From Candidatus Contendibacter sp. (GTDB lineage: Bacteria > Pseudomonadota > Gammaproteobacteria > Competibacterales > Competibacteraceae), in the NCBI GenBank assembly GCA_029624675.1, contig JARSSP010000030.1:142-64141 (forward strand): a stretch of 64,000 nt of DNA, read 5' to 3'. The position numbers and the translations under genes were made by a program. Below the pieces are notes generated by a model that saw nothing but the letters and a program-made list of their open reading frames with translations, was not told where the DNA came from and ran no database searches. Positions 1 through 64,000 of the stretch are shown one piece after another (positions within the stretch are counted from its first letter, which is position 1; every line of letters starts with the position of its first letter).

Positions 1-830
1 CCGGCCCAGAACCGACGCCCCAACCTCCTGTGCCTGTGCCACCCGGCCCAGAACCGACGCCCCAACCTCCTGTGCCTGTGCCACCCGGCCCAGAACCAGA
101 GCCCAACCCTCCTGATGATAGGCTACGCGGCAAGGAACCAGTGTCCACGCCTTCTTATAAACCACCAGTTATTCCACCTGTAAGTCATGAGCCAATTGAT
201 AAAAAGGAAAATCTAGCTTCTCCACATGAGAGACTGCTGAAGCCATTCGTGAAATTTCTACAGATAGTCAAAGAAAAAGTAATAAACCCGACTCAACCAC
301 TAGTCAAAGAAAAAGTAATAAACCCGACTCAACCACAGATGCGCTTAATCACTTACATGCATCCTAAACCTTCTGATGACTATGACAATTTTGAGAAAGA
401 TCCAAAAGAAGCGAGGAGAATTGGTGAAAGGGGCGAGAAAATTGTAATTGAAGTTGAAGAACGACAAGGAAGAAGGGCTATAAACGCTAACCTAACTAAT
501 CCAAACAATAAAGGCTACGACATAGAATCGACATTTGGGGATAAGACTATATATATAGAAGTAAAATCTACCAAAGATTCTTGGGGCTCGAGGGGAGTTC
601 CGATTACTTATGAGCAGTACGAATTCGCACTGGAAAAGCGTGAAGCATGGTGGCTTTATGTAGTCGAACATGTAGATAGGAAAGGAGAAGATGGCGGCCC
701 AATTATTCACCGTATTCCTAATCCATTTATCAAGGAGTCACCTCATCGAATTACGGAATTCCGATTCGATGGTGGTTGGCGCGAATTTGCGATTACCTTA
801 GGAAATGAACTTCCGGGATCTGAAGATTAG
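1..830 (+). CDS. Proline-rich repeat protein with C-terminal DUF3883 (PD-(D/E)XK-like) domain, 5' partial
   Basis: The reading frame is open from base 3, so the true start lies outside the window; the GTG at 30 is only an internal codon. Seen: a Pro/Glu-rich N-terminal part with a 14-residue unit (GPEPTPQPPVPVPP) repeated, a linker with a duplicated 12-residue segment (VKEKVINPTQP), then a C-terminal domain of about 130 residues. That domain contains GERGEKIV, GYDIES and YIEVKST, which is the D...(E)xK arrangement of PD-(D/E)XK nucleases and resembles DUF3883 (NO VEIN C-terminal). The gene is visibly more A/T-rich than the rest of the window, suggesting transfer. It ends 9 bases before the nuclease-helicase gene, so the two are probably co-transcribed. 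Nuclease activity and a defence role are inference from fold and context. Confidence 0.72.
   Translation, partial: GPEPTPQPPVPVPPGPEPTPQPPVPVPPGPEPEPNPPDDRLRGKEPVSTPSYKPPVIPPVSHEPIDKKENLASPHERLLKPFVKFLQIVKEKVINPTQPLVKEKVINPTQPQMRLITYMHPKPSDDYDNFEKDPKEARRIGERGEKIVIEVEERQGRRAINANLTNPNNKGYDIESTFGDKTIYIEVKSTKDSWGSRGVPITYEQYEFALEKREAWWLYVVEHVDRKGEDGGPIIHRIPNPFIKESPHRITEFRFDGGWREFAITLGNELPGSED
3..86 (+). repeat. Two perfect tandem copies of a 42-bp unit encoding Pro-rich repeats
   Basis: Bases 3-44 and 45-86 are identical 42-bp units in frame with the first gene, each coding GPEPTPQPPVPVPP. A third, diverged unit (GPEPEPNPP) starts at 87. The array probably continues to the left of the window. Perfect identity at DNA level points to recent expansion and possible length variation. 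Confidence 0.9.
265..336 (+). repeat. Perfect 36-bp direct duplication inside the DUF3883 gene
   Basis: Bases 265-300 and 301-336 are identical over 36 bp. The duplication is in frame and repeats the segment VKEKVINPTQP in the linker between the Pro-rich part and the nuclease-like domain. Its perfect identity suggests a recent slippage or duplication event. Confidence 0.92.
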
Positions 831-839
831 GAACAAACT

Positions 840-3800
840 ATGCCTTCAATGGCTTCACCCTTTCGCATCAGCCCGTCGCGCATCGCCCGTTACTTCTTCC
901 ACGACTGCGAGCGTTTACTGCGTTTCTCGGCCACACCTGGCCCCTGTAGAGAAACGGATGGCATCCCAAAACACGAGTCGGATACCAGCCCAGTGATGGA
1001 TGCAATTCGTGAAGCGGGGTATGGGTGGGAAGAACAGGTTATTGGCCGGTTGCTAAAAGATAAGGTGGTCTTGGCCAACGCCACCCCTGACACCCCAATA
1101 CGCGAGCGTCGGTTTGACCGCAACGAAACTCTCCATGCCCTCCAGACAGCCAAGGCGGGGAGTTTTATCTATCAAGGCTCATTGCGCCCGCCCCATTCCT
1201 TCTACGAGCGCTTCGGCATCGATCCGGCCCTGGTTCGCTTCTCCGACAATCACCCCGACCTGATTGCCGTTGAGAGGGTTGACCAACAGCGCCGATTCCG
1301 GGTGATCGACATCAAGCGCGGCGATACCGCCAAAGCCATCCATCGGATCCAAATCCTGCTTTACGCTTGGCAACTGGAAGCCATTATCGCCGCGGAAGGC
1401 ATTGAGGGCGTTGTGGATGTCGCCACAGGCGGGGTATGGCTTGGCAATACCGATACACCGCTTGCCGTCGATCTCGACCCGGTGCGCCCGCATGTGGCCC
1501 GTTTTCTTCGTGAAGATCTATCGCGGATTTGCTCTAATCCAGCGGACCAAGCCGCATGGCATCTGTATTTTCGCTGCGAATGGTGCGACTACTTCGATCA
1601 CTGCCACGCTGAAACACGAACCACAAACAACATTTCGCGGCTGGCGGGGTTAACCGGATTTGCCAAACGCTTTCTGGGCAAGCAGGGCGTTACCACGGTC
1701 GATGATCTCGAACGCTGGTTAGCGCAGCCAACCGCTGACGATGCGCTGGCACGTTGCGCTTCCCTTGCCGGTCGCGGCCACCTTCTCCAAGGCCAGACTA
1801 CGGCGTTTGTGCAAAACAAGCCGGTCGTTCACGGCGCTGAATCGTTGTCCCTCCCCATAGGCGAGAACGTCCAGGTTTTTATCACTGCCCAGGAGGAACC
1901 GCTGGAGGAGATTTGCTATCTTGCCGGGGTGTTGGTTTCCGTGCGAGAAGACTTGCGGGAACCGGTTACTGGCAGGGCGGACGCGCCTAAACCGGCGGTG
2001 TGGGTGGCCAAGTCGCGCAGCGAAGCCCCGAAGGTGGTTTCCGGCGTAATGAACTACCTCGACACGCTTTTCAGGAACGTGGCCAATTATAACGAGAACC
2101 GATCCTGGCAGAGTCAGCTCTCGTTGCAGTGCTACGTTCACAACGAGCGGGAACGCGCGATATTTCATCGATTACTCATGACCGCCCTGGCTGATCCGAC
2201 GGCGCAACGGGCGGCCATGCGCCTGCTGCTCCACTTCGCCAGCCCCGATCTCGTCAATATCGAACAGCACCCCGAAGAACCCGTTGCCTACCCACTGGTC
2301 GTGTTGCTGTCGGCACAAGCCCGGTTGATCGCTCTACCCGTTGATACCAGCTATACCCTGCCGGAATCCTTGGCGGCCCTTGGAAGCGCTTTCACCTATA
2401 CCCGTAATCCGCATATTCACTTTCCATTGGGCCATGCAATGCGCTCGGATGGAATCCACCGGGTCTGGGATGGCCAACAGGACTTTTCCATTGTCCGCGC
2501 TAACGGCCGGAACTTACTCTATGCAAGCCGGGCGCTCCTGTCCGCCTTGCGTCAGCAAGTCGACTCGCAACTAGTGGCATGGCCACCCAAATTCGCCATG
2601 CCAGGCACCAGCGGGATCAAATCGCCGCTGCTAGCCCGGTTGGCGTTTTTTAGCCGCTTCGAAAGCGTGATGTCCTGCCTGGAAATACAGGCGACGCGGG
2701 CCGAGGCGCGCGAGGTCCAGCGTGCGTTGGGAAAAATTATCGAATTGGAAGCCCTGGATGAAAATCGGTTCAGGATCGTGCATGGCCCTGCCACCCTCGA
2801 CAAAAATACCATGCCCAACTGGCTGCTTGTGACCGACGATGCTGGAGGTCGACTCGCACAACTACGATTCCCCGATTACTACGCCCGCGATAAACGATTC
2901 TACGGCAGGCAATCGCCCCATCGAGCCCTCGTTGGCATCGAAACGGTGTCTACTGACGAAGTCGGAATCCCAGAGTCCTTGAAAGTCGATTGGAGCCAGG
3001 AATTCAGTACAGGATATGCGAAGGTGGGTCAGCGTTATGTCATGCATCCTCGGTTCTTTGACTACAACACCGATAGGGTAATCCGTTGGCTAATCGATCT
3101 TGACCGCTCTGGCCCTGAATCGCTGATCTCGTTCCTTCAAGCTCCTTCCTCAAGGCCATGCCTGCTCGATCAACAGGTGGAGGGACGTGTTGCCGAGAGT
3201 ATTCCTTCGCTCTCCCTCACGCCAAGCCAGAATCAGGCATGCCAGACGCTATGCCACTATGAGAGCACTGTGGTTTGGGGACCGCCGGGCACTGGAAAAA
3301 CACATTTCATTGGCGCGGCGATAGCCGCGTTGATAGCCGCCCATCGCGCTGAGCGGAAACCCTTTCGCGTACTCGTGACCGCATTTACCCACGCCGCCAT
3401 TGAAAATGTGTTGAAAAGCGTTGCACGCACCATCCAGAAAACCTTCCCCACTATGGACATACCTATCTGGAAAGCCAAGGAATGGAGAGGCGACAAGCAC
3501 CCAAAGAAAATTGCTGAAGTCGGCGAGCAATTTAAAGCCAAGATGTTGTATCAGGAATGGGTCATCATAGGCGCTACCGTCTATTCCTGCATCAAAGCCG
3601 ATCCCGGTCAGGTCTTCGATCTTGTCGTCATTGACGAAGCTAGCCAGTTGCGGCTTCCTGAAGCCAGCATTCCCTTGACGCTGTGTCGCCCAAAGGGACG
3701 TCTGCTACTCGCCGGTGATCACCAGCAGCTTCCCCCCATCGTCAAAGGGGAATGGCCAGATCCTGAAAAAGGCCCGGTTATCCACGGATCTATCCTGTCG

Positions 3801-4604
3801 GCGATTCGAGTGGACAACCACGCCGCGCTCGGCCTGCAACTCCATGAAAACTGGCGAATGAATGCCACCCTCACCTCCATTGCAGCCGATTTCATTTACG
3901 GCCCCCAATATCGATGCGCCACGAAAGAGATCGCTGCCCAGCAACTCCGCTGGGCAGCGGCGGACGGCATGGGCCGCTTCGCCAAGCATTGCCTCGACCC
4001 CCAATATCCGTTGGTGATGGTGGTGCTTGACGGTGTGGACGCAGGCAAGGAGAACCTGTTGGAAGCACGTTTGGTCGCCAAATTAACGCGCGCGCTACGG
4101 AGAGGGATGATCACAGTGGAGGGGACACCCTATGCCAATGACCGGGACTTCTTCCATGGTACTGAAAAGAAGTGCCCCGGTGTCTTCATCGTGAGTCCTC
4201 ACCATGTCCAGATTGCTGCAATCCGCAAGGCCATTGCCCGTAAAGGACTCACGAACCCGTTCGTCGATACGGTCGAGAAAATGCAGGGTCAGGAGGCCGA
4301 GGTTGTCTTGATTTCGTATGGCGTTTCCGACCCCGAATTTGCGCTGCGCGAGGCAAAGTTCATTTACGGGCGGAACCGTCTCAACGTCGCGATCACCCGC
4401 GCCCGATGCAAGGCGATCCTTTTCCTGCCGAGACCACTTCTGGATGCACCTCCCGGAGTACTGGACGTGGAGGAAGCGGTTGCCGGACTCGCTTTTATGC
4501 GGCAACTCTATGATCTTGCAGCCGAGCAGGGTGATCAAAAAACTTTTACCGGGAAAAGCGGGGTCAGCGCGGAGGTGCTACGGTTCAGATTTTCAGATCA
4601 ATGA
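840..4604 (+). CDS. Cas4/Dna2-type Fe-S nuclease fused to an SF1 (UPF1-like) helicase
   Basis: 1254 residues. N-terminal nuclease: D140, D157-I-K159 and Q171xxxY175 form a RecB-type PD-(D/E)XK core. C23 together with C246-x2-C249-x5-C255 gives the four-cysteine pattern of the iron-sulfur nucleases in AddB, Dna2 and Cas4. C-terminal SF1 helicase: Walker A GPPGTGKT at 814-821, DEAS Walker B at 932-935, then LAGDHQQLPP, ENWRMN, VEKMQGQEAEVV and NVAITRAR, as in AAA_11/AAA_12 (UPF1/Dna2/COG1112) proteins. The protein likely unwinds and cuts nucleic acid; which substrate is unknown. Its partner is probably the DUF3883 protein just upstream. Related architectures are common in phage-defence islands, but no described system is recognised here with confidence. 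A housekeeping repair role is the main alternative. Confidence 0.88.
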   Translation: MPSMASPFRISPSRIARYFFHDCERLLRFSATPGPCRETDGIPKHESDTSPVMDAIREAGYGWEEQVIGRLLKDKVVLANATPDTPIRERRFDRNETLHALQTAKAGSFIYQGSLRPPHSFYERFGIDPALVRFSDNHPDLIAVERVDQQRRFRVIDIKRGDTAKAIHRIQILLYAWQLEAIIAAEGIEGVVDVATGGVWLGNTDTPLAVDLDPVRPHVARFLREDLSRICSNPADQAAWHLYFRCEWCDYFDHCHAETRTTNNISRLAGLTGFAKRFLGKQGVTTVDDLERWLAQPTADDALARCASLAGRGHLLQGQTTAFVQNKPVVHGAESLSLPIGENVQVFITAQEEPLEEICYLAGVLVSVREDLREPVTGRADAPKPAVWVAKSRSEAPKVVSGVMNYLDTLFRNVANYNENRSWQSQLSLQCYVHNERERAIFHRLLMTALADPTAQRAAMRLLLHFASPDLVNIEQHPEEPVAYPLVVLLSAQARLIALPVDTSYTLPESLAALGSAFTYTRNPHIHFPLGHAMRSDGIHRVWDGQQDFSIVRANGRNLLYASRALLSALRQQVDSQLVAWPPKFAMPGTSGIKSPLLARLAFFSRFESVMSCLEIQATRAEAREVQRALGKIIELEALDENRFRIVHGPATLDKNTMPNWLLVTDDAGGRLAQLRFPDYYARDKRFYGRQSPHRALVGIETVSTDEVGIPESLKVDWSQEFSTGYAKVGQRYVMHPRFFDYNTDRVIRWLIDLDRSGPESLISFLQAPSSRPCLLDQQVEGRVAESIPSLSLTPSQNQACQTLCHYESTVVWGPPGTGKTHFIGAAIAALIAAHRAERKPFRVLVTAFTHAAIENVLKSVARTIQKTFPTMDIPIWKAKEWRGDKHPKKIAEVGEQFKAKMLYQEWVIIGATVYSCIKADPGQVFDLVVIDEASQLRLPEASIPLTLCRPKGRLLLAGDHQQLPPIVKGEWPDPEKGPVIHGSILSAIRVDNHAALGLQLHENWRMNATLTSIAADFIYGPQYRCATKEIAAQQLRWAAADGMGRFAKHCLDPQYPLVMVVLDGVDAGKENLLEARLVAKLTRALRRGMITVEGTPYANDRDFFHGTEKKCPGVFIVSPHHVQIAAIRKAIARKGLTNPFVDTVEKMQGQEAEVVLISYGVSDPEFALREAKFIYGRNRLNVAITRARCKAILFLPRPLLDAPPGVLDVEEAVAGLAFMRQLYDLAAEQGDQKTFTGKSGVSAEVLRFRFSDQ

Positions 4605-4727
4605 TCACTTCAGCGGCCGGCGCCAACCTGTACCTGCTGAGCAAAAGCGGCCAGCCCGCAATTCGGCGGGTATTCTTGGACCTGCTAATCACCCATTTCA
4701 CCTGCCAGGCCCCGCGCACAGTTTGTA

Positions 4728-4961
4728 TTGCAACAACACCGAAGGCCGTGCATCGTCGGCTGGTTGCCGGCACCGGCCCACGTCCACGATACCCTGTTTC
4801 ACCCCCTGATCGAGGTCTTTCAAGATCGGATGCTGATCCTGGGTGACTCTGGCTTCCATGCCTGGGAGGGCAATCCGCCCAACCTTAAGGTCTGTCCAAG
4901 GGGTGCCTGGAACGACCGGATGCTGATCGAAATGGTCTATTCCATGCTCACTCTGGACTAA
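4728..4961 (+). pseudogene. Transposase remnant (C-terminal fragment of a DDE transposase)
   Basis: The roughly 540 bp between the helicase gene and vapB hold no intact gene. In one frame about 75 residues are readable: VHDTLFHPLIEVFQ, ILGDSGFHA, PPNLKVCPRGAWNDRMLIE and YSMLTL. This is recalled as the end of a DDE-type (IS4/IS5-like) transposase, where the D of GDSGFHA and the E of MLIE would be catalytic. No upstream DNA-binding half is seen, the frame begins without a sensible start, and it stops early. No terminal inverted repeats could be recognised, so the element is a degraded scar. Confidence 0.6.
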
Positions 4962-5130
4962 CTGGCCGCCCGCATTTTCAACGATGATGTCAACCTCGAA
5001 TTGAGATGCGCCGTATTATCTCGGTTTGGACGCAAGCGTTTGCTGCGGCGGGTTGCACCGCAGTGATGAGTAGAAGGTTCGACGGGTGCCGCGCCATGCC
5101 GCAGGATAGTCACGAACCGAAAGGTATATA

Positions 5131-5154
5131 CTCGGGATGTACATTCAGCCCGAG
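5131..5154. promoter_or_regulatory. Inverted repeat, likely VapBC operator
   Basis: CTCGGG (5131-5136) and CCCGAG (5149-5154) form a perfect 6-bp inverted repeat with a 12-bp spacer. It lies directly after a TATATA stretch and 8 bases before the vapB start. Toxin-antitoxin complexes with AbrB-type antitoxins usually repress their own operon through such sites; binding here is inferred from position only. Confidence 0.45.
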
Positions 5155-5162
5155 AACTTGCC

Positions 5163-5390
5163 ATGCAAACCGCCCGCCTGTTTACCAACGGCAACAGTCA
5201 AGCCGTGCGCCTCCCCAAGGAATTCCGTTTTGAAGGCGACGAGGTCGTCATCAAAAAGGTCGGTAACGCCGTCATTCTGCTCCCAAAAATCTATGCTTAT
5301 CAGGATCTGAAGGCGCTGCTCGACGAAATCGGGCCGCTGGATCTGGAGCGCCAGCAACCCGAAACCGATCAGGCGCGGGATTTTGGTTGA
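5163..5390 (+). CDS. vapB: VapB-type antitoxin (SpoVT-AbrB fold)
   Basis: 75 residues. The N-terminal half ([35 protein letters not shown]) is the swapped-hairpin AbrB/MazE DNA-binding domain typical of VapB antitoxins. The acidic C-terminal tail ([17 protein letters not shown]) would wrap around the toxin. The gene is followed after 6 bases by vapC. It should neutralise VapC and repress the operon, probably at the inverted repeat just upstream. The start is the first ATG after that operator. Confidence 0.88.
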
Positions 5391-5396
5391 ACCCCC

Positions 5397-5807
5397 ATGA
5401 TGCTGCTCGACACCGATATCTGCATCTACCTGCTCAATCAGCGTCCGGGCTTCGAGGCGATTCTGCAACGGCTGGACGGTCGGCAACAGGGCGAGGTCGC
5501 GCTGTCCGCCATCACGCTGGCCGAATTGCGCTTCGGCATCGCCGCCAGCCAACGCCGCGTGGTCAACCGGGCCAAGCTGGAACTGTTCCTGGCCGCCTTT
5601 GAAATCGTCCCCTTCGACGCACCCGCCGCCACCGCCTACGGCTCGCTCCGCGCCCAGTTACAAGCCCGGGGCACGCCGATTGGGCCTCTGGATACGCTGA
5701 TTGCGGCCCACGCCTTGGCGCTGGGGGCGATCATGGTGACCCACAATGTCCGAGAGTTTGGCCGGGTTCCTGGCCTGACCGTGGAAAACTGGCTGAATTC
5801 ACCATGA
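5397..5807 (+). CDS. vapC: VapC-type PIN-domain ribonuclease toxin
   Basis: 136 residues, normal length for VapC. PIN-domain acidic residues are in place: D5 (LLDTD), E43 (LAELRFG) and D99 (GPLDTLIAAHAL), with the terminal THNVREFGRVPGL block (N117). It closely follows the FitB/VapC pattern, which cleaves RNA (often initiator tRNA or rRNA) when the antitoxin is lost. The start at the first of two adjacent ATG codons keeps the hydrophobic beta strand MMLLDTD. Its place beside a transposase scar and a nuclease-helicase pair fits an accessory island. Confidence 0.92.
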   Translation: MMLLDTDICIYLLNQRPGFEAILQRLDGRQQGEVALSAITLAELRFGIAASQRRVVNRAKLELFLAAFEIVPFDAPAATAYGSLRAQLQARGTPIGPLDTLIAAHALALGAIMVTHNVREFGRVPGLTVENWLNSP

Positions 5808-5956
5808 CCGCCTCATGACCGACCCGTAACGGGCGCGCTGTCCAGCGTCTGATTCTCTGTTCCTTCATCAACCGTGCCGCTGCAACCCAGCCGACGCATC
5901 TTGTCGGATATCCGCCGTATTCTCCGCTCCGTTCACCAACCTGATCGGAGCGCCTC

Positions 5957-8173
5957 ATGACTCTACCCCGTTTTTTGCACGCCAACCCCGTCGCCACTCT
6001 CACCGCGCTGGACGACGACGACACCATCGCCTATCGCGCCTTGCTGGGCCGCTGGCTGATCGACCTGGCCCTGTTGTTGGGCTGGGTGCGTACCGGACGC
6101 CGCCGCCCCCCCTTCCATCACCATCGCTGCTGGGACAACGACGAATTGATAGCCCTGACCGGCCTGGCTGAAGGCGATGACGCCGAACCGGACGAGAGAG
6201 AAGAAGAGGACGAGGACCCGCGCGGGCGATTTCAGTCAGCGGAGCGCTTGCTCCAGCGGCTCCAGCAGCGGCGCGCGGAACTGGCGCAAATCACCCTGAG
6301 CTCGGACCTGCCGCTGGTGCGCAACCTGAATCTGCTCGCCGAACTGCTCGGGCTGAGCGAAGCCGAACTGGCCGTGCTCGGTTTCACCGTGTTCCTGCGG
6401 GGGGATCGCACCTTCCAGCACGCCATCGCCCAAAACTCGCAGAGCACGAGCACGCCGTTCCTCCACAAGCTGCTGGCGCGCTTGACCGGCCTCCCCCAGG
6501 ACGACCTCCGCGCGGCCCTGAGTCCTACCAGCACGCTCATCACCACGGGGCTGGTCGAAATCGCCGCGCGCAGCGTCGATCTGGAGGACAAGCTCGACGT
6601 GTGGAAGGATTTGCCGAACATCCTGTTCACGCCGCACACCGACGCCGAGGCGCTGATGGCCCGCTTCCTGAAGCGTTCGCCCCGGCGCACCCTGACTTTG
6701 GCCAACTTTCCGCATTTGGAGCGGGATACGGCAGCGGCGGTCGGCCTGCTGCGGGCGGCGTTGACCCACCACATCGCCGGCACCAATCTGCTGCTGTACG
6801 GTCCCCCCGGCGTGGGCAAGACCGAATACGCCGCCGTGTTGGCCGAGGCGGTCGGCGCGGACCTGTACGAGGTGGATTACGCCGACGAGGACGGCGATCC
6901 GATCCGGGGCGAGCGGCGGCTGCGCGCCTTCAACCTGGGGCAGCGGCTGCTGGCCCGGCGCGACAACGCCCTGCTGCTGTTCGACGAGGTGGAGGACGTG
7001 TTCGAGCGCAACCCCTTCGCCCGGCTGTTCGGCGGGGAGGGCGACAACGCCACCGCTGGTAAGGCGTGGATCAACCGCACCCTGGAAAACAACCCGGTGC
7101 CGGCACTGTGGCTCACCAACGACGCCGATTCGATGAACCGGGCCTATCTACGCCGGTTCGACTACGCCATTCGCTTCACCGTGCCGCCGCAGACGGTGCG
7201 GATCGAGATCGCCCGCCACCATCTCGGCGACTGGGCGGGGGAGGACGACTGGCTGGCGCGCATCGCCGCCCACGAACATCTGACCCCGGCGCAACTGGAG
7301 CGGGCCGCCAAGCTGGCCCGCCACGCCGGCAACGGCGATCTGGAAGCGAAGCGGGCGCTGGTGCGGCAGGCGCTCGACCGCTCGGCGACCCTGCTCCGGC
7401 AGAAGCGGGCGCCGGCGCGCAACCACGTCCCAACCGGCTACGACTTGCGCTTTCTCAACGTCGATCAGGACGTGCCGAAGCTGATCGCGGCACTGCAACG
7501 CCGCCCGCAGGGCATTTTCTGCTTCCACGGCCCCGCTGGCACCGGCAAGTCGGAACTGGCCCGCCATATCGCCGACGCGCTGGAGAAGCCGCTCCTGGTC
7601 AAGCGAGCCTCCGACCTGCTGGACATGTATGTCGGCCAGACCGAACAGCGCCTTGCCGCGATGTTCGACGACGCCCGCCAGCGCGACGCGGTGCTGGTGC
7701 TGGACGAGGCCGATTCGTTCCTGCGCGACCGACGCGGCGCGCATCGGTCGTGGGAGGTGACCCAGGTCAACGAACTGCTGACCCAGATGGAGGCGTTCGA
7801 CGGTATTTTCATCTGCACCACCAACCGGATGGAGAGCCTGGACGCCGCCAGCCTGCGGCGCTTCCCGTGGAAGATTCGCTTCGACTGGCTCAAGCCCGGC
7901 CAGCGCTGGGGGCTGTTCGTCCAGGAGTTCGCCCGGCTGGGCGGCGATTTGGCCGAGGTGGCGGTTTGCAAGGAGGCCGTGCTGCGGCTCGACCGCCTCG
8001 CGCCGGGCGACGTGGCCGCCGTGGTCCGCCAGTACGAGCTATGGGATGAAACTCCCAGCGCCCGCGAGTTCTATCGCTGCCTGACCGCCGAGGTGGCGAT
8101 CAAGGAACGCGGCGACGAGACGCCCACACCGGTGCGCCCGAATCACCGCGCCGTTCAGGCCATGTACGGATGA
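5957..8173 (+). CDS. Tandem AAA+ ATPase
   Basis: 738 residues with two AAA modules after about 270 residues of unassigned helical and acidic sequence. First module: Walker A GPPGVGKT (282-289) and Walker B LLLFDEVEDVF (D343, E344). Second module: GPAGTGKS (525-532), VLVLDEADSF (D583, E584) and the sensor-like CTTNRMESLD. No protease, helicase or membrane domain is visible. It may work as a hexameric remodelling ATPase with an unknown partner. Both modules keep their key residues, so both may hydrolyse ATP. It stands alone on the plus strand between vapBC and the convergent tyrA gene. Confidence 0.85.
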   Translation: MTLPRFLHANPVATLTALDDDDTIAYRALLGRWLIDLALLLGWVRTGRRRPPFHHHRCWDNDELIALTGLAEGDDAEPDEREEEDEDPRGRFQSAERLLQRLQQRRAELAQITLSSDLPLVRNLNLLAELLGLSEAELAVLGFTVFLRGDRTFQHAIAQNSQSTSTPFLHKLLARLTGLPQDDLRAALSPTSTLITTGLVEIAARSVDLEDKLDVWKDLPNILFTPHTDAEALMARFLKRSPRRTLTLANFPHLERDTAAAVGLLRAALTHHIAGTNLLLYGPPGVGKTEYAAVLAEAVGADLYEVDYADEDGDPIRGERRLRAFNLGQRLLARRDNALLLFDEVEDVFERNPFARLFGGEGDNATAGKAWINRTLENNPVPALWLTNDADSMNRAYLRRFDYAIRFTVPPQTVRIEIARHHLGDWAGEDDWLARIAAHEHLTPAQLERAAKLARHAGNGDLEAKRALVRQALDRSATLLRQKRAPARNHVPTGYDLRFLNVDQDVPKLIAALQRRPQGIFCFHGPAGTGKSELARHIADALEKPLLVKRASDLLDMYVGQTEQRLAAMFDDARQRDAVLVLDEADSFLRDRRGAHRSWEVTQVNELLTQMEAFDGIFICTTNRMESLDAASLRRFPWKIRFDWLKPGQRWGLFVQEFARLGGDLAEVAVCKEAVLRLDRLAPGDVAAVVRQYELWDETPSAREFYRCLTAEVAIKERGDETPTPVRPNHRAVQAMYG

Positions 8174-8214
8174 TACCCACTCTCCCCTTCGGGTCGGTGA
8201 TGCCACGCTCTCCA

Positions 8215-9093
8215 TCAATCCAGATAGAGGTTGTCGCGGGCGCGCTTGGCCCGCTGGAAGACGGCGAGAATCGCGGCGCGGTCGTCGGCGCGGATCGCTT
8301 CGGCCAGCCGCGCCAGATCGGCGCTGAACAACGCGATCATTTCCAGCAATTGCTCGCGGTTGGCGGCACAGATGTCACCCCACATCGTCGGGTCGCTAGA
8401 GGCGATGCGGGTGAAATCGCGGAATCCGCCGGCGGCGTAGCGGAAGATTTCCGCCCGGTCGTCCAGGCGAGCCAGGGTATCGACCAGGGTGTAGGCCAGC
8501 ATGTGCGGCAGATGGCTGGTCGCCGCCAGCACCGCGTCGTGATGGCGCACGCCCATGTCCACCACCTCGGCCCCGGTCAGTTCCCACATTCGTTTGATCA
8601 GGCGATGCGCGGCGGCGGTGGTTTCCGCCAGCGGCGTCAGGATCACCCGTCGGCGCTGGAACAGAGTCGCGAACGAGGCTTCGACCCCGCTCTTCTCGGT
8701 GCCGGCGATGGGATGACCGGGCACGAAGTGGGAGGGGATGCGGCCGTAAACCCGCTCCACGTCGGTCACCACGCTCCCCTTGGCGCTGCCCACGTCGGTG
8801 ACCACCGCGTCGGACGCCAGGCGCGGAACAATGGTGCGCAGCACCGGTTCGATGGCGCCCAGCGGCACGGCCACCACCACCACATCCGCGTCGACGACCG
8901 CGCGGGCGGGATCGGTGTCGTAACGGTCCACCACGCCCAGGCGCACCGCCGCGCGCAGGTTGTCCTCGTTGCGGCCGGAGCCGACCACTTCGATCACTTC
9001 GCCCTGCTCGCGCAGGGCGCGGGCCAGCGAGCCGCCGATCAGGCCGACGCCGATGACGCACAGGCGTCGGATCAGGGGTTGCGGCGCGGTCAT
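8215..9093 (-). CDS. tyrA: Prephenate dehydrogenase
   Basis: 292 residues. The N-terminal Rossmann motif GVGLIGGSLARAL binds NAD(P). TDVGSAKGSV, HPIAGTEKSG and ATSHLPHMLAY are characteristic TyrA motifs, with catalytic and substrate histidines in GHPIAG and SHLPH. It converts prephenate to 4-hydroxyphenylpyruvate in tyrosine synthesis. No chorismate mutase or ACT domain is present, so this is the short monofunctional form. Its ATG lies one base after the hisC stop, so the two genes are co-transcribed, as in the common hisC2-tyrA(-aroA) arrangement. Confidence 0.95.
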   Translation of the reverse strand: MTAPQPLIRRLCVIGVGLIGGSLARALREQGEVIEVVGSGRNEDNLRAAVRLGVVDRYDTDPARAVVDADVVVVAVPLGAIEPVLRTIVPRLASDAVVTDVGSAKGSVVTDVERVYGRIPSHFVPGHPIAGTEKSGVEASFATLFQRRRVILTPLAETTAAAHRLIKRMWELTGAEVVDMGVRHHDAVLAATSHLPHMLAYTLVDTLARLDDRAEIFRYAAGGFRDFTRIASSDPTMWGDICAANREQLLEMIALFSADLARLAEAIRADDRAAILAVFQRAKRARDNLYLD

Positions 9094-9094
9094 G

Positions 9095-10219
9095 TCAATC
9101 CTTCAACACGTCGGTCAGCGCCTCGATCAAGCGGGCGTTTTCCGTCTCGGCGCCAATGCTGATTCGCAGGAAGCGCGGCAGACCGTAGTTGTCCACCGGC
9201 CGGGTGATGACGCCGCGCTTGAGCAGTTCCAGAAACACGTCTCGCCCGGGCCGGCCGACATCCACGCACAGAAAATTGCCGACTGAGGGCAACCAGGGCA
9301 ATCCCAGTTGGCGGCAGGCGTTCCGCAACTGCTCCATCCCGGCCCGGTTGACCGCCCGGCTCCGTTCCAGATGCCCGAAATCGTCCAGCGCCGCCGCCGC
9401 CGCGACCAGCGCCAGACTGTTGACGTTGAACGGCTCGCGAACCCGATTGAGCAAATCCGCCACCTGGGGATGCGAGATCGCGTAGCCGACCCGGAGCCCG
9501 GCCAGTCCGTAAGCCTTGGAGAAGGTGCGGGTGACGACGAGATTGGGGAAGCGGTCGAGCCAGCGCAGGGCGTTGGGGCAATCCGCGTCGGCCTCGACGT
9601 ATTCGAAATAGGCTTCGTCCACTACCGCGATGACCCATTCGGGAATCGCTTCCAGAAACGCTTCCAGCTCCGCCGTTTTCAACCAGGTGCCGGTGGGGTT
9701 GTTGGGGTTGGCGACGAACACCACCCGGGTGCGGTCGTTGATCAGCGCCAGCAGGGCCGCCGGATCGTGACCGTAAGGCATGGCGTGATCGGGCGGATTG
9801 GCCCTGGCGACGCGGGCGGTCGCGCCGATGGCCTGGGTGACGATGGGATAGACCGCGAAGGCGTGTTCGGAAAACACCGCTTCATGCTCCGGAGTCAGGA
9901 ACGCCCGCGCCGCCAGTTCCAGCACGTCGTTGGAGCCATTGCCCAGGGTCAGCGTCGCCGTGGACAAGCCGAGTTTGGCCGACAGCGCGGCCTTGAGCTC
10001 GAAGCCGTTGCCGTCGGGATAGCGGGCCAAGCCGCTTAGAGCGTCGCGGATCGCGGTCAGCGCCCGGGGGCTGGGACCGAGCGGATTTTCGTTGGACGCC
10101 AGCTTGACGATGTCGCTCAGGCCGTATTCTCGGCGCAGTTCGCTTTCCGGTTTGCCGGGCTGATAGGGTTGCAGGGTGCGCACGCCGGGCGCCGCGAGGG
10201 AGAGGAGGTCACAGGTCAT
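9095..10219 (-). CDS. hisC: Histidinol-phosphate / aromatic aminotransferase
   Basis: 374 residues, a fold-type I PLP aminotransferase. SNENPLGPS, the NPNNPTGTW loop, DEAYFEYV and the PLP-lysine motif TRTFSKAYGLAGLRVGY are all present. The ATG at 10219 is chosen because it gives the usual HisC length and starts right before the conserved VRTLQPYQPGKP; the longer open frame upstream would run into the divergent gene's promoter. Being fused to a tyrA operon rather than a his operon, it may be the HisC2 paralogue, which also transaminates aromatic keto acids. Confidence 0.93.
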   Translation of the reverse strand: MTCDLLSLAAPGVRTLQPYQPGKPESELRREYGLSDIVKLASNENPLGPSPRALTAIRDALSGLARYPDGNGFELKAALSAKLGLSTATLTLGNGSNDVLELAARAFLTPEHEAVFSEHAFAVYPIVTQAIGATARVARANPPDHAMPYGHDPAALLALINDRTRVVFVANPNNPTGTWLKTAELEAFLEAIPEWVIAVVDEAYFEYVEADADCPNALRWLDRFPNLVVTRTFSKAYGLAGLRVGYAISHPQVADLLNRVREPFNVNSLALVAAAAALDDFGHLERSRAVNRAGMEQLRNACRQLGLPWLPSVGNFLCVDVGRPGRDVFLELLKRGVITRPVDNYGLPRFLRISIGAETENARLIEALTDVLKD

Positions 10220-10392
10220 GGATCGGGAAGCTCCGTCGGAAGGGCTGATTTTTAATAACCCTATCAGAAAGTTCGGGCGCGATATAGCGGATTGCGCCTC
10301 GACCGTCGCCACGATTGCCAGTCCGGCTGGGCCATGCGGTTCCTCCACGCTTCGTTTACAATCTAACCCATAAGAATCCTGGAGGATGCTGG

Positions 10393-11802
10393 ATGACCGC
10401 TCTGTCGGTTCGCGTTTCGGAAGATCCCGCCCGTCCATTGGGACACGCCATCATGACCCTCAGCGGGTTGCCGCGCGGGCTGGAAACCTTTGAGTTCACT
10501 CTCAGCCGCCACGGCTTTGCCGCCAACCATCTCGGTTCGGACGGCTGGCAGGGCGCGGAGTGCTGGCTGCAACCCGAGGAGGCGTGGTACAGCGGAGACG
10601 CGCTCAAGTTTGTCGTTCATCCCGATCTGGCGTTTCAACTGGAAAACATGCCGTACACCCTGACAGTGCGCGGGCATGGGCTGGCGGATGCCGTCGCCGT
10701 GACCTTCGTCTGGCCGCTTGAGTTGGAACTGGAGGAGGGTACCGTCGGTGGTGAGCGGCGAGTGGTTGGCGGCACACGGGTGGATGCGGCTCCAAAGCCG
10801 CGCCCGGAACCGGAGCCGAGCGCCATGCCGACGGTCGAGTCGCCGGAAGTGAGCAACGCCGATTTGCCCATTCCAGATGTGGCGATTCCGGAAATTGGCG
10901 CCGAACCGGCAATAACGAACCCTGACGATGTACCCACTCGGATCGTGGGACATCGGGTGCGGGCGCCGCATTCAAGCCAGGAGGGGCCGACGCGGGTGGT
11001 GGTGGAGGGAGGACCGACGCAGCCGCCGCTTCTGGGCGCTGAGCGCCCCGTCGCTGAAGAACCGACCCGCAAAGTGTCGGGGCGTCTGGTTCCACCAGTC
11101 GGGGACGATGATCAGCCAACGGCTGTCCCGTCTCCACCGCCCCCCCCTGCCGCGCTGGGTCTGGGTGAAGAGCCGCCGACGGTTACGGCGCCATCCCACC
11201 GTCCCGCGTCGCCTTCGGAGCCGTCGCCCGTTCCCGCCGAGGCGGCCGGCGAGGAACGACCTGGAGGGGGTTTCAGGCTGTCGATCGGGTTGATCCTGTT
11301 GGCGGTGCTGGCGGTGCTGGCGGTGTTGGGAGGATGGTGGTGGTTTGGCCAGCGCTCTGGTAGTACTCCCATGGTCGCGCCACCGCTAGATCCTCCAGCC
11401 AGCTTTCACCGCGCCCCCGAACCGAAACCGGCGCCAGAGCCGAAACCGGCGCCAGAGCCGGTACCGGCGCCGGTCCCGGTCCCCGCGCCGGTCCCCGCGC
11501 CCGCGCCAGTCCCGGTCCCCGCGCCGGAGCCGCCCGCGCCCGAGCGGACGCCCGTTCCGCCGCCGATTTCGGCTCCGCCGCCGGCCCCCACGCCGGTCGC
11601 GCCAGGGCAACCGCCCACGCCCGAGCGAACGCCCGCTCCACCACCCATCGCGCCGGTTCCCCAGGCTCCACTGAAACCGCCGCCGGCTTCGCCCACCCGG
11701 CCAGGCTCTGGACACAGCTTGGAGGACGAACTGAAATCGCAATTCGATCCAACCCTACAGGAATTGGAGAAAGGGTTGCGCCGACCCAAATCGTCGCCTT
11801 GA
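10393..11802 (+). CDS. Membrane-anchored proline-rich protein, function unknown
   Basis: 469 residues. The first 115 or so form a probable beta-rich cytoplasmic domain (LSVRVSEDPARPLGHAIMTLSGLPRGLETFEF, YTLTVRGHGLADAVAVTFVW). A long low-complexity linker follows, then one transmembrane helix (LSIGLILLAVLAVLAVLGG, about residue 297-317). Outside lie PAPEPKPAPEPV-type repeats and a short charged end. The ATG at 10393 has GGAGG seven bases upstream. The gene shares its direction and style (domain, helix, Pro/Ala-rich exterior) with the gene at 13475, so the products may work together. No family was recognised. Confidence 0.7.
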   Translation: MTALSVRVSEDPARPLGHAIMTLSGLPRGLETFEFTLSRHGFAANHLGSDGWQGAECWLQPEEAWYSGDALKFVVHPDLAFQLENMPYTLTVRGHGLADAVAVTFVWPLELELEEGTVGGERRVVGGTRVDAAPKPRPEPEPSAMPTVESPEVSNADLPIPDVAIPEIGAEPAITNPDDVPTRIVGHRVRAPHSSQEGPTRVVVEGGPTQPPLLGAERPVAEEPTRKVSGRLVPPVGDDDQPTAVPSPPPPPAALGLGEEPPTVTAPSHRPASPSEPSPVPAEAAGEERPGGGFRLSIGLILLAVLAVLAVLGGWWWFGQRSGSTPMVAPPLDPPASFHRAPEPKPAPEPKPAPEPVPAPVPVPAPVPAPAPVPVPAPEPPAPERTPVPPPISAPPPAPTPVAPGQPPTPERTPAPPPIAPVPQAPLKPPPASPTRPGSGHSLEDELKSQFDPTLQELEKGLRRPKSSP

Positions 11803-11864
11803 ATACACAACCATTGAACGCGAATTGCTTCCACCGCATCGTGATCACCGCAAGGAGTACCCGT

Positions 11865-12923
11865 ATGAACCGTCCGCTGATCAGCGGCCTGCTACTACTG
11901 CTGTTGCTGTGCGGCGGGCTGACGTCGGCGCGAGCCGACGATGCCAACGCCAAGCAGATTGGCATGGTCACCGGTTCCGAGACCGGCACCTACATCAAGT
12001 TTGGCAACGACATCGCCCGAGTGGCCAAAACCGTCGGCCTGGATATCCTGGTCAAGGATTCCCAGGGCTCGATTGACAACATCAAGCGCATCAACAGCAA
12101 GGAAAACGCGACCTTCGGCATCGTCCAATCCGACGTCCTCGGTTTTCTCAGCCGCTCCGAAAATCCGGAGATGCGCCAGGTCGCCAGCCGGCTGCGGCTG
12201 ATCTTTCCGTTTTACAACGAGGAGGTCCATTTGTTCGCGAACAAGGTCATTACCTCCTTCGATGGCTTGCAGGGCAAGCGGGTGGTGGTGGGCGAGCAGG
12301 GCAGCGGCACCTGGCTGACCGCGATGAATCTGCTGCAACTGACCGGGGTCAAGCCCGCCGAACTGATCCATTTGCCACCGTTGCAAGGGGTCACCGCCGT
12401 GCTCAAGGGTGAAGCCGACGCCACATTCTATGTGGCGGGCAAGCCGGTCAACCTGTTCACCAAGGTGGGGAACCTGGTGACCAAGCCCGAGTTCGCTCCC
12501 ATGCTGGCGAACGTTCATTTCGTGCCGTTGGACGATCCACGGATGCTGCGCGAATATCAGCCCGCCCAGATCGGCCCCGCCGATTACGAGTGGTTGAGCG
12601 GTGACGTACCGACCATCGCGGTGAAGGCGGTGTTGATGAGCTTCGACTTTTCCGGCAAGCGGAGTCCCTATTTCGCCCAGCGCTGCGAGCAGTTGGCGAA
12701 ATTGGGCCAGGCCATTCGCGCCAATATCGACGCGCTCCGGCAAACCGGCCACCCCAAGTGGAAGGAAGTCAATCTGGACGAAAAAGTCGGCGTCTGGCCG
12801 TTGGACAGTTGTTCGCGCGGCAACATCAAGGGTGGCGGTTCGAACGTGGACCTGAGCCGCGAGCTGGAGAAGATGTTGTTGAATCAGTTCGAATGGCCCG
12901 GGTATTCGATTCCGGCGGCCTGA
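11865..12923 (+). CDS. TAXI-family TRAP solute-binding protein (orphan)
   Basis: 352 residues. A cleavable signal peptide (LISGLLLLLLLCGGLTSARA) is followed by the TAXI-type substrate-binding fold: IGMVTGSETGTYIKFGNDIA, FGIVQSDVL, LQGKRVVVGEQGSGTW and VLKGEADATFYVAGKP. Such proteins normally deliver solutes to a DctQM permease, but none is encoded nearby, so this one may sense rather than transport. The ATG at 11865 is preceded by AAGGAG and begins the signal peptide. The gene lies between two proline-rich membrane proteins in the same direction. Confidence 0.88.
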   Translation: MNRPLISGLLLLLLLCGGLTSARADDANAKQIGMVTGSETGTYIKFGNDIARVAKTVGLDILVKDSQGSIDNIKRINSKENATFGIVQSDVLGFLSRSENPEMRQVASRLRLIFPFYNEEVHLFANKVITSFDGLQGKRVVVGEQGSGTWLTAMNLLQLTGVKPAELIHLPPLQGVTAVLKGEADATFYVAGKPVNLFTKVGNLVTKPEFAPMLANVHFVPLDDPRMLREYQPAQIGPADYEWLSGDVPTIAVKAVLMSFDFSGKRSPYFAQRCEQLAKLGQAIRANIDALRQTGHPKWKEVNLDEKVGVWPLDSCSRGNIKGGGSNVDLSRELEKMLLNQFEWPGYSIPAA

Positions 12924-12946
12924 TCTCCATCAGGGGAGAGAAACCG

Positions 12947-13426
12947 ATGCGATTTGTACAGATGGTTTTGATGGCGGCCCTGATCGCTGGAACGAACGTG
13001 GCCCTGGCCCAGGATCGGCGGCCAGACGCCCGCCTGGCGTTTTCCAGCACGGCGTTCGGGCTGTTGTTTGGGTATCAGTGGGGGCAAGGCGCGCTGGAAT
13101 TCCAGGGGCGGAAATATCCGTTCACCGTTTCCGGGATCAAGGCGGCGACGCTGGGCATCGCCAGCGTGGATGCTCTCGGTCAGGTCTATCGCTTGCGAGA
13201 ACTGGCTGATTTCCCCGGACGCTATATCGTGGTCGAGGGTGGATTGACCGTGGTTCAGGGGGGCGGCAACGCCGTGTTGCGCAACGAGAAAGGCGTCATG
13301 CTGTATTTGCAGAACGTACATTATGGCCTTGATCTGACCCTGGGGGGCGGTGGCGTCGATATCGCTCTGACCGAGCCGGCCGGCGCGGTGGCCCCGCCGA
13401 CCCAATCAGGCGACGCGGCGCGTTGA
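12947..13426 (+). CDS. Small exported protein of unknown function
   Basis: 159 residues. An N-terminal signal peptide (MVLMAALIAGTNVALAQ) precedes a glycine-rich, beta-type domain with LLFGYQWGQGALEFQGRKYPFTVSG, ASVDALGQVYRLRELADFPGRYI and VVQGGGNAVLRNEKGVMLYLQ. The pattern recalls small secreted bacterial proteins with a repeating beta core, but no named family is assigned. The ATG at 12947 has AGGGGAGAG just upstream. It follows the TAXI gene by 23 bases and is probably in the same operon. Confidence 0.8.
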   Translation: MRFVQMVLMAALIAGTNVALAQDRRPDARLAFSSTAFGLLFGYQWGQGALEFQGRKYPFTVSGIKAATLGIASVDALGQVYRLRELADFPGRYIVVEGGLTVVQGGGNAVLRNEKGVMLYLQNVHYGLDLTLGGGGVDIALTEPAGAVAPPTQSGDAAR

Positions 13427-13474
13427 ATGGGGAAGTCATCCAGGGTTGCAGGAGCCTAGCGAGGCGCGGCGGGT

Positions 13475-15535
13475 ATGGTGGAACAGATTCTTCTCAGCAG
13501 CGGATCCTTGGCGGGAATGCGCGAGACCGGCGGCTTTGGCCAGCCGCTGCACGCCCTGTACCCGCAAATCCGGGCGGTGCTGGCCAGCGAACTGGGGCCG
13601 GAAGCGGCGGTGCTGCTGGCTGAACCGGTGGTGGATCGCGTCAACGACCGGATCGACTGGTATACCGAGGGCGATCCCGATCGTCCGCCAGCGGCGCTGA
13701 GCGATCTGCCCGAGGAGCAACGCCAGCCGCTGTTGGCCCAAGTCCACGACCTGTTGGACCGTGGGCGGGAGGTGGCGGAGCGTTACGCCGCTTCAAAGGA
13801 GGCTCGCCGGGCGCAATTGGGGGCAATGCTACGGGTGGCCCTGAGCACGCCAGCCGAAACCGAGCTGTTTTTGGTCGAGGGGCGACCGGTGATGATCCGC
13901 TGGGGCTTCACCCCGGATCGGCCCTGGGAGACGGCGGCGGAGCCGGCCCGAAGCCCGGTGGTTCCGCCGTCCGCGCCAAGACCGGCTGAATCACCACGCG
14001 ACGTGGCGATGCCGGAAATGGCCCTGCCCGAACTGGCCGCCGCGCCGAAGTTCGGGACCGAGCCGCCGCCGTTGACTGAATCGCCACCGGTCGCGCCATT
14101 GTCCACCCCGGCGCCGGAACCGGCACCGGAACCGGTTCCACCTCTAAAGCCGGCTTTGTCTCCGACCCTGTCGGAACCGCCGCCGAAACTTCCATCGGAA
14201 TCCAAGCCCCCACCAGCGGCGGCCGTGTCCCAAGCACCACAGGAATCCCAATTCGAATCCGAAACCTCCAGGTCGGCCGCGGCGCCGCTCGATGCGGCGG
14301 TGGAGCCCAAATCCGGGTCTGAGCCCGAATCCGGAGCCCAGTGGCGTTACGTGGTGGTCGGCTCTCGGTATTTTTGGAGCGTGTTCGCGCTGGCCGGATT
14401 GCTGGCCGTGATCGCGGCGTTCTGGTGGGGGATGGGGTGGCCAGCGCCATTTTCCGCGTCGGGCCAGGGGTCGAAGCCCGTGCTGGATATCGATCTGGAG
14501 CGCGCCCTAGCCCAGACGCAGCGTACCGAGACGGAATTGCGGAGCCGGCTGGAAAGTTTGTTGACGCAACTCGCCGAGCGACGCGGTCAGTGTCCATTGC
14601 CGGCCGTCAGAGCGGGCGCCGCCGTTCCCGCGATTCGAGAACCCGGCCAGGAGGGCCGCGCGGCTCCAGCTCGATCCACCACCCCCTCCAACAACCCTGT
14701 GGCAATTCCAACCGTGGATGCTCCAACCGCCGCCCGCGCGGCGACTACTCCCGGCATGGCGCCGCCCGCCGCCCCCGAGACGGCTCCAGCGACGGCAACG
14801 CCAATCGTGCCGGACCACGCCGTATCGCCGACGGCCATGCTGCCAGTGAGCGCCATCGATCCTCCGGACAGCGTCGGTCCACCATTGTCGAGGCCGGAAT
14901 CTCGCGCTGCGTCGGAGACGAAGTCACCCACGCGAACATTGGAAGAGGTTTTGGTTGAGCGTGCGCCAGTAGCGGGCGCGCCAGCGCGGCAATCGCCTTC
15001 GTCCCGGACCGAACCGCCGGCCAAGGTCGAGCCGCTCGCTCGAACCGAACCGCCAGCCAAGAAGGCCGAACCCCCCGCCTTGACGGAGCCGCCGGTCAAG
15101 GCCGAGCCGACCGCCGAGGAGCGCCGGGAATTTACGAACCGCATGATCGAGACCGGCGCGACAACCGGTGAAGTCACCGCGACGCTGTTATGGAACGGTC
15201 CGGGCGATCTCGACTTGGTGGTGCGCTGTCCGTCCGGCCAACAACTGGATTACCGCAATCCAGCCGCATGCGGCGGCGCCCTGGATGTGGACGCTAACGC
15301 CACGCGCGGCACGCTCAGTGACCGGCCGGTGGAAAACGCTTTCTGGCCAGCGGGCCGCGCCGCGCCGGGAAATTACGGGGTCGCTGTGCGTTACGCGCCG
15401 CGCAAGGACGAGCAGAATCCCCAAGAAACGCCTTTTCAGGTGCGCCTGATCCGGGGCGGCCAGGAGTCGGTATTCAAGGGTACGGTCCGGCCCAATGCGA
15501 TAACGCCGGTCACGACCTTCACCGTCGAGCGCTGA
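13475..15535 (+). CDS. SrfA-like membrane protein with Pro/Ala-rich region and DUF2135-like C-terminal domain
   Basis: 686 residues in four parts. The N-terminal 150 (LLSSGSLAGMRE, IDWYTEGDPDRPP, LFLVEGRPVMIRWGF) resemble what is recalled of SrfA-type proteins. A Pro/Glu-rich linker follows, then a transmembrane helix (SVFALAGLLAVIAAFWWG, about 306-325). After it comes a coiled stretch and long Pro/Ala-rich sequence. The last 120 residues form a beta-sandwich (TLLWNGPGDLDLVVRCPSG, PGNYGVAVRYAP) like DUF2135. The linker signature suggests a periplasm-spanning protein that displays a binding domain. The srfB and srfC partners are absent here. The SrfA and DUF2135 links are recollection, not searches. 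Confidence 0.68.
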   Translation: MVEQILLSSGSLAGMRETGGFGQPLHALYPQIRAVLASELGPEAAVLLAEPVVDRVNDRIDWYTEGDPDRPPAALSDLPEEQRQPLLAQVHDLLDRGREVAERYAASKEARRAQLGAMLRVALSTPAETELFLVEGRPVMIRWGFTPDRPWETAAEPARSPVVPPSAPRPAESPRDVAMPEMALPELAAAPKFGTEPPPLTESPPVAPLSTPAPEPAPEPVPPLKPALSPTLSEPPPKLPSESKPPPAAAVSQAPQESQFESETSRSAAAPLDAAVEPKSGSEPESGAQWRYVVVGSRYFWSVFALAGLLAVIAAFWWGMGWPAPFSASGQGSKPVLDIDLERALAQTQRTETELRSRLESLLTQLAERRGQCPLPAVRAGAAVPAIREPGQEGRAAPARSTTPSNNPVAIPTVDAPTAARAATTPGMAPPAAPETAPATATPIVPDHAVSPTAMLPVSAIDPPDSVGPPLSRPESRAASETKSPTRTLEEVLVERAPVAGAPARQSPSSRTEPPAKVEPLARTEPPAKKAEPPALTEPPVKAEPTAEERREFTNRMIETGATTGEVTATLLWNGPGDLDLVVRCPSGQQLDYRNPAACGGALDVDANATRGTLSDRPVENAFWPAGRAAPGNYGVAVRYAPRKDEQNPQETPFQVRLIRGGQESVFKGTVRPNAITPVTTFTVER

Positions 15536-15545
15536 GGAATCCGTC

Positions 15546-15869
15546 ATGAATCGACAGGAACAGTTCACGGTTTACGCCGCCGAGACGGCAATTCCGCGCC
15601 ACCAGCGGGCCTGGGTCTGGGGTTTGGCGGCGCTGGCGATTCTGCTGTGCGGGCTGGCCGCCGGCTGGCTGATGGGCGGCGCGGGCTTCGGCGGTTTCCA
15701 AAGTGGAACCCGATCCGGCATCCGCGCCGTGGATGGCGTGGCGTTATTGGCCCAGCGGGAAGCGGTGAACGACGAGTTACGCAAGCGCATCGCTCGTTTG
15801 GAGCAGGCATTGCGCGGCGACATTTGCGCGCCAGCGGCGTTGGAGGCGCTGCAACCGACCAGCCGTTGA
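15546..15869 (+). CDS. Small single-pass membrane protein
   Basis: 107 residues. One transmembrane helix (WGLAALAILLCGLAAGWLMGG, about residues 25-45) separates a short N-terminal tail from a C-terminal coiled segment (AQREAVNDELRKRIARLEQAL). It starts 10 bases after the SrfA-like gene and so belongs to the same operon. That gene carries a similar helix followed by a coiled stretch with QRTETELRSRLESLLTQL, hinting at pairing. Function unknown. Confidence 0.72.
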   Translation: MNRQEQFTVYAAETAIPRHQRAWVWGLAALAILLCGLAAGWLMGGAGFGGFQSGTRSGIRAVDGVALLAQREAVNDELRKRIARLEQALRGDICAPAALEALQPTSR

Positions 15870-15932
15870 CGCGGGTTCCAGGGGTCGACGACCTCGTGGA
15901 TTTTCCTTGCCCATCCTCATGAGGAATGCATC

Positions 15933-16385
15933 ATGTCCAGTTTTTCCATTGGCTTGATCTGGCAACGCTCCACACCGGATTTTGACGTGAAAACCTTCAG
16001 CCGCGACCATGTCTGGCGGTTGGCCGGCGGACAAACCGTGCAAGGCTCGTCCGCGCCGGATTATTCCGGCAATCCCGAGATGAGCAATCCCGAGGAGGCG
16101 TTGCTGGCGGCGCTGTCCAGTTGCCACATGCTGACCTTTCTATCCGTCGCCGCGCTCAGAAAGCTGGTGGTGGATCGCTACGAGGACGAACCGACGGCCG
16201 AACTCGGCAAGAACGAGAAGGGCAAGCTCATGGTCGCTCGGATGACCCTGCGCCCCCAGGTGACGTTCGGCGGCGCGACGGCTCCCGATGAGGATACAGT
16301 GCGGCAATTGCACCGCAAGGCCAAGGAAAACTGCTTCGTGGGCAACTCCTTGCTAAGTCAGGTGGCGCTGGAGCCCCGGTTCTAA
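15933..16385 (+). CDS. OsmC/Ohr family protein
   Basis: 150 residues. It has the family's two cysteines: the first in LSSCHMLTFLSVAA and the second in ENCFVGNSL, plus the opening DHVWRLAGGQTVQGSSAPDYSGNPEMSNPEEALLAA pattern. OsmC-type proteins reduce organic or fatty-acid hydroperoxides through this cysteine pair. The sequence is closer to the broad OsmC group than to Ohr itself. GAGGAATG precedes the start. Whether it is transcribed with the preceding cluster is unclear. Confidence 0.9.
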   Translation: MSSFSIGLIWQRSTPDFDVKTFSRDHVWRLAGGQTVQGSSAPDYSGNPEMSNPEEALLAALSSCHMLTFLSVAALRKLVVDRYEDEPTAELGKNEKGKLMVARMTLRPQVTFGGATAPDEDTVRQLHRKAKENCFVGNSLLSQVALEPRF

Positions 16386-16476
16386 CGGCGAGCGAGTATG
16401 GGGAATGGGCTTGCGTCATCGTGCTGGCTGCCTATAAATTTACCCCGGTAAAACGACGAGAGGCGTGAGGACCGGT

Positions 16477-17085
16477 ATGTTGGAGTTCGGTAAGCGGATT
16501 ATTGTTCTCGGTCTGTTGGCGTGGCTGGTCAGCGCCTGCGCCCCGAATGACCTTCAGGAGTCGGCGCCGCCCCCGTTGGCGAATCAGTCCGCGTCGTTGC
16601 GCGAGCCCTGGTTGCTCGTGGACACCAAGGCCGACACGTTGAGCATCATGCAGGGTCAGCGGCCGGTCAAGGTATTCCGCCCGATTGCCTTGGGGAGCAG
16701 CGGAGCCGGCATCAAGTCCCAGCGCGGCGACAACCGGACGCCGACCGGAGTGTTCCGGATCGGTTGGATCAACGACCAGAGCCGGTTCAAGACCTTCATC
16801 GGCCTTGATTATCCCAATCCCGACTACGCGGAGCGGGCGTTGCGGGAACATCGGATCGACCACGCAACCTATGAGCGTATCCGCACCGCCTGGACCCATG
16901 GCTATACCCCGCCACAGGACACGCCTTTGGGGGGGCAGATCGGTATTCATGGAGTGGGGATGGGCGATCCACGGATTCACAACGCCGGCATCAACTGGAC
17001 CAGCGGCTGCGTGGCGCTCGACAACCATCAGATTGAGGCGCTTAGACCATGGGTCAGAAAAGGTATGCGGGTCGAAATTCGCTGA
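16477..17085 (+). CDS. L,D-transpeptidase lipoprotein (YkuD domain)
   Basis: 202 residues. A lipoprotein signal with lipobox LVSAC (C21) suggests anchoring in the envelope. The YkuD domain shows IGIHGVGMG and NWTSGCVALDN, giving the catalytic His and Cys. The substrate-side segment (RGDNRTPTGVFRIGWIND, FIGLDYPNPDYAE) follows the family pattern. Such enzymes form 3-3 crosslinks or attach Braun lipoprotein to peptidoglycan. The ATG at 16477 is preferred over a GTG at 16465 because GAGG lies at the right distance. It sits about 145 bases before an Lpp-like gene, whose product may be its substrate. Confidence 0.9.
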   Translation: MLEFGKRIIVLGLLAWLVSACAPNDLQESAPPPLANQSASLREPWLLVDTKADTLSIMQGQRPVKVFRPIALGSSGAGIKSQRGDNRTPTGVFRIGWINDQSRFKTFIGLDYPNPDYAERALREHRIDHATYERIRTAWTHGYTPPQDTPLGGQIGIHGVGMGDPRIHNAGINWTSGCVALDNHQIEALRPWVRKGMRVEIR

Positions 17086-17127
17086 TCCCAATGCTTTCGC
17101 CATTGTCCGCAAGCTTTGGTTTCGTTA

Positions 17128-17133
17128 TATAAT
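17128..17133 (+). promoter_or_regulatory. Likely -10 box of the lpp promoter
   Basis: A perfect TATAAT lies in the 145-bp gap upstream of the Lpp-like gene, in an A/T-rich patch unlike the surroundings. The best -35 candidate (TTGTCC at 17103-17108) is 19 bp away, longer than ideal. lpp genes usually have strong promoters and long leaders, which fits the roughly 90-base leader this would give. Confidence 0.5.
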
Positions 17134-17230
17134 GAGCTTGTTGTGTTGTTGCAACTTGGTTGTGCTTTAGCGACAGTGTCGCTAGTCGGCACCTTTTTTG
17201 TTTGATGAATGAATGCTTAAGGAGTTGAAG

Positions 17231-17452
17231 ATGTCCCTCAAGACCGTCACCAAGCTTTCCGCGCTGGCCCTGATCGCCGGTCTGGCTGTGGGCTGTGCCA
17301 GCACCAGCGATTTGCAAAAGGTGCAGAACGACGCCAACGAAGCCAAGGCCATGGCGCGCAATGCGCTGGATACCGCCAACGAAGCTAAGTCCATCAGCAT
17401 GGCGACCGAGCAAAAGCTCAACAGCATGTTCAAAAAGTCGATGTACAAATAA
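17231..17452 (+). CDS. lpp: Lpp/OprI-type murein lipoprotein
   Basis: 73 residues. A lipoprotein signal ends in lipobox LAVGC (C22), leaving a mature protein of about 52 residues. The mature part is one helix with Ala-rich heptads (VQNDANEAKAMARNALDTANEAKS) as in the Lpp/OprI trimeric coiled coil. It ends in a lysine (MYK), the residue an L,D-transpeptidase joins to meso-diaminopimelate. The start at 17231 is chosen over the ATG at 17213 because GGAG lies six bases before it and it begins a standard signal. Two L,D-transpeptidase genes flank it, and a terminator follows. Confidence 0.88.
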   Translation: MSLKTVTKLSALALIAGLAVGCASTSDLQKVQNDANEAKAMARNALDTANEAKSISMATEQKLNSMFKKSMYK

Positions 17453-17473
17453 GACCGGCTTTTTGACGGTGGT

Positions 17474-17502
17474 AAAAAAACCCCGTTCACGCGGGGTTTT
17501 TT
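17474..17502 (+). terminator. Intrinsic terminator after lpp
   Basis: CCCCG and CGGGG (17481-17485, 17492-17496) form a hairpin with a six-base loop, with a run of A before it and a run of six T after it. The A/T flanks make it effective in both directions, which suits the convergent L,D-transpeptidase gene ending at 17510. Confidence 0.9.
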
Positions 17503-17509
17503 GTGGCCG

Positions 17510-18778
17510 TTACAGCCGGTTTGGTGGAGGCAAAGTCGGCGGCTCGCGAATCTCGTCGCGGGCGGACGGTCGAGCTGCGGGCGGGGTGGAGTAGGGGTAG
17601 GGCGCGGGATAGACTGGCGCGGGGCGGGTAACGGGCGGCGTGTCCGGCGAGTAAGCATAAGGATATCGGTAATCCGCCGTGGGATTGCTAAGAGAAGTGG
17701 CCGCTCCCGGCGGCGCGGGTCGGTAAACCGGGCCAGGAGAAGGGTTGTAAGCCGTGGCGGGCGGGTAGGGGGTCGGGGTTCGGTTGGCGACGGGTGCTTC
17801 GGGGGCGGATTTCGCTGGCGCCGGCTCGGTGGGTTGGGCGACTGGATACGAAACCGGCGCGGAAATGGGCACGGGAATGCCGCTGAATTGCTCCACCGCC
17901 AATTCCAGCGTGGCTTGATCGACACCGACCATATCGGGACCGGTCTTGGCGATGACCGCCTGGTGGGCCTGCTCCAGGGTAAGCTTGATCGGCAGGTTGT
18001 CTTCTTCCAACGGCGCGTGCGACTCGACCATCAATTGGCCGTTCAGCCGTCCGACTTTCACCGGTTGATCGACCAACCGCACCGGCGTGCCGACCGGCAC
18101 CATCCCGAACAGACGTTCGATGTCTTCCGGGTACATCCGCACGCAACCGTGCGTCACCCGCATTCCGATGCCGTAGGGTTTGTTGGTGCCGTGGATCAGA
18201 TAGCCGGGCACGCCCAGTCGCATGGCGTAGCGCCCCAGTGGGTTGTCAGGGCCGCCGGGAACGACATCCGGCAGAATATCGCCCTCGGCGGCGTGTTCGG
18301 CCTTGATGGTGGCTGGCGGTCGCCAGGGTGGGTCGATGTCCTTGGCGACGACTTTGGTTAGCCCCATAGGTGTTTTCCAGTCCATGCGGCCGATACTCAC
18401 CGGATAGGTAATGACCGTCCGCTCCTCGCCGGAGTTGGCTTTGGGGTAGTAGTACAGCCGCATCTCCGCGATGTTGAGGATAATGCCCTCGCGCGGGGTG
18501 TCGGGCAAGATGTAGCGAGTTGGCAGGACGATGGGAGTACCCTCGCCGGGCGCCCAGCGGTCCACGCCCGGATTGGCATGGACGATTTCGTCGTAACCCA
18601 GGCCGAAACGGCGGGCGATATCGACCAGCGTATCGTCCTTGGTGGCGTACATCACCTTGACTTGTCCGATGACGTCCGTGCCTGGAGGCGGCAGGGGATA
18701 AACCGTCGCCTGCGCGGCGCCGGTGGTCAGCCATCCTAGCAGCAGCCAGCGGATGGATTTCGAAGGTTGGCTCGGCAT
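17510..18778 (-). CDS. LysM-YkuD L,D-transpeptidase with Pro/Tyr-rich tail
   Basis: 422 residues. A signal peptide (IRWLLLGWLTTGAAQA) is followed by a LysM-type segment (YATKDDTLVDIARRFGLGYDEIVHANPGVD), then a YkuD catalytic domain with YLIHGTNKPYGIGMRVTHGCVRM (catalytic His and Cys). This is the ErfK/YbiS/YcfS group that in E. coli links Lpp to peptidoglycan. The last 130 residues are an unusual Pro/Tyr-rich tail (TPTPYPPATAYNPSPGP, PVYPAPYPYSTPP) absent from the E. coli enzymes. The ATG at 18778 is chosen because it starts the signal peptide. The gene converges on lpp. Confidence 0.92.
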   Translation of the reverse strand: MPSQPSKSIRWLLLGWLTTGAAQATVYPLPPPGTDVIGQVKVMYATKDDTLVDIARRFGLGYDEIVHANPGVDRWAPGEGTPIVLPTRYILPDTPREGIILNIAEMRLYYYPKANSGEERTVITYPVSIGRMDWKTPMGLTKVVAKDIDPPWRPPATIKAEHAAEGDILPDVVPGGPDNPLGRYAMRLGVPGYLIHGTNKPYGIGMRVTHGCVRMYPEDIERLFGMVPVGTPVRLVDQPVKVGRLNGQLMVESHAPLEEDNLPIKLTLEQAHQAVIAKTGPDMVGVDQATLELAVEQFSGIPVPISAPVSYPVAQPTEPAPAKSAPEAPVANRTPTPYPPATAYNPSPGPVYRPAPPGAATSLSNPTADYRYPYAYSPDTPPVTRPAPVYPAPYPYSTPPAARPSARDEIREPPTLPPPNRL

Positions 18779-19097
18779 GGAAGCGTCTCGTCTCCGGTAG
18801 TGGGTCGCGGAAAACCAAAATTCTGCCCGCAATTCTCCGGTAACGCCAGAACGCAATCGGGCCGAAGCGGTCGCCAAGCGATTCGGGAGAAGGGTGGGCG
18901 ATTTCTCCTGAATATTGGATTCAGCAAAGCGCGCCACGTTCCACGCTGCTGGATTAGATCTTAACCCATAAGGAAATAAAGATTTTTGTCTTGATTTGGG
19001 TTATGATGAAGAAAATTGTGGTTTAGCGGCCTGCTCGAAAAAATCGCCATCCGCGCTCCACAACGCCGGATTGGCCCATCGACGATGGAGGTGATCC
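18779..19097. other. Divergent intergenic region between an L,D-transpeptidase gene and hoxF
   Basis: This 319-bp stretch has no gene. Its right half is A/T-rich and carries an inverted repeat TAACCCA (18962-18968) and TGGGTTA (18997-19003), which could bind a regulator of the hox operon. GGAGGTGATC stands directly before hoxF and is an almost ideal ribosome-binding site. No convincing -35/-10 pair or sigma-54 site was found. Confidence 0.5.
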
Positions 19098-20915
19098 ATG
19101 GCGAAATCTGACGCACTGACCCAGACGGTTTGCGAAATTGTCCAGGGCCACGGCGGCATGCCGACCCGGCTGTTGCAAATCCTGCGCGACGTGCAGGACC
19201 GTTTGACCTGGCTGTCGCCCGAGACCCTGGACCGGGTCGCCGAGGGACTCCACATCTCCCCGGTCAAGGTGCGCGGCGTCGCTGAATTCTATTCCTTCCT
19301 CTACACCGCCCCCCGCGGTTCCTACGATATTCTGTTCAGCGACAACATCACCGATCGGATGCTGGGCAACCGCGAGTTGTTGCACGCGCTCTGCGACCGG
19401 CTGGGTGTGCGCATGGGTGAAACCCGCGCCGATGGCCGGGTCACGGTCGGCGTTACTTCCTGCACCGGTATGTGCGACCAGGGACCGGCGGCGCTGGTCA
19501 ACGGCTACGCGCTCACCCGCCTGGACAAACTCCGTTTGGATCGGATCGTTGAACTGGTGAACGGACAAATCCCACTGACGCAATGGCCGAGCGAGTTTTT
19601 CGAGGTGATCAGCAACATCCGCCGCGCCGATATCTTGCTGGGGCGGCATTTCGCCGACGGCACCGCTTTGCGGGCGGTGCTCAAGCGTGGCTCGGAGGCG
19701 ATCCTGGAAGAGATGGTCAAATCCGGTTTGCGGGGGCAGGGCGGCGCCGGGTTCAAATCGGCGGCCAAATGGATTTCCTGTCGCAACGCGCCGGGCGAAG
19801 AGAAATACGTGGTCTGCAACGCCGACGAGGGCGAGCCGGGCACCTTCAAGGACCGGGTGTTGATGCAGGATTTCGCCGATCTGGTGTTCGAGGGCATGAC
19901 GCTGTGTGGCCGGGTGATCGGCGCGCGCCAGGGGTTCGTCTATCTGCGCGGCGAATACCGCTATCTGCTGGAATCGCTGGAGGCGACCCTGCAACGCCGG
20001 CGCGAGGTGGGTTTGCTGGGCGAGGCGATTCTGGGCGATCCGACCTTCGATTTCGACATCGACATCCATCTGGGGGCTGGAGCCTACGTTTGCGGCGAGG
20101 AATCGGCGCTGATCGAGTCGCTGGAGGGCAAGCACGGCGTGCCGCGCATCCGCCCGCCGTTCCCGACCACCCACGGTTATTTGAACCAGCCCACCGTGGT
20201 CAACAACGTCGAGACCTTCGCCGCCGCCGCCAAGATCGCCGTGGAGGGTGGCGCCTGGTTCGCCAGCCGGGGCACGGCGGAGTCCAAGGGCACCAAGCTG
20301 CTCAGCCTCAGCGGCGACTGCGAGCGGCCGGGGATTTACGAATACCCGTTCGGCGTTACGGTGCGGCGGGTCCTGGAAGACTGCGGCGCGCGGGACGCGC
20401 AGGGCATCCAGATGGCCGGTCCCGCCGGGCACATGATTTCCGCCCGCCAGTTCGACCGGCGCATCTGCTTCGAGGACCTGGCCACCGGCGGCTCGTTCAT
20501 GGTGTTCAGCCATCGGCGCGACATTCTCGATGGCGTCCGCAATTTCGCCCATTTCTTCGTCCACGAAAGCTGCGGTTTCTGCACGCCCTGCCGGGTCGGC
20601 GCCCCGCTGCTACGCGATCTGGTGACCAAGGTGCACACCGGCCATGGAACCCGTTACGACCTGGAGGAGATGCGCAAGCTGGGTCGGATCATGCAGGTCG
20701 CCTGTCATTGTGGATTGGGTCAGACCGCGCCGAATCCGGTGCTGGACAGTCTGGAGCAGTTTCCGGAAGCCTGGGAACGGCGGCTGCGGTCCACCACCTT
20801 CGAGCCGGCGTTCGATCTGGACGCGGCGCTGGAGCAAGCCCGGCAATTGACGGGCCGCAGCGACCCGGACGCCTATTTGCGCGAGGAAGAATTGATGATG
20901 GGGGCGATGCCATGA
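19098..20915 (+). CDS. hoxF: NAD-reducing [NiFe] hydrogenase, diaphorase subunit HoxF
   Basis: 605 residues, a NuoE-like part (about 1-160) fused to a NuoF-like part, the length expected for HoxF. The NuoF part has the NADH/FMN site GLRGQGGAGFKSAAKW, NADEGEPGTFKDR and GAYVCGEESALIESLEG, and the 4Fe-4S motif ESCGFCTPCRVG. It oxidises H2-derived electrons onto NAD+. In the NuoE part only the second cysteine pair (SCTGMC) remains; the expected first pair is replaced around SDNITDRM, so that 2Fe-2S cluster is probably missing. The gene overlaps hoxU by four bases (ATGA). Confidence 0.95.
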   Translation: MAKSDALTQTVCEIVQGHGGMPTRLLQILRDVQDRLTWLSPETLDRVAEGLHISPVKVRGVAEFYSFLYTAPRGSYDILFSDNITDRMLGNRELLHALCDRLGVRMGETRADGRVTVGVTSCTGMCDQGPAALVNGYALTRLDKLRLDRIVELVNGQIPLTQWPSEFFEVISNIRRADILLGRHFADGTALRAVLKRGSEAILEEMVKSGLRGQGGAGFKSAAKWISCRNAPGEEKYVVCNADEGEPGTFKDRVLMQDFADLVFEGMTLCGRVIGARQGFVYLRGEYRYLLESLEATLQRRREVGLLGEAILGDPTFDFDIDIHLGAGAYVCGEESALIESLEGKHGVPRIRPPFPTTHGYLNQPTVVNNVETFAAAAKIAVEGGAWFASRGTAESKGTKLLSLSGDCERPGIYEYPFGVTVRRVLEDCGARDAQGIQMAGPAGHMISARQFDRRICFEDLATGGSFMVFSHRRDILDGVRNFAHFFVHESCGFCTPCRVGAPLLRDLVTKVHTGHGTRYDLEEMRKLGRIMQVACHCGLGQTAPNPVLDSLEQFPEAWERRLRSTTFEPAFDLDAALEQARQLTGRSDPDAYLREEELMMGAMP

Positions 20916-21652
20916 GCGAGGACCGGAGTTTCACGCTGGACGGGCGGCCGATTCCGTTCCAGGACGGCCAGACCATCATGGTCGCCGCGCTGGCCGCCGG
21001 CGTTTATATCCCGCATCTGTGCTTCAACCCGGAATTCGCTCCGCACGGCAGTTGCCGGGTCTGCCTGGTCAAGGTCAATGGCCGGGTGCAGGCGGCTTGC
21101 ACCACCCCGGCGGCGGTGGATCAGACCGTGCAGAACGAAACCGGGGAACTGCGCGAGATTCGGCGTGGCATCCTGCAAATGCTGTTCGTGGAAGGCAACC
21201 ATGTCTGCCCGGCCTGCGAGAAAAGCGGGGCGTGTCAATTACAGGCGGTAGCCTATTACGTCGGGATGCTGGCGCCGCACTACACCCACTTCTATCCGCG
21301 CCGGCCGGTGGACGCCTCCCATCCCGAGGCGGTGCTTGATTTCAACCGCTGCATCCTGTGCGAGTTGTGCGTGCGCGCCAGTCGCGACGTGGACGGCAAG
21401 AACATCTTCGCGGTGCAGGGGCGCGGCATTCAGGCCCATCTGGTGGTCAACACCCCGTCCGGCAAGCTGGGCGCCACCGATTTCAGCCTTGCCGACAAGG
21501 CCGCTCAGGTTTGCCCCACCGGAGCGATTCTGACCAAGCACCGCGGCTATGAGATTCCCATCGGTCAGCGGCTTTACGACCGCAAGCCGATCAGCGTGGT
21601 GGGCGATGTGGCGACGCTGGCGGAAAGCAAGGGAGGACGTCGCCATGATTGA
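20912..21652 (+). CDS. hoxU: NAD-reducing hydrogenase, diaphorase small subunit HoxU
   Basis: 246 residues. Cysteine motifs appear in order: a 2Fe-2S ferredoxin site (HLCFNPEFAPHGSCRVCLV...AACTTP), a His/Cys 4Fe-4S site (GNHVCPACEKSGACQLQ) and a further 4Fe-4S site (CILCELCVRAS...CPTGA). It is the NuoG-like electron relay between HoxF and HoxY. Start and stop overlap those of hoxF and hoxY, showing translational coupling. Confidence 0.95.
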   Translation: MSEDRSFTLDGRPIPFQDGQTIMVAALAAGVYIPHLCFNPEFAPHGSCRVCLVKVNGRVQAACTTPAAVDQTVQNETGELREIRRGILQMLFVEGNHVCPACEKSGACQLQAVAYYVGMLAPHYTHFYPRRPVDASHPEAVLDFNRCILCELCVRASRDVDGKNIFAVQGRGIQAHLVVNTPSGKLGATDFSLADKAAQVCPTGAILTKHRGYEIPIGQRLYDRKPISVVGDVATLAESKGGRRHD

Positions 21653-22187
21653 ACCCAAAGTGAAGATCGCCACCTGTTCGCTGGCGGGTTGCTTCGGTTG
21701 CCACATGTCGCTGCTTGATCTCGACGAGCGGCTGTTCGATCTGGCCGAACGGGTGGAACTGGACCGCAGCCCGTTGACCGACATCAAGGAACTGGGTAAC
21801 TGCGATTTGGGCCTGATCGAGGGCGGGGTTTGCAACGCCGAGAACGTCCACGTGCTGATGGAGTTCCGGACGCGCTGCAAGATTCTGGTCGCCATCGGCG
21901 CTTGCGCGCTGAACGGCGGGGTTCCGGCGATGCGCAACCAGTACGACCTCAAGGAGTGCCTGGAAGAGTCCTACCTGCGCGGGATCGGTCTAGTCGATCC
22001 TCAGATTCCCAACGATCCGGAAATTCCGTTGCTGTTGAACCAGGTGCATCCGCTGCACGAAGTGGTGAAGATTGACTACTTCCTGCCGGGCTGCCCACCG
22101 TCGGCGGACGCGATCTGGACCTTCGTGAATCAACTACTGTCGGGCCAGCCGCTCGCGCTGCCCTATACCCAGATTCACTACGATTGA
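21645..22187 (+). CDS. hoxY: NAD-reducing [NiFe] hydrogenase small subunit HoxY
   Basis: 180 residues. It has the proximal 4Fe-4S ligands of short HoxY-type small subunits: CSLAGCFGCHMSLLD, GGVCNAEN, IGACALNGG and LPGCPPSADAI. No signal peptide is present, so the enzyme stays in the cytoplasm. It passes electrons from the NiFe site of HoxH to HoxU. Its ATG lies inside the last codons of hoxU. Confidence 0.95.
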   Translation: MIEPKVKIATCSLAGCFGCHMSLLDLDERLFDLAERVELDRSPLTDIKELGNCDLGLIEGGVCNAENVHVLMEFRTRCKILVAIGACALNGGVPAMRNQYDLKECLEESYLRGIGLVDPQIPNDPEIPLLLNQVHPLHEVVKIDYFLPGCPPSADAIWTFVNQLLSGQPLALPYTQIHYD

Positions 22188-22199
22188 GCGAGGCCCGCC

Positions 22200-23690
22200 A
22201 TGAGCACCCTGGAAACGGCTGCCCAGCCGGAATATCTGTGTCGGATTGCCATCGACCCGCTCAGTCGGGTCGAAGGCCACGGCAAGGTCACGCTGCTGGT
22301 GGATCGGGATCATCACGTTCGCCAGGCGCGGTTGCATATCGTCGAGTTTCGCGGCTTCGAGAAATTCATCCAGGGCCGGCCGTATTGGGAGGTGCCGGTG
22401 GTGGTGCAGCGGCTGTGCGGAATCTGTCCGGTCAGCCATAATCTGGCGGCGTCCAAGGCAGTCGATCAACTGGTCGGGGCGCGGGAGATCACGCCGACCG
22501 CCGAGAAAATCCGCCGGCTGATGCACTGTGGTCAGACCCTGCAATCGCACGCGGTGCATTTTTTCCATCTGGCCTCGCCGGATTTCCTGTTCGATTTCGA
22601 CGATCCGACCGCGCACCGCAACGTCGGTGGCGTCATGGCCGATTTTCCCGACATTGCTCGTCAGGGCGTGCGGCTGCGCAAGTACGGCCAGGAGGTGATC
22701 CGCATCACCGCTGGCAAACGGGTGCATGGCTCCGGCAACGTGCCCGGCGGGGTCAACAAGGCGCTGACCTTGCAGGAACGCAACTACCTGTTGACCGATC
22801 TCGATCTGATGATCCAGTGGGGCCGCAATATCCTCAAGCTGATCAAGCAGGCCTATGCGCTGAATCCCGGCTATTTCACCCATTTCGCCACCATTCGCTC
22901 CAACTATCTGAGTCTGGTTCGCGCCGACGGGGCATTGGACCTGTACCACGGCGGGCTGCGCGCCCGGAACGGCCAGGGCGACATTCTGTTCGATCATCTG
23001 GATTACCGGCGCTACGCCCAGGTGCTGCGCGAGCAGGTCAAGCCGTGGAGCTACATGAAGTTCCCGTTCATCAACGCGCTGGGGCCGGACAAGGGCTGGT
23101 ATCGAGTGGGGCCGCTGGCGCGCATCAACAACTGCGACTTTATTCCCACGCCCTTGGCCGAAGCGGAACGGCGGGAGTTCGCCGCGCTGGGCGAGGGTCA
23201 GCCGGTTCACCTCACCTTGGCCTATCACTGGGCGCGGATGATCGAGTTGTTGCACGCCGCCGAGGCGATCCAGGAATTGCTGCTCGACCCGGACATTTTC
23301 GGCGACGAACTGGTCGTGCGCGGCAAGATGACGCACGAGGGCGTCGGCGTGATCGAAGCGCCGCGCGGCACGTTGTTCCACCACTACCGCGTCAATGAGG
23401 ATGGACTAGTCGAGAAGGCCAACCTGATCGTGTCCACCACCAACAACAATCAGGCGATGAACGAGTCCATCCGCCAGGTGGCGGAACGCTATCTGGACGG
23501 CAAGGAATTGACCGAGCCGCTGCTGAATCAGATCGAGGTGGCGGTGCGGGCCTACGATCCCTGCCTGTCCTGCGCCACCCACGCTCTGGGCCAGATGCCG
23601 TTGATCGTGGAGTTGGTGGAGGAAGAGAGTGGGGCAGTGATGGATTCTTTGATGCGGGACGCGGATGGGGTTGTTCGGGGGGGGCATTAA
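22200..23690 (+). CDS. hoxH: NAD-reducing [NiFe] hydrogenase large subunit HoxH
   Basis: 496 residues. Both nickel-binding motifs are intact: RLCGICPVSH near the N-terminus and YDPCLSCATHALGQM near the C-terminus. DPLSRVEGHGKV is the conserved start. The 30-odd residues after the second motif form the C-terminal peptide that the endopeptidase HoxW removes once nickel is in. With HoxFUY it defines a group 3d bidirectional, NAD-linked hydrogenase. The 3' end overlaps hoxW. Confidence 0.96.
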   Translation: MSTLETAAQPEYLCRIAIDPLSRVEGHGKVTLLVDRDHHVRQARLHIVEFRGFEKFIQGRPYWEVPVVVQRLCGICPVSHNLAASKAVDQLVGAREITPTAEKIRRLMHCGQTLQSHAVHFFHLASPDFLFDFDDPTAHRNVGGVMADFPDIARQGVRLRKYGQEVIRITAGKRVHGSGNVPGGVNKALTLQERNYLLTDLDLMIQWGRNILKLIKQAYALNPGYFTHFATIRSNYLSLVRADGALDLYHGGLRARNGQGDILFDHLDYRRYAQVLREQVKPWSYMKFPFINALGPDKGWYRVGPLARINNCDFIPTPLAEAERREFAALGEGQPVHLTLAYHWARMIELLHAAEAIQELLLDPDIFGDELVVRGKMTHEGVGVIEAPRGTLFHHYRVNEDGLVEKANLIVSTTNNNQAMNESIRQVAERYLDGKELTEPLLNQIEVAVRAYDPCLSCATHALGQMPLIVELVEEESGAVMDSLMRDADGVVRGGH

Positions 23691-24219
23691 GGAGCATTGC
23701 CCCAGTTTGTTAGTTCTCGCCGTCGGCAATCCCAGCCGGGGCGATGACGCACTCGGACCCCTGTTTCTGGAACGGCTGGCGGTATTACGCGAGCAGATCG
23801 GTGCATGGAACGATGTCGAACTGCTCACTGACTTTCAGTTGCAGATCGAACACGCGGTGGATTTGGAAAACCGGGCGCTGGCCCTGTTCGTGGACGCCAG
23901 CGTCTCCTGCCCGCCGCCGTTTGAATTCACCCGCCCACAGCCGGCGCGCGATACCAGCTATACCAGCCACGCTCTATCACCCGCCGCCGTGCTGCACATC
24001 TATCAGCAGATCAACCACGCCCCACCGCCGTCGGCGTTTCAACTGGCCATTCGCGGCGAACGGTTCGAACTGGGTGAGTCGCTGAGCGCGGTGGCCGAGG
24101 TGAATCTGGCGGTGGCGCTGAAGTTCGCCGGGCGACTGCTGGAACAGCGGGATGTCGAAAGCTGGGGTCGATTTGTGGAAGTATGCCAGAATGCGCCCTG
24201 GCACCTTACCCAGATATGA
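23665..24219 (+). CDS. hoxW: HoxW-type hydrogenase maturation endopeptidase
   Basis: 184 residues. LAVGNPSRGDDALGPLFLERL is the nickel-sensing N-terminal motif of hydrogenase-specific proteases, and LALFVDASV holds the second acidic ligand. SHALSPAAVLHIYQ is typical of the HoxW group. It should cut the C-terminal peptide of HoxH. The start overlaps hoxH; a later start is possible since no strong ribosome-binding site is seen. Its stop overlaps the next start (ATGA). Confidence 0.9.
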   Translation: MGLFGGGIKEHCPSLLVLAVGNPSRGDDALGPLFLERLAVLREQIGAWNDVELLTDFQLQIEHAVDLENRALALFVDASVSCPPPFEFTRPQPARDTSYTSHALSPAAVLHIYQQINHAPPPSAFQLAIRGERFELGESLSAVAEVNLAVALKFAGRLLEQRDVESWGRFVEVCQNAPWHLTQI

Positions 24220-25004
24220 TCTTCATGCCACTCACTCGACGACTCTACATTATCGGCGCCGGCCCGGGCGGACTCGATCACCTCAGTCCCGCCGCCCGCA
24301 CGGCGCTGGAATCCTGCACCGACCTGGCCGGCCACGGCTTGTACCTGAACCTGCTTGGCGAGCTGACCGAGGGCAAGACCCGCCACAAAACGCCGATGGG
24401 CGAGGAACTGGCCCGCGCCGCGCTGGCGCTCGATCTCGCCGCCAGCGGCCGGACCACGGCGCTGATTTCCAGCGGCGACGCCGGCATCTACGGCATGGCG
24501 ACGGTGGTGTTCGAACTGCTGGCGCGCAAGCCGAAACCGGAATGGGCGGACGTTGAAATCGAAGTGATTCCCGGAATCTCGGCCATGCAGGCGGCGGCGG
24601 CGCGAGTCGGCGCCCCGCTGGCGCACGATTTCTGCGTGATTTCCCTCTCCGACCTGCTGACGCCGTGGGAACTGATCGCCAAGCGCATCGACCTAGCCGG
24701 TCAGGGCGATTTCGCCATCGCTTTTTACAACGCGGTATCCAACAAACGATCCTGGCAACTGCTGCAAGCCCGGCAAATCCTGCTGCGCTACCGCCGGCCG
24801 GAAACGCCGGTCGTCGTCGCCTTCAACGTCACCCGCAAAGGCGAGCAACTGACCGCCACCACCCTGGGCGAGCTCGACCCGGAACCGCTGAACATGCTGT
24901 CGCTGGTTATAGTCGGCAACAGCGAGACCCGGCGGGCAGGAAAGTGGGTCTACACCCCGCGCGGCTATCACACCAAGCCGGAGTTGGCGGATACCGATCA
25001 GTAG
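24216..25004 (+). CDS. cobJ: Precorrin-3B C17-methyltransferase
   Basis: 262 residues of the tetrapyrrole (corrin) methylase family. LYIIGAGPGGLDHLSPAA, ISSGDAGIYGMA, VIPGISAMQAAAARVGAPLAHDFCVISLSDLLTPW and FAIAFYNAVSNKR identify CobJ/CbiH, which uses S-adenosylmethionine to methylate C17 and contract the corrin ring. The ATG at 24216 overlaps the hoxW stop as ATGA; an ATG at 24225 is the alternative. It is the only cobalamin gene in the window and oddly ends the hydrogenase operon. Confidence 0.92.
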   Translation: MIFMPLTRRLYIIGAGPGGLDHLSPAARTALESCTDLAGHGLYLNLLGELTEGKTRHKTPMGEELARAALALDLAASGRTTALISSGDAGIYGMATVVFELLARKPKPEWADVEIEVIPGISAMQAAAARVGAPLAHDFCVISLSDLLTPWELIAKRIDLAGQGDFAIAFYNAVSNKRSWQLLQARQILLRYRRPETPVVVAFNVTRKGEQLTATTLGELDPEPLNMLSLVIVGNSETRRAGKWVYTPRGYHTKPELADTDQ

Positions 25005-26176
25005 AGAAACGCCTCGCGACGCATTTCCTCGAACGCTATCCGCTCTTGCGCCCACTGGTTGGCAAGCTCGGTCAGATCGGCGTCCGCTTCCAGAGCCAGG
25101 CGCAGTCGATCATCCCCCGCCAATAAGTCGATGGCGGGAATGTCGGCCACAAATTCGTAGGGCTTCGCCCGCCAGGCAAAGGCATCCGGAGCCACGCGCT
25201 TGACGCTTTGCAGGAACGCGACGCCGACCGTGTAGGAATAGAACTCCCGGTGGTCGGTGACGTGGATCTGCACGCCCCCACAAGTCTTGCCGGCGCGCTT
25301 TTGAAATTGGGGCCGGAAGTAGAGCGGACGAAACAGGCAGCCGGTCAGATTTTTCCGGGATAGTTCGGCGGCGAGGGCTTCGGGATCAATGCCCGGCGCA
25401 CCGGCCACCTCGAACGGCCGACAGGTGCCGCGCCCTTCCGAGAGTTCGGTCGCTTCCACCAAGCACATGCCCGGATAGACCAGCGCGGTATCGACTGTCG
25501 GCATGTTGGGCGAGGGATAAACCCAGGGCAATCCTGTGTCCTCGAAGACCATCTCGCGCCGCCAACCGCGCATGGGCAGCACGTCCAGCTTGCACCGAAC
25601 ACCCCGCCGCAGTTGGACGTAGCGGGCGATCTCGCCGGGGGTCAACCCGTGTCGGTTGGGCAGCGGATGCAGGCCGACGAAGGACTCGAAGCCCGGTTTG
25701 ATCAAATTGCCTTCGGTGGTCACCCCGTCGATAGGATTGGGCCGGTCGCAGACCAGCACCCGCACTCCAGCCTTGCCCGCCGCCTCCATGCACAGCGCCA
25801 TCGTCCAGACGAAGGTGTAATAACGCGCGCCCACGTCTTGCAGATCGATCACCAGCGCATCCAATCCCTCAAGCTGCTCCCGGCGCGGGGTCAGGCTGTC
25901 GAAGGTCGCGCCGTACAAGCTATGCACCGGCACCCCAAGCCGGGGATCGAGCGGCAGGTCCTCGACATCCTCCATGTCCTGCGCCGCGCCCCGCGCACCG
26001 TGCTCGGGACCGAAGATGGCGAGGATTCGAGCGCCGGCTGCTTGCAACAGATCCAGCGCGTGGCGCAATTCGGCATCGACACTGGCGGGATGGCACACCA
26101 CTCCGATCCGCGCGCCGCGAATCTTTTCAGGAAAATCGTTGATGAGCGTTTCGAGACCGGTCTGGACGCGGAACAT
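24998..26176 (-). CDS. namZ: NamZ-type exo-beta-N-acetylmuramidase (DUF1343)
   Basis: 392 residues. The DUF1343 signature is clear: GVVCHPASVD, FGPEHGARGAAQD, PVHSLYG, DALVIDLQDVGARYYTF, CDRPNPIDG, PSPNMPTVDTALVYPGMCLVEATELSEGRGT. Characterised members release N-acetylmuramic acid from the non-reducing ends of peptidoglycan fragments. No signal peptide is seen, so it may act in cytoplasmic cell-wall recycling. It converges on cobJ with a 7-base overlap, and follows nasA on the same strand after a 42-base gap without obvious functional link. Confidence 0.9.
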   Translation of the reverse strand: MFRVQTGLETLINDFPEKIRGARIGVVCHPASVDAELRHALDLLQAAGARILAIFGPEHGARGAAQDMEDVEDLPLDPRLGVPVHSLYGATFDSLTPRREQLEGLDALVIDLQDVGARYYTFVWTMALCMEAAGKAGVRVLVCDRPNPIDGVTTEGNLIKPGFESFVGLHPLPNRHGLTPGEIARYVQLRRGVRCKLDVLPMRGWRREMVFEDTGLPWVYPSPNMPTVDTALVYPGMCLVEATELSEGRGTCRPFEVAGAPGIDPEALAAELSRKNLTGCLFRPLYFRPQFQKRAGKTCGGVQIHVTDHREFYSYTVGVAFLQSVKRVAPDAFAWRAKPYEFVADIPAIDLLAGDDRLRLALEADADLTELANQWAQERIAFEEMRREAFLY

Positions 26177-26218
26177 CGCGACTTTCGCTCCTTGGGTTAG
26201 GGTTCAGGAGCGACGATT

Positions 26219-28885
26219 CTAGCCTTGCGCGATCAGTTGTCGTAGCTCCGGCACGCAGGAACCGCAATTGGTTCCGGCTTTGAGCGTCGCGCCGATGGCC
26301 TCCGGCGTCGCCAATCCCCGTTCGCGAATGGCGGCAGTCAAGGTGTTGAGCCCCACCCCGAAGCAGGCGCAGACGATCCGTCCGCCGTCGCGCTGCCCAC
26401 CGCCCGGCCGCCCGGCCAGCAAGCTGGCGCGCTCGGCGGAACCGAGTTCCGGGGCGGCGAACAGTCCGGCCAACCAGCCGCGCGGCGGCAGTTCGTGGGT
26501 CGGCGCCACGAATAGACAAGCTTCCAGGCGTCCCCCCACCAACACCGCGCCCCGGTAGCGACCCGTACCGGCATCGGCGAACTCCAGCCATTCCCGGTCT
26601 GGATCATCGCCGAGCAAGTCGCGCGCCCAAGCCGGCCAACCGTCAATTGCGGCTTCTCCCGCCAACTCGTAGCGCCAGCAGGTCTGCTCGCGCACGCTGA
26701 CCCGGTACTCGACCGCCGGTGGTTCGATAGCTTCGCGAGATAGCAAGAACCCGTGCCAGCGCGGGCGGTAAGCCTGGACTCGCACTGGGGTATGCTTGGA
26801 TTCCGGTTGGCCGGACAAAGGGTCCACTACCGGATTGACCACCGCGTTGGCCCGCCCGCGCGGCGCCAGCGGCGAACCCCAGTGCATCGGCACGAATACG
26901 TTACCCGGTTGCTGCTCCGGGTTGGTTCGGACCCGGACGATGACCTCGCCCCAGCGGCTATGCACCCGAGCCAGGCCGTTCTCACTCACCCCGCAGGCGA
27001 GTGCATCCACCGGATGAATCTCGACGTAAGGCTCGGGGATATGGCCGGTCAACCGCGCGGTCTTGCCGGTGCGGGTCATGGTATGCCATTGATCGCGAAT
27101 CCGGCCGCTGTTGAGGATCAGCGGAAAGCTGTCATCCGCCGCGTGAACCGGCGCCCGTTCGCCGACCGCGATGCAATGAGCCTTGCCGTCGGCGGTGAAA
27201 AAACCGCCCGCGCCGAACAAACGCTCCGCACCCGCCGTCGCGCCGCGCGGCAGAGGCCATTGCACGGGTTGCAGGGTGTCGTAGTTGGCATCGGCAAGAT
27301 CGGCGAGCGCGGAGATGTCGAAATCGCGACGGCTGCCCCCCTCATTCTCGAACCCCGACAAAGCCGCGTGTTCGCGGAAAATGGCCGCCGGCGATTCAAA
27401 AGGAAACTGGTCAGCGAATCCCAAGCGCCGGGCTATTTGGGTCACGGCCCACCAGTCCGGTTTGGCTTCGCCCGGCGGCGGCAGAAAGGTCCGCTGGCGG
27501 GAAATCCGTCGCTCGGAATTGGTCACCGTGCCCTCTTTCTCGCCCCAGGTCAGCGCCGGCAACTTGATGTGCGCCAGCCGCACGGTGTCGGTATCGGCCA
27601 CGGCGTCGGACACCACCACCAACGGACAGCGTTGCAAAGCGGCCCGCGCGGCGTCGGCGTCGGGCAGACTCACCACCGGATTGGTGCCCATGATCCAAAT
27701 GGCCTTGATCTGGCCGTCGGCGACCGCCTGAAACAGATCGATCGCTTTCAGACCGGGATTTTCGGCAATGGCGGACGCTTGCCAAAACCGCCGCACTCGC
27801 TCGACGGCATCCGGCGCGAAATCCATGTGCGCCGCCAGTTGGTTCGCCAAGCCGCCGACCTCGCGCCCGCCCATCGCGTTCGGCTGGCCGGTGACCGAAA
27901 ACGGTCCCATGCCTGGCTGACCGATGCGCCCGGTCGCCAGATAGCAATTGATGATGGCGTTCACCTTGTCGCTGCCGTGGGCGGATTGATTGACCCCCTG
28001 CGAGTAAACCGTCACCACTTTGCGAGTTCGGCCCCACAAGCCGTAAAACTCGGCGATGTCGCTTGCCGGCAATCCGGTTTTGGCGGCGACGGTAGGAACA
28101 TTCGGCGCAACCGCCTTGGCGGCCTGATACGCCGCCCAGAACCCGGCAACCTGCTGATCGAGAAACTCCGAATCCAAGCGGTCCTGCTGATAGAGATGCA
28201 CCAGCAGGCCGTTGAACAGGGCCGTATCGGAACCGGGCTTGAGCGGCAAATGCGTTTCGGCGGCATCGCAGGTGGCGGTGCGGCGCGGGTCGATCACCAC
28301 CAGTTTCGGTTTGCCCGCGCGCCGTTCCCGCGCGGCGAGGATGCGCTGATACAGCACCGGATGGCACCAGGCCAGATTGGAACCGACCAGCACCACCAGG
28401 TCAGCTTCCTCCAAATCCTCGTAGCAACCGGGCACGGTGTCCGAGCCGAACGCCCGCTTGTGACCGGCGACCGAGGACGCCATGCACAGCCGCGAATTGG
28501 TGTCGATGTTGGCGCCGCCGAGGCAGCCCTTCATCAATTTGTTGGCGACGTAGTAATCCTCGGTCAATAACTGCCCGGAGACGTAAAAAGCGACGGCATC
28601 GGGACCGTGCTCCGCCAGTGCTTGGCGAAAACCGGCGGCGACCGCGTCCAGCGCTTCGTCCCACGACACGCGCCGCCCGCCGACTTCGGGATACAGCAGG
28701 CGATCATCCAGGCTCAGCGTTTCGCCCAGCGCCGCGCCTTTCGAGCACAGCCGCCCATAATTGGCGGGATGCTGTTCGTCGCCTTCCACTTGCGCGCCGC
28801 CGTCAGAATCGACCGTGACTTTCACGCCACAACCGACCCCGCAGTAGGGGCAAGTGGTGCGGATTGTCTCGCCTGTGCCGTTCAT
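26219..28885 (-). CDS. nasA: Assimilatory nitrate reductase catalytic subunit
   Basis: 888 residues, a molybdopterin oxidoreductase. CPYCGVGCGVKV...GRLCSKG binds the N-terminal 4Fe-4S cluster. SNLAWCHPV, GTNPVVSLPDAD and the C-terminal MGD-binding segments (LNSGRIRDQWHTMTRTGK) follow the NasA/NarB pattern. The last 60 residues carry a BFD-like 2Fe-2S domain (CACFGVG...GTNCGSCVPEL), found in NAD(P)H- or flavodoxin-fed Nas enzymes. There is no Tat signal, so it is cytoplasmic. It is the last gene of the nrt-nir-nas operon and reduces nitrate to nitrite for NirBD. Confidence 0.95.
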   Translation of the reverse strand: MNGTGETIRTTCPYCGVGCGVKVTVDSDGGAQVEGDEQHPANYGRLCSKGAALGETLSLDDRLLYPEVGGRRVSWDEALDAVAAGFRQALAEHGPDAVAFYVSGQLLTEDYYVANKLMKGCLGGANIDTNSRLCMASSVAGHKRAFGSDTVPGCYEDLEEADLVVLVGSNLAWCHPVLYQRILAARERRAGKPKLVVIDPRRTATCDAAETHLPLKPGSDTALFNGLLVHLYQQDRLDSEFLDQQVAGFWAAYQAAKAVAPNVPTVAAKTGLPASDIAEFYGLWGRTRKVVTVYSQGVNQSAHGSDKVNAIINCYLATGRIGQPGMGPFSVTGQPNAMGGREVGGLANQLAAHMDFAPDAVERVRRFWQASAIAENPGLKAIDLFQAVADGQIKAIWIMGTNPVVSLPDADAARAALQRCPLVVVSDAVADTDTVRLAHIKLPALTWGEKEGTVTNSERRISRQRTFLPPPGEAKPDWWAVTQIARRLGFADQFPFESPAAIFREHAALSGFENEGGSRRDFDISALADLADANYDTLQPVQWPLPRGATAGAERLFGAGGFFTADGKAHCIAVGERAPVHAADDSFPLILNSGRIRDQWHTMTRTGKTARLTGHIPEPYVEIHPVDALACGVSENGLARVHSRWGEVIVRVRTNPEQQPGNVFVPMHWGSPLAPRGRANAVVNPVVDPLSGQPESKHTPVRVQAYRPRWHGFLLSREAIEPPAVEYRVSVREQTCWRYELAGEAAIDGWPAWARDLLGDDPDREWLEFADAGTGRYRGAVLVGGRLEACLFVAPTHELPPRGWLAGLFAAPELGSAERASLLAGRPGGGQRDGGRIVCACFGVGLNTLTAAIRERGLATPEAIGATLKAGTNCGSCVPELRQLIAQG

Positions 28886-28900
28886 CGCGTCATCCCCCGT

Positions 28901-29251
28901 TCAGGCCGCTTCCCGCGATGCGGACGGCAAGCTGACCACGTTATTCAAACCGAGCCAAAGCCGCCCGTCTTCCAGTCGCGTCGGATAGCGGGTAGCGCAA
29001 CCCACGTCCGGCGCGACCGCCTGACCGCTTTCCAATTCCAACACCCAATTGTGCAGTGGACAGGTGATCCGGTGACCGTGGACGATACCTTGCGATAGCG
29101 GACCACCCTTGTGCGGACAGCGGTCGCGCAGAGCAAAAACCTGATCGTCGGCAGTCCGAAAGATTGCCACGTCGCCGTGTGGCGTATTCACGACCCGTGA
29201 ACCCAAGCGGGGAATATCGTCGAGCGCGCCGATTTCGTGCCAGTCATACAT
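28901..29251 (-). CDS. nirD: Nitrite reductase small subunit
   Basis: 116 residues. It has a Rieske-type 2Fe-2S site (CPHKGG and CPLHNW, each supplying Cys and His). This fits the NirD small subunit of NADH-dependent assimilatory nitrite reductase; many NirD proteins lack these ligands, so this copy probably does carry a cluster. It lies between nirB and nasA with short gaps on either side. Confidence 0.94.
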   Translation of the reverse strand: MYDWHEIGALDDIPRLGSRVVNTPHGDVAIFRTADDQVFALRDRCPHKGGPLSQGIVHGHRITCPLHNWVLELESGQAVAPDVGCATRYPTRLEDGRLWLGLNNVVSLPSASREAA

Positions 29252-29269
29252 GATGTTTGCCTCCGCTCT

Positions 29270-31708
29270 TCAACCGACTTGCCGCAAGGGTTGAAACTCG
29301 TGCGCGTCCACCCGACCACTGGCGCGTTCCGCCCACGGGTCGATCTGAGCGTACTTTTGCGAATCGAGAAAACGGGCGTAGAGCGCCTTTCGATTCTCTT
29401 CATCCTCGACGATGCGTGCTTTCACGTAGCTCAGGCCGACGCGCTCGATCCACGGCGCGGTGCGTTCCAGATAGCGCCCTTCCTCGCGGTAGATCTGCAT
29501 GAATGCACAGCAATATTCCTTCACTTCCTCTTCCGTGGCGCATTTGCAGAGCAAGTCGGTGCCCCGAATCTTGATGCCGCCGTTGCCGCCGACGTGAATT
29601 TCGTAACCGGACTCGACGCAGACCACGCCGAAATCCTTGATCGTGGCTTCGGCGCAGTTGCGCGGACAGCCGGAGACGGCCATCTTGAACTTGTGCGGCG
29701 TCCACGATCCCCAGGTCATCTTTTCCAGCTTGACGCCGAGGCCGGTGGAATCTTGGGTTCCGAAGCGGCACCAGTCGGAGCCGACGCAGGTTTTCACGGT
29801 GCGCAGGCTTTTGCCGTAGGCGTGGCCGGACACCATGCCGGCAGCGTTGAGATCGGCCCAGACTTTCGGCAAATCTTCCTTTTTGACGCCGAGCAGGTCG
29901 ATGCGCTGGCCGCCGGTCACTTTCACCGTCGGGATCTTGAACTTGTCGGCCACATCGGCGATGGCGCGCAATTCCTTGGGGTTGGTCAGGCCGCCCCACA
30001 TGCGCGGAACCACCGAATAGGTGCCATCTTTCTGGATGTTGGCGTGCACCCGCTCGTTGACGAACCGCGACTGCTGATCGTCTTGCGCTTCGTCCGGCCA
30101 AGTCGAAATCAGGTAGTAATTGATGGCGGGGCGACAGGAATGGCAACCGTCCGGCGTTTTCCATTCCATGAAATCGAATACCGCTCGCAGGCTGGTCAAA
30201 CGCTGCTCCCGGATGGTCTTGCGGACCTGATCGTGGCTGTGCTCGGTGCATTGACACAGCGCCTTTTCCTTCGGCGTCTTGTCGAAGGTACCGACGGTGG
30301 CGGCGAGAATTTGCTCGACCAAGCCGGTGCAGGAACCGCAGGACGCCGACGCCTTGGTGTGGGCGCGTACCTCGTCGACGGTAAACAGCTTCTTTTCGGC
30401 AATCGCCTTGACGATAGCGCCCTTGCACACGCCGTTGCAGCCACAGATTTCGGCGTCGTCGGTCATCGTCATCACGCTGAAACCGTCGCGGCCCGAATCC
30501 GCCATGTGGGCGTGACCGAACAGCACGGTTTCGCGAAACGCGCCGATGTCGGTGCCCTCGCGCAACAACTGGAAATACCACGTGCCATCGACGGTATCGC
30601 CGTACAGCACCGCGCCCTGCACGCGATTTTCCTTGACCACCAGCTTCTTGTAGACGCCGCGCGCCGGATCGCGCAACACGATTTCCTCGCAGCCCGGCCC
30701 GCCGTTGAAGTCGCCGGCGGAGAACAGATCGATGCCGGTCACTTTCAGCTTGGTGCTGGTCACCGATCCCTGATAGCGGCCAATGCCGTAGCGCGCGAGA
30801 TGGTTGGCGCAGACCTTGGCCTGCTCCCACAACGGCGCGACCAGACCGTAGCATTGGCCGCGATGCTGCACGCACTCGCCGACGGCATAGACACGCGGAT
30901 CGTAGCTCTGCATGGTGTCGTTGACGACGACGCCGCGTTCGCAATAAATGCCGGCTTGTTTTGCTAGCTCGATGTTCGGCCGAATACCGACGGCCATCAC
31001 CACCAAATCGGCCGGAATTTCCAGGCCATCCTTGAAACGCACGGCGCGAACCCGTTCTTCGCCGAGCACGGCGGCGGTGTTGGCGCCCATCAAAAAACGC
31101 AAGCCACGCTCTTCCAAACTTGCGCGCAGCATGTCTGCCGCAACCGGGTCGAGTTGGCGCTCCATCAGGGTATCCAGCACATGCACGACCGTGACTTGCA
31201 TTCCCTGCTTCATCAAACCGTTGGCGGCTTCCAAACCGAGCAGTCCGCCGCCGATGATTACCGCGTGCTTGCCGGTTTGCGCCGCCGCCAGCATGGTTTC
31301 CACATCCTTGATGTCGCGAAACCCGATGACACCCGGCAGATCGTTGCCCGGAATCGGCAGAATGAACGGGTTGGAACCGGTCGCCAGCAACAGCCGGTCG
31401 TAGGGCGCAATCGTGCCATCGGTAGCGTGGATTTGCCGCCGCGCCCGGTTGATTCGCGTCACCTCCTGGCCGGCGTATAAGCGAATGCCTTTTTCCGCAT
31501 ACCAGTTCAGATCGTTGATCATGATCTGGTCGATGGATTTTTCGCCGGCCAGCACCGGCGACAGCAGGATGCGGTTGTAGTTGCCGTGTGGCTCCGCGCC
31601 GAACACGGTGATGTCGAATTTATCCGGGGCGATGGCTAGCAACTCTTCCAGGGTACGCATCCCAGCCATGCCGTTGCCGACCAAAACCAGACGTTCTTTC
31701 GCATTCAT
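29270..31708 (-). CDS. nirB: NADH-dependent nitrite reductase large subunit
   Basis: 812 residues. An FAD/NAD domain comes first (LVLVGNGMAGMRTLEEL, VIIGGGLLGLEAANGL, AVGECVQHRG). A BFD-like 2Fe-2S domain follows (CGCNGVCKGAI...CGSCTGLVEQIL), then the siroheme/4Fe-4S reductase domain (CVGSDWCRFGTQDS and SGCPRNCAEATIKD). It reduces nitrite to ammonium with six electrons from NADH. The ATG at 31708 starts directly at the FAD motif; the open frame further upstream is only translated repeat DNA. Confidence 0.95.
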   Translation of the reverse strand: MNAKERLVLVGNGMAGMRTLEELLAIAPDKFDITVFGAEPHGNYNRILLSPVLAGEKSIDQIMINDLNWYAEKGIRLYAGQEVTRINRARRQIHATDGTIAPYDRLLLATGSNPFILPIPGNDLPGVIGFRDIKDVETMLAAAQTGKHAVIIGGGLLGLEAANGLMKQGMQVTVVHVLDTLMERQLDPVAADMLRASLEERGLRFLMGANTAAVLGEERVRAVRFKDGLEIPADLVVMAVGIRPNIELAKQAGIYCERGVVVNDTMQSYDPRVYAVGECVQHRGQCYGLVAPLWEQAKVCANHLARYGIGRYQGSVTSTKLKVTGIDLFSAGDFNGGPGCEEIVLRDPARGVYKKLVVKENRVQGAVLYGDTVDGTWYFQLLREGTDIGAFRETVLFGHAHMADSGRDGFSVMTMTDDAEICGCNGVCKGAIVKAIAEKKLFTVDEVRAHTKASASCGSCTGLVEQILAATVGTFDKTPKEKALCQCTEHSHDQVRKTIREQRLTSLRAVFDFMEWKTPDGCHSCRPAINYYLISTWPDEAQDDQQSRFVNERVHANIQKDGTYSVVPRMWGGLTNPKELRAIADVADKFKIPTVKVTGGQRIDLLGVKKEDLPKVWADLNAAGMVSGHAYGKSLRTVKTCVGSDWCRFGTQDSTGLGVKLEKMTWGSWTPHKFKMAVSGCPRNCAEATIKDFGVVCVESGYEIHVGGNGGIKIRGTDLLCKCATEEEVKEYCCAFMQIYREEGRYLERTAPWIERVGLSYVKARIVEDEENRKALYARFLDSQKYAQIDPWAERASGRVDAHEFQPLRQVG

Positions 31709-31738
31709 CTTCAGAACCTTGCTGTTTGAGGCTCGCGC

Positions 31739-31775
31739 TCCCCTCGCCCTTTGGGAGAGGGGCCGGGGGTGAGGG
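31739..31775. repeat. Short palindromic intergenic repeat between nrtD and nirB
   Basis: This GC-rich sequence has arms CCCCTCGCCC and GGGTGAGGG flanking GGGAGAGGGG. It matches the widely dispersed proteobacterial repeat of the type CCCTC...GGGAGAGGG...GGTGAGGG. It lies within the operon and could form an RNA hairpin that tunes nirB expression or mRNA stability. Confidence 0.6.
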
Positions 31776-31781
31776 AAGCTG

Positions 31782-32573
31782 TCATGCCGCTTCCGGCCGC
31801 CGCTGCCGCTCGTAGAGGAAGCGCAGCACTTCGGCGCGATAGTGGTTGTAGGTCGGGTCATCCGCCAGTTCGAGCCGGTTGCGCGGGCGCGGCAAATCCA
31901 CCTTGAGAATTTCCCCCACCGTCGCCGCCGGACCGTTGGTCATCATGACGATGCGGTCGGACAGCAACACCGCCTCGTCCACGTCGTGAGTGATCATGAG
32001 CACGGTGTTGTTGAGGGCGGCTTGAATTTCCATCACCGATTCCTGCAAGTGGGCGCGAGTCAGGGCGTCGAGCGCGCCGAACGGCTCGTCCATCAGCAGG
32101 ACCTTGGGCTGCATCGCCAAGGCGCGGGCGATGCCGACTCGCTGCTTCATGCCGCCGGAAATCTCGCCCGGCCGCTGATCCAGCGCGTGCTCCATGTGGA
32201 CCAGCCGGAGATTGTGGAGGGTCCAATCGTGACGCTCGGCCTTGGACTTGCTCTTGCCAAACACCTTGTCCACCGCGATCCGCACGTTCTCGTACACCGT
32301 CAGCCACGGCAACAGCGAGTGGTTCTGGAACACCACGGCGCGATCCGGGCCGGGGCTGTTCACCTCCTTGTTTTCCAGTAACACGCCGCCACGAGTGGCT
32401 TCGAGCAGGCCGGCGACCACGTTCAGCACCGTGGATTTACCGCATCCGGAATGGCCGATGATGGCGATGAATTCGCCTTTTTCGATTTCGAGATGCACTT
32501 CGCGCAGGGCGATGAAGGCGCCGTTGTTAGTGGGAAACACCACATCCACGTTGGAAATGTTCAGGTAGCTCAC
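31782..32573 (-). CDS. nrtD: Nitrate ABC transporter ATP-binding protein
   Basis: 263 residues. Walker [11 protein letters not shown]-loop FQNHSLLPW, signature [15 protein letters not shown], Walker [13 protein letters not shown] and the switch histidine in MITHDVDEA are all present. [16 protein letters not shown] and the closing [21 protein letters not shown] are typical of the nitrate/taurine-type importers (NrtD/NasD). It powers uptake with NrtA and NrtB. No second, NrtC-like ATPase is present. Confidence 0.94.
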
Positions 32574-32585
32574 GGCGATTCCCTC

Positions 32586-33539
32586 TCAACGGCGGTTGTA
32601 GTCGAAATGGCGCTGCGCCAGATTCATCAGGCTTTCCAGCACGATGCCGACTAGCCCGATGAGGCCGATGGCGACGATGATCGAAGCGACGTTGAGGTTG
32701 TTCCACTCGTCCCAGACATAGAAGCCGATGCCGATGCCGCCAGTGAGCATTTCCGCCGCCACGATCACCATCCAGGCCACGCTCAGCGACAACCTCATGC
32801 CGGTCAGAATATGCGGCAGAGTGGCCGGTAACAGGATGCGGCGGGTGATTTCCAGCTTGCCCAGCCGCAGCACCCGCGCCACGTTGAGATAGTCTTTTGG
32901 AATCGCCTGCACCCCGGCGGCGGTGTTGACGATCACCGGCCAGATGCTGGTGATGAAGATCACGAAAATCGCGGACGGATCTTTCGCCTGAAACACCAGC
33001 AGGCCGATGGGTAGCCAGGCCAGCGGGCTGACCGGCCGGAGAATTTGCACCAGCGGATAGCAGGCCTGGTGCACGTCGCGGCTGGCGCCCATCAGAAAGC
33101 CGACCGGAATCCCCACCGCAACCGCCAGGGCGAAGCCGGCCAAGACCCGGCCCAGCGAATACAACACCTGCCAGCCGATGCCCATGTCGTTGGGGCCGGC
33201 GACGTAGAACGGCTGGCCGAAAATTTCCACCGCCCGCGCCCACGTCGCGGCGGGCGTCGGAATGTCGCTGGTGATTTTGGCGTTGACCAGCATCCAAACC
33301 ACCAGCACCAGCAGGAAAACCGCTCCCGGTAGAATGATGGCGCGGGCAATGGCGGCGGCACGCAACCTGGCGCGCGATACCGGCGGAGAGAGAGCCTGGA
33401 TCGGCACGGCTGGTGGTTGCCGCTCGGCATTGGCGGCGGGCGTGACGATCCGCTCCCCGGCCAGGGGAACCGGCAATGACGATTCCGGGCGCTCGGACTT
33501 CACCGGCAATACGGTGGCCAGGGCAATCACCTTGCTCAT
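32586..33539 (-). CDS. nrtB: Nitrate ABC transporter permease
   Basis: 317 residues with about six membrane helices after a 65-residue Pro-rich cytoplasmic tail. The family pattern is visible: VGIPVGFLMG, ILRPVSPLAWLPIGLLVF, VIFITSIWPVIVNTAAGVQAIPKDYLNVARVL (EAA-type loop) and MRLSLSVAWMVIVAAEML. The ATG at 33539 is chosen because GGAGGAG stands just upstream. It forms the membrane channel of the NrtABD importer. Confidence 0.94.
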   Translation of the reverse strand: MSKVIALATVLPVKSERPESSLPVPLAGERIVTPAANAERQPPAVPIQALSPPVSRARLRAAAIARAIILPGAVFLLVLVVWMLVNAKITSDIPTPAATWARAVEIFGQPFYVAGPNDMGIGWQVLYSLGRVLAGFALAVAVGIPVGFLMGASRDVHQACYPLVQILRPVSPLAWLPIGLLVFQAKDPSAIFVIFITSIWPVIVNTAAGVQAIPKDYLNVARVLRLGKLEITRRILLPATLPHILTGMRLSLSVAWMVIVAAEMLTGGIGIGFYVWDEWNNLNVASIIVAIGLIGLVGIVLESLMNLAQRHFDYNRR

Positions 33540-33557
33540 ATCAGTCTCCTCCCCCAT

Positions 33558-34985
33558 TCAGGCGTTGGCCTTGACCAAGGCTTCCGGCGCGACTTTCAGA
33601 TTTTTCACCGCGAAGCCGGCGACGTACTCGCCCGATTTCTTGGGATCGAACCGGCCGCCGTCGAAGAACCGATCCGGCCCCATCGCGATCGGGCTGGTGG
33701 CTTCGGCCAACGTCCAGGGTCCGGGGTTGACCCCTTCCGACTTGACCTCGACGGTGGGATACGGTACGCCCAGCGCCTTGGCGGCTTGCCGATACAGATC
33801 GGGGCGATAGACCGAAGCGGCGGCCTGAAGAATGTTCGCCGGCTGCTCCAACTGCCCCCAGCGGTACATCTGGCCGATGAACCAGGCGGCGTGCGATTGC
33901 CAGGGGAAATTGGCGGCGTAGCGGTAGAACACATTGAAATCCGGCAGTGGGCGCGGCTCCTCGTTTTGCGCGTACTTGAAGGTGCCGGTCATCGACATCT
34001 TCACCGTATCCTCGGGCGCGTTGACGTAGGACTTTTGCGCAATCAGCTTGACCACTTCCATGCGGTTATCCGGCTGATCCATCCATTGCGTCGCTTCCAA
34101 TAGGGCCATGAGCAGCGCCTGGTGGGTGCGCGAATGCTTCTCGTGCCATTCCAGGTTGACGCCGAACACTTTTTCGGGATTGTTGTTCCACAATTCGTAA
34201 CTGGTGATCAGCACCCGGCCGATGCCGGTTTCCACCGCCCGCTCGTTCCACGGCTCGCCCACGCAATAGCCGGCGATGTTGCCTGCTTTAAGGTTGGCCA
34301 CCATCTGCGGCGGCGGAATCACGATCAAGCGCAAGTCCTGATCGGGATTGATACCCGCCGATCCCAACCAATAGCGCAATTGATAGTTGTGGGTGGAGAC
34401 CGGAAACACGACCGCGAAGGTCATCGGCTCCTTGCCGGCGGCCTTGTCGGCGTCGATGACCTTTTTCAGGGCGCGGGCGGTGAGCGGACGTTCCTGCATC
34501 GCTTCGGGGTCCGCTTTCGCCATCCGCTCGTACAACTCGTTGGAAACAGTGACGGCGTTGCCGTTGAGGTCCAGTGAGAAGGCGGTAATGGTGGCCTTGG
34601 GCAACGCGCCGACGCCGAGGCTGGCGGCGATGGGCATCCCCGCCAGCATGTGCGCGCCGTCCAGTTCGCCGATGGCGACCTTGTCGCGGATGTTGGCCCA
34701 GGACGCCTCCTTGGACAGCACCACCTCCAGGCCATATTTCTTGAAATAACCCTTCTCGAAAGCCACCACCAGCGGTGCGCAGTCGGTGAGCGGAATGAAC
34801 CCCAAGGTCAATTTGGTTTTCTCCAAACCGCCGCTTTCGCCCGCCCAAGCGCTGGTTCGCAGCCAAGGAGGCGTCCCGCCCAGCAAGGTAGCGCCGCCCA
34901 GCGCCAGCCCGCCCGTTTTCAAGAACGTGCGCCGGGACAAGCCGGGCGCTTGCGCCAATTCGTTCGTCGTGTTCGATCCGCTCAT
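33558..34985 (-). CDS. nrtA: Nitrate/nitrite ABC transporter substrate-binding protein
   Basis: 475 residues. A Tat signal (LSRRTFLKTGGLALGGATLLGG) sends the folded protein to the periplasm. LGFIPLTDCAPLVVAFEKGYFKKYGLEV, IGELDGAHMLAGMPIA and GYCVGEPWNERAVE are hallmarks of NrtA-type nitrate binders. It is the first gene after the regulated leader. The related cytoplasmic sensor NasS lacks a signal peptide, so this is a transport protein and not NasS. Confidence 0.95.
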   Translation of the reverse strand: MSGSNTTNELAQAPGLSRRTFLKTGGLALGGATLLGGTPPWLRTSAWAGESGGLEKTKLTLGFIPLTDCAPLVVAFEKGYFKKYGLEVVLSKEASWANIRDKVAIGELDGAHMLAGMPIAASLGVGALPKATITAFSLDLNGNAVTVSNELYERMAKADPEAMQERPLTARALKKVIDADKAAGKEPMTFAVVFPVSTHNYQLRYWLGSAGINPDQDLRLIVIPPPQMVANLKAGNIAGYCVGEPWNERAVETGIGRVLITSYELWNNNPEKVFGVNLEWHEKHSRTHQALLMALLEATQWMDQPDNRMEVVKLIAQKSYVNAPEDTVKMSMTGTFKYAQNEEPRPLPDFNVFYRYAANFPWQSHAAWFIGQMYRWGQLEQPANILQAAASVYRPDLYRQAAKALGVPYPTVEVKSEGVNPGPWTLAEATSPIAMGPDRFFDGGRFDPKKSGEYVAGFAVKNLKVAPEALVKANA

Positions 34986-35007
34986 GTCATGCTCCCGCCA
35001 GAAGCCA

Positions 35008-35055
35008 ATAAAAAAGGCGTCCAGCTCTCGCGCGAAACACGAGAACTGGACGCCT
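35008..35055 (-). terminator. Leader terminator (attenuator) before nrtA
   Basis: Read on the minus strand, AGGCGTCCAG (35054-35045) and CTGGACGCCT (35025-35016) pair through a long stem that also takes in TTCTCG and CGAGAG. A run of T follows, ending about 22 bases before the nrtA start. Such a strong terminator inside a 5' leader would stop transcription unless antitermination occurs. Confidence 0.92.
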
Positions 35056-35065
35056 TTGTCCGATG

Positions 35066-35110
35066 CGCGACCGCCGTTGGCCGCGTGACCCGTCCCAGCG
35101 GTGGGAGGGG
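35066..35110 (-). promoter_or_regulatory. ANTAR (NasT) target: two tandem hexaloop hairpins
   Basis: On the minus strand, hairpin P1 (35110-35089) has stems CCC/TCCC and GGGA/GGG with one C-C mismatch and the loop ACCGCT. Hairpin P2 (35085-35066) has arms CGCGGCC and GGTCGCG with the loop AACGGC. Both six-base loops have A at position 1 and G at position 4, the known ANTAR recognition rule. P2 ends just before the terminator stem. Binding of NasT should favour readthrough into nrtA. Confidence 0.88.
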
Positions 35111-35125
35111 TTGTTAATCTGAATT

Positions 35126-35143
35126 AGGCACGATTCGCGCCAA
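35126..35143 (-). promoter_or_regulatory. Sigma-54 type promoter of the nrt-nir-nas operon
   Basis: The minus strand reads TTGGCGCGAATCGTGCCT. GG (35141-35140) and GC (35129-35128) are separated by 10 bases, as required at -24 and -12, and most other positions fit TGGCACG-N4-TTGC. The start point would fall about 12 bases downstream, only a few bases before hairpin P1. A GGTGCA half-site on the minus strand (35256-35251), about 120 bp upstream, could bind NtrC. Confidence 0.68.
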
Positions 35144-35281
35144 AATCATTTAGTCATTGATATTGGCCGAAGCTGGCTTGTGGATCGAAACGTTTTGCGC
35201 GGCTTACGCCCGTCCGATTTGCGCTATCGTGGCGCATGGCATTCCCGTCTTGCACCACATTGAGCGGCGGTAACCCCGCAT

Positions 35282-35863
35282 TCAACTCAACAGCTCCAGC
35301 AACGAAACCACGGTGCGCGCCACCTCTCCGACTCGTTGATTGCGATCCATCGCCAGCTTGCGCAAGGTCTGGTAGGCCTCTTCCTCGCTCAGATTCCGTT
35401 GCGCCATCAGCAAACCCTTGGCTTTTTCGACCACTTTGCGCTCGGCCAGCCGGTTGCGGGTTTCCTCCAGTTCCCGGCGCAGGGCCTGATACTCGCGGAA
35501 CCGGGCGATGGCGACATCCATGATCGGCTGGAGACGGCGCGGATTGAGATCGTCCACCACGTAGGCGCTGACGCCGGCGCGCAAGGCGGCGGCAGTGGTT
35601 TCGGGATCGCTGCGCTCGGCGAACATCACGATGGGCCGAGGCTGGTCTTGTCCGATCTCGCGCAATTGCTCCAGGGTATCGCGGTCGGGTAGATCGATGT
35701 CGATCAGAATCACGTCCGGCCTGGTTTCCCGCACCTGTTGCAACAGCTTGTGGGTGCCGGCGGTTCGGACCGTGATCCGGTAGCCGGCATCGCTCAGCGC
35801 TTGCTCCAGAATCGCCGACCGCCCCGAATGGGCATCGATCAACATGACTTCGATTTTCTTCAT
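35282..35863 (-). CDS. nasT: NasT-type response regulator with ANTAR RNA-binding domain
   Basis: 193 residues. The receiver-like domain keeps D55 (VILIDIDLP), but D10 is followed by Ala, so the usual acidic pair is incomplete, as in other NasT proteins. The C-terminal ANTAR domain shows LAERKVVEKAKGLLMAQRNLSEEEAYQTLRKLAMDRN. It should bind the paired hexaloops directly downstream and prevent termination before nrtA. The partner sensor nasS, usually adjacent, is not in the window. Confidence 0.92.
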   Translation of the reverse strand: MKKIEVMLIDAHSGRSAILEQALSDAGYRITVRTAGTHKLLQQVRETRPDVILIDIDLPDRDTLEQLREIGQDQPRPIVMFAERSDPETTAAALRAGVSAYVVDDLNPRRLQPIMDVAIARFREYQALRRELEETRNRLAERKVVEKAKGLLMAQRNLSEEEAYQTLRKLAMDRNQRVGEVARTVVSLLELLS

Positions 35864-35957
35864 CGACGGCCTTGGTTCGCTCGATACTCAACACTGGTGA
35901 CAGAGCACTAACCATGCCAATCCCTATCGATTCACTGCTGGCGCCCTCGCCGCATCT

Positions 35958-36659
35958 TCACACACCCTGAAACATCATCCGCGCCGCTAAACCGATCTGG
36001 TACATCCCGAACCCGATGACCAGCGCGCCCGCGACCTGGCGCACCCAGGGCTGGCGGATGAAACCCGCCAGCGTCGCCGCGAATGCGCCCATCGCCAGCA
36101 GCGTCGGCAACGTGCCGAGACCGAAACACAACATCAGCAAGCCGCCGTTCAGCGCCCCACCCGCGCCCATCGTCCACACCAACACGCTGTAAACCAGCCC
36201 GCATGGCAGCCAACCCCACACCAGCCCGATGCCCAGCGCCTGGGTGGGCGTGCGCACCGGCAGCAACCGCCGGCCCAGCGGTTCGATCCGACGCCACAAC
36301 CGTCCGCCCGCCTGCTCCACCCGCGTCAGCCCCATCCACCAGCCGGCCAGATACAGTCCCAGCAGGATCATGAACAGCCCGGCCAAAAGCCGCAACCCTA
36401 ACTGCGCCTGATGCACGGCCAGCAGATGCGCCGCCCAGGCTCCAATCCCGCCCGCCAGCATTCCGGCGACAACGTAGCTGAGCAGCCGACCCAGGTTGTA
36501 GGCGAGCAGAAGCGGTAGTCGCCCGAGCAACGGACGGTCAGGTGTCGCCGGCAATCCTAAGGTCAGCGCCCCAACGATGCCGCCACACATTCCAAGACAG
36601 TGGGCCCCGCCGCTCAGGCCGATCAGAAAGGCGGCCAGGAAGCTGGTGCTCAACTCCAT
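35958..36659 (-). CDS. Sulfite exporter TauE/SafE-like (DsbD_2 domain) membrane protein
   Basis: 233 residues with about six membrane helices. LIGLSGGAHCLGMCGGIVGALTLG at the N-terminus and GLVWGWLPCGLVYSVLVW in the middle are the hallmark Cys-Pro segments of the DsbD_2/UreH-like group. Related proteins occur with cytochrome oxidase assembly, where they are linked to copper or electron transfer. The exact role cannot be set from sequence. It stands alone between nasT and a small membrane gene. Confidence 0.85.
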   Translation of the reverse strand: MELSTSFLAAFLIGLSGGAHCLGMCGGIVGALTLGLPATPDRPLLGRLPLLLAYNLGRLLSYVVAGMLAGGIGAWAAHLLAVHQAQLGLRLLAGLFMILLGLYLAGWWMGLTRVEQAGGRLWRRIEPLGRRLLPVRTPTQALGIGLVWGWLPCGLVYSVLVWTMGAGGALNGGLLMLCFGLGTLPTLLAMGAFAATLAGFIRQPWVRQVAGALVIGFGMYQIGLAARMMFQGV

Positions 36660-36719
36660 GGTGGCGCCGAACTGGATCGGGGTATCCGAGGGGTCGGGAC
36701 TCTCATTGTTTCCCCAACG

Positions 36720-36742
36720 AAAAAGCCCGGCGGCGCCGGGCT
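36720..36742 (-). terminator. Intrinsic terminator upstream of the TauE-like gene
   Basis: AGCCCGGC (36724-36731) and GCCGGGCT (36735-36742) form a perfect 8-bp stem with a three-base loop. On the minus strand it is followed by five T. It should end transcripts of the small membrane gene at 36782-36985. Confidence 0.85.
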
Positions 36743-36781
36743 GTTAATCTGAAAACCAGAAACCTTTGCCAATCTTATAGT

Positions 36782-36985
36782 TCACGACGGAGACAAGGAA
36801 GAACCCCGCGAAAACCAATTATTCTCGATATGTTTCCAAGTTTCGGGAAAAGCCGTCGCGACGACGGTACCGATCGGTAACAGAAGCAAGCCCGCGCCAA
36901 CCAGCGCAACAATCCAAAAACCCGCCAACGGGGCAAGCGCCAATATGAGAATCGCACCCACGGCAATTTTGAGTAGTTCTTTCAT
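36782..36985 (-). CDS. Small membrane protein, function unknown
   Basis: 67 residues with two hydrophobic helices: IAVGAILILALAPLAGFWIVALV and AGLLLLPIGTVVATAF. A short polar tail (PETWKHIENNWFSRGSS) follows. The gene has its own terminator downstream, which supports real expression. The ribosome-binding site is weak (GAGA). No family recognised. Confidence 0.6.
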   Translation of the reverse strand: MKELLKIAVGAILILALAPLAGFWIVALVGAGLLLLPIGTVVATAFPETWKHIENNWFSRGSSLSPS

Positions 36986-37319
36986 GAAAGTCTCACGCGA
37001 CTAATCCCCTCCATCCAAGTAGGGAACCAGCCCGCCCTCCAAAGTTTAGGTGTCCGAAAAAGATCGAATTTTGTCCGATCCAAGCTTGGAGGCGATGTAC
37101 ACGACACGAATTTCGCGCCCTGGATCTCCAATCCACGAGAGCCGCCCTACTTTCAGGGGGATGCTCTCCATCAGTCGTTCAGCTATCGATAGATACCTTC
37201 ACTGACATGCTTTGCGCCACCAATTGGAAAACATCATAACGCAATTTATGTTGCAGCGCAAGAAAATCTGCCAAACGCATCCCTCTTACGACGCATACTG
37301 CACTCGGACGGTCAACTCG
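36986..37319. other. Intergenic region between hypE and the small membrane gene
   Basis: This 334-bp gap is less GC-rich than its neighbours. Apart from a short readable frame on the minus strand (37046-37171, listed separately) nothing was recognised: no hairpin terminator and no repeat. It may be a decayed gene or the shared edge of two clusters. Confidence 0.5.
37046..37171 (-). pseudogene. Short possible gene remnant
   Basis: A 41-residue frame (MESIPLKVGRLSWIGDPGR, EIRVVYIASKLGSDKIRSF) has protein-like composition and extends a few codons upstream (RYLSIAERL) to a stop. It could be the end of a decayed gene or a very small protein. No ribosome-binding site or family is evident. Confidence 0.25.
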
Positions 37320-38375
37320 TCAGCAGATGCGCGGCAACTGTTCGCCGCTCAGCCAGTCCACCAGGCGATTGCCACCGAAAGTGGTTTCCATGGTGACAAA
37401 GTGGTGGGGGTCTTCCCGAACCGTGCCGATAACCGCCGCCGCCGCCGCCAAGGGATGAGGGCGCATTGCCGCCAGCGCCCGCTCGGCGTCCTCGGGGGGG
37501 CAAATGGCGACCAGCTTGCCTTCGTTGGCGACATAGAGCGGATCCAAGCCCAACAGTTCGCAGGCCGCGGCCACCCCAGGCTTAATCGGGATGGCGGCTT
37601 CTCGAAGGACTATCCCCACGCCGGATTGAACGGCGATCTCGTTCAGGGTTGTCGCCAGCCCCCCGCGCGTGGGGTCACGCAGGCAGCGTAGGCCCGGCGC
37701 CGCCGCGACCATGGCCGCCACCAGTTCGTGCAGCGCGGCGCTGTCGGATTGGAGGGTCGTCTCGAATTCCAAGCCGGCGCGTTGCGACATCACCGCCACG
37801 CCGTGATCGCCAATCGAACCACTAAGCAGAATGAGATCGCCGGGACGCGCCCGGTCGCCGGAAAGCTGAACGCCGTCAGGAATGACGCCGATGCCGGTGG
37901 TGTTGATGAACACGCCATCGCCCTTGCCGCGTTCCACCACCTTGGTGTCGCCGGTCACGATGGTCACGTTGGCGGCTCGCGCCGCCGCCGCCATGGATGC
38001 CACGATGCGCTTCAGATCGGCCAGCGGAAACCCGGCCTCCAGGATAAAACCAGCGGACAGATGCAGCGGCCAGGCGCCCGCCATCGCCAGGTCGTTCACC
38101 GTGCCATGCACCGCCAGGGAACCGATGTCGCCGCCGGGGAAAAACAGCGGCGAGACGACGTAGCTGTCGGTGGTCATGGCGATACGGCCGGGCGGCAATT
38201 CCAGGCAGGCCTGGTCATTGCGCTGGTCGAGCCAGGGATTGCGAAAGGCCGTGGCGAATAGTTCCTCGATCAACTGCGCCATGGCCCGTCCACCACTGCC
38301 GTGGCCCAACTCGACCAGGCCGGATTCGAAATCCAAGGGGCCGGCGAAGGAGTGGCGGGTGCGTGGCGCGCTCAT
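37320..38375 (-). CDS. hypE: Hydrogenase maturation protein HypE
   Basis: 351 residues of the PurM/SelD-like fold: ELGHGSGGRAM, MTTDSYVVSPLFFPGGDIGSLAVHGTVNDLAM, TGDTKVVERGKGDG and LRDPTRGGLATTLNEIA. The protein ends PRIC; the C-terminal cysteine is the site that carries the thiocyanate precursor of the cyanide ligands. The ATG at 38375 overlaps the hypD stop (ATGA). An open frame continues upstream through hypD but is not coding. Confidence 0.96.
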   Translation of the reverse strand: MSAPRTRHSFAGPLDFESGLVELGHGSGGRAMAQLIEELFATAFRNPWLDQRNDQACLELPPGRIAMTTDSYVVSPLFFPGGDIGSLAVHGTVNDLAMAGAWPLHLSAGFILEAGFPLADLKRIVASMAAAARAANVTIVTGDTKVVERGKGDGVFINTTGIGVIPDGVQLSGDRARPGDLILLSGSIGDHGVAVMSQRAGLEFETTLQSDSAALHELVAAMVAAAPGLRCLRDPTRGGLATTLNEIAVQSGVGIVLREAAIPIKPGVAAACELLGLDPLYVANEGKLVAICPPEDAERALAAMRPHPLAAAAAVIGTVREDPHHFVTMETTFGGNRLVDWLSGEQLPRIC

Positions 38376-39499
38376 GCGGCCCCCTGATAGCGTCCGTAGC
38401 GGTAATAGGCCGCGCAGGCGCCCTCGGAGGACACCATGCACGAACCGAGCGGATTCTCCGGGGTGCAGACCACATCGAACAGCTTGCAATCGGTAGGTTT
38501 CTTCACACCGCGCAAAATAGCCCCGCACTGACAGGCCCGATGTTCGGGCGCCGCCTGATAGGTCAACGGGAAGCGGCGCTCGGCGTCGAAGCGGGCGTAA
38601 GGTTCCCGGATTTTGAGCGCGCTGTGGGGCACCAACCCCAAGCCGCGCCATTCGAACACCGGGCGTGGTTCGAAGATTTCCGCCATCAACCGCTGGGCCT
38701 TCAAATTGCCGTCGCGGGTGACGGCGCGGGTGTACTGGTTTTCGACCTCGGTGTGGCCTTCGTTGAGTTGACGAACCAGCATCAGAATCGATTGCAGCAC
38801 GTCCAGCGGTTCGAACCCAGAAATCACCACCGGCTTGCGATGGTCGCGCGCGAAGCCTTCGTAGGGTCGACTGCCGATCACCACGCTGACGTGCGCGGGT
38901 CCCAGAAAGCCATCGATCGGCACCGCATCCAGCGCGCGCGCCTCGGGCGCGGCCAGCAAATGAGCAATCGCCGCCGGCGTCAGCACATGGTTGCAAAACA
39001 CGCTGAAGTTCGGCAGATCGAGTTCCGCCGCCCGCTGGATGACCAGGGCCGTGGGCGGCGTCGTTGTCTCGAACCCGATAGCGAAGAACACGACCTCGCG
39101 GTCGGGATGCCGTTGCGCCAGCGCCAGCGCGTCGGCGGCGGAATAGATCATACGGATGTCGGCGCCCGCCGCCTTGGCCTTGAGCAGACTTTGCCCGCCC
39201 GAACCCGGCACCCGCAGCATGTCGCCATAGCTGCACAGGGTCACTTGGGGCCGAGCCACCAGTTCCAGCGCCATGTTCAGTCGTCCGATGGGCAACACGC
39301 ACACCGGGCAACCAGGGCCATGAATCATGCGCACGCCAGGAGGCAGCAAATCGGGTACGCCGTAGCGATAGATGGCGTGCGTGTGACCGCCGCAAAATTC
39401 CATCAGCCGGTATTCTCGGTCGGGCCGCGTCTCTTGCGCGATTTGCCGCGCCAGACCGCGCGCCGCCGCGCCATCACGAAACTCGTCGATGTACTTCAC
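38372..39499 (-). CDS. hypD: Hydrogenase maturation protein HypD
   Basis: 375 residues. MEFCGGHTHAIYRYG, HGPGCPVCVLP and AIGFETTTPPTA are signature motifs, and the C-terminal 4Fe-4S cysteines lie in CQCGAILRGVKKPTDCKLF...CTPENPLGSCMVSSEGAC. It works with HypC and HypE to build the Fe(CN)2CO group of the NiFe site. It is separated from the hupK-like gene by a 275-base gap that carries a repeat element. Confidence 0.96.
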   Translation of the reverse strand: MKYIDEFRDGAAARGLARQIAQETRPDREYRLMEFCGGHTHAIYRYGVPDLLPPGVRMIHGPGCPVCVLPIGRLNMALELVARPQVTLCSYGDMLRVPGSGGQSLLKAKAAGADIRMIYSAADALALAQRHPDREVVFFAIGFETTTPPTALVIQRAAELDLPNFSVFCNHVLTPAAIAHLLAAPEARALDAVPIDGFLGPAHVSVVIGSRPYEGFARDHRKPVVISGFEPLDVLQSILMLVRQLNEGHTEVENQYTRAVTRDGNLKAQRLMAEIFEPRPVFEWRGLGLVPHSALKIREPYARFDAERRFPLTYQAAPEHRACQCGAILRGVKKPTDCKLFDVVCTPENPLGSCMVSSEGACAAYYRYGRYQGAA

Positions 39500-39568
39500 G
39501 GCTGCTGGTCACCTCACCGTTGGGTTGCTTGCTAGTAATCGTTCAGACCCCTCTCGTCCCGCACAATG

Positions 39569-39644
39569 ATGGGTTTCGCTACGCTCAACCCATCCTACGA
39601 GAAAACAATGGGTTGTAGGATGGGTTGAGGAACGAAACCCATCA
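39569..39644. repeat. Dispersed inverted-repeat element
   Basis: Arms GATGGGTTTCG...CAACCCATCCTAC and GTAGGATGGGTTGAGGAACGAAACCCATC face each other around a short A-rich centre, so the whole 76-bp unit folds into a long hairpin. Sequences with GTAGGATGGGTTGA and CGAAACCCATC are widespread intergenic repeats in proteobacteria. It lies between hypD and the hupK-like gene, where an RNA hairpin could separate expression. Confidence 0.8.
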
Positions 39645-39774
39645 ATACGGGGCGAAACCACCAGGGGATATGAACGGTTACGCTTACTAAAGCTTATGCC
39701 GTTTGGCGGCTTTTGCCAGAAAGCGCGGGAATAGGGCACGCAATTTCGCCGCTACGGGCGAGATGGGATCAGGG

Positions 39775-40974
39775 TCAATGTTCATCGACGGCAAGGTCGA
39801 AACTCACGCAGGGATCAAGCGCCATCACCAGCAATTCGATGGCTTGGCGAACCCTGGCCCCCGGTCCGACCGGGGCATCGATCAGACCGCGTGCCAACGG
39901 ACCCTCGGGGTGAAAGTTCCATTCGGTGGGGGCGAGGATTCGGTAAGCACTCACCCGCCCTTCGGCCACCGCGAGCCAGTGAACCAGTCGGCCACGGGCG
40001 CATTCCACGATCCCCAGGCCGGAACCGCTGGTGTTTTCCAGGCCCGGTGTATCGGGATGTTCATCGCTCACCGTCCGGGCCTGATCGCGCAGTTCGGCGA
40101 CGAGCGCGGCGCATTCGACGAGTCGCGCCGTCAGGCGAACGAACAATCCGTTGCCATGTTCGGTGCGCAGCGCGGCGATCAGCGGATGCGTCCAGCAACG
40201 GGCCAGCGCGCCGGTCTCGCCGACCCCGCCGACGCAATCCGGCCGCGCGCAGAACGAATAATCCGCATCGTGCGCCAACCGCCGCGCAAGCCACGCGGGA
40301 TCAAACTCCGGCAAGGGTTCCACGGCACCGCGGCTAAACCCGGCTAAACCCTGCTCGTTGACCCAGCGTGGAATCAAGGCGGCTAGCGCGGGAGAGGTCC
40401 GAATCCAGGTTTCGAAGGCGTCACGATCCCGCCAGGGCGAACCTCCCGTCGGTGTTTGTCCTAGCACGGTTTGCTCGACACACTGTTCGATCCCGTCCAA
40501 CGCCTCGGTCAGTCCAGTCCGATTCGGTGTCAGGCGTGCGCCGCCGATTCGCATCCAGACCGGATCGGGAAACAACAGGGGCCGCAGCGACGCCAGCGCC
40601 CGCCGCAGCGGCTTCAGGGCTTCGAGTGCTGGCTCGACACCGATGCAGCGCGGCCCATCGATCAAAATGCGCCAGACGGTTTGTTCTAGCGCCTCGGCGG
40701 TGACAAGAAGTTGACGGGCGGCGGCTTGGGAAGGAAGGACGGCCAGGCCCAGCGCGTTCTCCACCGCGCGAAGCCCGGCGACCGCCTGAGCCACCCCGCA
40801 TAGGCTGAACAGGCGTGGCAATAGCACCAAAGCTCCGTCCAGCCGGCGCCCCACGAGGACGGAACACGCATTGACGGGACGGGTCGACGCCAGCGTGACC
40901 GCCGCGATCACGCCTTTTTCGACCCGAACCTGGATGCGCAGCTTGCCCTCGCCGGTTCCGAGCGCGCTGCTCAT
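39775..40974 (-). CDS. hupK: HupK/HoxV-like hydrogenase assembly protein
   Basis: 399 residues resembling a [NiFe] large subunit. The N-terminal motif is reduced to SLCGVAQAVAGL, and the C-terminal motif reads MALDPCVSFDLAV. Each normal CxxC pair has thus lost one cysteine, so nickel binding is unlikely. This is the feature of HupK/HoxV scaffolds, which help transfer the Fe(CN)2CO unit during large-subunit assembly. It overlaps hypC by four bases (ATGA). Confidence 0.82.
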   Translation of the reverse strand: MSSALGTGEGKLRIQVRVEKGVIAAVTLASTRPVNACSVLVGRRLDGALVLLPRLFSLCGVAQAVAGLRAVENALGLAVLPSQAAARQLLVTAEALEQTVWRILIDGPRCIGVEPALEALKPLRRALASLRPLLFPDPVWMRIGGARLTPNRTGLTEALDGIEQCVEQTVLGQTPTGGSPWRDRDAFETWIRTSPALAALIPRWVNEQGLAGFSRGAVEPLPEFDPAWLARRLAHDADYSFCARPDCVGGVGETGALARCWTHPLIAALRTEHGNGLFVRLTARLVECAALVAELRDQARTVSDEHPDTPGLENTSGSGLGIVECARGRLVHWLAVAEGRVSAYRILAPTEWNFHPEGPLARGLIDAPVGPGARVRQAIELLVMALDPCVSFDLAVDEH

Positions 40975-41204
40975 GCCGACGGCAGGGTCTCGATAATGGT
41001 GTCGAACAGGCGCTGGATTTCCATCGCGTCCTCGGGCGCGATCTTTTCCACAGCGAAAGCGCGCGCCTGGACGATCAGGTAATCACCCGGCGCCACCGGC
41101 TCTTCCAGCAGCAACAGGCTCACTTCCAATCGTTCGCCGTAGCGTTCCACCAGCGCGCCGGTCTCGCGCACTTCAACCACCCGCGCCGGAATGGCGATGC
41201 ACAT
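40971..41204 (-). CDS. hypC: Hydrogenase assembly chaperone HypC
   Basis: 77 residues starting MCIAIPARVVEV; the Cys after Met is the invariant HypC residue that binds HypD and the immature large subunit. GDYLIVQARAFAVEKI follows the family pattern. The ATG at 41204 is certain from this motif, although a longer frame is open upstream. It lies 5 bases after the maturation protease. Confidence 0.95.
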   Translation of the reverse strand: MCIAIPARVVEVRETGALVERYGERLEVSLLLLEEPVAPGDYLIVQARAFAVEKIAPEDAMEIQRLFDTIIETLPSA

Positions 41205-41208
41205 GAGT

Positions 41209-41706
41209 CTAAGCCGCAACCGCCGCCGGACGCTGCGGCGCGAGCTGACAACCCAGTCCGCGTAGTTCCGTGGCCAAACACTCGACCGCCTGCCCGACCA
41301 TCGCCGCGACTTCGGGTGACAGTTCGATACCCAACTCCAGGTCAGCGGGGACGATGCCAATCAGGGTGATGGAACCTGGCGCTTCCTCGGTGAGAACCAG
41401 GGTCGCCAGTACGTCCGCCAAGCCGAGTTGGTGCGGCGAGAATCGAGTCAGGAACAGGGCGGGAACCTCGGCGGCGGCGAGTTTGACCAACGACGCGGGC
41501 GGCGCTCCGGTCCGCGCCGCGTCGCAAATCAACAGATGGTCGCAGCCGGCAAGGACGTTGAGCAGGTCCATGCCGGCGGTGCCGCCGTCCACGACCTCGA
41601 CCTCCGCGGGCAGGGTGTAGCGCTCGACCAGCGCCTCGACCACCCGCACCCCGACGCCCTCGTCGCGCAGCAGGATATTCCCGAGGCCCAACACCACGAT
41701 CCTCAT
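41209..41706 (-). CDS. hybD: HybD/HyaD-type hydrogenase maturation protease
   Basis: 165 residues. VLGLGNILLRDEGVGVRVVEAL, VVDGGTAGMDLL and LLICDAARTGAPPASL are the expected blocks, with Glu/Asp/His nickel ligands (E16, D near 62, H in FSPHQLGLADVLA). It removes the C-terminal peptide of the adjacent large subunit HybC after nickel insertion. Its start overlaps the hybC stop. Confidence 0.94.
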   Translation of the reverse strand: MRIVVLGLGNILLRDEGVGVRVVEALVERYTLPAEVEVVDGGTAGMDLLNVLAGCDHLLICDAARTGAPPASLVKLAAAEVPALFLTRFSPHQLGLADVLATLVLTEEAPGSITLIGIVPADLELGIELSPEVAAMVGQAVECLATELRGLGCQLAPQRPAAVAA

Positions 41707-43412
41707 CCGAACGCCTGCACTTGGACGATGGGCCGCCGCCGGGTATCGACCAGATGGATGGCGCAGGCCAGACAGGGATCGAAGGAATGCACCGTGCGCA
41801 AGACTTCCAGCGGCAGTTCGGGATTGGCCACCGGATTGTCGAGCAGGGAGGCCTCGTAAGGTCCCAAGGCGTCGGCGTCGTCGCGCGGTCCGGCGTTCCA
41901 GGTACTGGGCACTACCGCCTGATAGTTCCGGATCTTGCCGTTTTCGATCACGGTCCAGTGCGACAGCACCCCGCGCGGCGCTTCGTGATAACCGAAACCG
42001 CGAATCTCGCCCTTGGGAAACACCGGACGGTTGAAGGTGGCGAAATCACCCTTGGCGATGTTGTCGATCAGTAGCTGCCATTGATTTTGCAGCGATTCCA
42101 GCAGCACCGCGCACCGCACCGCGCGGGCGGCGATGCGGCCGATGGTCGAATGCAGCGCCTCGACCGGAATCGGGGTCCCCGCGACCGTGCTGGCGATTTC
42201 CAACACCCGGTTGAGATGGCGCTTGGTCGGTTCGTGACCGGCGGCGACCATGGCCAGCACGTTCGACAACGGTCCCACCTGGACGCGCTGGTCGTAAAAA
42301 GTAGGGGCCTTGACCCAGGAATATTTACCGTCGTCCTGGAAGGCAGTGTGATGTGGGTGCGTCTGGCCTTCGTAGGGATGGCGAGCCTTGTCGTCGCCCT
42401 TGTATTGGTACCAGGCGTGCTTGACGCTTTCCTTGACCCCGTCGCGGAAGAACCCGTCCTGATAGCTGGTGATCGGCTTGAACGTCTTCAAGTCGCCCTT
42501 GGCGATATAGCCACCGGGGAGTTCGAACCGGGTTCCCTTGGTATCCAGCGGCAGATCGGGCACCGACAGATAATCGGTGACGCCCGCCCCGTATTTCGTC
42601 CAGTCGGCGTACAGCGCGCCGACGGCGGCCACGTCCGGGATCATCGCCTGGTTGACGAATTCGCTGAGCTTGTCGATCTCCGCCTTGATGGCGAACAGCC
42701 GCTCCAGGGTCAGGGTGGACTGACTGTCCGGGTTGATCGGGTTGGCCACGCCGCCGACGGCGAGATTTTGAATATGCGGGGTTTTCGAGCCGAGGATGGC
42801 GACGATCCGGTTGGCGATCCGCTGATATTCGAGGGCCTGGAGATAGTGGGTGGCGGCCAGCAGGTTGACTTCCGGCGGCAGCTTCATCGCCGGGTGGCCC
42901 CAGTAACCACTGGCGAACACGCCGAGTTGCCCCGTGCCGACGAACGCCTTGAGTTTTTCCTGAACCTGGCGGATTTCCGGCAGACTGTTGCGCCGGTAGT
43001 CCGACAGGGTGGCGCCCAGTTTGGCGGCTCCCTCGGGACTGGCCGAGAGCGCCGACACGATGTCCACCCAGTCCAGCGCGGCCAGTTGATAGAAATGCAC
43101 GATGTGATCATGGACGCCGTGCGCCGTGATGATCATGTTGCGGATGTACTGGGCGTTGAGCGGCACTTCCAGGTTCAGGGCATTCTCGACCGCGCGCACC
43201 GAGACGATGGCGTGGACCGTGGTGCAAACGCCGCAAATGCGCTGGGTGAACACCCAGGCGTCGCGCGGATCGCGGCCCTGAAGGATGACCTCGATGCCGC
43301 GCCACATCTGCCCCGACGACCAGGCATTGCTCACCTTGCCATTGTTGACCTCGCAATCGATCCGCAGATGGCCTTCGATACGGGTAATGGGATCAATGGT
43401 TATTCGGGTCAC
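41703..43412 (-). CDS. hybC: Membrane-linked uptake [NiFe] hydrogenase large subunit
   Basis: 569 residues. RICGVCTTVHAIVSVRAVE and FDPCLACAIHLVD hold the four nickel cysteines, and DPITRIEGHLRIDCEV is the standard start. The C-terminal VDTRRRPIVQVQAFG is the peptide cut by the protease encoded next. It oxidises H2 in the periplasm, carried through Tat by the small-subunit signal. The neighbours HybO, HybA and HybB identify it as a group 1 Hyb-type enzyme. Confidence 0.95.
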   Translation of the reverse strand: MTRITIDPITRIEGHLRIDCEVNNGKVSNAWSSGQMWRGIEVILQGRDPRDAWVFTQRICGVCTTVHAIVSVRAVENALNLEVPLNAQYIRNMIITAHGVHDHIVHFYQLAALDWVDIVSALSASPEGAAKLGATLSDYRRNSLPEIRQVQEKLKAFVGTGQLGVFASGYWGHPAMKLPPEVNLLAATHYLQALEYQRIANRIVAILGSKTPHIQNLAVGGVANPINPDSQSTLTLERLFAIKAEIDKLSEFVNQAMIPDVAAVGALYADWTKYGAGVTDYLSVPDLPLDTKGTRFELPGGYIAKGDLKTFKPITSYQDGFFRDGVKESVKHAWYQYKGDDKARHPYEGQTHPHHTAFQDDGKYSWVKAPTFYDQRVQVGPLSNVLAMVAAGHEPTKRHLNRVLEIASTVAGTPIPVEALHSTIGRIAARAVRCAVLLESLQNQWQLLIDNIAKGDFATFNRPVFPKGEIRGFGYHEAPRGVLSHWTVIENGKIRNYQAVVPSTWNAGPRDDADALGPYEASLLDNPVANPELPLEVLRTVHSFDPCLACAIHLVDTRRRPIVQVQAFG

Positions 43413-44590
43413 GACGGTCTCCCATGGGATTCAGTGGTGCTGCCGTGCAATATCGGCAGCGTCTTGATGAACAGTAGATACAGCATGATTTCCAGGCAGA
43501 CCACGCCGATGGTGATCATCAACTCCGGCGCCGAGGGGAAGTAGGTCCAGCCGTTACCGGGCTGCACGGCCATCAGATAGGAGTTGAGCCGGTACAGCGA
43601 ACCGCCGGCCAGCAGACTGATCGCCGCCAGGAACTGCCAGCGCTGGCTGGCGCGGCGGCGCGAGAGGAGTACGAAGATGGGCGCCAGGAACAGCGCGGTT
43701 TCGATCAGGAACAGATTGCCATTCCGGTCGCCGGCAAAGGCCAGACCTAGATAGCCGCGATAGAGCAGATCGCCCCAGCGCAACACCAGGTAGGTCACCA
43801 GCAAACCGGCGACGACCCGCGCCAGCCGCGCGAACAGCGCCGCCTCCGAGGGGGTTTTGAACGTTCGTTGCACCAGAGTGGCCTCCATCATCACCACCCC
43901 GTAGCCCATGGTCAGCGCCGAGATCAGGTACAGCAGCGGCAACCAGATCGTGTTCCATAACGGTGAAAGCTTGTAGCCCAGGATCAACAGCACCGAACCT
44001 AGCGAGGACTGGTGCATGGTCGGCAGCAGCACTCCCAATGCAATCAGTACGTACATGTACCGCTTCAGGAAGGCTTGTAGGCGGTCCAGACGGAACCGTT
44101 GCCTGATCTCGGGCGACATGCGCTCCAGAAACGCCGGGCAAAACTCCAGCCACAGCACGGTGATGTAGGCCATGACGCACAGCGCCACTTCGAAGATCAC
44201 CGAGTTCGGCTGGGCGTACCAGGGCAGCAACAGATTGAAGGCGTTCCAGTACCGGCCCAGGTCGATCATCACGGCGAGGCCGGCCAGGGTGTAGCCGAAC
44301 ACCCCGCCGAGCAGGGCGGGCCGCATCAGCGGGTGGTACACCTTGCGGTTGAAGATGTAGATCAGCAGCGCCATGGCGAAACCGCCACAGCCGAAGGCTG
44401 TGCCGATCACCACATCCAGCACCACCCAGGTGCCGATGGGATAGCCGTTGCTCATGTTGGAAACGTCGCCCATCCCGAACAGAAAGCGGCGCGCGATGAA
44501 ATAAGCCGCGATCAACAAGAACAGGCCGAGGATCAGGAAAGGCTTGGTAACGATTTTGCCGCCGAGCGGCCGATGGACGATGGCGCTCAT
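43409..44590 (-). CDS. hybB: Hyb-type hydrogenase membrane subunit (NrfD-like)
   Basis: 393 residues with about ten membrane helices and no haem-binding cytochrome b pattern. KPFLILGLFLLIAAYFIARRF, GFGYTLAGLAVMIDLGRYWNAF-like segments (VFGYTLAGLAVMIDLGRYWN) and MGYGVVMMEATLV fit the NrfD/HybB family. It passes electrons from HybA to the quinone pool. Both ends overlap neighbours by four bases, so it is tightly coupled to hybA and hybC. Confidence 0.93.
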   Translation of the reverse strand: MSAIVHRPLGGKIVTKPFLILGLFLLIAAYFIARRFLFGMGDVSNMSNGYPIGTWVVLDVVIGTAFGCGGFAMALLIYIFNRKVYHPLMRPALLGGVFGYTLAGLAVMIDLGRYWNAFNLLLPWYAQPNSVIFEVALCVMAYITVLWLEFCPAFLERMSPEIRQRFRLDRLQAFLKRYMYVLIALGVLLPTMHQSSLGSVLLILGYKLSPLWNTIWLPLLYLISALTMGYGVVMMEATLVQRTFKTPSEAALFARLARVVAGLLVTYLVLRWGDLLYRGYLGLAFAGDRNGNLFLIETALFLAPIFVLLSRRRASQRWQFLAAISLLAGGSLYRLNSYLMAVQPGNGWTYFPSAPELMITIGVVCLEIMLYLLFIKTLPILHGSTTESHGRPS

Positions 44591-45681
44591 GAGGATCGAT
44601 CCTCATCGTTCTTGTGCTCGTCACCGTTCTTGGCGCTGCGCCGGGCCAGGAACACCAGCCCGCCGAACAAGGCCAGCGGAGCGATCATGCCTTTATAGAT
44701 CGTGTGCTGCATCCCTTCCGAGATAGCGGCGTAAGAATGATCGGGTAACTTGGGCAGACCGAGTTTTTCGTGCGGCACGCCGGTCAGATAGCGCACTTGC
44801 GTCCCGCCCGCCTCCTTTTCGCCGTAGATATGCGGCTGATAGTGGCCAACCGGCGCCACTTGGCCGGCGCGATCACCGCCCAGCAGACCGCGTGGGAATT
44901 CGTACATTTCCCCAGGTTTGAGCGCCAACCGCCGCCGCGCCTCGGCTTGCAGATCCTCGACCCAGCCAAACAGCGATGCCCCGGTCGGGCATACGTCGCA
45001 ACAGGCCGGAATCCGGCCTGACTGACTCGCCTCGCTCATCAAGTTTGCGGCGGTGGCGCCGGTCGTGCCTTGGTTAAGGTTGGAAAATAAAGGATTGTCC
45101 TTGAGTCGATGGCTGCAAAACTGGCACTTGGAGATCCGACCAAATGGCTCGTCGAACTGATAATGCGGTACGTTGAACGGACAGCCGTAGACGCAGTAGC
45201 GGCAGCCGATGCAGGCATTTGGGTTATAGGTGACGACGCCGGTGACCGGATTCTTCTGCATCGCGCTCACCGGACAGACCGAGATGCAGGACGGATCGAC
45301 GCAATGCAGGCAATGGCGCTTGACGAAGGCGTAGCCGTCCTTCTCGCGATCCTTTTCCGCCATGGTGCCGTTCTGATAGACGCGAATGACATTGAGCGTC
45401 TTGCCGGAGATGTCCAACGCCGTATCCCAGGTACCCTCGTTCCAGCCGTTTAAAGCTTGCGGTTGTTCAACCGGCATGCCGTTGGCTTCCTTGCAGGCGG
45501 CGACGCAGGCTTTGCAACCGATGCACTGCGTCGAGTCGTACAGCATTCCGATAGCCTTGGGTGGCAACGGCTTCGGTTCGCGCGGCGCGAAGGGTGCGCT
45601 GGCTTCCGCGACCGGCGCGGCGGCGACGGTGGCAACCGCTCCAGCGGCCCCCCGCAAAAATTGTCTGCGACTTATGTCCAT
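44587..45681 (-). CDS. hybA: Hyb-type hydrogenase ferredoxin-like subunit
   Basis: 364 residues. A Tat signal (ISRRQFLRGAAGAVATVAAA) is followed by four 4Fe-4S motifs: CIGCKACVAACKEAN, CLHCVDPSCISVCP, CIGCRYCVYGCP and CQFCSHRL...CCDVCPTGA. A C-terminal hydrophobic helix (GMIAPLALFGGLVFLA) anchors it. It links the periplasmic hydrogenase to HybB. The ATG at 45681 starts the Tat signal; longer frames upstream overlap hybO. Confidence 0.95.
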   Translation of the reverse strand: MDISRRQFLRGAAGAVATVAAAPVAEASAPFAPREPKPLPPKAIGMLYDSTQCIGCKACVAACKEANGMPVEQPQALNGWNEGTWDTALDISGKTLNVIRVYQNGTMAEKDREKDGYAFVKRHCLHCVDPSCISVCPVSAMQKNPVTGVVTYNPNACIGCRYCVYGCPFNVPHYQFDEPFGRISKCQFCSHRLKDNPLFSNLNQGTTGATAANLMSEASQSGRIPACCDVCPTGASLFGWVEDLQAEARRRLALKPGEMYEFPRGLLGGDRAGQVAPVGHYQPHIYGEKEAGGTQVRYLTGVPHEKLGLPKLPDHSYAAISEGMQHTIYKGMIAPLALFGGLVFLARRSAKNGDEHKNDEDRSS

Positions 45682-45691
45682 GGCGCACCTC

Positions 45692-46861
45692 TCATTGTTC
45701 ATCGCCGTGCGGGTTGGCTTTGGACTGGGTTTCGTCGTCCATGCCGCGCAGGGCCATGGCGCCCGCGCCCACCGCCAATCCAGCCACGCCAGCGACGATC
45801 GCGGCGGCGGCCGGGCTGATTCCCTCTCCCTTGGGTGCGTTGACCGCCGGGAAAGCGGTGGGCGGCGCGAACGTCTGAACCTTGGCGAGCGCGTGGATCG
45901 GCTTGGTGAAACCGATCCCTTGCTCGGTGCAACCGAAACAGGGATGGCCGATTCCCACCGGCCAGTTGCCCTCGCCGACGTCGCCGAAACCGACTGTCGG
46001 GCAGTTGGCGTGGGTTTCCGGCCCCTTGCAGCCGATCTTGTAAAGGCAGAAGCCCTGGCGATGACCGTAGTCGCCAAATTCCAGGGCGAAGCGGCCGGCG
46101 TCGAAGTGCGGACGCCGCTCGCAGTTTTCGTGGATGAGCCGGCCGTAGGCGAACTTGGGCCGGTTTTTGCCGTCCAGCGCGGGCGGCTTGCCGAAGGTGA
46201 GGAGGTAGAGGACCGTGGAGAGGAAGTTGTAGGGATTGGGTGGACAGCCGGGAATGTTGATCACCGTTTTACCCGGCAACACTTCATGCACCGGTTTTGC
46301 CAGTGTCGGGTTGGGGTCGCTCGATGGGATACCGCCCCAGGAGGCGCAGGAGCCGATGCCGATGATCGCCGCCGCTCCTTCGGCCGCTTCCTTGACGGCT
46401 TCCAAAATTGGCTTGCCGGCAACCATGCAGTAAACGCCGCCATCCTTGGTCGGAATCGAGCCGTCCACCACCAACACGAACTTGCCCCAGTTCGCCTTCA
46501 TCGACTTGGCTTTGTATGCCTCGGCCTGATGACCGGCTCCCGAACACAAGGCTTCGTGGTAGTCGAGGGAGATCATGTCGAGGATCAGGGTTTCGAGCGT
46601 CGGATGGTAGGCGCGCAGCAGCGATTCGGTGCAGCCGGTGCATTCCTGCGCCGACAGCCAGATGACCGGTGGCCGGGTCGCGGCGGTGGCGGCTTCCGCG
46701 ATGCGGATGCCCATCAGCGACGACAAGCCCAAGGTCGCCGCGACTCCGGTGCAGTATTTCAGGAATTGGCGGCGGGTCAGTCCACCGAGCGCGCCCCGAT
46801 AGCCGTCGGGGTCCTGAACCACGCGGGTTTCAAGATCGTGATTGCTAGAAGAATCCATCAA
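45692..46861 (-). CDS. hybO: Membrane-linked uptake [NiFe] hydrogenase small subunit
   Basis: 389 residues. The Tat signal carries TRRQFLKYCTGVAATLGLSSLMG. ECTGCTESLLRA, GSCASWGG, NIPGCPPNPYNF and the cysteine cluster CLYKIGCKGPETHANCP...HPCFGCTEQG ligate three Fe-S clusters. A C-terminal helix (AAAIVAGVAGLAVGAGAMAL) tethers it to the membrane. The usual set of cysteines is complete, with no extra ones near the proximal cluster as in O2-tolerant enzymes. It is the first gene after the FNR-like box. Confidence 0.95.
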   Translation of the reverse strand: MMDSSSNHDLETRVVQDPDGYRGALGGLTRRQFLKYCTGVAATLGLSSLMGIRIAEAATAATRPPVIWLSAQECTGCTESLLRAYHPTLETLILDMISLDYHEALCSGAGHQAEAYKAKSMKANWGKFVLVVDGSIPTKDGGVYCMVAGKPILEAVKEAAEGAAAIIGIGSCASWGGIPSSDPNPTLAKPVHEVLPGKTVINIPGCPPNPYNFLSTVLYLLTFGKPPALDGKNRPKFAYGRLIHENCERRPHFDAGRFALEFGDYGHRQGFCLYKIGCKGPETHANCPTVGFGDVGEGNWPVGIGHPCFGCTEQGIGFTKPIHALAKVQTFAPPTAFPAVNAPKGEGISPAAAAIVAGVAGLAVGAGAMALRGMDDETQSKANPHGDEQ

Positions 46862-46893
46862 TACCCCCTCTCTTTCCGGACTGGTTATTGATG

Positions 46894-46899
46894 AATCTA
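46894..46899 (-). promoter_or_regulatory. Likely -10 box of the hybO promoter
   Basis: TAGATT on the minus strand matches TATAAT at four of six positions. A start point near 46887 would put the centre of the FNR-like box at about -41, the standard class II activator position. Confidence 0.5.
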
Positions 46900-46920
46900 G
46901 TGGAGCAGTGACTGGGTTAA

Positions 46921-46934
46921 TTGACGATGGTCAA
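46921..46934. promoter_or_regulatory. FNR-like box upstream of hybO
   Basis: TTGAC-CATC-GTCAA on the minus strand is a perfect 5-4-5 palindrome, one base per arm from the FNR consensus TTGAT-N4-ATCAA and within the FNR/Dnr family range. It lies about 66 bases before the hybO start. The regulator gene next door has the ETLSR recognition helix expected for this site. Confidence 0.75.
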
Positions 46935-47005
46935 ATTTTGAAAATTTTTTATCAGGCGAAATTGGCGGTTCATGTGGATGGATTCCCGGGATCCGAACCG
47001 ACCCG

Positions 47006-47740
47006 TCAGTCCAGTAGCGTCGGCGGCCTGCTGTCGTTAAGCAGCCAATGGGACCGCGCCACGTATACGGTGCGCCCCGAGAAACGGGCAATGCCGTCTT
47101 CCTCCAATCGGCCGATGATCCGCGACAGGGTTTCATGGCGGGCGCCGATCATGGAGGCGAGATCGCGCCGCGACAACGGCAGTTCCATGAAGTGGCCGCC
47201 GTCGGTGGCGGTGCGGCCATGACGGTTCATCAAGGCCCGCAGGAGATGGATAAACTTGTCCCGATTGGACAGGGTGGCGTTGCGCACCAGGTGGTCGTGC
47301 GCTTCGTCCATGTCTCGGGCAATGCGGCGCAGGAACTGTTGCCCCAAGGCGGGATTGCGTTCGAGCAGTAATTTCACTACCGCGCGGTCGACGAAGCAGA
47401 CTTTGCTTGGCCCAAGCGCCTCGGCGCCGTAACGACGATTCTCGCCCAGCAGCAAACCTCGATAGCCCAGGGTATCGCCGGGATAGGCGAGTCGCAGCAG
47501 GACCGTGTTGCCCTCCGCGTTGCCCTTGCGGATGGCCGCCGTGCCCGAGGCCACGCAGTAGACGCCATGGCTCGGCTCTCCCGCCGAGAAGATCGTCTCG
47601 CCCGCCCGATACCGCCGTTTTTTCAGGTGACGCGAGAGGAACCGGGTTTCCTCCTCGTTCAAAACACACCACTCACTGCGCTGGCGCAATGGACAACCCA
47701 TGCAACCGGCGCCCGACGCGCCTCCGCCTTGCTCCACCAT
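47006..47740 (-). CDS. fnr: FNR-type Fe-S transcriptional regulator
   Basis: 244 residues of the Crp/Fnr family. C13, C16 and C25 at the N-terminus plus C115 (SKVCFVDR) give four cysteines at FNR-like positions, although C16-C25 spacing is longer than in E. coli. The helix-turn-helix reads MIGARHETLSRIIGRL; E, S and R match the FNR recognition residues. It likely senses O2 through a 4Fe-4S cluster. The ATG at 47740 has GGGAGGG upstream. It precedes hybO in the same direction and probably activates it. Confidence 0.88.
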   Translation of the reverse strand: MVEQGGGASGAGCMGCPLRQRSEWCVLNEEETRFLSRHLKKRRYRAGETIFSAGEPSHGVYCVASGTAAIRKGNAEGNTVLLRLAYPGDTLGYRGLLLGENRRYGAEALGPSKVCFVDRAVVKLLLERNPALGQQFLRRIARDMDEAHDHLVRNATLSNRDKFIHLLRALMNRHGRTATDGGHFMELPLSRRDLASMIGARHETLSRIIGRLEEDGIARFSGRTVYVARSHWLLNDSRPPTLLD

Positions 47741-47855
47741 CGCTACCCTCCCAAGTGTTGGGGTACTCGCGCCTCCAGGACGCAACCTTGCCTTCCCTGG
47801 AAAAAACAGCTTTTCGATCAATAGGCGAGGATGCCTGGAACCAACCGCTATAATT

Positions 47856-47879
47856 GACTTGAAAAATATAGTTCAAGTC
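47856..47879. promoter_or_regulatory. 24-bp inverted repeat in the fnr-cytochrome divergent region
   Basis: GACTTGAA (47856-47863) and TTCAAGTC (47872-47879) form a perfect 8-bp inverted repeat around an A/T spacer. A TATAAT at 47849-47854 abuts it. It lies 34 bases before the cytochrome start and looks like an operator. Its spacing does not fit FNR. Confidence 0.5.
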
Positions 47880-47912
47880 TGGTCAAGTGGAACCAACGCG
47901 GAGGATTGCAAC

Positions 47913-48362
47913 ATGAAAAAACAGTGGATTCGACCGCTCACGGTGATCGCCATCGTCTGGTCCCTGGCGGGCTCGCTGGGGGTCATCAAGCCTGCCTCGG
48001 GCTTTCTTACCCTTCTGATTCCAAAGGCCTTAGCCCAGGATAATAGCCAGTATGCCGCGAAACCCACCGGCTGGGATGGACCAGCGGGGTCGTGCGTCGT
48101 CTGCCACGATCTGGCGAAAGGCGCATCCTGGCGGGTTGCGCCCAATCTCTGGGGCATCGTCGGCGCGCCCAAGGCGGGCGCCAAGGGGTACGGCTATTCC
48201 CTGGCGCTCGCCCAGGCGGGAGGAACGTGGACGGCCAAGGAGTTGGACGAGTATTTGGCCAACCCCAATAAATTTTTGCCGGGCACCAACAAGACGATCA
48301 GCGTGACCGATCCCGAGGAACGCGCCCGGATCGTCAAGTTTCTAGGCACGCTGAAGGATTGA
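47913..48362 (+). CDS. Exported cytochrome c lacking the usual axial Met
   Basis: 149 residues. An N-terminal signal (VIAIVWSLAGSLGVIKPASG...ALAQ) precedes one haem site CVVCH. NLWGIVGAPKAGAKGYGYS and WTAKELDEYLANPNKFLPGT follow class I cytochromes c. The expected PGTKM segment reads PGTNKTISV, and no methionine occurs after the signal peptide, so the sixth haem ligand is lost or replaced, possibly by Lys or Asn. GGAGG precedes the ATG at 47913. It is divergent from the FNR gene. Confidence 0.9.
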   Translation: MKKQWIRPLTVIAIVWSLAGSLGVIKPASGFLTLLIPKALAQDNSQYAAKPTGWDGPAGSCVVCHDLAKGASWRVAPNLWGIVGAPKAGAKGYGYSLALAQAGGTWTAKELDEYLANPNKFLPGTNKTISVTDPEERARIVKFLGTLKD

Positions 48363-48478
48363 GCGGCGTTTTTGCAGCTTCTTGCGACTAAGTTATTAAA
48401 AAATAATTATTTTTGTCAGTCTCCCGCCCGCGGGCGAGGGTGGGCGGCTTCCAAGACGCCGGGGACGACTCGGTCAGT

Positions 48479-49006
48479 TTACGCGTCGTCCCGGTCCTGT
48501 TTGACCAGGATCAATCGGTCGGTGGCAAAGCCCAGCGCCTTGGCTCGCTTCAGCAGATCTTCCAGCACGGCCGGCGGCACCGACCGGGTTCGGGCTAGAA
48601 TCCACAGATAATCCCGACTGGGACCGCTGACGAGGGCGTGGGAATAATTCGCCCGATCCAGGGCAAGGATATGGTAACCGCCATAAAAGGGGCCGAAAAA
48701 CGAGACCCTCAATGAGCCGACGGTCGATTCGCCGGTGAAATAGGCGCGGCCCTCGGCTTCCTTCCAGACCCCGGCGCGGTCGTCGTAACCGCGATTGAGC
48801 ACCTTGACGCCGCCATCCGCGCCCAGGTCATACGTCGCGCTAACATTGCTCAGCCCGCGCTCAAAGGAATGGTCCAGCCGGGCGATTTCGTACCACTTGC
48901 CAAGATAGCGGTCCAGCTCAAAACCGGCGATCGGCGTCACGCCGGACGGCGGCGCCACGGCGCAGCCACCCAGCAACATCCATAGGGACAGCAATATTTT
49001 TTTCAT
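48479..49006 (-). CDS. blc: Bacterial lipocalin (Blc-like lipoprotein)
   Basis: 175 residues. Lipobox LLGGC is followed by the lipocalin fold: FELDRYLGKWYEIARLDHSFERGL, VKVLNRGYDD and YHILALDRANYSHALVSGPSRDYLWILARTRS. Blc proteins bind lysophospholipids or fatty acids at the outer membrane. It converges on the cytochrome c gene. A G/C-rich palindrome and an A/T palindrome lie in the 116-base gap, but neither makes a clear terminator. Confidence 0.93.
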   Translation of the reverse strand: MKKILLSLWMLLGGCAVAPPSGVTPIAGFELDRYLGKWYEIARLDHSFERGLSNVSATYDLGADGGVKVLNRGYDDRAGVWKEAEGRAYFTGESTVGSLRVSFFGPFYGGYHILALDRANYSHALVSGPSRDYLWILARTRSVPPAVLEDLLKRAKALGFATDRLILVKQDRDDA

Positions 49007-49168
49007 GGGCGCGTTCTGACTCCAAAGTAATGATCGGACGATGTCGATGCATTTCCATTATCGGGTTGTGATACTGTTTTACCGTTTACGTTCCTTGGTG
49101 AGTTCAGAGTTTGTCGTATCCACCATGTGCGCCTTCCTCGAACGATAGTATGGCCTTCGTCCGCCAAC

Positions 49169-49762
49169 ATGCCTGAACACATCCTGGTCGCGGGTGTGGA
49201 CGAGGCTGGACGCGGTCCCCTGGCCGGTCCCGTCGTCGCCGCCGCCGTCATTCTCGACCCCTCTCGGCCCATCGTGGGTTTGGCCGACTCCAAAAAACTC
49301 AGCGCCACCCAGCGCGAGCGGTTGGCGGAGGAAATTCGCGCCAGGGCGCTGGCCTGGGCGCTGGGTCGAGCCGAAGTCGCCGAGATCGACCGGGTCAATA
49401 TCCTGCAAGCGACCCTGCTGGCGATGCAACGGGCGGTGACCGCCCTGAGCATTGCTCCAGAACAGGCGTGGGTGGATGGCAACCGCTGTCCGTGCTTGCC
49501 CTGTCCCTGCCGGGCCATCGTCAAGGGCGACGCCACCGTGCCGGCCATCAGCGCCGCCTCGATCCTGGCCAAGGTCGCGCGGGACGCCGAGTTGCGCCAA
49601 CTGCACGCGCGTTATCCCGGCTACGGTTTTGCCCGACACAAGGGCTATCCGACCGCTGTCCACCTGGACGCCTTGCGCCGCCTGGGTCCGTGCCCCGAGC
49701 ACCGTCGTTCCTACGCCCCCGTCGTCGCCGTGCTGCAAATCATCCTCGAGACACACGCATGA
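49169..49762 (+). CDS. rnhB: Ribonuclease HII
   Basis: 197 residues. [23 protein letters not shown] contains the DEAGRGP active site, with [12 protein letters not shown] and [12 protein letters not shown] completing the RNase HII set. It removes misincorporated ribonucleotides. Insertion of a Cys/Pro patch ([16 protein letters not shown]) is slightly unusual. The ATG at 49169 has no strong ribosome-binding site but starts at the conserved region. The stop overlaps the dnaE start. Confidence 0.95.
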
Positions 49763-52700
49763 CCGCCCGTTTCGTTCACCTGCGCCTGCACACTGAATAC
49801 TCACTGGTGGACGGACTGATTCGTATCAAGAGCCTGGTCGGGCAGGTCGCCGCCGCCGGGATGCCAGCGGTCGCGGTGACCGATGTCAGCAATCTGTTCG
49901 CCCTGATCAAGTTTTACCGGGCAGCGCTCGGGGCCGGTATCAAGCCTATCGTCGGGGTGGAGGCCTGGGTACGGCGGCAGGACGAGCCGGCCCGCTTGGT
50001 GCTGTTGTGCCAGAATCTGACGGGTTACCACAGCCTGACCCGGTTGGTGAGTCGGGGGTTTCTTGAAGGCCAGCAGCGAGGCATTCCAATCCTCGACCGA
50101 GCTTGGCTGACGGGAAATACCGACGGCTTGATCGCGCTGTCTGGCGGGCGCGAGGGCGAACTCGGCCAAGCGTTGCTGAATGACCGGCTTGATCAGGCTC
50201 GGGCATGGCTGGCCGACTGGCGGCAACTGTTTCCGGGTCGGTTCTATCTGGAAGTGCAGCGAACCGGCCGGCCGCAAGAGGAAGCCTATCTGGAATCGGC
50301 GGTGGATTTGGCGGCGGCGACCGGGACGCCGGTGGTGGCCACCAATGAGGTTTGCTTTCTTCAACGCGGCGATTTTGAGGCGCACGAGGCGCGAGTTTGC
50401 ATTCACGACGGCGCGACCCTAGGCGATCCACGCCGGCCGCGTCGGTACAGCGACCAGCAGTATTTGCGGACCCCAGCGGAAATGGCGGAGCTGTTCGCCG
50501 ATCTGCCCGAGGCGCTGGAAAACAGCGTCGAGATCGCCCGCCGCTGCAATCTGCGGTTGGATCTGGGGAAAAACGTGCTGCCGGATTTCCCGGTGCCCGA
50601 GGGAATGGACGCCAATTCATATTTCGCGCTCCAATCTCGCGCCGGTCTGGAACAGCGCCTGCGCCGGCTGTTCGATCCCGCCGCGCCGGATTTCGCCGAC
50701 CGTCGCCGGCCTTACGACGAACGATTGGAAACCGAATTGAAGGTCATCATCCAGATGGGGTTTCCCGGCTATTTCCTCATCGTGGCCGACTTCATCCAGT
50801 GGGCGCGCGACCACGGCGTGCCGGTCGGGCCGGGGCGTGGCTCCGGCGCCGGTTCGCTGGTCGCCTACGCGCTCGGCATCACCGACCTGGACCCCTTGGC
50901 CTATGAACTGTTGTTCGAGCGCTTCCTCAATCCCGAGCGGGTGTCGATGCCGGATTTCGACATCGATTTCTGCATGGAAGGCCGTGACAAGGTCATCGAC
51001 TACGTCGCCCAACGCTACGGTCGCGACCGGGTCTCGCAAATTGCCACCCACGGCAGCATGGCGGCTAAGGCGGTGGTGCGCGACGTGGGTCGGGTGCTCG
51101 GCCATCCCTACGGCTTCGTGGATCGCATCGCCAAGCTGATTCCGTTCGAACTGGGGATGACTCTCGACAAGGCCATTGAGCAGGAAGCGGAGTTGCGCCG
51201 GCTGTACGAGCATGATGAGGACGTCAAGGCGCTGATCGACCTGGCCCGCAAGCTGGAGGGATTGGCGCGCAACGTCGGCAAGCATGCCGGCGGGGTGGTG
51301 ATCGCGCCATCCCGCCTGACCGATTTTTCGCCGCTGTATTGCGAAGAGGGCGATTCCAGCCTGGTCACCCAGTTCGACAAGGACGATGTGGAAGCGGCCG
51401 GACTGGTGAAGTTCGATTTCTTGGGTCTGCGGACGCTGACCATCATCGACTGGGCAGCGCGGACCATCAACGACCAGCGCAAGGTCGTCGGCGAACCACC
51501 GCTGGATATCTCAACCATTCCGCTGGACGATGCGCCGACCTTCGACCTGCTCAAGCGCCATCGGACCACGGCGGTGTTTCAGTTGGAATCCAGCGGCATG
51601 AAGGACCTGATCCGTCGTCTGCAACCGGATTGCTTTGAGGATATCGTGGCGCTGGTGGCGCTGTTCCGACCAGGGCCGCTGCAATCGGGCATGGTCGACG
51701 ACTTCATCGACCGCAAGCATGGTCGCGCCCGGATCGAATATCCCCATCCAGCCCTGGCGTCGATCCTCAAACCGACTTATGGCGTCATTCTTTACCAGGA
51801 ACAGGTGATGCAGATCGCCCAGGTGTTGTCGGGTTATACCTTGGGGGGGGCGGATTTGCTGCGTCGGGCGATGGGCAAGAAGGACGCCGAAAAAATGGCC
51901 AAGGAACGGGATGGGTTTGTGAAAGGCGCGACGAATCGCGGGGTCGAGCCGGAAACGGCATCTTATATATTTGACTTAATAGATAAATTCGCGGGTTATG
52001 GTTTCAACAAGAGCCATAGCGCCGCCTATGCGCTCATTTCCTACCAGACCGCCTGGCTGAAGGCGCATTATCCAGCGGCGTTCATGGCGGCGGTGTTGTC
52101 CTCGGATATGGATAAGACCGATAAGATGGTGGTGTTCATCGAGGAGTGCCGCCGCATGGGTCTCAAGCTGACGTCGCCGGCTATCAACGTGTCCGCTTAC
52201 CATTTCACGGTGGGGAACGGTGGTGAAATCCTTTACGGTCTGGGGGCGATCAAGGGAGTGGGGGAGGGCGCCATCGAGGCGCTGGTCCAAGAGCGGAACC
52301 AAGGTGGGCCGTACCGCGACCTGTTTGACCTGTGTCGGCGAGTTGACTTACGCAAGCTCAACCGCCGCGTGCTGGAAGCGCTGATCCGCTCCGGCGCGTT
52401 TGATGCCCTCGGCCCCAATCGGGCGACACTGATGGCGCAATTGCTGGAGGCGCTGCAATTGGCCGAGCAGCATTCCCGTAACGATGCCGCCGGCCAAGAT
52501 GATCTGTTCGGGTTGGCCGCCGCCGAGAAGACATCCGCCCGGCCATTGCACATCGCCAAGGTTCCCGAGTGGGATGAAGCAGAGCGGTTGCGCGCCGAGA
52601 AGGAGACGCTGGGTGTTTATCTGACCGGCCATCCCATCAGTCGGGTGGCGGCGGAACTGGCCGCGCTCCATGCCACCCGGTTGGGCGATCTGACCGGGGG

Positions 52701-53274
52701 TGGCGGAACCCTGCGTCGGAGCAACGACCGCTCAGTGCTGATCGCCGGGCTAGTGGTGAGCGTGCGCACCCGCAACGCCAACCGGGGTGGGCGGATCGCG
52801 TTTGTGACCCTGGACGACGGTAGCGGGCGCTTGGAAGTCCGGATCTTTCCGGAAATGTACGAGCGGTATGGCCCCCTGATCGTCGAGGACGCTATCGTGT
52901 TGGCGCAGGGCGTTCTGGGTTGGGATGAGTTTAATCAGACCACGCGTCTGACCGTCGAGCGGGTTTTGAATCTGGATGACGCACGCGCCGAGTATGCCCG
53001 GCGGCTGGTCGTGCGGCTCGACGCCCAGCGGTGCCAGGCTGGTGTGTTGCGCGAGATGGCCAGTGTACTGACCGAGTATCGCGCCGACGGCCATTGCACG
53101 GTGTGGGTGGAATACATCGGCCCCGGCGTCCGGGTGGATCTGGCGTTCGGTCCGAACTGGCGGGTCAGGCCCGGTGAGGCGCTTTTGAAGCAATTGCGCG
53201 AACTGGCGGGCGCGGAATCGGTGCAACTACGCTACGAGTCGCAGTCGGCGGCGGATCGTAACAGCGTGGCCTGA
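49759..53274 (+). CDS. dnaE: DNA polymerase III alpha subunit
   Basis: 1171 residues, full DnaE length. The N-terminal PHP domain ([16 protein letters not shown]) comes first, then the C-family polymerase core with [22 protein letters not shown] and the catalytic [44 protein letters not shown] and a C-terminal OB-fold ([31 protein letters not shown]) follow. It is the replicative polymerase. Gene order rnhB-dnaE is the same as in E. coli. Confidence 0.97.
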
Positions 53275-53325
53275 TTGGAACCTCCACCCGCCACCCCTTA
53301 CCCCATTCTCCCTATTTGATTGCCA

Positions 53326-54243
53326 ATGGAAAATATCTCTCCGATTCTCGGCGCGCTGGGCCCCATTTTCGCTCTGATTCTGCTGGGCTTTGGGTTGCGG
53401 CGGTTTGGTTTTCCCGGCGATGGATTTTGGCCGGCGGCCGAGCGTTTCACCTACTTCATGCTGTTTCCAGCCCTTCTGGTGCAGCGACTGGCGGTGGCCC
53501 GACTGGGTGATTACGCGGTCGGGCCCGTGGTGGCGGTCATCATGGCGATGCTGCTGGGAATGACGGCGCTGGTCTATGGGCTCCGACCCTGGCTGAAGGT
53601 GGATGGGCCGGCGTTCACTTCGGTCTATCAAGGGGTGATCCGCTTCAATACCTATGTCGGGCTGGCGGTGGCGCTGGCGGTGTTTCACGCCGAGGGCGGG
53701 ACGGTGGCGGCGCTGGTGATGGCGATCATGATTCCGCTGATCAACGTGCTGTGCGTGCTGGTGTTGAACGCGCACGCTGGCGGTTCGGCCACCGTGGCCG
53801 GGGTGGCGCGTGGTCTGATCACCAATCCGCTGATTCTGGCCTGCCTGACCGGGATCGGGCTGAACCTGAGCGGTATCGGTTTGCCGTGGGGTTCGGCGGC
53901 GGTGTTGGAGATTCTGGCGCGCGCCGCGCTGCCGCTGGGATTGCTCGCGGTGGGGGCCGGGCTACGGTTGGATGGCCTGCGGCGACCTGGCTTGCTGGCG
54001 GCGGCCAGCGGCCTGAAGTTGTTGGTCTTGCCGGGGCTGGCTGCGGGGCTGTGCTGGGTAGCGCAACCGGGACGGTTGGAAACGGCGGTGCTGGTGACGT
54101 TCGCGGCGCTGCCTGGGGCGTCCACCGCCTACATCCTGGCGCGGCAACTGGGTGGCGACGCGCCGCTGATCGCGGCCATCATCACGGTGGAAACGGCGGC
54201 GGCGCTGGCGACCCTGCCGGCGGTGCTGATGTGGGTGGTATGA
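53326..54243 (+). CDS. AEC (auxin efflux carrier) family transporter
   Basis: 305 residues with about ten membrane helices. LGALGPIFALILLGFGLRR, YFMLFPALLVQRLA, and FAALPGASTAYILARQLGGD fit the AEC family, which exports or exchanges small organic acids and similar compounds in bacteria. The substrate is unknown. The ATG at 53326 is preferred over the TTG six bases before it. Confidence 0.88.
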   Translation: MENISPILGALGPIFALILLGFGLRRFGFPGDGFWPAAERFTYFMLFPALLVQRLAVARLGDYAVGPVVAVIMAMLLGMTALVYGLRPWLKVDGPAFTSVYQGVIRFNTYVGLAVALAVFHAEGGTVAALVMAIMIPLINVLCVLVLNAHAGGSATVAGVARGLITNPLILACLTGIGLNLSGIGLPWGSAAVLEILARAALPLGLLAVGAGLRLDGLRRPGLLAAASGLKLLVLPGLAAGLCWVAQPGRLETAVLVTFAALPGASTAYILARQLGGDAPLIAAIITVETAAALATLPAVLMWVV

Positions 54244-54289
54244 AGCCATTGAATTCCCTCGCCAGCAAACGGGAGAGAGATGGGGACAA

Positions 54290-57280
54290 TCACGATTGCG
54301 TCGCCAGTTGCCGCAGCAGGAGTTGTAGATGCAAAGGGAATTCCTGGTCGATGGGTTTTTGATGTGTGTGAAAGAGTGCCAGCAGCGCGTTGGCCTTCGC
54401 CTTGTCGCCCATGGCCAGACCGGCGGTCAAGCCGGCGGTGAGTAGATAAATCGCCTCGTGCGGAGAGAGTTGGTCCTTGGGCGTCGTTTCGATAAGACGC
54501 TGGGTGAGCGCCGCCATCGTGGGCGCATCGCGCTGTCCCACCGCGCGGTGCAGGACGAACCAGTCGCGCGTGGTTTCGGACAGGGCGTTGTAGCCCGGTT
54601 GACTGGCCAAATAATCCCACAAGGGCGTGGTCCGGCTGGCCGGTAGATAAGGATTGACCAGTTCGGCCGTCTTGAAGAGCAGGGCACGCACCATGTCATC
54701 CGCCGGTTGTTGCGGGGCGCCGACCGCCAACTCTCGCAGCAATAGTTGTAAATCGAAGCTTGATGGACCCAGTTGCGCTGGCGTCATCGGTTGCTGGGAC
54801 AACAGGGTTTCGGCGATGCGCGCCGCGCGCTGCTGAAATTCCGGTGCGCTGAAAAGAGGCGTCGTCGTGGCCGGGGTTTCGCCCGCCCGGCGATGGCCAT
54901 CGAGCATTTCCAACACGGGGATGGGCGCCACGTGCAGTGCGCTCAAGATCACGGCCGTTTCCTGCAGATAGCGACTTCTGGGGGCGTTGAGGCTGAGATA
55001 GGGGAAGAAGTCAGAATTGGCCAGCGTGTTGAAAACCTCGAACAGAGGTTGCAACAATGCTTTGTCGCCAAGGCGGCGGACCTGGATGTCCTGGAGCGAG
55101 CGGATGCCTACTCGGTTCAGCGCCTCTTGCAGTTTGGGTTCCGCCAGAATCCAGGGGTCCAGTCGGTCCAAAGAGTCGCCATTGCTGGCGACGATCAAGA
55201 TATCCAGACTGTCGGTATTGAAGACCACATAATCGCTAAAGTGCTGGCTCAGCGCCTTGAATACCGACGAAACCAGCATCGGATTGGATTCGTACAACTG
55301 CAACCACTGCACCAGCAAGCCGCGCTCGTTCAGGTGATTCTTGATGTAGCGGTAAAACTCCTCGGAAAACAGGCTGGCGACGCCGCTGACCCAAGGGTTG
55401 GACGGTTCGGAGATGATCAGGTCGTAGCGGGCGTTGTGGCTGGAAAAATAGGTCTTGGCGTCTTCGATATGAATGCGGCTGCGCGGGTCGGTGAAGGCGC
55501 GTTCCGCGAACCGCCCGAACCCGCGCGCGCCCTCCACCATCGCCGGCTCGATCTCCACGGTATCCACCCGTTCGATCCGATCCGTACCCAGCAGATTGTG
55601 AGTGGTCATGCCGGAGCCGAAGCCGATGTTGGCGACGGTCTTGGCGTCGGGCCGCAGCGACAGCGGCAGCACGGCCGCCATGACCATGGTGATTTCGTCG
55701 AGCGTGCTGACCGCTGTTCGCGTTTGGGCGCTGGCGTCCGGCTTGCCGTTGGTGGCGATGATCATCTGACCATCCTTGAGCAAATAACGGGCGATGCTGG
55801 CGGTCTTGCCATCGCGGTAGTACTGCACCTCGGTATCGGGCGGCAAATGGGCGCGACCAAAACGGTATACGCCGCCCGCCATGCGCAGGGGGTCGAAGCG
55901 CACCGCCAACAGGATCACCGCGAACACCAGCGCCGCCACCCCCACGCCGGCCGGTACTTCCCAGCGCCACGATCTCGCCCGGGCCAGTGCCAGCAGGGTA
56001 GTGCCCACAAGGATGTCCAGCAGCGCCCCCAGGCTGACCAGTCCCTTGACGCCGATGGCCGGCATCACTACATGCACCGCCAGCAACACGCCGAGGATCG
56101 CGCCGACGGTGTTGGCGCTGTAAATCCGGCCGATGCTGCGTTCGCCGGCACCGCGTCGCAGCAGCGCGTAGGTGAACAGCGGCAGCGTCATCCCAGCCAG
56201 AAAGGTCGCCGGGATCATGATCGCCATCGCGATGGCCTGGCTGGTGAGGTTGAACAGGGCATAGCCATTATCGGTCTTGCTCAGGCCGTGGATCATGAAG
56301 CCCATGAAGTCGAAACTGGCGTTGTACAGCGGCAGGGTGCCCACCGCGCACACCCCCATGAGCATTTGTACGTAGCCGGCGTAGCGCAACGGCGTGGCGA
56401 TGCGATCCAGCCGGCGGCGAATCCACAGCCCACCCAGCGCCAACCCAAGAATGAAGGCGCTCAGCATCAGCTCGAATGCCTGGGTGGAACTGCCCAGTAC
56501 CAGGCTGAGCATCCGAATCCAGCCGATTTCGTAGAAAAACGAGGCCAGGCTGGAGCTGAGCGCAAGGGTCAGCAGCGCCACCGTCAACCATGCAGAGGAT
56601 TGACCGGACTCGCTCGCGCTTTCCACCGGCGCGGGGACGCGACGCTCCTTGGCGATGCCCCACATCACGATGGCCAGCAACACGTTCAGGATGCCCGCCG
56701 TCATGATCGTGCCCGGCAGGCCCACCGCCGGAATCAGGACGAACACGCTGACCAGAACGCCCGCCGCCGCGCCGAGGCTGTTGGTGAAGTACAACATGCC
56801 CAGCGTCGCGCCGGGGGTGTCGGGGTACAGGCGAATGATGCCGGCGCTCATCAGCGGGAAGGTCGCGCCCAGCAGCACGGATTGCGGCAGGATCAACAGC
56901 GCGGCAAGGGTCCATTTCAGCGCGTTGATCGTGCCGGGATCGCTCAATGCCGGAATCCAGCTCAGGTACAGCGCGTCCAGCACGGTGGTGAACAGCGGGT
57001 GAAAGGTCAGCCCCAACAGACCGATGAACCCCTCGGCGATGGCGTAACCCAGCAACAGATTGCTCCAACGCCGGGAATAGCGGCTGGTCAACCACGCCCC
57101 CAGCGCCATGCCGCCCATGAAGATCGCCAACACCAGGGTTTGCGCGTAGGCAGCGTGACCTAGCATCAGCTTGAGGTAATGCGACCAGATCGATTCATAA
57201 ATCAATCCGCTGAAGCCGGAAAGGACGAATAAACTATATAATGCGATGCGTAGGGTGGGCGAGGTGGGGCGCGAACTCAT
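54290..57280 (-). CDS. Large membrane protein with spermidine-synthase-like domain
   Basis: 996 residues. About 14 membrane helices cover residues 1-470 (LFVLSGFSGLIYESIWSHYL, GATFPLMSAG, FLAGMTLPLFTYALL). A spermidine-synthase-like domain follows with the SAM-binding ANIGFGSGMTTHNLLG, VEIEPAMVEGARGFG and ISEPSNPWVSGVASLFSEEFY. The last 230 residues are helical and TPR-like. True polyamine residues are not evident, so it may modify another small amine or lipid. Unlike short SpeE proteins it is fused to membrane and C-terminal parts. It is divergent from the glycan genes. Confidence 0.78.
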   Translation of the reverse strand: MSSRPTSPTLRIALYSLFVLSGFSGLIYESIWSHYLKLMLGHAAYAQTLVLAIFMGGMALGAWLTSRYSRRWSNLLLGYAIAEGFIGLLGLTFHPLFTTVLDALYLSWIPALSDPGTINALKWTLAALLILPQSVLLGATFPLMSAGIIRLYPDTPGATLGMLYFTNSLGAAAGVLVSVFVLIPAVGLPGTIMTAGILNVLLAIVMWGIAKERRVPAPVESASESGQSSAWLTVALLTLALSSSLASFFYEIGWIRMLSLVLGSSTQAFELMLSAFILGLALGGLWIRRRLDRIATPLRYAGYVQMLMGVCAVGTLPLYNASFDFMGFMIHGLSKTDNGYALFNLTSQAIAMAIMIPATFLAGMTLPLFTYALLRRGAGERSIGRIYSANTVGAILGVLLAVHVVMPAIGVKGLVSLGALLDILVGTTLLALARARSWRWEVPAGVGVAALVFAVILLAVRFDPLRMAGGVYRFGRAHLPPDTEVQYYRDGKTASIARYLLKDGQMIIATNGKPDASAQTRTAVSTLDEITMVMAAVLPLSLRPDAKTVANIGFGSGMTTHNLLGTDRIERVDTVEIEPAMVEGARGFGRFAERAFTDPRSRIHIEDAKTYFSSHNARYDLIISEPSNPWVSGVASLFSEEFYRYIKNHLNERGLLVQWLQLYESNPMLVSSVFKALSQHFSDYVVFNTDSLDILIVASNGDSLDRLDPWILAEPKLQEALNRVGIRSLQDIQVRRLGDKALLQPLFEVFNTLANSDFFPYLSLNAPRSRYLQETAVILSALHVAPIPVLEMLDGHRRAGETPATTTPLFSAPEFQQRAARIAETLLSQQPMTPAQLGPSSFDLQLLLRELAVGAPQQPADDMVRALLFKTAELVNPYLPASRTTPLWDYLASQPGYNALSETTRDWFVLHRAVGQRDAPTMAALTQRLIETTPKDQLSPHEAIYLLTAGLTAGLAMGDKAKANALLALFHTHQKPIDQEFPLHLQLLLRQLATQS

Positions 57281-57376
57281 GTCGGATCAATCCAGGTTTG
57301 TGGTGGCGCGGTCGGATCGGAAATCAGCAGGCAATAATTCGGCCACGGCGCCTGACTCCATCCCTGGCAAATATGG

Positions 57377-58276
57377 ATGGATCAAAAAACGATGAACTCA
57401 GGCAATCCGTTGAGCATTATCCTGCCAGCCCGCAATGAGGCGATCAATTTACGCCCTCTGCTGGGCAAGTTGACGGAGCGGTTTCCCGAAGCGGAAATCG
57501 TCGTGGTGAACGATGGTTCCACCGACGAGACCGTCGAAATTTGCCGGTCGTTCGGGGTGCGGGTGGTGACCCATCCGTACAGCCTGGGCAACGGCGCGGC
57601 GGTCAAGGCCGGCGCGCGCGTCGCTCGTGGCGAGACGCTGGTGTTCCTGGATGCGGACGGCCAGCACGATCCGGCCGATATTCCCCGGTTGTTGGCGAAG
57701 CTGGAAGAGGGCCACGACATGGCGGTCGGGGCGCGGCACGATCATTCCCAGGCGTCATGGGGGCGGGGCGTGGCGAACCGGATCTACAACCGGCTGGCCA
57801 GTTGGATGACCAATTACCCGGTACTGGATCTGACTTCGGGGTTCCGGGCGGTGCGGGCCGGGCGGTTCCGGGAGTTTTTGTATTTACTGCCGAATGGTTT
57901 TTCCTATCCGACGACGATCACCATGGCGTTCTTCCGCAGTGGTTATCCCGTGGCTTACGTGCCGATCGTGGCGGGGCGGCGGGAAGGCAAGAGCCATATC
58001 CAGCCACTGCAAGATGGGGTGCGATTCCTGTTGATCATCTTCAAGATTGGAACCCTGTATTCGCCGCTCAAGCTGTTTTTTCCCGTCAGCCTGGGGTTCT
58101 TCCTGATAGGGCTGGTCTACTACGTCCATACCTACGTGGTCGAGCATCGGTTCACCAACATGGGAACCCTGTTGTTCAGCATTGCCGTGGTGGTGTTTTT
58201 GATGGGGCTGGTGTCGGAACAAATCACTAGTCTGTTCTATCAGCAATCGGGAAGCACGACCGAACGGCAGCCATGA
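57377..58276 (+). CDS. Family 2 glycosyltransferase (polyprenyl-phosphate sugar type)
   Basis: 299 residues. SIILPARNEAINL, EIVVVNDGSTDETVEI and VFLDADGQHDPADI form the GT-A core with the DxD-type site. Two C-terminal membrane helices (LKLFFPVSLGFFLIGLVYYV and MGTLLFSIAVVVFLMGLV) place it at the inner face of the membrane, as in DPM1/ArnC-like enzymes that load sugars on lipid carriers. It opens the glycan-type gene cluster. Confidence 0.9.
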   Translation: MDQKTMNSGNPLSIILPARNEAINLRPLLGKLTERFPEAEIVVVNDGSTDETVEICRSFGVRVVTHPYSLGNGAAVKAGARVARGETLVFLDADGQHDPADIPRLLAKLEEGHDMAVGARHDHSQASWGRGVANRIYNRLASWMTNYPVLDLTSGFRAVRAGRFREFLYLLPNGFSYPTTITMAFFRSGYPVAYVPIVAGRREGKSHIQPLQDGVRFLLIIFKIGTLYSPLKLFFPVSLGFFLIGLVYYVHTYVVEHRFTNMGTLLFSIAVVVFLMGLVSEQITSLFYQQSGSTTERQP

Positions 58277-58310
58277 AAAACCGCTCGGCCACGAAACGCG
58301 GTGAAATTGG

Positions 58311-59348
58311 ATGAAAGTCCTGTTCGACATCAATCACCCTGCGCATGTGCATTTTTTCCGGCATCCCATCGCCCTGTTGCGGGCGCGGGGCCACGATATC
58401 GTTGTCACCAGCCGCGCCAAGGAAATGGCGATGCCGTTGCTCGACGAACTGGGCATCGCCCATCGCCCGCTGAGCGCCATGAAGGGCAAGGGTCTGCTTG
58501 GCCTAGGTCGGGAACTGTTGCAGCGGGACGCCGCGCTCTACCGGGTCGTTCGCCGGGAGAAGCCCGCAGTCCTGGCGTCCATCGGCGGAACCTTCATCGC
58601 CCATGTCGGCTGGCTCACCCGCACTCCGTCGCTGGTGTTCTACGATACCGAGAACGCCCGGCTGCAAAACGCCATCACCTATCCGCTGGCCAGTCAGGTG
58701 ATCGTGCCGCGCTGCTATCAGAGTTGGACGCCACGCGGCCGAACTCTGCGCTATGCCGGCTATCACGAGCTGTCCTATCTGCACCCTGCCCGCTTCACGC
58801 CCGACCGGGTGGTCGCCGAGCAAAATGGCTTCGACGCGGCGCGCGACAACTTCTTTATCCGCTGCGTGTCCTGGCAGGCCAGTCACGATCTTGGCGAGCG
58901 GGGCTGGAGCGAGTCCCTGCTGAGCGATCTGGTCGAGTGGCTGGCGGCGCGCGGCAAGGTGCATATCTCGTCCGAAGCGCCGTTGCCCGCCGCGCTTGCC
59001 GCCCATGCCTACCGGGGCAAGGTCAGCGCGGTGCATCACTTGATGGCGCATTGCCGGCTGTTCATCGGCGAGAGCGCCACCATGGCCTCGGAGTGTGCGG
59101 TTTTGGGAGTCCCCGCGATCTATGCCGCCCATACCGGACGTGGCTATACCGATGAGCAGGAGCAGCGCCATGGGCTGGTGACCAATCTCCGGCAATTCGA
59201 TCTGGATCGCCTGCGCCAAGCCATCGAAGCCCTGCTGGCCCGGCCAGCGGCGGATTATCAGGCGCGGCGGCAAGATTTGCTGGCGGATACCATCGATGTC
59301 GCGGCGTTCGTCGCCGAGCGGATCGAACAGGCGGCGAGAACCCGCTGA
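58311..59348 (+). CDS. DUF354 family (GT-B-like) protein
   Basis: 345 residues. KVLFDINHPAHVHFFRHPIALLRARGHDIVVTSR is the DUF354 signature, and IGESATMASECAVLGVPAIY near the C-terminus resembles the UDP-sugar-binding region of GT-B glycosyltransferases. Such genes sit in surface polysaccharide and N-acetyl-sugar clusters. The stop overlaps asnB by one base (TGATG). Confidence 0.88.
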   Translation: MKVLFDINHPAHVHFFRHPIALLRARGHDIVVTSRAKEMAMPLLDELGIAHRPLSAMKGKGLLGLGRELLQRDAALYRVVRREKPAVLASIGGTFIAHVGWLTRTPSLVFYDTENARLQNAITYPLASQVIVPRCYQSWTPRGRTLRYAGYHELSYLHPARFTPDRVVAEQNGFDAARDNFFIRCVSWQASHDLGERGWSESLLSDLVEWLAARGKVHISSEAPLPAALAAHAYRGKVSAVHHLMAHCRLFIGESATMASECAVLGVPAIYAAHTGRGYTDEQEQRHGLVTNLRQFDLDRLRQAIEALLARPAADYQARRQDLLADTIDVAAFVAERIEQAARTR

Positions 59349-61174
59349 TGTGTGGCCTGAGCGGGTTCTTCTCGGCGACGCCGCTGGATCCGCTCGCGGA
59401 AACGGCGCGTCTCGACCGGATGCGCGCCGCGCTCGCCCACCGAGGGCCGGACGGTAGCGGCGTCGAAATCTTCGACCGGGCGGCGCTGGTCCATAATCGG
59501 CTGGCCATCATCGACCTGGCGGGCGGACACCAGCCCTTGTATGGCGCGGCCGGGACCTGCATCGTCTTCAACGGCGAGATTTATAACTACCGCGAATTGC
59601 GGGCGCGGCTGCCGGATTACCCGTTTCGCACCCGTTCCGACACCGAAGTGATCGTCGCTCTGTACGAGCGCGAAGGGCTGGCCGGTTTCCGCCATTTGCG
59701 CGGGATGTACGCCTTTGCGCTGTGGGATGGCCGGCGTGGTGTCCTGGTCCGTGATCCGGCGGGCATCAAGCCGCTGTTTTACGCTGTCCAGGGAGATCGG
59801 CTGCTGTTCGCCTCCGAGGCCAAGGCTATCCTCGCGCATGGTGGCGGGCCAGTCCGCCTCGAACCGGCGGCGTTGCACCTGCTGCTCAATTTTCGCTATG
59901 TCGCCGGCGACGCCAGCCTGTTCACCGGCATCGCCCAGGCGCCGCCCGGCTCGGTGCTGGTCTGGACGCCGGAGCGGTTGGAGCATCTGACCCTGGCCGA
60001 GCCGGATGCGGCGCCGCCGGACGATATCGACGCGGCGTTGTCGGCGGCGGTGCAAAGCCATCTGGTGGCGGACGTGCCGCTGGGTTGCTACCTGTCGGGC
60101 GGCATCGACTCGGCGCTGGTCGCGCGCCATGCCTGTCGCCATGCCACCATCGAGGGGTTTACCCTGGAAGTGGGCGATGACCCGCGCGAGGCCGATCACG
60201 CCGCCGAGACCGCGCGCTGGCTGGGCATTTCCGATCATCGCCAGGCTTTCGCCATCGCCGATCCGGTGGCGTTGCACCGCTCGCTGGTCTGGCATCTGGA
60301 GACGCCGAAGGTGAACGCGCTGCAGGGCGCGATGCTGGCGGAATTCACCGCTCGCCGGGTCAAGGTGGCGCTGTCGGGGTTGGGCGGCGATGAGTTGTTC
60401 TACGGCTACAACGCCCATCGCATTCTATGGCTGGCGCAGCAGGCCCGGCGATTGTTGCCGGGCGCCAGCAATCGCTGGTTAGCGGTGTTGCTCCGTCCCC
60501 TGGCCGGGAGCGCGGTCTGGAGCGAGCCCCGGCGAGCAGTGGAAATGCTGGCGGCGCTGCCGAATTGGGCGCGGGTATACGGCATCCTGCGCAATATCTG
60601 GGACAGCCCGGCGCTGCGGCGACTGATCTACGGCGAGCGGATGCTCGACGCGGCCTTGCCTGATGCCTTCTCTTGGCTGGAACAGCGCTTTCCCGCCGAG
60701 CCGGACGCGGCGGCGGCGATGGCTCGCTTCGAGTTTGGCCACAAGCTGGTCAACGATTTGCTCTGGCAGGAAGATCGGGTCAGCATGCGAGTCGGGCTGG
60801 AAGTGCGGGTGCCGTTCCTGGACCAGGAACTGACGCGCTGCGTCCGGCGACTGTCGCGACGGGCGCTGATGCCCGGCGGACGGAAGAAGTCTCGGTTGAA
60901 GGCTCATGCCCGCGCCGAACTGCCGGAATTTATCCTGCGTCGACCTAAGAGCGGTTTTCAGCTCGACATCACGGCCGCCGCCCACGGAGTGCTCGAACCG
61001 GTGTTCGACGAATATCTAAGCGAGGAACGGTTGCATCACCACCGGCTGTTCAATCCTGAGTTTGTGCGGACCGTGCGGGCGCAACCAGCGCGCAAGGGGT
61101 TGCGTTGGCACTATTTCCTGCTTTATCTGATGGCGCAATGTCACCTGTTGCGGGAAATCTTCGATGCCGATTGA
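59348..61174 (+). CDS. asnB: Asparagine synthase (glutamine-hydrolysing)
   Basis: 608 residues. MCGLSGFF supplies the catalytic Cys2 of the glutaminase domain, and HRGPDGSG, NRLAIIDL and FNGEIYNYREL complete it. The synthetase domain carries the PP-loop LSGGIDSALVARH and LSGLGGDELFYGYN. Located within a glycan-type operon, it probably amidates a sugar acid or peptide rather than free aspartate, as with similar proteins in O-antigen and exopolysaccharide loci; that is inference. Confidence 0.92.
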   Translation: MCGLSGFFSATPLDPLAETARLDRMRAALAHRGPDGSGVEIFDRAALVHNRLAIIDLAGGHQPLYGAAGTCIVFNGEIYNYRELRARLPDYPFRTRSDTEVIVALYEREGLAGFRHLRGMYAFALWDGRRGVLVRDPAGIKPLFYAVQGDRLLFASEAKAILAHGGGPVRLEPAALHLLLNFRYVAGDASLFTGIAQAPPGSVLVWTPERLEHLTLAEPDAAPPDDIDAALSAAVQSHLVADVPLGCYLSGGIDSALVARHACRHATIEGFTLEVGDDPREADHAAETARWLGISDHRQAFAIADPVALHRSLVWHLETPKVNALQGAMLAEFTARRVKVALSGLGGDELFYGYNAHRILWLAQQARRLLPGASNRWLAVLLRPLAGSAVWSEPRRAVEMLAALPNWARVYGILRNIWDSPALRRLIYGERMLDAALPDAFSWLEQRFPAEPDAAAAMARFEFGHKLVNDLLWQEDRVSMRVGLEVRVPFLDQELTRCVRRLSRRALMPGGRKKSRLKAHARAELPEFILRRPKSGFQLDITAAAHGVLEPVFDEYLSEERLHHHRLFNPEFVRTVRAQPARKGLRWHYFLLYLMAQCHLLREIFDAD

Positions 61175-62354
61175 CGCTGCCGCGACTCGCCGAGTCCTGG
61201 ATCGGACCCTAACCTGGAGCCGGGAACAGGACTACCGGGAATACACCAAGCACGACGCGCTCAACAGTCCGTTACTATCCGCGCTGTTCGGCCATCATCG
61301 GCTCACCCGGATTCTGGCGACTCAGGCCGTGATGCGCTTTCCATTCAACGTGCGGCCGCTGTTGGGCGTACCCAGGAGCGAGAATCCCAAGGGGCTGGCG
61401 TTGTGGGTGATGGCGCTGCTCGACGGCTATCAGACTTTCGGTGAGGAGCACTACCGAGCCGAGGCCGAGCGTCTGCTCGAACGTCTGCTGAGTTTGCGTT
61501 CTTCGGGTAAGTGGCACGGCGATTGCTGGGGCTATCAATATCCGTGGCAGGATCTTGGCTTTTTCGCCCCGAAGGCGACGCCGAACGCGGTGGTCACCGC
61601 CTTTGTCTGCGAGGCTTTTCTCCATGCCTGCCGGGTGACTGGCGACGAGCGTTATCTGGAGCCGGCGCGTTCGGCGGCGGGATTTTTTCTGAACGACTTG
61701 CGCGTGCTGTGGGATACGCCCGATGAATTGTGCCTGGGCTACATGCCGTTGCCGATGACCATGCGGGTCATGGATGTCAGCGTGCTGATCGCCGCCGTGC
61801 TGGCGGCGCTGGCGGCGCGTGAGGGTGATGGGTCGTTGCGGCGCACCGCCCTGCGCCTGGCCCGCTACGTGGCGCGGCGGCAGACCGCCGAGGGCGCCTG
61901 GTATTACACCGATCCGCCGGAGGACTCGCCGGTGAAGATCGACAACTATCATACGGGCTTCATTCTCGATGCCCTCGACCGGGTGATGACGACGCTGACC
62001 GTGGATGAATGGCGCGAGCAACACCGCCGGGGCGCGGCGTTCTATGCGCAACACCTGTTCAATGCCGATGGCTCACCGCGCTGGATGAGCGACCGCGATT
62101 ATCCGCACGATATTCACGGCGCGGCGCAGGGTATTTTGACCTTCAGCCAGCCGGACCTTGGCCAGATTTATCCGGAGCTGGCTCCCCGCATCGTCGAGTG
62201 GGCGCTGACGCGGATGTACGACCCGGTAGGTCGGTTTTATTACCAGCAAACCCGGTTTTACACCAAGAAATTCACGTTCCTGCGCTGGTGCAACGCCTGG
62301 ATGTGCCGCGCGCTGGCCTTTCACCTGCTGCACTGCCGCCATGAAGAAAATTGA
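61164..62354 (+). CDS. Alpha/alpha-barrel protein, function unknown
   Basis: 396 residues. The sequence is helical with aromatic and His/Asp-rich turns (WHGDCWGYQYPWQDLGFF, TDPPEDSPVKIDNYHTGFILDAL, RDYPHDIHGAAQGILTF), suggesting an (alpha/alpha)6 toroid of the type seen in glycan lyases, epimerases and terpenoid enzymes. No catalytic set can be assigned. It overlaps asnB by 11 bases and the methyltransferase by 14, so it is expressed with both. Confidence 0.75.
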   Translation: MPIDAAATRRVLDRTLTWSREQDYREYTKHDALNSPLLSALFGHHRLTRILATQAVMRFPFNVRPLLGVPRSENPKGLALWVMALLDGYQTFGEEHYRAEAERLLERLLSLRSSGKWHGDCWGYQYPWQDLGFFAPKATPNAVVTAFVCEAFLHACRVTGDERYLEPARSAAGFFLNDLRVLWDTPDELCLGYMPLPMTMRVMDVSVLIAAVLAALAAREGDGSLRRTALRLARYVARRQTAEGAWYYTDPPEDSPVKIDNYHTGFILDALDRVMTTLTVDEWREQHRRGAAFYAQHLFNADGSPRWMSDRDYPHDIHGAAQGILTFSQPDLGQIYPELAPRIVEWALTRMYDPVGRFYYQQTRFYTKKFTFLRWCNAWMCRALAFHLLHCRHEEN

Positions 62355-63123
62355 ACCGGTCGCTCCCGAAATCAAAACCGGCCTCACCCGGCATATCCAG
62401 GATTTCTGGAGCCGGCGGGTCAACGCCGAGTTCATCATGGGCAGGGCGGTCACCAGCCATGCTCGGGGTGATGACGCTTACTTCGGCGATCTGGAAACCC
62501 AACGTTATCGCTCGCATCGCCATCTGCCGCCGTGGATCGCCGCGATGACGCCGGGTAAAACCGTGCTGGAAATTGGTAGCGGCGTCGGTCTGGACACCTT
62601 CACGATGGCCCGGCATGGTTTGCAAGTCACGGCGGTGGACTTGACCGAGGTGGCGGTGAAGACGGCACGCCAGCGCTTCGAGCGGCACGAAGTTCCCGCC
62701 GATTTTCTGGTGGCCGACGCCTGCCATTTACCGTTCCCGGATCATGCCTTCGATTATGTATATTCGTTCGGGGTACTGCATCATGTCGCCGATACCGAGG
62801 CCAGCATCCGGGAAGTGCATCGCCTGCTCAAGCCCGGTGGCCAGGCCCGGATCATGCTTTATCACCGGCGTTCCCTGAATGAAGGGGTGCATCGCCTGCT
62901 TGGCGTGCCCTTCGAGGACAAGGACGAGCTTTGCCCGGTGGTGCGGCGCTTCACGGTGGCCGAGGCGCGGGAACTGTTCCGTCAATTCAGCCATGTCGAG
63001 GTGGGGATTGAGTACCTCTATGGTGAAGGGTATGGCCGGTTGTTTCGCCTGACGCCGCGCTGGCTTTATGACTGGCTATCGCGACGCTGGGGCTGGCATT
63101 TGATGATTGCGGCAACCAAGTGA
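62341..63123 (+). CDS. Class I SAM-dependent methyltransferase
   Basis: 260 residues. VLEIGSGVGLDTFTMARHGLQVTAVDLTE is motif I of class I methyltransferases, followed by FDYVYSFGVLHHVADTEASIREVHRLLKPGG. The N-terminal FWSRRVNAEFIMG and C-terminal region are typical of the UbiE/glycan-cluster type. It likely methylates a sugar or lipid made by the surrounding genes. Confidence 0.9.
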   Translation: MKKIEPVAPEIKTGLTRHIQDFWSRRVNAEFIMGRAVTSHARGDDAYFGDLETQRYRSHRHLPPWIAAMTPGKTVLEIGSGVGLDTFTMARHGLQVTAVDLTEVAVKTARQRFERHEVPADFLVADACHLPFPDHAFDYVYSFGVLHHVADTEASIREVHRLLKPGGQARIMLYHRRSLNEGVHRLLGVPFEDKDELCPVVRRFTVAEARELFRQFSHVEVGIEYLYGEGYGRLFRLTPRWLYDWLSRRWGWHLMIAATK

Positions 63124-63135
63124 GGATGGGCGGCG

Positions 63136-64000
63136 ATGTCTTCGATTCGATTGTTGCGTAATGAAGCAGCCCGGGCGGTATTGTCGCCGTTGACCGGCGG
63201 GAGGGCGTCAGCGCATATCCGGCCCACCATCGCGGCGATTTACATCACCCAGTTCTGCAATTCGCGCTGCACGATGTGCGATTTCTGGAAGAACGATCAC
63301 GATCCCAGGGAATTGACCAGCGAACAGTGGGGTGTGGTGTTCTCGCGGCTCAAGGCGTTTGGCGTGGATTTCGTTGGAGTGAATGCGTCCGGCGAGATGT
63401 TCACTCGTCCGGACGTCTTTGAAATTCTCGGCCATTTGCGCGCCCTGAATATGGATTTCGGCGTCAATTCCAACGGTACGCTGTTTACGCCGCCCAAGGC
63501 GAAGCGGCTGGCGGCGTTAAAACCACGGGCGGTGACCATCGGTCTCGATGGCGTGGGTGACGCGGCTTATCTGGCGACGCGCGGCCTGAAGAATGGCTTT
63601 ACCAAGATTTCGCGACATATCGACAATCTCCAGCGCGAGGGCATTCACAATATCGGCGTCGGCACGGTGTTGATGGAACAGAATCTTTACGAATGGGTGG
63701 AGTTGGCACGGTTCGCCTTGGAAAAGAAACTGGCCGGCGTTCGTTACACCGCGCATCATGACGCCTATTTCACCCCGGACGCCGCCGCGCATGAATCGCG
63801 CTATGCCGACCCGGATTTTCTGGCGGTGGTGGAGCGCGAGATCGAGAAACTGATCGAACTCAAGCGCAAGACGGGGATTGTCAAGAATTCGGAGGCGTAT
63901 CTGCGGCAGGTGACCGCCTTCTACCGCAATCCGACCAGTTATTTCCCCGTGCCTTGCTTGCAGGGTTCCAATCGGATCGAGATTGATATTTATGGCAATG
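63136..64000 (+). CDS. Radical SAM protein, 3' partial
   Basis: At least 288 residues are present with no stop before the window edge. FCNSRCTMCDFW (C41, C45, C48) is the CxxxCxxC 4Fe-4S site that cleaves S-adenosylmethionine. GVDFVGVNASGEMFTRPDV, GVNSNGTLF and TIGLDGVGDAAYLATRGLKNGF resemble the SPASM/MoaA-like group. PCLQGSNRIEID near the edge fits the start of a C-terminal auxiliary cluster. The ATG at 63136 follows the methyltransferase by 12 bases, so it belongs to the same operon. Confidence 0.88.
   Translation, partial: MSSIRLLRNEAARAVLSPLTGGRASAHIRPTIAAIYITQFCNSRCTMCDFWKNDHDPRELTSEQWGVVFSRLKAFGVDFVGVNASGEMFTRPDVFEILGHLRALNMDFGVNSNGTLFTPPKAKRLAALKPRAVTIGLDGVGDAAYLATRGLKNGFTKISRHIDNLQREGIHNIGVGTVLMEQNLYEWVELARFALEKKLAGVRYTAHHDAYFTPDAAAHESRYADPDFLAVVEREIEKLIELKRKTGIVKNSEAYLRQVTAFYRNPTSYFPVPCLQGSNRIEIDIYGN

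Follow-up and report, generated by a model that had tools for sequence, protein, structure and literature searches.

A predicted NasT-type antitermination leader with three hexaloops in a Candidatus Contendibacter genome without a detected NasS

Overview

The region between nasT and nrtA on the minus strand of a 64-kb stretch of the Candidatus Contendibacter sp. genome (the window) holds what is, judging by conservation, covariation and gene context, a well-supported ANTAR/NasT antitermination leader under sigma-54 control. It is not a standard, clean example of NasT attenuation; it is a variant of the NasT type, with three hexaloop hairpins, in a NasS-free genome. Within this one leader, comparative sequence analysis allows each component to be checked: promoter, activator site, terminator and the three putative hairpin sites for the protein.

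Organization of the leader

Read along the minus strand from 35143 to 35008, the leader comprises a sigma-54-type -24/-12 element (TGGCGCGAATCGTGC; 35128..35142), a hairpin with the loop ACCGCT (35088..35111; loop at 35102-35097), another with the loop AACGGC (35066..35085; loop at 35078-35073), and an intrinsic terminator (35008..35057) whose 20-21 bp stem (35057-35013; -37.6 kcal/mol on folding) is followed by a U tract ahead of the nrtA start at 34985. A first-pass annotation of the DNA had named these four elements, a strong terminator among them, and had stated that both loops obey the ANTAR rule of A at position 1 and G at position 4 (A1/G4) and that a gene for an ANTAR protein, nasT, lies immediately upstream; our analysis bears out each of these points. 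Its placement of the transcript start a few bases ahead of the first hairpin also agrees with the predicted start at ~35116, 4-5 nt before that stem. Folding of the 110-nt leader yields -64.3 kcal/mol (z = -7.8), and none of 200 shuffled sequences was equally stable.

A hexaloop-hairpin scan recovered a third such structure that had been overlooked, GGAC-AAAGGC-GUCC (35048..35061, minus strand), which runs into the terminator. Its loop and 3' half constitute the 5' arm of the terminator, and with positions 35057-35048 common to the hairpin and the terminator stem the two structures are mutually exclusive. In the published ANTAR mechanism, P1 lies upstream and P2 stands at the 5' base of the terminator, in competition with it (PMC3369931). 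Because this geometry puts P2 at the terminator base, we term the newly found hairpin P2, the AACGGC hairpin (formerly called P2) P1, and the ACCGCT hairpin (formerly P1) P0, an extra element. The earlier assignment of the ACCGCT and AACGGC hairpins as the NasT target pair accordingly has to be abandoned, as both lie upstream and neither competes with the terminator. The linkers measure 2 nt between P0 and P1 and 4 nt between P1 and P2, corresponding to loop-to-loop spacings of 24 and 21 nt, respectively; spacing varies widely across NasT leaders, and in the eut (EutV) leaders of E. faecalis the stems are separated by linkers of 5-12 nt, with 3 nt being too short (PMC3369931).

Conservation and covariation of P1, P2 and the terminator

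Most of the relatives' NasT loci that were scanned carry a P2-type hairpin at the terminator foot. Every cell (100%) for the four loop-nearest pairs of each of P1 and P2 is paired across 25 distinct leaders, a figure biased towards the model because the scan from which the leaders were taken, directly or by visual selection, itself demanded four pairs as well as A1 and G4. Two-sided changes, seen in six of the eight P1/P2 pairs, are independent of how the leaders were chosen, and in slid-partner controls on the same set pairing falls to 24-56%. Loop positions A1, A2 and G4 (the first and last of these demanded by the scan) are invariant in both hairpins among 26 aligned leaders, and the terminator is kept in relatives with three compensatory pairs. 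A P1-P2 covariance model (R1), built partly from this very leader, matches it at 35085-35046 with 53.5 bits; the next match in the genome scores 26 bits, and the leader is the only strong one. A short P2 sequence pattern proved not to be specific in this genome, its matches being no more numerous than with a reversed control.

We consider it very probable that the leader of this nitrate-assimilation operon is controlled by ANTAR-type antitermination in the following way. Under nitrogen limitation, NtrC and sigma-54 RNA polymerase would start transcription of both nasT and the leader, which by default would fold the terminator and thereby stop transcription before nrtA. Active NasT would bind the hexaloops of P1 (35085-35066) and P2 (35061-35048), and P2 held by NasT would block the terminator, because it sequesters the terminator's 5' arm, thus allowing the operon to be read through. 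The isolated P2 hairpin is weak relative to the terminator (-4.0 versus -37.6 kcal/mol), and NasT must therefore act kinetically. P0, at the extreme 5' end of the transcript, could give NasT an early loading site ahead of the emergence of P2.

Promoters and nitrogen control

Matches to the -24/-12 pattern number 9 in the window against 5.1 expected, so that such a match does not by itself clearly exceed chance. In each of the eight Competibacteraceae, the leader element keeps a nearly constant distance to P0, its GG-N10-GC spacing is conserved, and RpoN is encoded in the genome. Further upstream is a putative enhancer, the NtrC-like site TGCGCCACGATAGCGCA (35220..35236, minus strand), which shows aligned conservation and a constant distance in relatives: about -178 from the P2 loop, and ~93 bp upstream of the -24/-12 element in most of the eight Competibacteraceae. 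This conserved putative site resembles TGCGCCAYGATRGCGCA, and an NtrC protein (756 bits) is encoded. A second conserved sigma-54-type -24/-12 pattern match, TGGCATGGTTAGTGC (35905..35919, minus strand), stands upstream of nasT, and TGGCATGGWTAGTGC occurs 55-61 nt before nasT in 6 of the 7 other Competibacteraceae checked. The conserved NtrC-like site, RpoN, NtrC and the nasT sigma-54 site together support nitrogen control. Of the earlier description of the locus as clean nitrate-controlled attenuation under nitrogen control, the sigma-54/NtrC part is well supported, but nitrate control is not established because NasS is missing genome-wide (see below).

NasT and the operon genes

The genes that follow the leader on the same strand are, in order, nrtA, nrtB, nrtC, nirB, nirD and a nasC-like reductase gene. 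nrtA (33558..34985; NMT1_2, 326 bits) codes for a nitrate-binding protein with a Tat signal (SRRTFLK), whose nearest relatives of solved structure are nitrate-transport proteins. It is succeeded by genes for the permease (nrtB, 32586..33557; TIGR01183, 238.6 bits) and ATPase (nrtC, 31782..32573; TIGR01184, 338.4 bits) of a nitrate ABC transporter, and for the large (nirB, 29270..31861; TIGR02374, 965.8 bits) and small (nirD, 28901..29251; TIGR02378, 97.9 bits) subunits of nitrite reductase, all four scores being above the respective cut-offs; the true start of nirB probably lies downstream of the first ATG of its ORF. The last gene (26219..28885) encodes a nasC-like molybdopterin oxidoreductase with a C-terminal BFD domain, identified by domain matches; the NasC and Fdh-alpha models match it below their cut-offs, and it is a probable assimilatory nitrate reductase. 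In Candidatus Competibacter phosphatis, nrtA (L041 5714-7304) is split into two overlapping frames by either a frameshift or an assembly error.

nasT (35282..35863, minus strand) codes for a predicted RNA-binding antiterminator combining a pseudo-receiver (Response_reg, 58 bits) with an ANTAR domain (75 bits), and is 98% identical to the NasT of Candidatus Contendobacter, to which the genome is closest. It retains the residues by which EutV contacts the hexaloop at R142, K143, K147, K149, E160, Y164, R168, M172 and R177, while N173 and R175 are replaced by D and N. The receiver is devoid of the phosphorylation Thr/Ser and Lys, and the lysine is missing from 63 of 63 NasT-like proteins; as it is kept in none of them, we judge phosphorylation unlikely and regulation by a partner protein likelier. 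A second ANTAR protein of the receiver-ANTAR type (~346 aa) is encoded at G000:C26:96876-97022(+), immediately behind a partial gene whose end codes for a receiver domain.

Absence of NasS and candidate nitrate sensors

NasS was not found in the whole genome (100% complete), whose only three NMT1_2 proteins are the Tat-signal NrtA, the sole strong match, and two unrelated binding proteins. It was likewise not found in the other NasT-bearing Competibacteraceae and in several betaproteobacteria, isolates included (the NMT1_2 count of G022 being uninformative owing to short contigs and a cut nrtA); in the Halomonas and Oceanospirillaceae relatives, nasT adjoins a gene for a signal-less NasS. Retention of the leader despite the lack of its only known nitrate sensor extends to many NasT-bearing proteobacteria, among them the cultured Vogesella and Methylobacillus. 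Vogesella indigofera (G100) has three separate NasT-type leader matches within 7 kb (C1:435070, 438383 and 441671).

Given that the loss of NasS in Paracoccus results in constitutive expression (PMC3795266), the main alternative is that NasT is gated by nitrogen status alone: a NasS-free NasT would be constitutively active, its amount would be the gate, and NtrC and sigma-54 would form a feed-forward nitrogen switch devoid of nitrate sensing. The genome-wide absence of NasS, the conserved sigma-54 site of nasT itself and the receiver lacking phosphorylation residues are all consistent with such a switch. However, a leader that is always read through would be redundant, yet this one is strongly conserved, and the pseudo-receiver, which is thought to bind a partner, has been retained; we give this reading slightly less than an even chance.

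The other reading supplies a partner, with the Tat-signal NrtA replacing NasS by folding in the cytoplasm before export, holding NasT and releasing it on binding nitrate. NrtA is the only strong candidate nitrate sensor that we could identify in the genome, and it is encoded right after nasT. In a tree of NrtA and NasS proteins, for which no root was inferred, a branch with support of 100/98 separates the NasS proteins from the rest, and the Tat-NrtA proteins of this genome, G094 and G010 fall between NasS and two other NrtA clades, the latter split having modest support (90/56). By this topology, Tat-NrtA is the nearest transport-type relative of NasS, albeit with modest support, and given that modest split we regard it as a candidate sensor and no more. 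Against the replacement of NasS stands also the presence of Sec-type NrtA in some NasS-less genomes with NasT (G049, G082), and we view it as tentative and somewhat unlikely. If true, one and the same protein would first sense nitrate and later carry it. More doubtful is the full NasS-free scheme wherein NrtA, prior to its export from the cytoplasm, senses nitrate and holds NasT, and up to three NasT dimers occupy the three-hexaloop leader. We dropped the idea that NasS loss strictly accompanies a Tat-type NrtA, since there are genomes with a Sec-type NrtA and no NasS as well as ones with NasS and a Tat-type NrtA. The branching of NrtA beside the NasS clade may bear on the origin of NasS.

The extra hexaloop P0

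P0 is paired in 100% of the eight Competibacteraceae, with two compensatory pairs, and its loops there are ACCGCT, ACTGGC, ACTGGC, ACCGAC, ATTGGC, AGCGAC, AATGGT and AAAGGC; hence only A1 and G4 are fixed and the other four positions vary. It is absent from most other NasT leaders, and in leaders with two hairpins P1 occupies the position of P0 relative to the promoter. An extra A1/G4 hexaloop nonetheless lies at most 45 nt before P1 in 8 of 26 leaders from different lineages (shuffled mean 0.56), and the strict form CC(A..G..)GG does so in 5 of 26 (shuffled mean 0.03, maximum 1 in 500 shuffles). These counts indicate that P0 is more than a chance occurrence, with P0-like hexaloops recurring far above chance in four lineages besides Competibacteraceae. 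The likeliest role for P0 is that of a third NasT site serving to load the protein early, given that each hexaloop is engaged separately by an ANTAR dimer (PMC8934654). P0 may be a weaker site than P1 and P2: formation of an additional A-U pair can shrink its ACCGCU loop in this genome to a tetraloop, and the second A, which never varies in the other two hairpins, is missing. A tie between P0 and NasS loss was dropped, as many NasS-less betaproteobacteria carry two hairpins only.

The same closable A-U pair and missing second A, along with the location at the extreme 5' end, could also mean that P0 is a structural stabilizer of the 5' end of the transcript and not a NasT site. We think this unlikely: precisely the two loop positions needed for ANTAR binding, 1 and 4, are the only invariant ones in the eight species, and hairpins following the same rule recur in unrelated lineages. 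The proposal implicit in the first-pass annotation, that P0 and P1 are the target pair and that their binding blocks termination without a competing hairpin, is very improbable: both hairpins are real, obey the A1/G4 rule and have a loop spacing (24 nt) near that of P1-P2 (21 nt), but most NasT leaders are missing P0 while keeping a covarying P1 and terminator-overlapping P2, and the published mechanism requires P2 at the base of the terminator (PMC3369931).

Comparison with known systems

A close mechanistic parallel is the EutV/eutP antiterminator (PMC3369931; PMC8934654), which likewise has a REC-ANTAR gene nearby and two A1/G4 hexaloops, of which the second sits at the terminator's 5' base and cannot coexist with the terminator. 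The present system differs in its three hexaloops, its pseudo-receiver devoid of the phosphorylation lysine, its sigma-54 promoter and its shorter linkers (4 and 2 nt). With the NasS-NasT systems of Paracoccus and Bradyrhizobium (PMC3795266; PMC5424462; PMC6759348) it shares an orthologous NasT, a nitrate-assimilation operon, and leader hairpins with a terminator; unlike them, it has no NasS, with nasT alone being followed by the leader and nrtABC-nirBD. The Klebsiella NasR/nasF leader (PMC7496416; PMC3369931) serves the same target process and follows the A1/G4 hexaloop rule, and an MDxNQR loop is common to NasR and the NasT described here. However, NasR has a nitrate-sensing NIT domain of its own, whereas a domain search of NasT found Response_reg in its place and no NIT domain. 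In the open-access literature searched, we found no description of three hexaloops or of a NasS-less NasT.

No Rfam family reaches its gathering threshold anywhere in the window, and no curated family does so for these NasT leaders. Below that level, the segment 35154-35016(-) matches P11 (RF00625; 32.0 bits, gathering 70) and narK RNA (RF03032; 32.6 bits, gathering 43.2), both aligning with it, including over the P2 sequence, which appears as GGACAAAGGCGUCC in P11 and GACAAAGACGUC in narK RNA. P11 is catalogued as an sRNA gene; besides a -24/-12 element and a terminator, its model includes a hairpin with an A1/G4 hexaloop as well as GGACAAAGGCGUCC. The narK RNA model holds an AACGGC hairpin and GACAAAGACGUC. 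This arrangement suggests that both models represent NasT leaders. NfiR, a P. stutzeri ncRNA that was described as a P11 homolog and adjoins nasA (PMC6606865), probably contains one too. Thus, several RNAs filed as independent families or sRNAs may contain NasT leaders.

A second structured RNA in Competibacteraceae

The P1-P2 model has a second match in this genome, at G000:C44:169659-169699(-) (loci L251/L210), with copies in L233-L241, L243-L250 and L252. We rejected it as a second NasT leader, as it is invariant in Competibacteraceae without a detected ANTAR protein and its P2-like loop is without a constant A1. No Rfam family matches it at the gathering threshold, and the class sample searched contained no exact copy outside Competibacteraceae. 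This RNA is present in 19 Competibacteraceae genomes, usually before coaBC, and is composed of a sigma-54-like element, a covarying 5' hairpin, an invariant GGCGGCTAACGGGGGCCGCCGTCGCGGAC core and a terminator; it possibly represents a new ncRNA family.
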